Shown one piece after another: positions 1-13,629 of a stretch of 13,629 nucleotides of DNA. The position numbers were made by a program, and so were the translations under genes. Numbering within the stretch: position 1 is the stretch's first letter; each line of letters begins with the position of its first letter. The notes beneath the pieces were generated by a model. The model saw nothing but the letters and a program-made list of their open reading frames with translations, searched no databases and was not told the origin of the DNA. The stretch comes from Phycisphaerales bacterium. Lineage in GTDB: Bacteria > Planctomycetota > Phycisphaerae > Phycisphaerales > UBA1924. The stretch spans positions 1 through 13,629 of the forward strand of contig JALOQT010000009.1 of assembly GCA_025453375.1 (NCBI GenBank), given 5' to 3'.

Positions 1-1003
1 ACTTGATCAGGTCAAAGTACTGAAACGCCAGCAGCGCGATGATCCCCGCCCCGGCATAGACACTCACGATGATCAGCCCCGCGCCGAACTGCCCAAGGAT
101 CTAGCCGGCCATGAGTTGAAATGGCGAGACGGCGCTGAGCAGCACTTCCATGATCCGGTTGGATTTCTCCTCGATCGTGTTGTTCAGCAGTTGCCCCGCG
201 CCGGAGAACGCGCTGATCCAGATCAGCAGGAAAAACGCCAGCGGGATGATGAACTGAAACGCCCCGGTGCTCGCCCGCGTGCCCTCGGCGGTCACTTCGG
301 TGGTCTTGGGCCGGGGGAGGTTGGTCAGTTGCTCGATGCGGGCCGGGTCAAACCCCGCCCCGCTGAGCCGCGCTTCGATGACCGCGTCGGACACCTGCCC
401 GCGAATCAGCGACGTCACCCGCGGGTCAACCTTCGGCGCGGTGTAGAGCGCATAGGGCGTGCCGGCACTGCCCTCCGGCGGGCGGATGGTGTCATGCTCG
501 ATGACGATCAGCGTCAGTCGCCCGGGGGGCGAGGTTGTCAGGTCGTCGACGCGCCAGGAGAGCAGTTTCTTCTTCTCCGCCTCGACATCGGCATCCGGCG
601 CCAGCAGTTCCAGCGTCAGTTCCGGCGCCTTGCCGCCGACTGAGCCGAGCGTTTCCTGCATGGTCTGAATCTGCGACGCCGGGTTGGCCGCCGCCGCGGG
701 GTTGGCGGCTTGCTTCTCGGCGGCCTTGGCCGCGGTCTGAATCGCCTCGCCCGCTGCGGCGCTCGTCGCTTTGCTGATCGCGTCGGGCATCATGCGCCGC
801 TCGATGCCCGGCGCGGCCTGGCTGGTGCGGTCAATCACCGCCACCGTCCCGCGAATCGCCGGGGCGCGATCGGTCGAGAACAGCACCGAAATCACAATCG
901 CCACGCCCATCAGCACCGGGGGCAGCATCAGCCCCAGCACGAAGGCCTTGGTCATGACCGTGCTGCGAAACTCACGCGCTGCGACTGTCCAGACTTTCTG
1001 CAT
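1..1003 (-). pseudogene. ABC-2 type transporter permease (NatB/ABC2_membrane_3-like), interrupted by in-frame TAG, 3' end outside window
   Basis: Membrane permease half of an ABC exporter; substrate unknown. The first 300 residues read MQKVWTVAARE, a first membrane segment at about 20-42, a long extracytoplasmic region, a second membrane segment at about 250-270, and the family's conserved stretch NNTIEEKSNRIMEVLLSAVS followed by PFQLMAG. A TAG codon (101-103) comes directly after this. The same frame then continues without a stop to the window edge as ILGQFGAGLIIVSVYAGAG and further hydrophobic sequence, exactly what should follow. In relatives this spot reads PFQLMxGKILG, so one base change (AAG to TAG) explains the stop. 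Without readthrough the product ends after its second membrane segment. It lies 41 bases after pssA on the same strand. There is no good Shine-Dalgarno; TAAACT sits 6 bases before the ATG. Family call firm, substrate unknown. Confidence 0.8.
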
Positions 1004-1044
1004 GACGCGAGTTTAGCGGGCCAGCGTGTTGGGGGTGCCACCGC

Positions 1045-1753
1045 TCAGCGGCTCGGCGGCTCGACTTTCGCCTCACGCTTGCTGCGGACCACCGCCAGCG
1101 GCAGGCTCAGCAGATACAGCCCCGCCAGCACCGCCAGCGTCAGCCAGGAGTCCTTCACCAGGCACGCCGCGATGATCGCGATCCCCAGCATCAGCGGGAA
1201 GAGGATGCTCCGGTTCACCTTGATGTGCTTGACGGAGATCATCGGAATCGTGCTGACCATCAGCCCCGCGACGAGCACCGTGTGCCCCAGCACGATCCAC
1301 TCCATCCACGGGCCATCCAGCCGCCACCCGGCCCGCTGCTGCCACCCGGTGATCGTCGAGCTGAGGCTGACCAGCAGCGGCATCAGGACGATGAAACTCG
1401 CCGCCGGCGCCGGCAGCCCTGTGAAAAACTTGCTCGGCGCGCTGTTGGCCTTTGCCTTGCCCGCGGCAATGGCAAACCGGGCCAGCCCCAAAGCGGCTCG
1501 TCGCTCGCAGCAGCCGGGCGAGCCGGCCATCAAGGCCGTCAAGCACAAACGCCAGCCCGATCATCGCCACCGCCCGCATCAGCATGTCGTCGTTGCGAAG
1601 CTCGGGGCGCACGTCTGGGCGATACTGCATCGCGAAGAAGATGCTGGCGATCCCTGCGCACAGCGCCGCCGCCGTCAGCAGGTTTGGAATCAACTTGCGC
1701 AGTTCCACCTCGCGCGGCTGGCGTGGCATGTTGGACGCCTCAGGCCCGCTCAT
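1045..1753 (-). pseudogene. pssA: CDP-diacylglycerol--serine O-phosphatidyltransferase, broken by internal deletion and frameshift
   Basis: Would make phosphatidylserine from CDP-diacylglycerol and serine in the inner membrane. The N-terminal part (1753 to about 1487) has LRKLIPNLLTAAALCAGIAS and half of the CDP-alcohol phosphotransferase motif: DGRLAR, eight residues, then G (DG-x2-AR-x8-G). The expected x3-D-x3-D is absent. At about 1484-1489 the homology jumps to another frame, which starts at the later family motif LARFAIA and continues through FFTGLPAPAA and several membrane segments to a TGA at 1045. The segment between SRFGA and LARF, normally some tens of residues with two catalytic aspartates and a membrane span, is missing, and the frames differ by one base. 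The start ATG (1751-1753) overlaps the psd stop as ATGA, typical of translational coupling. As written the gene cannot give an active enzyme. Confidence 0.85.
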
Positions 1754-2439
1754 GCCCGCACTCCGATCACCGTCTCCCCCGCGCGGACCCGCTGGCCGAC
1801 ACTCACGCGAATCTCCGTGCCCGGCGGCATCCAGATCTCCGCCCGACTGCCGAATCGAATCAGCCCGAACCGCTCCCCCGCCGCCACCGTCTGCCCCTCG
1901 CGCAAGTGATTGACAATCCGGCGCGCCACCAGCCCCGCGATCTGCGCAAAGCCCAGCACCCGCCCGCGCGGGTCGCGCATCAAGACGACGCTGCGCTCAT
2001 TGAGCTCGCTGGCCTTGTCAAAGCTCGCGTTGACGAACTGCCCGGGCGAATAGACGATCTTGCTGATCTGCCCTGCACTGATCGACCGGTTCACATGCAC
2101 GTCAAAGAGGTTCAGGAAGATGCTCACGCGCGGCAGCGGCCCGCTCACGCCCATCTCCGCCGCCGCCGCCTGCAGCTCCTTGGGCAGCTCGGCCATGTCG
2201 ACCTTGATGACCTTGCCATCAGCCGGGCTGATCACCGCCTCGGGGTCATCGGTTGATGGTCGCCGATCCGGATCGCGGAAAAACCAATACCCCCACAGCA
2301 CAAACAGCAGCAGCACCCCCGCAATCACCCACGCCACGACACTCTGCGGCGTCAACCACCACACCGCCCCCCCGGCCAGCAGCACGCCAGCCAGCGTCAT
2401 TGGAATCAGCACGATCCACCCTTCGGGCGCAACTCGCAT
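1750..2439 (-). CDS. psd: Phosphatidylserine decarboxylase, short (archaetidylserine decarboxylase-like) form
   Basis: Decarboxylates phosphatidylserine to phosphatidylethanolamine; pyruvoyl enzyme at the inner membrane. 229 residues. Two N-terminal membrane segments (about 8-27 and 34-53) are followed by WFFRDPDR. Family residues are visible: SPADGK with Asp74, FDVHVNR with His115, and the self-cleavage site IRFGSR, where cleavage between Gly197 and Ser198 would leave the pyruvoyl group on the small alpha chain. ATG at 2437-2439 is chosen because homology begins at once and a TATACT box lies 7 bases upstream; no Shine-Dalgarno is seen. An open frame continues far upstream but is only antisense to the neighbouring KS gene. 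The stop overlaps the pssA start (ATGA), so the two PE-synthesis genes form an operon. The enzyme looks intact although its substrate-making partner is broken. Confidence 0.93.
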   Translation of the reverse strand: MRVAPEGWIVLIPMTLAGVLLAGGAVWWLTPQSVVAWVIAGVLLLFVLWGYWFFRDPDRRPSTDDPEAVISPADGKVIKVDMAELPKELQAAAAEMGVSGPLPRVSIFLNLFDVHVNRSISAGQISKIVYSPGQFVNASFDKASELNERSVVLMRDPRGRVLGFAQIAGLVARRIVNHLREGQTVAAGERFGLIRFGSRAEIWMPPGTEIRVSVGQRVRAGETVIGVRA

Positions 2440-2446
2440 AGCCGCC

Positions 2447-2475
2447 AGTATAGATGATCGCCCGCCGACCTGCCC
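2447..2475 (-). promoter_or_regulatory. Candidate psd promoter (GGGCAG-N17-TATACT)
   Basis: Minus strand: TATACT at 2452-2447, 7 bases before the psd ATG, with GGGCAG at 2475-2470 in the -35 place at 17-base spacing. The -10 is good; the -35 does not resemble TTGACA. With this -10 the transcript would start at or within a base or two of the ATG, so the mRNA would be leaderless. Inferred from sequence only. Confidence 0.4.
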
Positions 2476-2571
2476 CAAGGCCCTGACACGATGCAGCGTC
2501 CCTCGGCGGGCCCGACGCCATCCGGCCCCGCACGCGGCTGCTCCACCGGCGCGGCCGGGCGTCAGCGTTTC

Positions 2572-2577
2572 TATACT
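2572..2577 (+). promoter_or_regulatory. Candidate -10 box of the KS-like gene
   Basis: TATACT ends 6 bases before the ATG at 2584, in an otherwise very GC-rich stretch. No recognisable -35 lies 16-18 bases upstream and no Shine-Dalgarno precedes the ATG. The same arrangement is seen before psd and the oxidoreductase gene, which supports a leaderless start. Confidence 0.35.
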
Positions 2578-2583
2578 CGTCTG

Positions 2584-3918
2584 ATGCCAGCAACCAAGGG
2601 CCGAAGTGTGGTCGTGACGGGGGTCGGCGCGGTCTCCGCGCTGGGGATCGGCGCCGACGCGCTGTGGGAGGGCCTCTGCGCCGGCAACAGTGGCGTACGG
2701 CCGATCTCGCGATTCGATGCCTCCGGCTTTGCCAGCCGCCTCGCCGGCGAGGTGCCCGACGCGGGCTTCTCGATCCGTGACTTTGTCCCCAAGCACTACC
2801 GCAAGGCGACGAAGGTCATGGCTCGCGACATCGAGCTGGCCGTCGCCGCGGCCAAGGAAGCCAGCGAACGCGCCGGCCTGACGACCCGCGCCCATCTGGA
2901 GGAAGGCGCCACCGAAGGCACGACCTATCCGACCGGGCGCGTCGGTTGCCATATCGGCGCAGGGTTGATCGCGGCGGACAGCGATGAACTCGGCGCGGCC
3001 CTCGCCACCGCGGTGGTCGATGAGGGCGGCACGAAGCGTGTCGATCTGGCCACCTGGGGCCGCAGCGGGATGGACAACCTCACCCCGCTCTGGATGCTCA
3101 AGTATCTCCCCAACATGCTCGCCTGCCACGTGACGATCATCCACGGCTGCGAGGGCCCGAGCAACACCATCACCTGCGCCGAAGCCTCCGGCCTGCTGTG
3201 CATCGGCGAGAGCACGCGCGTCATCGAGCGTGGCGACGCCGAGGCCTGCTTCGCCGGCTCGGCCGAGTGCAAGGTTAACCTCATGGGCCTGCTGCGCATG
3301 CAGTATGCCGGACGCGCCGGGCCGACCGGCGAACATACCGATGGTCGCACGTTCGTCCGCCCGTTTGACGCCCAGGCCCCCGGCGGCGCCGTCGGCGAGG
3401 GTGGCGGGATCGTGGTGCTCGAGTCCGAGCAGTCCGCCGCCGCTCGCGGAGCGACGGTCATCGCCCGCATCGCTGGCATCGGCGCCGGCCACTCGCCCCG
3501 CCAGATCACTGGCGACACGGGTGATGACGGCTTCCTGGCCGCGATCGAGAACGCCACGAGCGACGCCGGGCTCAAGCCGGCGGACATTGACGCGGTCGTC
3601 GTGCTGGGCACGGGCGTCCCGAGTGTTGATGGCGGCGAGGGTGGAGCGCTGCGGACGTTTTTCGGTGGGCAGACGCCGCCGATCGTGACCATCGGGCCGA
3701 ACGTCGGCAACTGTGCCGCGGGCAGTGGGGGGCTGCTGGCGGTCGTCGGTGCGATGATGATCCAGCGTCAGATGATCCCGGCGCGGCTGCACGCCTCGAC
3801 GCCGATGCCCGGCATCGACGCCGGCCCCGCCCCCGCCCGCCAGGCCAACTTGCGAAACGTGCTGGTGGCCAGCTCCAGCCAGGGCGGCCAAAACGCCGCC
3901 GTCATCATGGGCAGGTAG
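2584..3918 (+). CDS. Beta-ketoacyl-ACP synthase (FabF/KAS II fold) homologue lacking the catalytic Cys-His-His
   Basis: 444 residues with the two-domain thiolase/ketosynthase fold: VVVTGVGAVSALG at 9-21, a GPSNTITCAEASG nucleophile-elbow region at 191-203, and a FabF-type C-terminal half. Aligned to FabF on the flanking GPS and SG, the active-site Cys position holds Glu200 (a Cys sits two residues earlier, at 198). The first His (HGTGT in FabF) is Leu341 in VVLGTGVPSVD. The second His (KSxxGH in FabF) is Asn376 in GPNVGNCAAGSGG, and the conserved Lys of that motif is also gone. Normal condensation is therefore not expected. A chain-length-factor-like partner subunit, or a non-condensing role, is possible. 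Start: ATG at 2584, where homology begins, with TATACT 6 bases before it; an earlier in-frame ATG (2491) adds only unrelated residues. Divergent from psd. Frame is clean and codon use matches neighbours, so this is not decay. Confidence 0.88.
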   Translation: MPATKGRSVVVTGVGAVSALGIGADALWEGLCAGNSGVRPISRFDASGFASRLAGEVPDAGFSIRDFVPKHYRKATKVMARDIELAVAAAKEASERAGLTTRAHLEEGATEGTTYPTGRVGCHIGAGLIAADSDELGAALATAVVDEGGTKRVDLATWGRSGMDNLTPLWMLKYLPNMLACHVTIIHGCEGPSNTITCAEASGLLCIGESTRVIERGDAEACFAGSAECKVNLMGLLRMQYAGRAGPTGEHTDGRTFVRPFDAQAPGGAVGEGGGIVVLESEQSAAARGATVIARIAGIGAGHSPRQITGDTGDDGFLAAIENATSDAGLKPADIDAVVVLGTGVPSVDGGEGGALRTFFGGQTPPIVTIGPNVGNCAAGSGGLLAVVGAMMIQRQMIPARLHASTPMPGIDAGPAPARQANLRNVLVASSSQGGQNAAVIMGR

Positions 3919-4053
3919 CAACATGGCTACAGGGCCACAGCGCTACAGCGCTACAGCGCTACATGTTGCCAGTACCACGCCGCGGCCGGATACGGCCTCA
4001 TGTAGCTATGTAGCGCTGTAGCCATGTAGCCATGTATCGCTGTGTAGCCCTAC
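3919..4053. repeat. Inverted array of an 8-bp repeat (TGTAGCNN) between convergent genes
   Basis: The right arm (4001-4048, plus strand) is six consecutive octamers: TGTAGCTA, TGTAGCGC, TGTAGCCA, TGTAGCCA, TGTATCGC, TGTGTAGC. The left arm (3924-3963) has five octamers in the opposite orientation: TGGCTACA, GGGCCACA, then GCGCTACA three times. The arms can pair over about 40 bases around a GC-rich centre (3969-3998). CAACATG (3919-3925) and CATGTTG (3962-3968) also bracket the left arm. The array begins right after the KS stop and runs over the dapB stop codon (4050-4052), so it could fold in both 3' ends and act as a bidirectional terminator or mRNA end protector. No T-tract is present. Confidence 0.8.
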
Positions 4054-4823
4054 CGCATCATGTCTTCGACGGTGTACCACCCGGGTGGGCGGGTGCTGAG
4101 CCATGCCGCAGCGGTGAGTGCGCCGCGGGCGAAGAGGTCGCGGCTGTGGGCTTCGTGCGTCAGGGTGATGGTGTCAAACGGGCCGCGGAAGGTGATGGTG
4201 TGCGTGCCGATGACCTCGCCAACGCGATGGGCGATGATGTCTTGGTCCGCGATAACGCCCCCTCCATCGCGCAGTGCGCTGGCCAATCGCAGCGCGGTGC
4301 CGCTCGGTGCGTCTTTTTTGCGCGTGTGATGCGTCTCGACAACCGACAGGTGATACCCATCGCCATCATCGCCGCGCGCGCTGCGAAGCACCGACGCGAG
4401 ATGACGCGCCGCCGCGGCGACGGCGGCAACCCCAAGGCTCGTGTTCGGTGTCGCCATCACGGGGACATGCGCCGCCAGATCGCGAAGCATCGCGGTGGTG
4501 GATGGGGCGATGCCCGTTGTGCCCGCCAGCAGCGGCGTGCGAGCCTCGCGCGCCAGTGCGATCGATGAAATCAGGCCTGAATCACTGGAGAAATCGATGA
4601 TGCAGCGCGGCGTGCGCATCGCGGCGAGACGCGAGGCATCAATCTCATCGCGCGCGATGAATCGATGCATCGGTGCTTCATCACACGACGAAGAGATGAT
4701 CGATGAACCGGCGCGAACCACCAGCGCGTCGATGACGAACAGTCGATCACGCGAGGCAAGATGCGCGATGCGACGACCCATGCGACCAGCCGCGCCGTGA
4801 ATGATGATGTGGATAGTTGACAT
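4050..4823 (-). CDS. dapB: 4-hydroxy-tetrahydrodipicolinate reductase
   Basis: NAD(P)H-dependent step of the diaminopimelate/lysine pathway, cytoplasmic; supplies peptidoglycan and lysine synthesis. 257 residues, slightly short for the family. Motifs in order: the Rossmann GAAGRMG at 10-16, AGTTG at 100-104, the DapB signature ETHHTRKKDAPSGTA at 163-177 with the catalytic His pair and Lys, RVGEVIGTHTITF at 200-212, and LTHEAHSRDLFARGAL at 221-236. ATG at 4821-4823 is chosen because the Rossmann strand begins directly after it; an earlier in-frame ATG (4871) adds 16 residues without homology. No Shine-Dalgarno; TAGACT lies 10 bases upstream. The gene stands alone, convergent with the KS gene and divergent from the Lys-rich peptide gene. 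Its last codon and stop lie inside the octamer repeat array. Confidence 0.95.
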   Translation of the reverse strand: MSTIHIIIHGAAGRMGRRIAHLASRDRLFVIDALVVRAGSSIISSSCDEAPMHRFIARDEIDASRLAAMRTPRCIIDFSSDSGLISSIALAREARTPLLAGTTGIAPSTTAMLRDLAAHVPVMATPNTSLGVAAVAAAARHLASVLRSARGDDGDGYHLSVVETHHTRKKDAPSGTALRLASALRDGGGVIADQDIIAHRVGEVIGTHTITFRGPFDTITLTHEAHSRDLFARGALTAAAWLSTRPPGWYTVEDMMR

Positions 4824-4950
4824 AGTCGTGACGAGTCTATGGAATGGTGACGAAGGTTGACGGTGTCTCACTCAGCAACAAAAAATCAATCGCCAATGTG
4901 CGAGTTGCTCAAGTGATGGTGGGTGATGCACCGATAGACCAAAAAGATTT

Positions 4951-4994
4951 GCTCGTCAGGTCTGCGTCGTGTTGACGCGGAACACGTGACGAGC
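4951..4994 (+). promoter_or_regulatory. Leader hairpin upstream of the Lys-rich peptide gene, with an alternative fold
   Basis: GCTCGTCA (4951-4958) pairs perfectly with TGACGAGC (4987-4994), and CGTGTT (4968-4973) pairs with AACACG (4981-4986) inside it, leaving a nine-base bulge on the left side. A competing small hairpin GCGTC/GACGC (4964-4968 with 4974-4978) uses some of the same bases. The two folds exclude each other. Whether this is RNA leader or a DNA operator depends on where transcription starts, which the sequence does not settle. Confidence 0.45.
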
Positions 4995-5003
4995 GGTTCA
5001 TGT

Positions 5004-5022
5004 CCGGGGTTACCCCGGGGAG
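5004..5022 (+). promoter_or_regulatory. Hairpin abutting the Shine-Dalgarno of the Lys-rich peptide gene
   Basis: CCGGGG (5004-5009), loop TTA, CCCCGG (5013-5018): a perfect 6-bp GC stem whose last two bases are the first two of the GGGGAG Shine-Dalgarno (5017-5022). The site lies 9 bases before the ATG at 5032. The stem could limit ribosome access and make translation conditional. Confidence 0.5.
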
Positions 5023-5031
5023 TTCAGTACC

Positions 5032-5097
5032 ATGGCGAAGAAGGCTGCAAAGAAGAAGGCGACCAAGAAGAAGGCCGCCAAGAAGAAGGCCAAGTAA
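5032..5097 (+). CDS. 21-residue Lys/Ala-rich basic peptide (histone H1-tail-like)
   Basis: ATG at 5032 and TAA at 5095-5097 give a 21-residue peptide: MAKKAAKKKA followed by further KKKA-type repeats, with only Met, Ala, Lys and one Thr. It resembles the Lys/Ala-rich tails of bacterial histone H1-like proteins and the AKKKA-repeat peptides I associate with planctomycetes, so binding to DNA, RNA or other polyanions is a reasonable guess. Support that it is real: a GGGGAG site 9 bases upstream, a clean stop, and a strong terminator 137 bases later with no other gene between. It has no globular domain. It could instead be the translated part of a regulatory RNA, or the remnant of a longer H1-like gene. 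Function not established. Confidence 0.6.
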   Translation: MAKKAAKKKATKKKAAKKKAK

Positions 5098-5233
5098 CTG
5101 GAAGGCCAGTTGGCCAGTCGACAAGTCCGCAGGGCGTGAGCGTCTCGCTCCACCGCGGCCGCTGAGCACGAGAGCCCACCGGGTTGCAGCAATGTCTCCC
5201 CGAACTGCGGCCCGCTCAGCGATCACACCCTTC
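5098..5233 (+). other. Untranslated stretch between the peptide gene and its terminator
   Basis: This 136-base stretch holds no convincing gene on either strand. It has several short self-complementary elements: GGCCA-GT-TGGCC (5104-5115), GAGCG-TCT-CGCTC (about 5138-5150) and the palindrome GCGGCCGC (5155-5162). It may be the 3' UTR of the peptide mRNA or the body of a small RNA ending at the terminator. No known RNA family was recognised. Confidence 0.35.
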
Positions 5234-5271
5234 GCCCGGTCGACCCCGAAAGCGGTCCACCGGGCTTTTTT
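5234..5271 (+). terminator. Rho-independent terminator of the Lys-rich peptide transcript
   Basis: GCCCGGTCGACC (5234-5245) pairs with GGTCCACCGGGC (5254-5265) with one mismatch in 12, around an 8-base loop CCGAAAGC, followed at once by six T (5266-5271). Orientation is plus, matching the peptide gene upstream. From here to the minus-strand terminator at 5381 lies about 110 bases with no gene seen, including a short tandem ACGTCTC repeat near 5349-5367. Confidence 0.88.
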
Positions 5272-5380
5272 CATGGGGCACAGCCAATCAGTGGCACCGA
5301 CCGGGGAGTGCAGCCTCGCCACACTTGAGGCCTGCTGCCTGTCACCAGACGTCTCACGTCTCACGTCTTCTCACCCCACC

Positions 5381-5410
5381 CAAACAAAAACCCGCACTCG
5401 TCGTGCGGGT
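5381..5410 (-). terminator. Rho-independent terminator of the sigma/anti-sigma operon
   Basis: Minus strand: ACCCGCAC, five-base loop, GTGCGGGT (5410-5390), then TTTTTGTTTG. It lies about 42 bases after the anti-sigma stop codon (5452). It is convergent with the plus-strand terminator at 5234-5271. Confidence 0.85.
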
Positions 5411-5451
5411 CATCACCTCAGCATCCACTCACTTCGCCAGCCTCGGCACGA

Positions 5452-6375
5452 TCAACCGACCCGGCCGCGCAGCAGGATCTCGTTGCTGCCCGTCACTCGA
5501 AGGTCCAGCGTCGAGCCGGCGGCGAGCTTCAAGCCATTGAGCTGCTGGACAGCGCGGCTTGCAGCGGGCGAGAACGTCAGGATCACCGTCTGCTGCTCGC
5601 CACCCGGCGCCGTCGCCGTCAGCGTCAGCGACCGCACGCCCTCCGGCAACCCGCGGCACAGCAGGTGCCCAGTGCCGGTCGACGCATCGACGATCACCAC
5701 GCCATCAATGCCCGAGGCATTCGCGCCCGCATCCACCGCCTTGAGGGCGATGACCTGCGCGTTGTCAGCCATCAGGGTGGATTCAAACGCCGGGCCGAAC
5801 TGCTGGGCCAGGGCGCCGATGGTGTTGTTGCTCACGATGCCGCGATCAATCCGCTCCAGTTCGCTGCGGAGCTGCACGCTCGTCACGCCCAGCAGCAGTG
5901 CCGCGGCGATGCCGGCAATCGCACCCGTCCGCCACCAGCGATTGACCGATGCCACCTTCGGCAGCGTGCGGCTCAAGCGGCGCTCAAGGTCCGCCGCGTC
6001 GGTGCCAGTCGGCGTGCCGATCGTCGCCAGCACAGGCGCCTGCTCCGCCCCCATCAGCGAGGCGAGTTTGGCGAAGAACTTCGTCCGCAGCCCCAGCGGT
6101 GCCTTGACGTCCGGCAGCATGGCCATCTGCTGCTGCACCACGCGATCCTGCGTTGAGCGGATCAGCGCCTGGTGCGCCGGCTTAGCCGCGGCAAAGGCCG
6201 CCTCAAAGTCACGACGCTCTTGCTCATCAAGCAGGCCCAGCGCATCGGCGGAAGCCAGTTGCAGCAGTTCCGCCGGTGTCAGCGGCCGAACAGGCCCCTG
6301 GCCAGCACTGTGACTGGGGGTGTGGCCACGCTCGTGGCCGTGCGAATCGTGTGTTTCGTGATGCGGGGTGCTCAT
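5452..6375 (-). CDS. RskA-like membrane anti-sigma factor with His-rich N-terminus
   Basis: 307 residues. Should hold the ECF sigma factor encoded directly upstream at the inner membrane and release it on a signal. Order: a His-rich segment (7 His within residues 5-22), an anti-sigma-type helical region at about 34-65 (LLQLASADALGLLDEQERRD), one membrane segment at about 148-168 (TGAIAGIAAALLLGVTSVQL), and a beta-rich extracytoplasmic domain at about 200-305 with a GLPEGVRSLTLTA stretch like the RskA C-terminal domain. The HxxxCxxC zinc motif of ZAS anti-sigma factors is absent. ATG (6373-6375) overlaps the sigma stop as ATGA, so expression is coupled. RskA assignment rests on layout and weak motifs; the sigma-partner role rests mainly on the operon. 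Confidence 0.82.
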   Translation of the reverse strand: MSTPHHETHDSHGHERGHTPSHSAGQGPVRPLTPAELLQLASADALGLLDEQERRDFEAAFAAAKPAHQALIRSTQDRVVQQQMAMLPDVKAPLGLRTKFFAKLASLMGAEQAPVLATIGTPTGTDAADLERRLSRTLPKVASVNRWWRTGAIAGIAAALLLGVTSVQLRSELERIDRGIVSNNTIGALAQQFGPAFESTLMADNAQVIALKAVDAGANASGIDGVVIVDASTGTGHLLCRGLPEGVRSLTLTATAPGGEQQTVILTFSPAASRAVQQLNGLKLAAGSTLDLRVTGSNEILLRGRVG

Positions 6376-6965
6376 GCGCTCAATCCTTCATTCATGTCTC
6401 GCTCGCGGAGACGCATCAGGGCCCGGGACAGGGCCGACTTGATGGTCCCCAGCGGCGTGTTGAGTTCTTCACCGATCTGACGAAGCGTCTGACCATTCAG
6501 ATACGCTCGGATAATCACCGTCCGTTGCAGTTCCGGCAGTTCCTCGACCCGCTTCATCAGCGAGCCGAATCGCTCGCGGGTCTCTGCCGAGATGCTCTCA
6601 CCCAGACCGTCGCGCCCTTCCCGACCGGCCTTCGCCGGTGCCAGTCGCTCATCCAGCGGCGCACCTTTCAGCGAAGTCCGCGCCCGACGCAACCGATCAA
6701 CCAGATACCGTCGACTGATCAGCATGACCCACGTCACCAGCGCCGCGCGGGTCGGGTCATATCTGCTGCTTGTCCGCCACAGCCGGACAAAAATCTCCTG
6801 CACCGCATCCTCAGCCTCTTCGCGGGTGGGCAGGGCCTGCACGGCCATGCGATACACCAGCGACTCAAACCGGTCATACAGCTGCGCAACGGCAGCCTTG
6901 TCGCCCGTTGCGACAGCCTGCATCAAGGCCAGATCGGCCTTTTGTTGTTCCGCATCCGCAGGCAT
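6372..6965 (-). CDS. ECF (extracytoplasmic function) RNA polymerase sigma factor, SigK/RpoE-like
   Basis: 197 residues. Directs RNA polymerase to its own promoter class when freed from the downstream anti-sigma factor. Region 2 is at about 30-95 (YDRFESLVYRMA, then DAVQEIFVRLWRTSSRYDP, then TWVMLISRRYLVDRLRR). Region 4 is at about 140-190 (ELPELQRTVIIRAYLNGQTL, then IGEELNTPLGTIKSALSRAL) with its helix-turn-helix. There are no regions 1 or 3, as expected for ECF factors. ATG at 6963-6965 is chosen because GAGGG lies 6 bases before it and homology starts soon after. A TTG at 7076 in the same frame would add 37 residues of unrelated, Arg-rich sequence. Pairing with an RskA-like anti-sigma suggests the SigK-type group; the regulon cannot be read from this window. 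Confidence 0.93.
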   Translation of the reverse strand: MPADAEQQKADLALMQAVATGDKAAVAQLYDRFESLVYRMAVQALPTREEAEDAVQEIFVRLWRTSSRYDPTRAALVTWVMLISRRYLVDRLRRARTSLKGAPLDERLAPAKAGREGRDGLGESISAETRERFGSLMKRVEELPELQRTVIIRAYLNGQTLRQIGEELNTPLGTIKSALSRALMRLRERDMNEGLSA

Positions 6966-7101
6966 GACAAGCCCTCGCCTCGAACGACGCGTGCAGTGGG
7001 AACACAGCCGCACACGCTTCCGTCCATCACCAGTGCCGCGCCCCAAGACACGGAGCGCCCGAGACGGCCGACCCAAGATGCGGTCGACAGCCTCCTATAC
7101 G

Positions 7102-7130
7102 AGCATACCACACGACCGGATCCACTGCCC
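7102..7130 (-). promoter_or_regulatory. Candidate promoter of the sigma/anti-sigma operon (GGGCAG-N17-TATGCT)
   Basis: Minus strand: TATGCT at 7107-7102 and GGGCAG at 7130-7125, with 17 bases between. It would give a leader of roughly 130 bases. No typical ECF autoregulatory promoter (GGAAC-type -35) was found. The 6966-7247 gap otherwise holds no gene seen; its right third is noticeably AT-richer than the surroundings. Confidence 0.25.
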
Positions 7131-7247
7131 GATCAGCACGGACGTCGCCCCGTCCACAGCCTCTGTTTGGACGATGATTGGTGTTTCGGTCGTCTATCTT
7201 TCTGAAATCATTAGGGCAAATGACCGATCTGTAACGATCATGTGGCC

Positions 7248-7276
7248 TTGACAATCAGTACGAGTTACAGTGAAAT
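7248..7276 (+). promoter_or_regulatory. Promoter of the prepilin-like gene (TTGACA-N17-TGAAAT)
   Basis: A perfect TTGACA (7248-7253), 17-base spacer and TGAAAT (7271-7276), placed in the divergent gap in front of the prepilin-like gene. Transcription would start near 7283, giving a 78-base leader before the ATG at 7361, or a leaderless mRNA if the in-frame ATG at 7283 is used. Confidence 0.5.
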
Positions 7277-7294
7277 ACCCCGATGCGGGTAGAA

Positions 7295-7310
7295 GGCCGG
7301 ATATCCGGCC
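7295..7310. promoter_or_regulatory. Perfect 16-bp palindrome just after the prepilin promoter
   Basis: GGCCGGATATCCGGCC reads the same on both strands. It lies about 12 bases after the predicted transcription start. It could be an operator for a dimeric repressor or a leader hairpin. Confidence 0.45.
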
Positions 7311-7360
7311 ACTCGCGACCCACCGACCACCTGGTGGGGGCAGGCAACGACTCGGAGCGA

Positions 7361-8140
7361 ATGACCGTGCAGATCAGCACTCGGACAGCGCTCAACCTGA
7401 GGCATATCCCGCGCTCGCAGCCGCGCGGCTTTACGTTGATTGACCTGCTCGTGTCTGTCGCGGTCATCGCGCTGCTCATCGGCATCATGCTGCCGACGAT
7501 CTCCGGCGTGCGCGAGACGGCCCGCAAGGTCGTCTGCATGTCCAACATCCGTCAGGTTTCGCTGGCGATGGGCATGTATGCCGACACCTATCGCAACGAA
7601 CTGCCGCCAAGCCGGTCATACAGCAAGTCGCTCAACGATCCCACGTTTGATCCGCGCCTGCTGATGGCGGCGCGGCTGTCGCCGCAGGTCGGCGGACCCG
7701 GAGCATCGTTTGACGGTCTGGGCCTGCTGCATCACCTCTCCTTCGGCGTGGCGCCGGGCATCTTCTACTGCCCGTCGCACCGGGGCGAGACGCGGTTGAC
7801 GACGTATGCCGCGCAGTGGGGCGATGCCCCTGGCATGGTGTTTACAAACTATTCCTACCGCGGCGGCTCAGCGCGCGGCGTGACGCGACTGGATCGCCTC
7901 CCGGGGCGCATCGCACTGATCGCCGACGGCCTGGCCTCGGATGATGACTTCAACCACAGCATCGGTGCCAACATCGCCTGGTCTGACCAGTCGGTGATCT
8001 GGTTTGCCGATGTGGGTGGCGAACTGGTCAAGAACCTGCCCGATCAGTCGAGCGAAGCACTGGCCCAGAAGAAAGTCCTCGACGCCTGGCAGTATCTCGA
8101 CCGGCTCGAGACGCCCGCGGCCAGCGATGACCGCGACTGA
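7361..8140 (+). CDS. Type IV prepilin-like / type II secretion pseudopilin-like protein
   Basis: 259 residues. Exported by the prepilin route: a basic leader ends in SQPRG, then the class III site G23/F24 with FTLIDLLVSVAVIALLIGIM as the N-terminal helix. The +5 residue after cleavage is Asp where most pilins have Glu. The region after the helix has CMSNIRQVSLAMGMYADTYR and later IFYCPSHRGE, a pattern I know from the large planctomycete prepilin-like families (DUF1559 and relatives); there is no sign of a pilus operon around it. Start is uncertain. ATG 7361 gives a normal 23-residue leader, but its GGAG is only 3 bases away. ATG 7283 lies 6 bases after the -10 box and would give a 49-residue leader. 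Surface display or secretion role inferred; exact function unknown. Confidence 0.85.
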   Translation: MTVQISTRTALNLRHIPRSQPRGFTLIDLLVSVAVIALLIGIMLPTISGVRETARKVVCMSNIRQVSLAMGMYADTYRNELPPSRSYSKSLNDPTFDPRLLMAARLSPQVGGPGASFDGLGLLHHLSFGVAPGIFYCPSHRGETRLTTYAAQWGDAPGMVFTNYSYRGGSARGVTRLDRLPGRIALIADGLASDDDFNHSIGANIAWSDQSVIWFADVGGELVKNLPDQSSEALAQKKVLDAWQYLDRLETPAASDDRD

Positions 8141-8226
8141 GCGGCCTCAGACATCTTCCGCAACGCCTGCTCTGACCACCGGTCACACCTCCCGCCCCTT
8201 GTGGCCACGCGCGGCAACAATCGTGA

Positions 8227-9420
8227 ATGCTCCGCACACGATCGCAGAAGTCATCCGCTTCGGCCAGGTTGTTCCATTTCGCCTCGATCGCCGCACGCCT
8301 CGCCGTCATCGCGATGTTGCTGAGCCTGTTGACCACACCCACGCACACCTGGGCCCAGAGCGGGAACGCATCACCAACGCCAAGCACCGCGCAGCCGACC
8401 GTTCCCCCCGCCCCCGTGCCTCCGGCAGCGCCCGCTGCGACGACACCACCGACGCCTGCATCGCTCGATCGCTCTGGCTTCGCGCTTCGTGCCGATCGCC
8501 TCTATTGCACCGTCGGTCGGCCGATCCCCGTCACGGTCGAGGCTCGCGCGACTGCGGGGCGGCTGGAAGTCGCCCTTCTGGAGTTTGATGGCACCGAGCG
8601 GTCGCGCGTCGCCGTCTTGCCGGGGCAGATCGATCTCTCGCCGCTGTTTCCCGAACTATGGGAGCAAGCCCCGCGCCGCGTGCTGCGGGCCCAGCTGCTC
8701 GTCGCTGGCGAGCCGGCCGGTGCGTCGATCATCCTTCAGCCGATGCTCGCCCCGCGCGTCGCGACGCTCGACGCACGCGGCGGCGGCGCGGTGATTTTCA
8801 CCAAGCCCAAGAAAGTCGAAGACGTCTATTCCGGCCTGCGGGTCTATGTCGATACGCGGATCGAACTGGTGACCGACGAAGGCACGATGCGAATCGCCCT
8901 GCGACCGGACGCTGCACCGAACACGGCGTTTCACATCCGCAAACTGGCCAGTGGCGGGTTTTATACCGACATGCCGTTTCACCGCATCGTGCCGGCGGGG
9001 CGCGATGGGCACCCGTTTGTCGTGCAAGTCGGCGACCCGACCGGCAGCGGCGAAGGCGGCCCCGGGTTCATGATCGATCTGGAGCCAAGCACCTTGCAGC
9101 ACGATCTGGGCGTTGTCTCGATGGCGCGCACGCCCGAGCCCAATACCAATGGCTCACAGTTCTTCATCGCGCTGTCTCGCGCCGGCACCGCACGGCTCGA
9201 TGGTGCCTACTGCGCGTTCGGCACGCTTGTTGACGAGGCGGGCGTCGAAAGCCTCGCCACGCTTCGCGCGATTGCCAAAGCCCCGCTCGAGCCCGGCACC
9301 CAGCGCCCCGTGCGCCCGCCGACGATCCGCCAGGCCCGACTCGTCGATGCCCCGCCCACCACACCCATGACTCGCAAGGCCACCACGCCGCAGCCCGACG
9401 CGCCGGCAACGCCGAGGTGA
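8227..9420 (+). CDS. Exported cyclophilin-type peptidyl-prolyl cis-trans isomerase with extra N-terminal domain
   Basis: 397 residues. Signal peptide: a long basic n-region, a hydrophobic core at about 23-36 and a likely cut near TWAQ (44). A Pro/Ala/Thr linker (about 49-79) and a roughly 110-residue beta-type region of unknown family follow. The cyclophilin domain (about 209-345) contains FYTDMPFHRIV with the catalytic Arg253, VVQVGDPTGSGEGGPG with Gln267, GVVSMARTPEPNTNGSQFFI with Phe313, and LDGAYCAFG. Its substrate-pocket Trp is absent, and Tyr stands where LDxKH has His, so activity may be lower than in CypA-type enzymes. A Thr/Pro-rich tail ends the protein. Acts on prolyl bonds of proteins in the periplasm or at the outer membrane (inferred). 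Starts 86 bases after the prepilin gene, same strand; no clear Shine-Dalgarno at 8227, so the exact start is uncertain. Confidence 0.9.
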   Translation: MLRTRSQKSSASARLFHFASIAARLAVIAMLLSLLTTPTHTWAQSGNASPTPSTAQPTVPPAPVPPAAPAATTPPTPASLDRSGFALRADRLYCTVGRPIPVTVEARATAGRLEVALLEFDGTERSRVAVLPGQIDLSPLFPELWEQAPRRVLRAQLLVAGEPAGASIILQPMLAPRVATLDARGGGAVIFTKPKKVEDVYSGLRVYVDTRIELVTDEGTMRIALRPDAAPNTAFHIRKLASGGFYTDMPFHRIVPAGRDGHPFVVQVGDPTGSGEGGPGFMIDLEPSTLQHDLGVVSMARTPEPNTNGSQFFIALSRAGTARLDGAYCAFGTLVDEAGVESLATLRAIAKAPLEPGTQRPVRPPTIRQARLVDAPPTTPMTRKATTPQPDAPATPR

Positions 9421-9534
9421 GTGATGACATCGGACGCCACAGGCGAACTATGTTCGACGTGTGCTGGTCGTTCGCCAATCAGCCTGCGGCGCGTTTAAGC
9501 GATGCAGGCCGGAAGAAAGGGGAATACGGGTGAT

Positions 9535-9584
9535 GCACGCGCAGCCCGCCGCGGCGAGATTGGCCGCGAAACCAGGCTGCGTGC
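9535..9584. terminator. Hairpin between convergent genes, possible bidirectional terminator
   Basis: GCACGCGCAGCC (9535-9546) pairs with GGCTGCGTGC (9575-9584) apart from a two-base bulge, and an inner stem CGCGGC/GCCGCG (9550-9555 with 9563-9568) extends it. It sits in the 173-base gap where the cyclophilin and PEP-CTERM genes end. A second hairpin GCCTGC/GCAGGC is at 9482-9509. Neither has a T-tract, so intrinsic termination is uncertain. Confidence 0.35.
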
Positions 9585-9593
9585 CGAGGATCG

Positions 9594-10604
9594 TCAATCG
9601 CGCCGGCGACGCAGCGTCAGTGCGCCGCCGAGCAGAAGTGTCGCCGCCGCGCCGGGCGTGGGCAGGAGGCGCAGTGACTGAAACGCCCCGCCGCTGATCG
9701 TCGGCGAGTTGATGACCTGCCCGGTCGTCGCGTCCCATGTCAGCAGGCGGTTGTCGCTGCTGAGCACATACGCGCGGCTGTTGAATGGGTCAGTCACAAA
9801 TGACGTGGCCAGGAAGCCCGAAAGCGCCGCCGAGCCCAGCAGCGTTGTCGCGCCGGTGTCCGGGTTGATGCTGCGAAACTCGACGGTGCCGCTGCTGCTG
9901 CTGGTGAAGCCGACCAGCGAGCCATCGGGAAGTGTGCCCATCGTCGCCAAGGTCACGTCCAATTGCGGGCTGGCCAGCGTCGCGCCGTCGGCCAGGTCGA
10001 GCGTGAAGATGCGGTTGCTGCCGCTGACGACATACGCACGGCTGTTCTGGCGATTGAGCGCATAGGAGTTGATGTTGTACCCGCTGCCGCCGAAGGCTGG
10101 CGAGCTCAGCGCCGTCGCGACGCCCGTGTCGGGGTTGAGGCGGATGAAGTCGACGGTGAGGTTGCCCGGCCCGCCGCCGCTGTTGGTCCGCAGGCCATAG
10201 AGCGTGCCATCGCCCGCGACGTTGATCACCTGCGGGGGCAGGCCGGCGCCGGTGATGGCGATGTTGCTGACGGCAAACGTCCCGCCGCCCAGTGGCCCGC
10301 CATCCTGATAGGCCAGCCGATACAGCGAGTTGTTGCTGGAGACGAAGTACGCCCGGTCGGCAAAGCTCGCGCTGGTAAATGAGCCCAGCGTGAAGCCAAC
10401 ACCATCGAGGCCGATCTGCTGCACGAACGCCGACTGGCCCGTGGCCAGGTTGATGCTGCGAACCTGCACCGTGCCGACGCCCGTGCCGACGAGCGTGAGC
10501 CCGAAGGATGAGCCGCCCTGGGCCATGCTCGGCGAAGTGCCCAGCAGCCCGCCAGCAACCAACCCTGCAGCGACGATAGACGATGTGATACCTCTGCGAC
10601 GCAT
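9594..10604 (-). CDS. Exported PEP-CTERM-type sorted protein with beta-propeller-like repeats
   Basis: 336 residues. Signal peptide at 1-28 (MRRRG, hydrophobic core, SMAQ). The C-terminus has the sorting layout LLPTPGAA at 313-320, a short hydrophobic span at 319-331, then four Arg and Asp: the PTPG variant of the PEP-CTERM tail, normally cut by an exosortase and linked to the cell surface or matrix. The body repeats three times a roughly 55-residue unit (about 48-102, 152-207, 241-295), with INxxTG (INLATG, LNPDTG, INPDTG) followed by RAYxxSxxNxxxxL (RAYFVSSNNSLYRL, RAYVVSGSNRIFTL, RAYVLSSDNRLLTW), suggesting propeller blades; each unit resembles the DUF4394 type of repeat. ATG 10602-10604 is set by GGGAGG about 7 bases before it and by the signal peptide. 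No exosortase gene lies in the window. Ligand unknown. Confidence 0.85.
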   Translation of the reverse strand: MRRRGITSSIVAAGLVAGGLLGTSPSMAQGGSSFGLTLVGTGVGTVQVRSINLATGQSAFVQQIGLDGVGFTLGSFTSASFADRAYFVSSNNSLYRLAYQDGGPLGGGTFAVSNIAITGAGLPPQVINVAGDGTLYGLRTNSGGGPGNLTVDFIRLNPDTGVATALSSPAFGGSGYNINSYALNRQNSRAYVVSGSNRIFTLDLADGATLASPQLDVTLATMGTLPDGSLVGFTSSSSGTVEFRSINPDTGATTLLGSAALSGFLATSFVTDPFNSRAYVLSSDNRLLTWDATTGQVINSPTISGGAFQSLRLLPTPGAAATLLLGGALTLRRRRD

Positions 10605-11021
10605 AGCGACACCTCCCGATGCATCAATGCCACAGCCCATCGCTCGACGGCTTGATGCTCCCTGATGAACTTTCACACGCGGTCGCCCTTCACAAACACG
10701 TGCGCGGTCATCTGCCCGAGCGAGTGCCCGGATCACGCAGAACGCCAGACCGGCCGCCGCCATTCCTGACCTGCCCGCCCCGCACGCAGAGATGATTCTG
10801 CGATGTGGAAGCCCGCAAGCCTGACAGATCAGCAGTCGGCACCGGTCTCTCCACCGGTGGGTGAACAAGGCCCAACCCGCGTTCACCAGCGCTGAACTGT
10901 CGTACGGCAGCATCGATTCGGATGCGCCGTGCGCTCGGTTCCGGCGCAGGCACAAGAATCTTCGCAGGAACGGCCCTCGCCCCCTTTTTCCCCGGGTGAT
11001 CTCCCACCCTTGACCAAAACG
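10605..11021. other. Long intergenic stretch with hairpins, no gene recognised
   Basis: Between the PEP-CTERM gene start and the mscL terminator, neither strand has a frame that looks coding. Visible structure: an inverted repeat GCATCAA/TTGATGC (10621-10627 with 10652-10658) just before the PEP-CTERM ribosome site, and two adjacent hairpins CACCGGT/ACCGGTG (10840-10859) and GTGAAC/GTTCAC (10861-10886). It must contain the PEP-CTERM promoter, but no confident -10/-35 pair was found. It could hide a small RNA; no known RNA family was recognised. Confidence 0.4.
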
Positions 11022-11051
11022 AAAACCGCCCCAGTTCACGCTGGGGCGGTT
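11014..11051 (-). terminator. Rho-independent terminator of mscL
   Basis: Minus strand: AACCGCCCCAG (11051-11041), six-base loop, CTGGGGCGGTT (11034-11024), a perfect 11-bp stem whose end runs into TTTTCGTTTTGG. It lies about 105 bases after the mscL stop. Confidence 0.85.
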
Positions 11052-11155
11052 GGGTGAGACGCAGATGGTCTTGGGCATCACTGGATCCGGTGGCTGTTTT
11101 CAGCCCGCCAGGCCAGTGATGTCAAGCCGGGGATCGCACGCCAGACCAGCCAGTC

Positions 11156-11590
11156 TTAGCGGCGGGCCAGCAGGTCGCGGATCTCCGTCAGCAGGACCTG
11201 GTCCTTCGTCGGCGCCGGCGGAACAGCCGGGGCCGGCGGCGGGGTCGCCTCGAAGCGCTTCTTGGCCTCGTTGAACGCCTTGATGACCAGGAAGAGGACG
11301 AAGGCGAGGATCAGGAAGTTGATCGTGATGGTCAAGAAGCTACCCCACGCCACAACCGGACCCTGGGCGCGAGCAGCGTCCAGTGACGTCGCCGTCACCT
11401 TCTCGCTGAGCGGGATGAACAAGTTCTTGAAGTCAACGTCACCGATCACCTTGCCGACCAGCGGCATGATGATGTCGTTGATCAACGAGTTGACGATGTT
11501 GCCGAATGCGCCACCGATAATGACACCAACGGCCAGATCCAGCACGTTGCCCTTGAGGGCGAAAGTCTTGAATTCAGAAATCAGACCCAT
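11156..11590 (-). CDS. mscL: Large-conductance mechanosensitive channel MscL
   Basis: 144 residues, usual length. Homopentameric inner-membrane channel that opens under membrane tension and releases solutes on osmotic downshock. The MscL signature is clear at 13-43: [18 protein letters not shown], then [14 protein letters not shown]1 is about 15-43, a periplasmic loop runs about 50-80, TM2 is about 84-104 ([20 protein letters not shown]), followed by the basic [11 protein letters not shown] stretch, a Pro/Ala-rich linker and the C-terminal helix [12 protein letters not shown] 11588-11590 is set by AAGGAG 7 bases upstream and by family alignment; an earlier ATG in frame adds 22 unrelated residues. 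Single gene with its own terminator. The 11591-11791 gap upstream holds no gene seen; a GTGCGT-TTCG-ACGCAC hairpin lies at 11682-11697. Confidence 0.97.
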
Positions 11591-11784
11591 GTGCAAACTC
11601 CTTGAGGGTGTGGGCGTGGCGGGCCGTCTCCGGCCATGCCGCGCCGTGGTGTTCAACCTGCGGCGTTCCGCGTGGTGAGGCGTGCGTTTCGACGCACCCG
11701 CCCGCGTGGATTCACCGCGTGACGTTGACGGTTGTGGTCGGGGCGGGCAGCCACGCGGCTGAACGCGGTCCCACTTCCGTCATC

Positions 11785-11817
11785 AAACGAAGGGGCGGGT
11801 CGCCATCGACCCGCCCC
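11785..11817 (-). terminator. Hairpin terminator of the DUF481 gene
   Basis: Minus strand: GGGGCGGGTCG (11817-11807), four-base loop, CGACCCGCCCC (11802-11792), a perfect 11-bp stem, followed by TTCGTTTGATG, a weak T-rich end. It starts 36 bases after the stop codon at 11853. Confidence 0.75.
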
Positions 11818-11852
11818 CTATCAGACGTGATTGGAACGATCGTGATTCAGGA

Positions 11853-12665
11853 TCAGAACGTCCAGCCGAGGGTCATGAAGTAGTCCAGATCGTTCTTGCG
11901 GATCGGGGCGCGGCTGCGGCTGTCGTAGCGGTTCTGCGCACCGAGCTTCAGGAACATGTTGGCCGTCGGATCGACGTTCACTTCCAGGCCCGCGCTGGTC
12001 ACGTGGCGATACTCCGGGAAGTCGTTGAGGTTGGCGTAGTAGTCAAACGTGATGAAGCCCTTGGTCCGCTCGGTGAACTTGTGGGTCAGGTCAAAGCCGA
12101 GGTTGACCTCGGCGACGAGCTCTTCCTGGGCCTGCTTGCCCGTCTCGTAGCTGGCACCGATACCGGCGCGGAGCTTGAGCATCGTCACCTCGGTGTCGAT
12201 CAGGAGGTAGCTGGGGCCGGTGGCGCCGCTGATGCGCCACTGCCAGGCCTGGAACTCATCGTACTCGAGCTTGCCAATGGCATACCAGCCCCAGGGCTTC
12301 TCGAGCTTCCAGTCGTTGCGGATGAACGCCTCGCCCTTGCTCTTGGTCTTGGTGCTGTCCTCGCTGCCGTAGATGTAGCTGATGCCCGCGGCGGTGGTCA
12401 TGTCAGCCGCATCGCGCACCGCGCCCAGGGCGCCGCGCACGTTGAGGTTGTCGCTGTTGCCCTGGCTGCCGTTGAGGCCAATGTCCGCCGAGCGCTTCCA
12501 GCCCGTCCAGAAGCTGCTGCCCGCAGCCGGCTGGGCCGCCTGCGATGACGCCGCCGAGGCGATTGCCTCGCTGGCGTTCATGACCAGGCTGGGCGTCGAA
12601 GTCGTGGCCGACGCGGTGCCCGCCAGGGCCGCGACGGCGAGAGTCGTCCAAACAGTCGTCTGCAT
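11853..12665 (-). CDS. DUF481 family outer-membrane beta-barrel protein
   Basis: 270 residues. Signal peptide at 1-20 (ends AGTASA), a low-complexity Ala/Ser stretch at about 31-50, then the DUF481 start FWTGWKRSADIGLNGSQGNS (52-71) and alternating hydrophobic strands such as WGWYAIGKLEYDE and KGFITFDYYANL to the end. It finishes in TLGWTF, the C-terminal Phe being the usual outer-membrane barrel insertion signal. Role unknown; relatives include YdiY-type proteins. ATG 12663-12665 is chosen because AGGAG lies 8 bases before it; a GTG three codons earlier overlaps that ribosome site. Single gene with its own leader and terminator. Confidence 0.92.
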   Translation of the reverse strand: MQTTVWTTLAVAALAGTASATTSTPSLVMNASEAIASAASSQAAQPAAGSSFWTGWKRSADIGLNGSQGNSDNLNVRGALGAVRDAADMTTAAGISYIYGSEDSTKTKSKGEAFIRNDWKLEKPWGWYAIGKLEYDEFQAWQWRISGATGPSYLLIDTEVTMLKLRAGIGASYETGKQAQEELVAEVNLGFDLTHKFTERTKGFITFDYYANLNDFPEYRHVTSAGLEVNVDPTANMFLKLGAQNRYDSRSRAPIRKNDLDYFMTLGWTF

Positions 12666-12695
12666 CAGAAGCACTCCTAAATCCGGGGGTCGGCA

Positions 12696-12716
12696 CGGCC
12701 GTGGACGTCACGGCCG
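12696..12716 (-). promoter_or_regulatory. Leader hairpin of the DUF481 mRNA
   Basis: CGGCCGTG (12696-12703) pairs perfectly with CACGGCCG (12709-12716) over a five-base loop; it lies about 30 bases before the start codon, between the likely -10 box and the ribosome site. Confidence 0.4.
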
Positions 12717-12753
12717 CTCCGCGAGTTATCAGTCCGACCCGCGGCCAGCGGCG

Positions 12754-12760
12754 AGTATAA
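12754..12760 (-). promoter_or_regulatory. Candidate -10 box of the DUF481 gene
   Basis: TTATACT on the minus strand (12760-12754), five of six matches to TATAAT. No good -35 at 16-18 bases. It would give a leader of about 80 bases containing the 12696-12716 hairpin. Confidence 0.35.
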
Positions 12761-12849
12761 GCAAGTAGACACAAACTTCTGCCGAGATCGGGTCCTGAAA
12801 GGCATGCCAGAAACGCCAAAATACCAAACAAAAAACGACCAACACAAAG

Positions 12850-12882
12850 TTGTCAGTCTGAGTTAGTTAGTGTATGCTAACT
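12850..12882 (+). promoter_or_regulatory. Promoter with overlapping inverted repeat, oxidoreductase gene
   Basis: TTGTCA (12850-12855), 17-base spacer, TATGCT (12873-12878). The inverted repeat AGTTAG-N6-CTAACT (12865-12870 with 12877-12882) covers the -10 box, a good place for a repressor. The start ATG lies 6 bases after the -10, so the mRNA is probably leaderless. Confidence 0.55.
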
Positions 12883-12884
12883 TC

Positions 12885-13629
12885 ATGGCCTACTTTCCGC
12901 TCGTTCCTGGCTCGCACGCACCCGATTGGTCGTCCGATTCGTCCGCCTTCGGCACCGTCGGCGTGGACACGGTCGCGACGGATCAGCACGCCTTCATCCA
13001 TCGTGCTCGGGTGCGGGTCGTCACGCCGCGGAGCGTGGCGGAGGTTGTGGCGGCGGTCAATCAGGCGCGAGAGACCGGCACGTCGTTGGCGGTCAGTGGT
13101 GGGCGCCATGCGATGGGGGGGCAGGCGTGGGCGGACCGGCGGGTGATGCTGGACATGCGCCAGCTTGATCGCGTGCGGTGGGTGGATGTCCAGGCGGGGC
13201 TGGTGTACGCCGAGGCGGGCGTGCAGTGGCCGGCGCTGCTGGCGGAGATCGATCGGCTGCAGGCCGAGGCTGGCGCGCTGGGGCGCTGGTCGATCGCTCA
13301 GAAGCAGACCGGCGCTGATGACCTGACCCTCGGCGGCGCGGTGGCGGCGAACATTCATGGTCGTGGTCTGTCGATGACGCCGCTGGTTGGTGACATTCAC
13401 GCCTTGACCGTCGTCACGCCTGATGGCGTGGTGCGCCAGATTGATCGCCAGCATGAACCTGACCTGTTCGCGCTGGTCATCGGCGGCTATGGGCTGTTCG
13501 GCGTGGTCGTCGAGGTGGTGCTGAGGCTGGTGCCTCGCCAGACGCTGCGGCGGATTGTGCGCGTCATCGACATTCACGATGCGATCGGCGCCGCCGAGCG
13601 GCGCATCAGCGAGGGGAGCATCTATGGGG
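12885..13629 (+). CDS. FAD-binding oxidoreductase (PCMH/FAD_binding_4 type), 3' end outside window
   Basis: 248 residues to the window edge with no stop. N-terminal half of a vanillyl-alcohol-oxidase-fold flavoenzyme: VRVVTPRSVAEVVAAVNQAR (43-62), the FAD pyrophosphate loop LAVSGGRHAMGGQAW (68-82), where His75 is a candidate site for covalent FAD, then QTGADDLTLGGAVAANIHGR (141-160), VGDIHALTVVTPDG (168-181) and DLFALVIGGYGLFGVVVEVV (193-212). Relatives include aldonolactone/glycolate-type and DprE1-like oxidases; the substrate domain is outside the window, so the substrate cannot be told. ATG 12885 has no Shine-Dalgarno and sits 6 bases after TATGCT; an in-frame TAG at 12864 limits upstream extension. 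An antisense open frame on the minus strand here is a shadow. Confidence 0.9.
   Translation, partial: MAYFPLVPGSHAPDWSSDSSAFGTVGVDTVATDQHAFIHRARVRVVTPRSVAEVVAAVNQARETGTSLAVSGGRHAMGGQAWADRRVMLDMRQLDRVRWVDVQAGLVYAEAGVQWPALLAEIDRLQAEAGALGRWSIAQKQTGADDLTLGGAVAANIHGRGLSMTPLVGDIHALTVVTPDGVVRQIDRQHEPDLFALVIGGYGLFGVVVEVVLRLVPRQTLRRIVRVIDIHDAIGAAERRISEGSIYG

Follow-up and report, generated by a model that had tools for sequence, protein, structure and literature searches.

A pseudo-ketosynthase of Phycisphaerales is probably the non-catalytic subunit of a heterodimeric ketosynthase in a second FAS II-like module

The window, i.e. the whole stretch of 13,629 nucleotides analyzed here, carries a coding sequence for a KS-beta-like pseudo-ketosynthase, hereafter E-KS, the features of which are listed in Table 1. 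The frame is open over its full length of 444 codons and ends in a TAG stop. The product matches the Pfam ketosynthase (KS) families PF00109 (E 1.1e-30) and PF02801 (E 8.1e-12), and the thiolase/KS fold expected of a FabF spans its whole length, in agreement with the intact fold motifs and clean frame described in an earlier note on this DNA. The neighboring genes, both on the minus strand, are dapB (4050-4871) and a phosphatidylserine decarboxylase gene (1750-2490). A pssA-like gene (CDP-alcohol phosphatidyltransferase, 1045-1753) is split into two frames, each half of which has a Pfam match; this reflects either an assembly error or a real lesion. A promoter and terminator scan yielded nothing.

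Table 1. Coordinates of E-KS and of its main features in the window
Feature	Position	Strand	Details
E-KS (KS-beta-like pseudo-ketosynthase) coding sequence	2584..3918	+	444 aa, stop TAG
Codons 70-81, basic stretch aligned to FabF 64-72	2791..2826	+	alignment
Codons 158-187, most conserved block of the family (WG...PLW.LKYLPNM..CHVTI.H), corresponding to FabF 121-150	3055..3144	+	alignment
Codon 200, Glu at the nucleophile (Cys163) position	3181..3183	+	FabF alignment
Codon 341, Leu at the first catalytic His (His303) position	3604..3606	+	FabF alignment
Codon 371, Gly at the Lys335 position	3694..3696	+	FabF alignment
Codon 376, Asn at the second catalytic His (His340) position	3709..3711	+	FabF alignment

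The alignment with Escherichia coli FabF places E200, L341, G371, and N376 of E-KS on the catalytic residues C163, H303, K335, and H340 (usual numbering), so that the Cys-His-Lys-His active site of FabF is absent. The replacement of all three residues of the triad and the loss of the Lys of the KSxxGH motif, both claimed in the earlier note, are thus confirmed. The motif GPSNTITCAEASG pairs with GPSISIATACTSG of FabF without any gap, and C198 therefore falls on FabF Thr161, off the nucleophile. The possibility that C198 might be a shifted nucleophile, which the earlier note had named as a ground for withdrawing its reading, was ruled out by this gap-free alignment together with the non-conservation of the residue in more distant relatives, where Ala, Leu, Ser, or Gln occurs. 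The TIGR03150 score of E-KS (215.2 bits) lies below the NCBIfam equivalog cut-off (493.75 bits). Chain length factors (CLFs) usually carry Gln at the nucleophile position. E-KS resembles them in being a KS-like protein devoid of the nucleophilic Cys, but differs in having Glu at this site, and it is nearer to FabF than to CLF by profile score (255 bits with FabF vs. 195 bits with the actinorhodin CLF). Nor does it have the combination typical of KSQ domains, i.e. Gln plus two decarboxylating His residues.

The conservation of these positions was analyzed in two samples. A search of 5.8 billion proteins, in which 7,997 candidates were scored, gave 4,941 hits, 120 of which were listed, including the window protein; a scan of GTDB species genomes confirmed at least 587 relatives, and the best 80 by match were kept. 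Glu occupies position 200 in 117 of the 120 listed proteins, the others having Gln (two) or Asp (one), and in 76 of the best 80 loci (75 of 79 locus rows, plus the fused frame of L055, which was read individually), where the remainder have Gln (two) or Asp (two). Ten residues (H187, S193, N194, T197, C198, S202, L205, E272, D349, and G375) are invariant in the 120 listed proteins. The first His position is occupied in these proteins by L46/H22/M20/Q11/T7/A6 and the second by N81/D20/S6/G4/H3. The fact that both His positions vary widely indicates that the constraint is on the acidic replacement of the nucleophile; the question raised earlier as to whether Glu, Leu, and Asn are fixed in close homologs can therefore be answered positively for Glu, which is nearly fixed, and negatively for Leu and Asn. 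C198 is Cys in 91% of the 79 KS-beta rows from the best 80 genome loci. In nine pairs of related loci, two of which have a dS above 1.5 and one of which is nearly identical, dN/dS amounts to 0.05-0.14 for E-KS and 0.02-0.09 for the partner KS described below. E-KS is a state kept under purifying selection, not one of decay.

An intact KS with the C-H-K-H residues (hereafter KS-alpha) is encoded behind E-KS on the same strand in 67 of the 73 loci with a downstream flank of 1,500 bp or more, among the best 80 of at least 587 relatives; 66 of these were counted by script, and L075, where the genes overlap by 4 bp, was added by hand. KS-alpha follows E-KS immediately in 35 of 69 script-counted pairs (tblastn gap of 0-164 bp), and a GxxExxY protein is encoded between the two in the other 34. 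This conserved protein (GxxExxY/PDDEXK_3; TIGR04256, PF13366) is found for instance at L006:9515-10096 and L010:9232-9825, and in 32 other loci; its gene stays with KS-alpha in three loci where the pair is split (L238, L243, and L244). Extra partial copies of E-KS occur 2-3 kb downstream of the full gene at L249:7990-8334 and L071:11600-11752. Six loci lack the adjacency (L005, L014, L019, L028, L050, and L071), and each of these genomes carries elsewhere a C-H-K-H KS with the partner motif, besides the canonical FabF. Four of the six are represented in the tree presented below, where all four partner KSs lie inside the KS-alpha clade; those of the other two (L103 and L104) were placed by motif and profile score, outside the tree. 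In L055, E-KS and KS-alpha form a single frame of 902 aa, i.e. a natural fusion. Its AlphaFold model (pLDDT 81.1, pTM 0.84) has the scores that would be expected if the two halves packed together, with only three alignment rows over the active half, so that the modeled packing may reflect the program's knowledge of KS dimers.

The distribution of the pair was surveyed with E-KS and partner profiles in 119 other genomes of the class, each at least 90% complete. E-KS is matched in 115 of them, the partner in 116, and both in 114. The exceptions are all draft genomes: one has E-KS without the partner (G238), two have the partner without E-KS (G260 and G266), and two have neither (G207 and G212). 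According to a script count, 106 of the 114 genomes have the two genes side by side on the same strand, no more than 851 bp apart. Among the eight others, the distance is 4 kb in one and 50 kb in another, the genes lie on other contigs or far apart in five, and in G061 the contig ends with a piece of the partner abutting. G209 carries two complete adjacent KS-beta/KS-alpha pairs (C39 and C68). Four of the best 80 loci (L023, L034, L037, and L066) belong to records whose titles name Leptolyngbya, Cyanobacteria, Bacteroidia, and Vicinamibacteraceae, and are likely to be misnamed or misbinned planctomycete contigs. The earlier note described E-KS as standing alone, without an obvious active KS partner or ACP in the window. 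This is true, but it is a local exception, since the partner is adjacent in most relatives, and the active KS looked for as a conserved neighbor elsewhere was indeed found, in the loci and the class genomes alike. Encoding together with a KS-alpha, a typical feature of CLFs, was accordingly observed in the relatives (loci, class genomes, and the fusion), but not in the window.

A quick tree was built with 98 ketosynthases from 16 of the best 80 loci and from loci L085-L164, from which KSs shorter than 380 residues, four rows more than 97% identical to others, and then 12 more rows, including L103 and L104, were omitted. KS-alpha (32 rows, SH-aLRT 99) and KS-beta (47 rows, 98) form sister clades (95), apart from the canonical FabFs. 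All 44 dead copies fall into one clade (100), whose sister is the C-H-K-H KS-beta of the f17 lineage, the one lineage where both KSs are still intact. In the within-class sister group, the motifs are E-H-K-H, E-T-K-H, and D-H-K-N, and in the E-KS copies outside this group the remaining catalytic residues have mostly been lost as well. Judging from these sequences, the Cys seems to have been lost first in KS-beta.

The two clades also differ in regions other than the active site. In the segment corresponding to FabF 63-73, which we take to be the ACP docking site of FabF, all 79 KS-beta rows have P63, K64, K65, K68, M70, R72, and D73, whereas the commonest residues at FabF 64, 65, 68, and 72 in the 67 KS-alpha rows are D (67%), S (28%), A (49%), and L (61%). 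Conservation across the KS-beta family is highest in a block (Table 1) that covers FabF 121-150, presumably the dimer-interface region. At FabF 133, 136, and 137, W, K, and Y (W170, K173, and Y174 in the window) are present in 79/79 KS-beta rows; the 67 KS-alpha rows have E at 134 (99%) and 136 (94%), Q at 137, and E at 138 (100%). In addition, a Glu replaces FabF Ile108 in 67/67 KS-alpha rows; positions 108 and 133 are assumed here to line the acyl pocket. A Glu at position 108 was also observed in the KS-alpha rows examined from other families, with the exception of f17, which has Lys. In f17, the KS-beta, whose Cys is intact, carries the block PLWLLKHLPNM together with a comparable basic stretch (for example PNRKSLKIMG).

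The deep relatives carry the pair in a five-gene operon, the order of which is FabZ-like dehydratase, ACP, FabZ-like dehydratase, KS-beta, KS-alpha. This organization was found in the within-class sister group (L230-L233), in family f34 (L163), and in family f17 (L160-L162 and L164), and a FabG-like reductase gene occurs inside the cluster in L147, L155, and L163. The ACP is a long form of 127-135 aa (six aligned) with the motif AESID; the ACP that the earlier note had looked for as a conserved neighbor elsewhere thus exists in the operon of deep relatives. Most of the derived members that were examined have the cluster broken up into DH1-ACP2-DH2 on the one hand and KS-beta/KS-alpha on the other. 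Among 25 genomes searched for the long ACP, matches of at least 117 bits were obtained in 22; the match in G008 covers only positions 28-127, G000 and G001 have only a short canonical-type ACP, and no match was found in G042, which is listed as 100% complete. Each of the 20 retrieved loci that match the long ACP in full has both dehydratases next to it. In f17, where both KSs are intact, the second dehydratase has no HFPG His motif (L160:6747-7217 and L161:7196-7648), and going by this motif it is possibly a pseudo-dehydratase partner in the same module. The flanking genes of the module, read by eye, gave no pointer to its product.

In a wider sample of the phylum, 64 of 147 genomes had an E-KS match at 1e-60; this is not a count of dead KSs, since the best 30 matches, when fetched, comprised 21 dead KSs and nine C-H-K-H enzymes. 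In three other families of the phylum (f27, f60, and f67), the operon keeps KS-alpha, while the dead KSs, which have Asp, Glu, or Ser and often number two or more, lie elsewhere. The location of these copies away from the operon and the presence of at least two in several of these genomes are not predicted by a strict one-to-one pair.

The genome from which the window comes is a draft of the metagenome type (377 contigs, 55% complete). The only KS and ACP genes seen in it are a canonical acpP-fabF pair, and the partner KS and the long ACP did not turn up; at 55% completeness, the absence of the partner says little. The FabF encoded on contig C310 of this genome was considered as a dedicated partner and rejected: it matches the partner clade at 36% and groups with the canonical FabFs. 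In five of the eight other genomes of the same family, the two genes are unlinked or separated by 50 kb. L005 (67%) is the closest relative bearing a name, and its partner KS is located on another contig behind the GxxExxY gene (L238). The earlier note is to be corrected on this point: E-KS is one half of a conserved pair, split off from the other.

Taken together, these data suggest that E-KS quite probably serves as the beta subunit, itself non-catalytic, of a heterodimeric ketosynthase belonging to a dedicated second FAS II-like module. This reading of the sequences is based on the KS fold predicted with high confidence, the loss of the whole catalytic set, the near-fixed acidic residue, and purifying selection, as well as on the adjacency, the one fusion, the co-occurrence with the KS-alpha clade, the operon of the deep relatives, and the intact sister lineage. 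Against it stand the missing partner and long ACP in the genome of the window, the unlinked or distant pairs in its family, the dead KSs lying away from the operon in f27, f60, and f67, the class genomes with just one or neither of the two genes, and the lack of a long-ACP match in G042. The selected non-condensing role comparable to that of KS-beta, which was put forward in the earlier note, gains support from the near-fixation of Glu, dN/dS, the tree, the linkage to the partner, and the class-wide presence. E-KS and the active KS would form a KS-alpha/KS-beta heterodimer in which all the condensation would be performed by KS-alpha. KS-beta would provide the ACP-docking surface, the basic stretch being kept in beta and absent from alpha, and W170, K173, and Y174 would reach over the dimer interface to form one side of the acyl pocket, so that KS-beta might set what is made on the dedicated ACP. 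Glu200 would fill the old nucleophile site and block acylation there. The pathway may be a second FAS II-like or a highly reducing type II PKS-like module working beside the canonical acpP-fabF.

Other explanations were weighed against this one. According to a proposal made in 2009, noncanonical planctomycete FabFs might recruit products other than those of FAS (PMC2649909). E-KS might accordingly be a free-standing enzyme with a new chemistry bringing in a non-FAS acyl group, perhaps with Glu200 or C198 as the catalytic residue; the invariance of H187, T197, and C198 in the 120 listed proteins of 4,941, the strong purifying selection, and the unlinked dead copies in other families would be in keeping with this idea, but the variability of C198 in the 79 KS-beta rows and further out, and the linkage, fusion, and co-occurrence with one KS clade, which point to a subunit, make it improbable. 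We give the same low probability to descent from a true type II PKS CLF by transfer, instead of duplication inside the phylum. A tree in which a Streptomyces CLF is constrained inside the dead clade scored 5.8 log units above the free quick search, and the AU test does not reject this joining (p-AU 0.552), but a single CLF with a very long branch (2.21) was involved; the supported neighbors of the dead clade are C-H-K-H KSs of the same phylum (98 and 100), and the profile scores favor FabF over the actinorhodin CLF. A KSQ-like malonyl-ACP decarboxylase making starter units, with Glu in the place of Gln, would account for the related side chain at the nucleophile site and for the adjacent partner KS, but is most improbable: both His residues have been described as indispensable for decarboxylation (PMC2649909), the window has L341 and N376 at these freely varying positions, and Gln itself is rare (2/120 listed proteins and 2/80 best loci). 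A decaying pseudogene or an assembly artefact, which the draft sequence in 377 contigs and the adjoining pssA-like gene in two frames might suggest, can practically be dismissed in view of the dN/dS values and the presence of the gene in 115 of the 119 other class genomes.

KS-CLF pairs have been described in the gene clusters for polyketides and polyenes. The heterodimeric ketosynthase proposed here shares the KS fold, the lost nucleophile, and the adjacent active KS with the KS-alpha/KS-beta pairs of type II PKSs, such as those of actinorhodin (1tqy) and ishigamide (Iga11-Iga12, 6kxd); it differs from them in having Glu instead of Gln and in being present in nearly every genome of the class, whereas the latter occur in scattered clusters. 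In the ishigamide synthase, the ACP has been reported to contact mainly the CLF, and an active-site Asp to promote release (PMC8358021). The same paper describes the aryl polyene ApeO-ApeC as a KS-CLF heterodimer working with a KR, DHs, and two ACPs; E-KS differs from this system in being of full length. AmcF-AmcG of the cispentacin pathway is a heterodimer of an active KS and a KS-like partner ("cyclization factor") without functional motifs (PMC10698177); AmcG is a separate, reduced type unlike E-KS.

Likenesses are also to be found in Planctomycetes. Two FabFs of Rhodopirellula baltica were tabulated in 2009 with an acidic residue at position 163 (Asp163 in NP_865682 and Glu163 in NP_866153), as in E-KS, and one R. 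baltica FabF has Glu-His-Lys-Asn, like the E-H-K-N rows in our data, both likenesses being based on the published residues alone; the FabFs of Kuenenia have Val, Phe, or Ser at the nucleophile site, unlike E-KS (PMC2649909). In Kuenenia, kuste3603 (ACP), kuste3604 (FabZ), kuste3605 (FabF), and kuste3606 (noncanonical FabF) resemble the present module, judging from their description in PMC4790861. These R. baltica and Kuenenia paralogs were published as divergent and tied to ladderane lipids; the portions of the literature available on them deal with neither KS pairing, nor class-wide spread, nor an intact ancestor. Planctomycetes have been listed among the phyla with KS-CLF hits, many pairs outside actinobacteria being of the FAS-FAS type (PMC10132072), and these may include pairs of the E-KS/KS-alpha type that were not recognized as such. 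Our search of the open-access literature brought up no description of the pair, of the module, or of the intact ancestor. The new feature would be a KS-CLF-like pair that seems to belong to core metabolism and whose beta subunit carries an acidic residue at the site usually occupied by Gln in CLFs.

The presence of the pair in 114 of 119 class genomes, together with its relatives in other classes, makes it look like part of core lipid metabolism. In Planctopirus limnophila, a group of five KS paralogs are all essential (PMC10632474; the available part does not specify which five), which would fit a required pathway. A more comprehensive scenario, to which we attach even chances, is that Planctomycetota have a second, probably essential core lipid pathway with a heterodimer in which alpha catalyzes without docking and beta docks without catalyzing. 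This split would have been fixed while both sites were intact, as in f17, after which the beta Cys would have given way to an acidic residue, and then the His and Lys residues would have been lost; the pair would be a housekeeping KS-CLF outside polyketide clusters. Since the state with both sites intact exists beside several stages of decay, the question as to how a catalytic homodimer becomes a catalytic/non-catalytic heterodimer is testable in this phylum. The module may also have a bearing on the synthesis of ladderane lipids in anammox bacteria.
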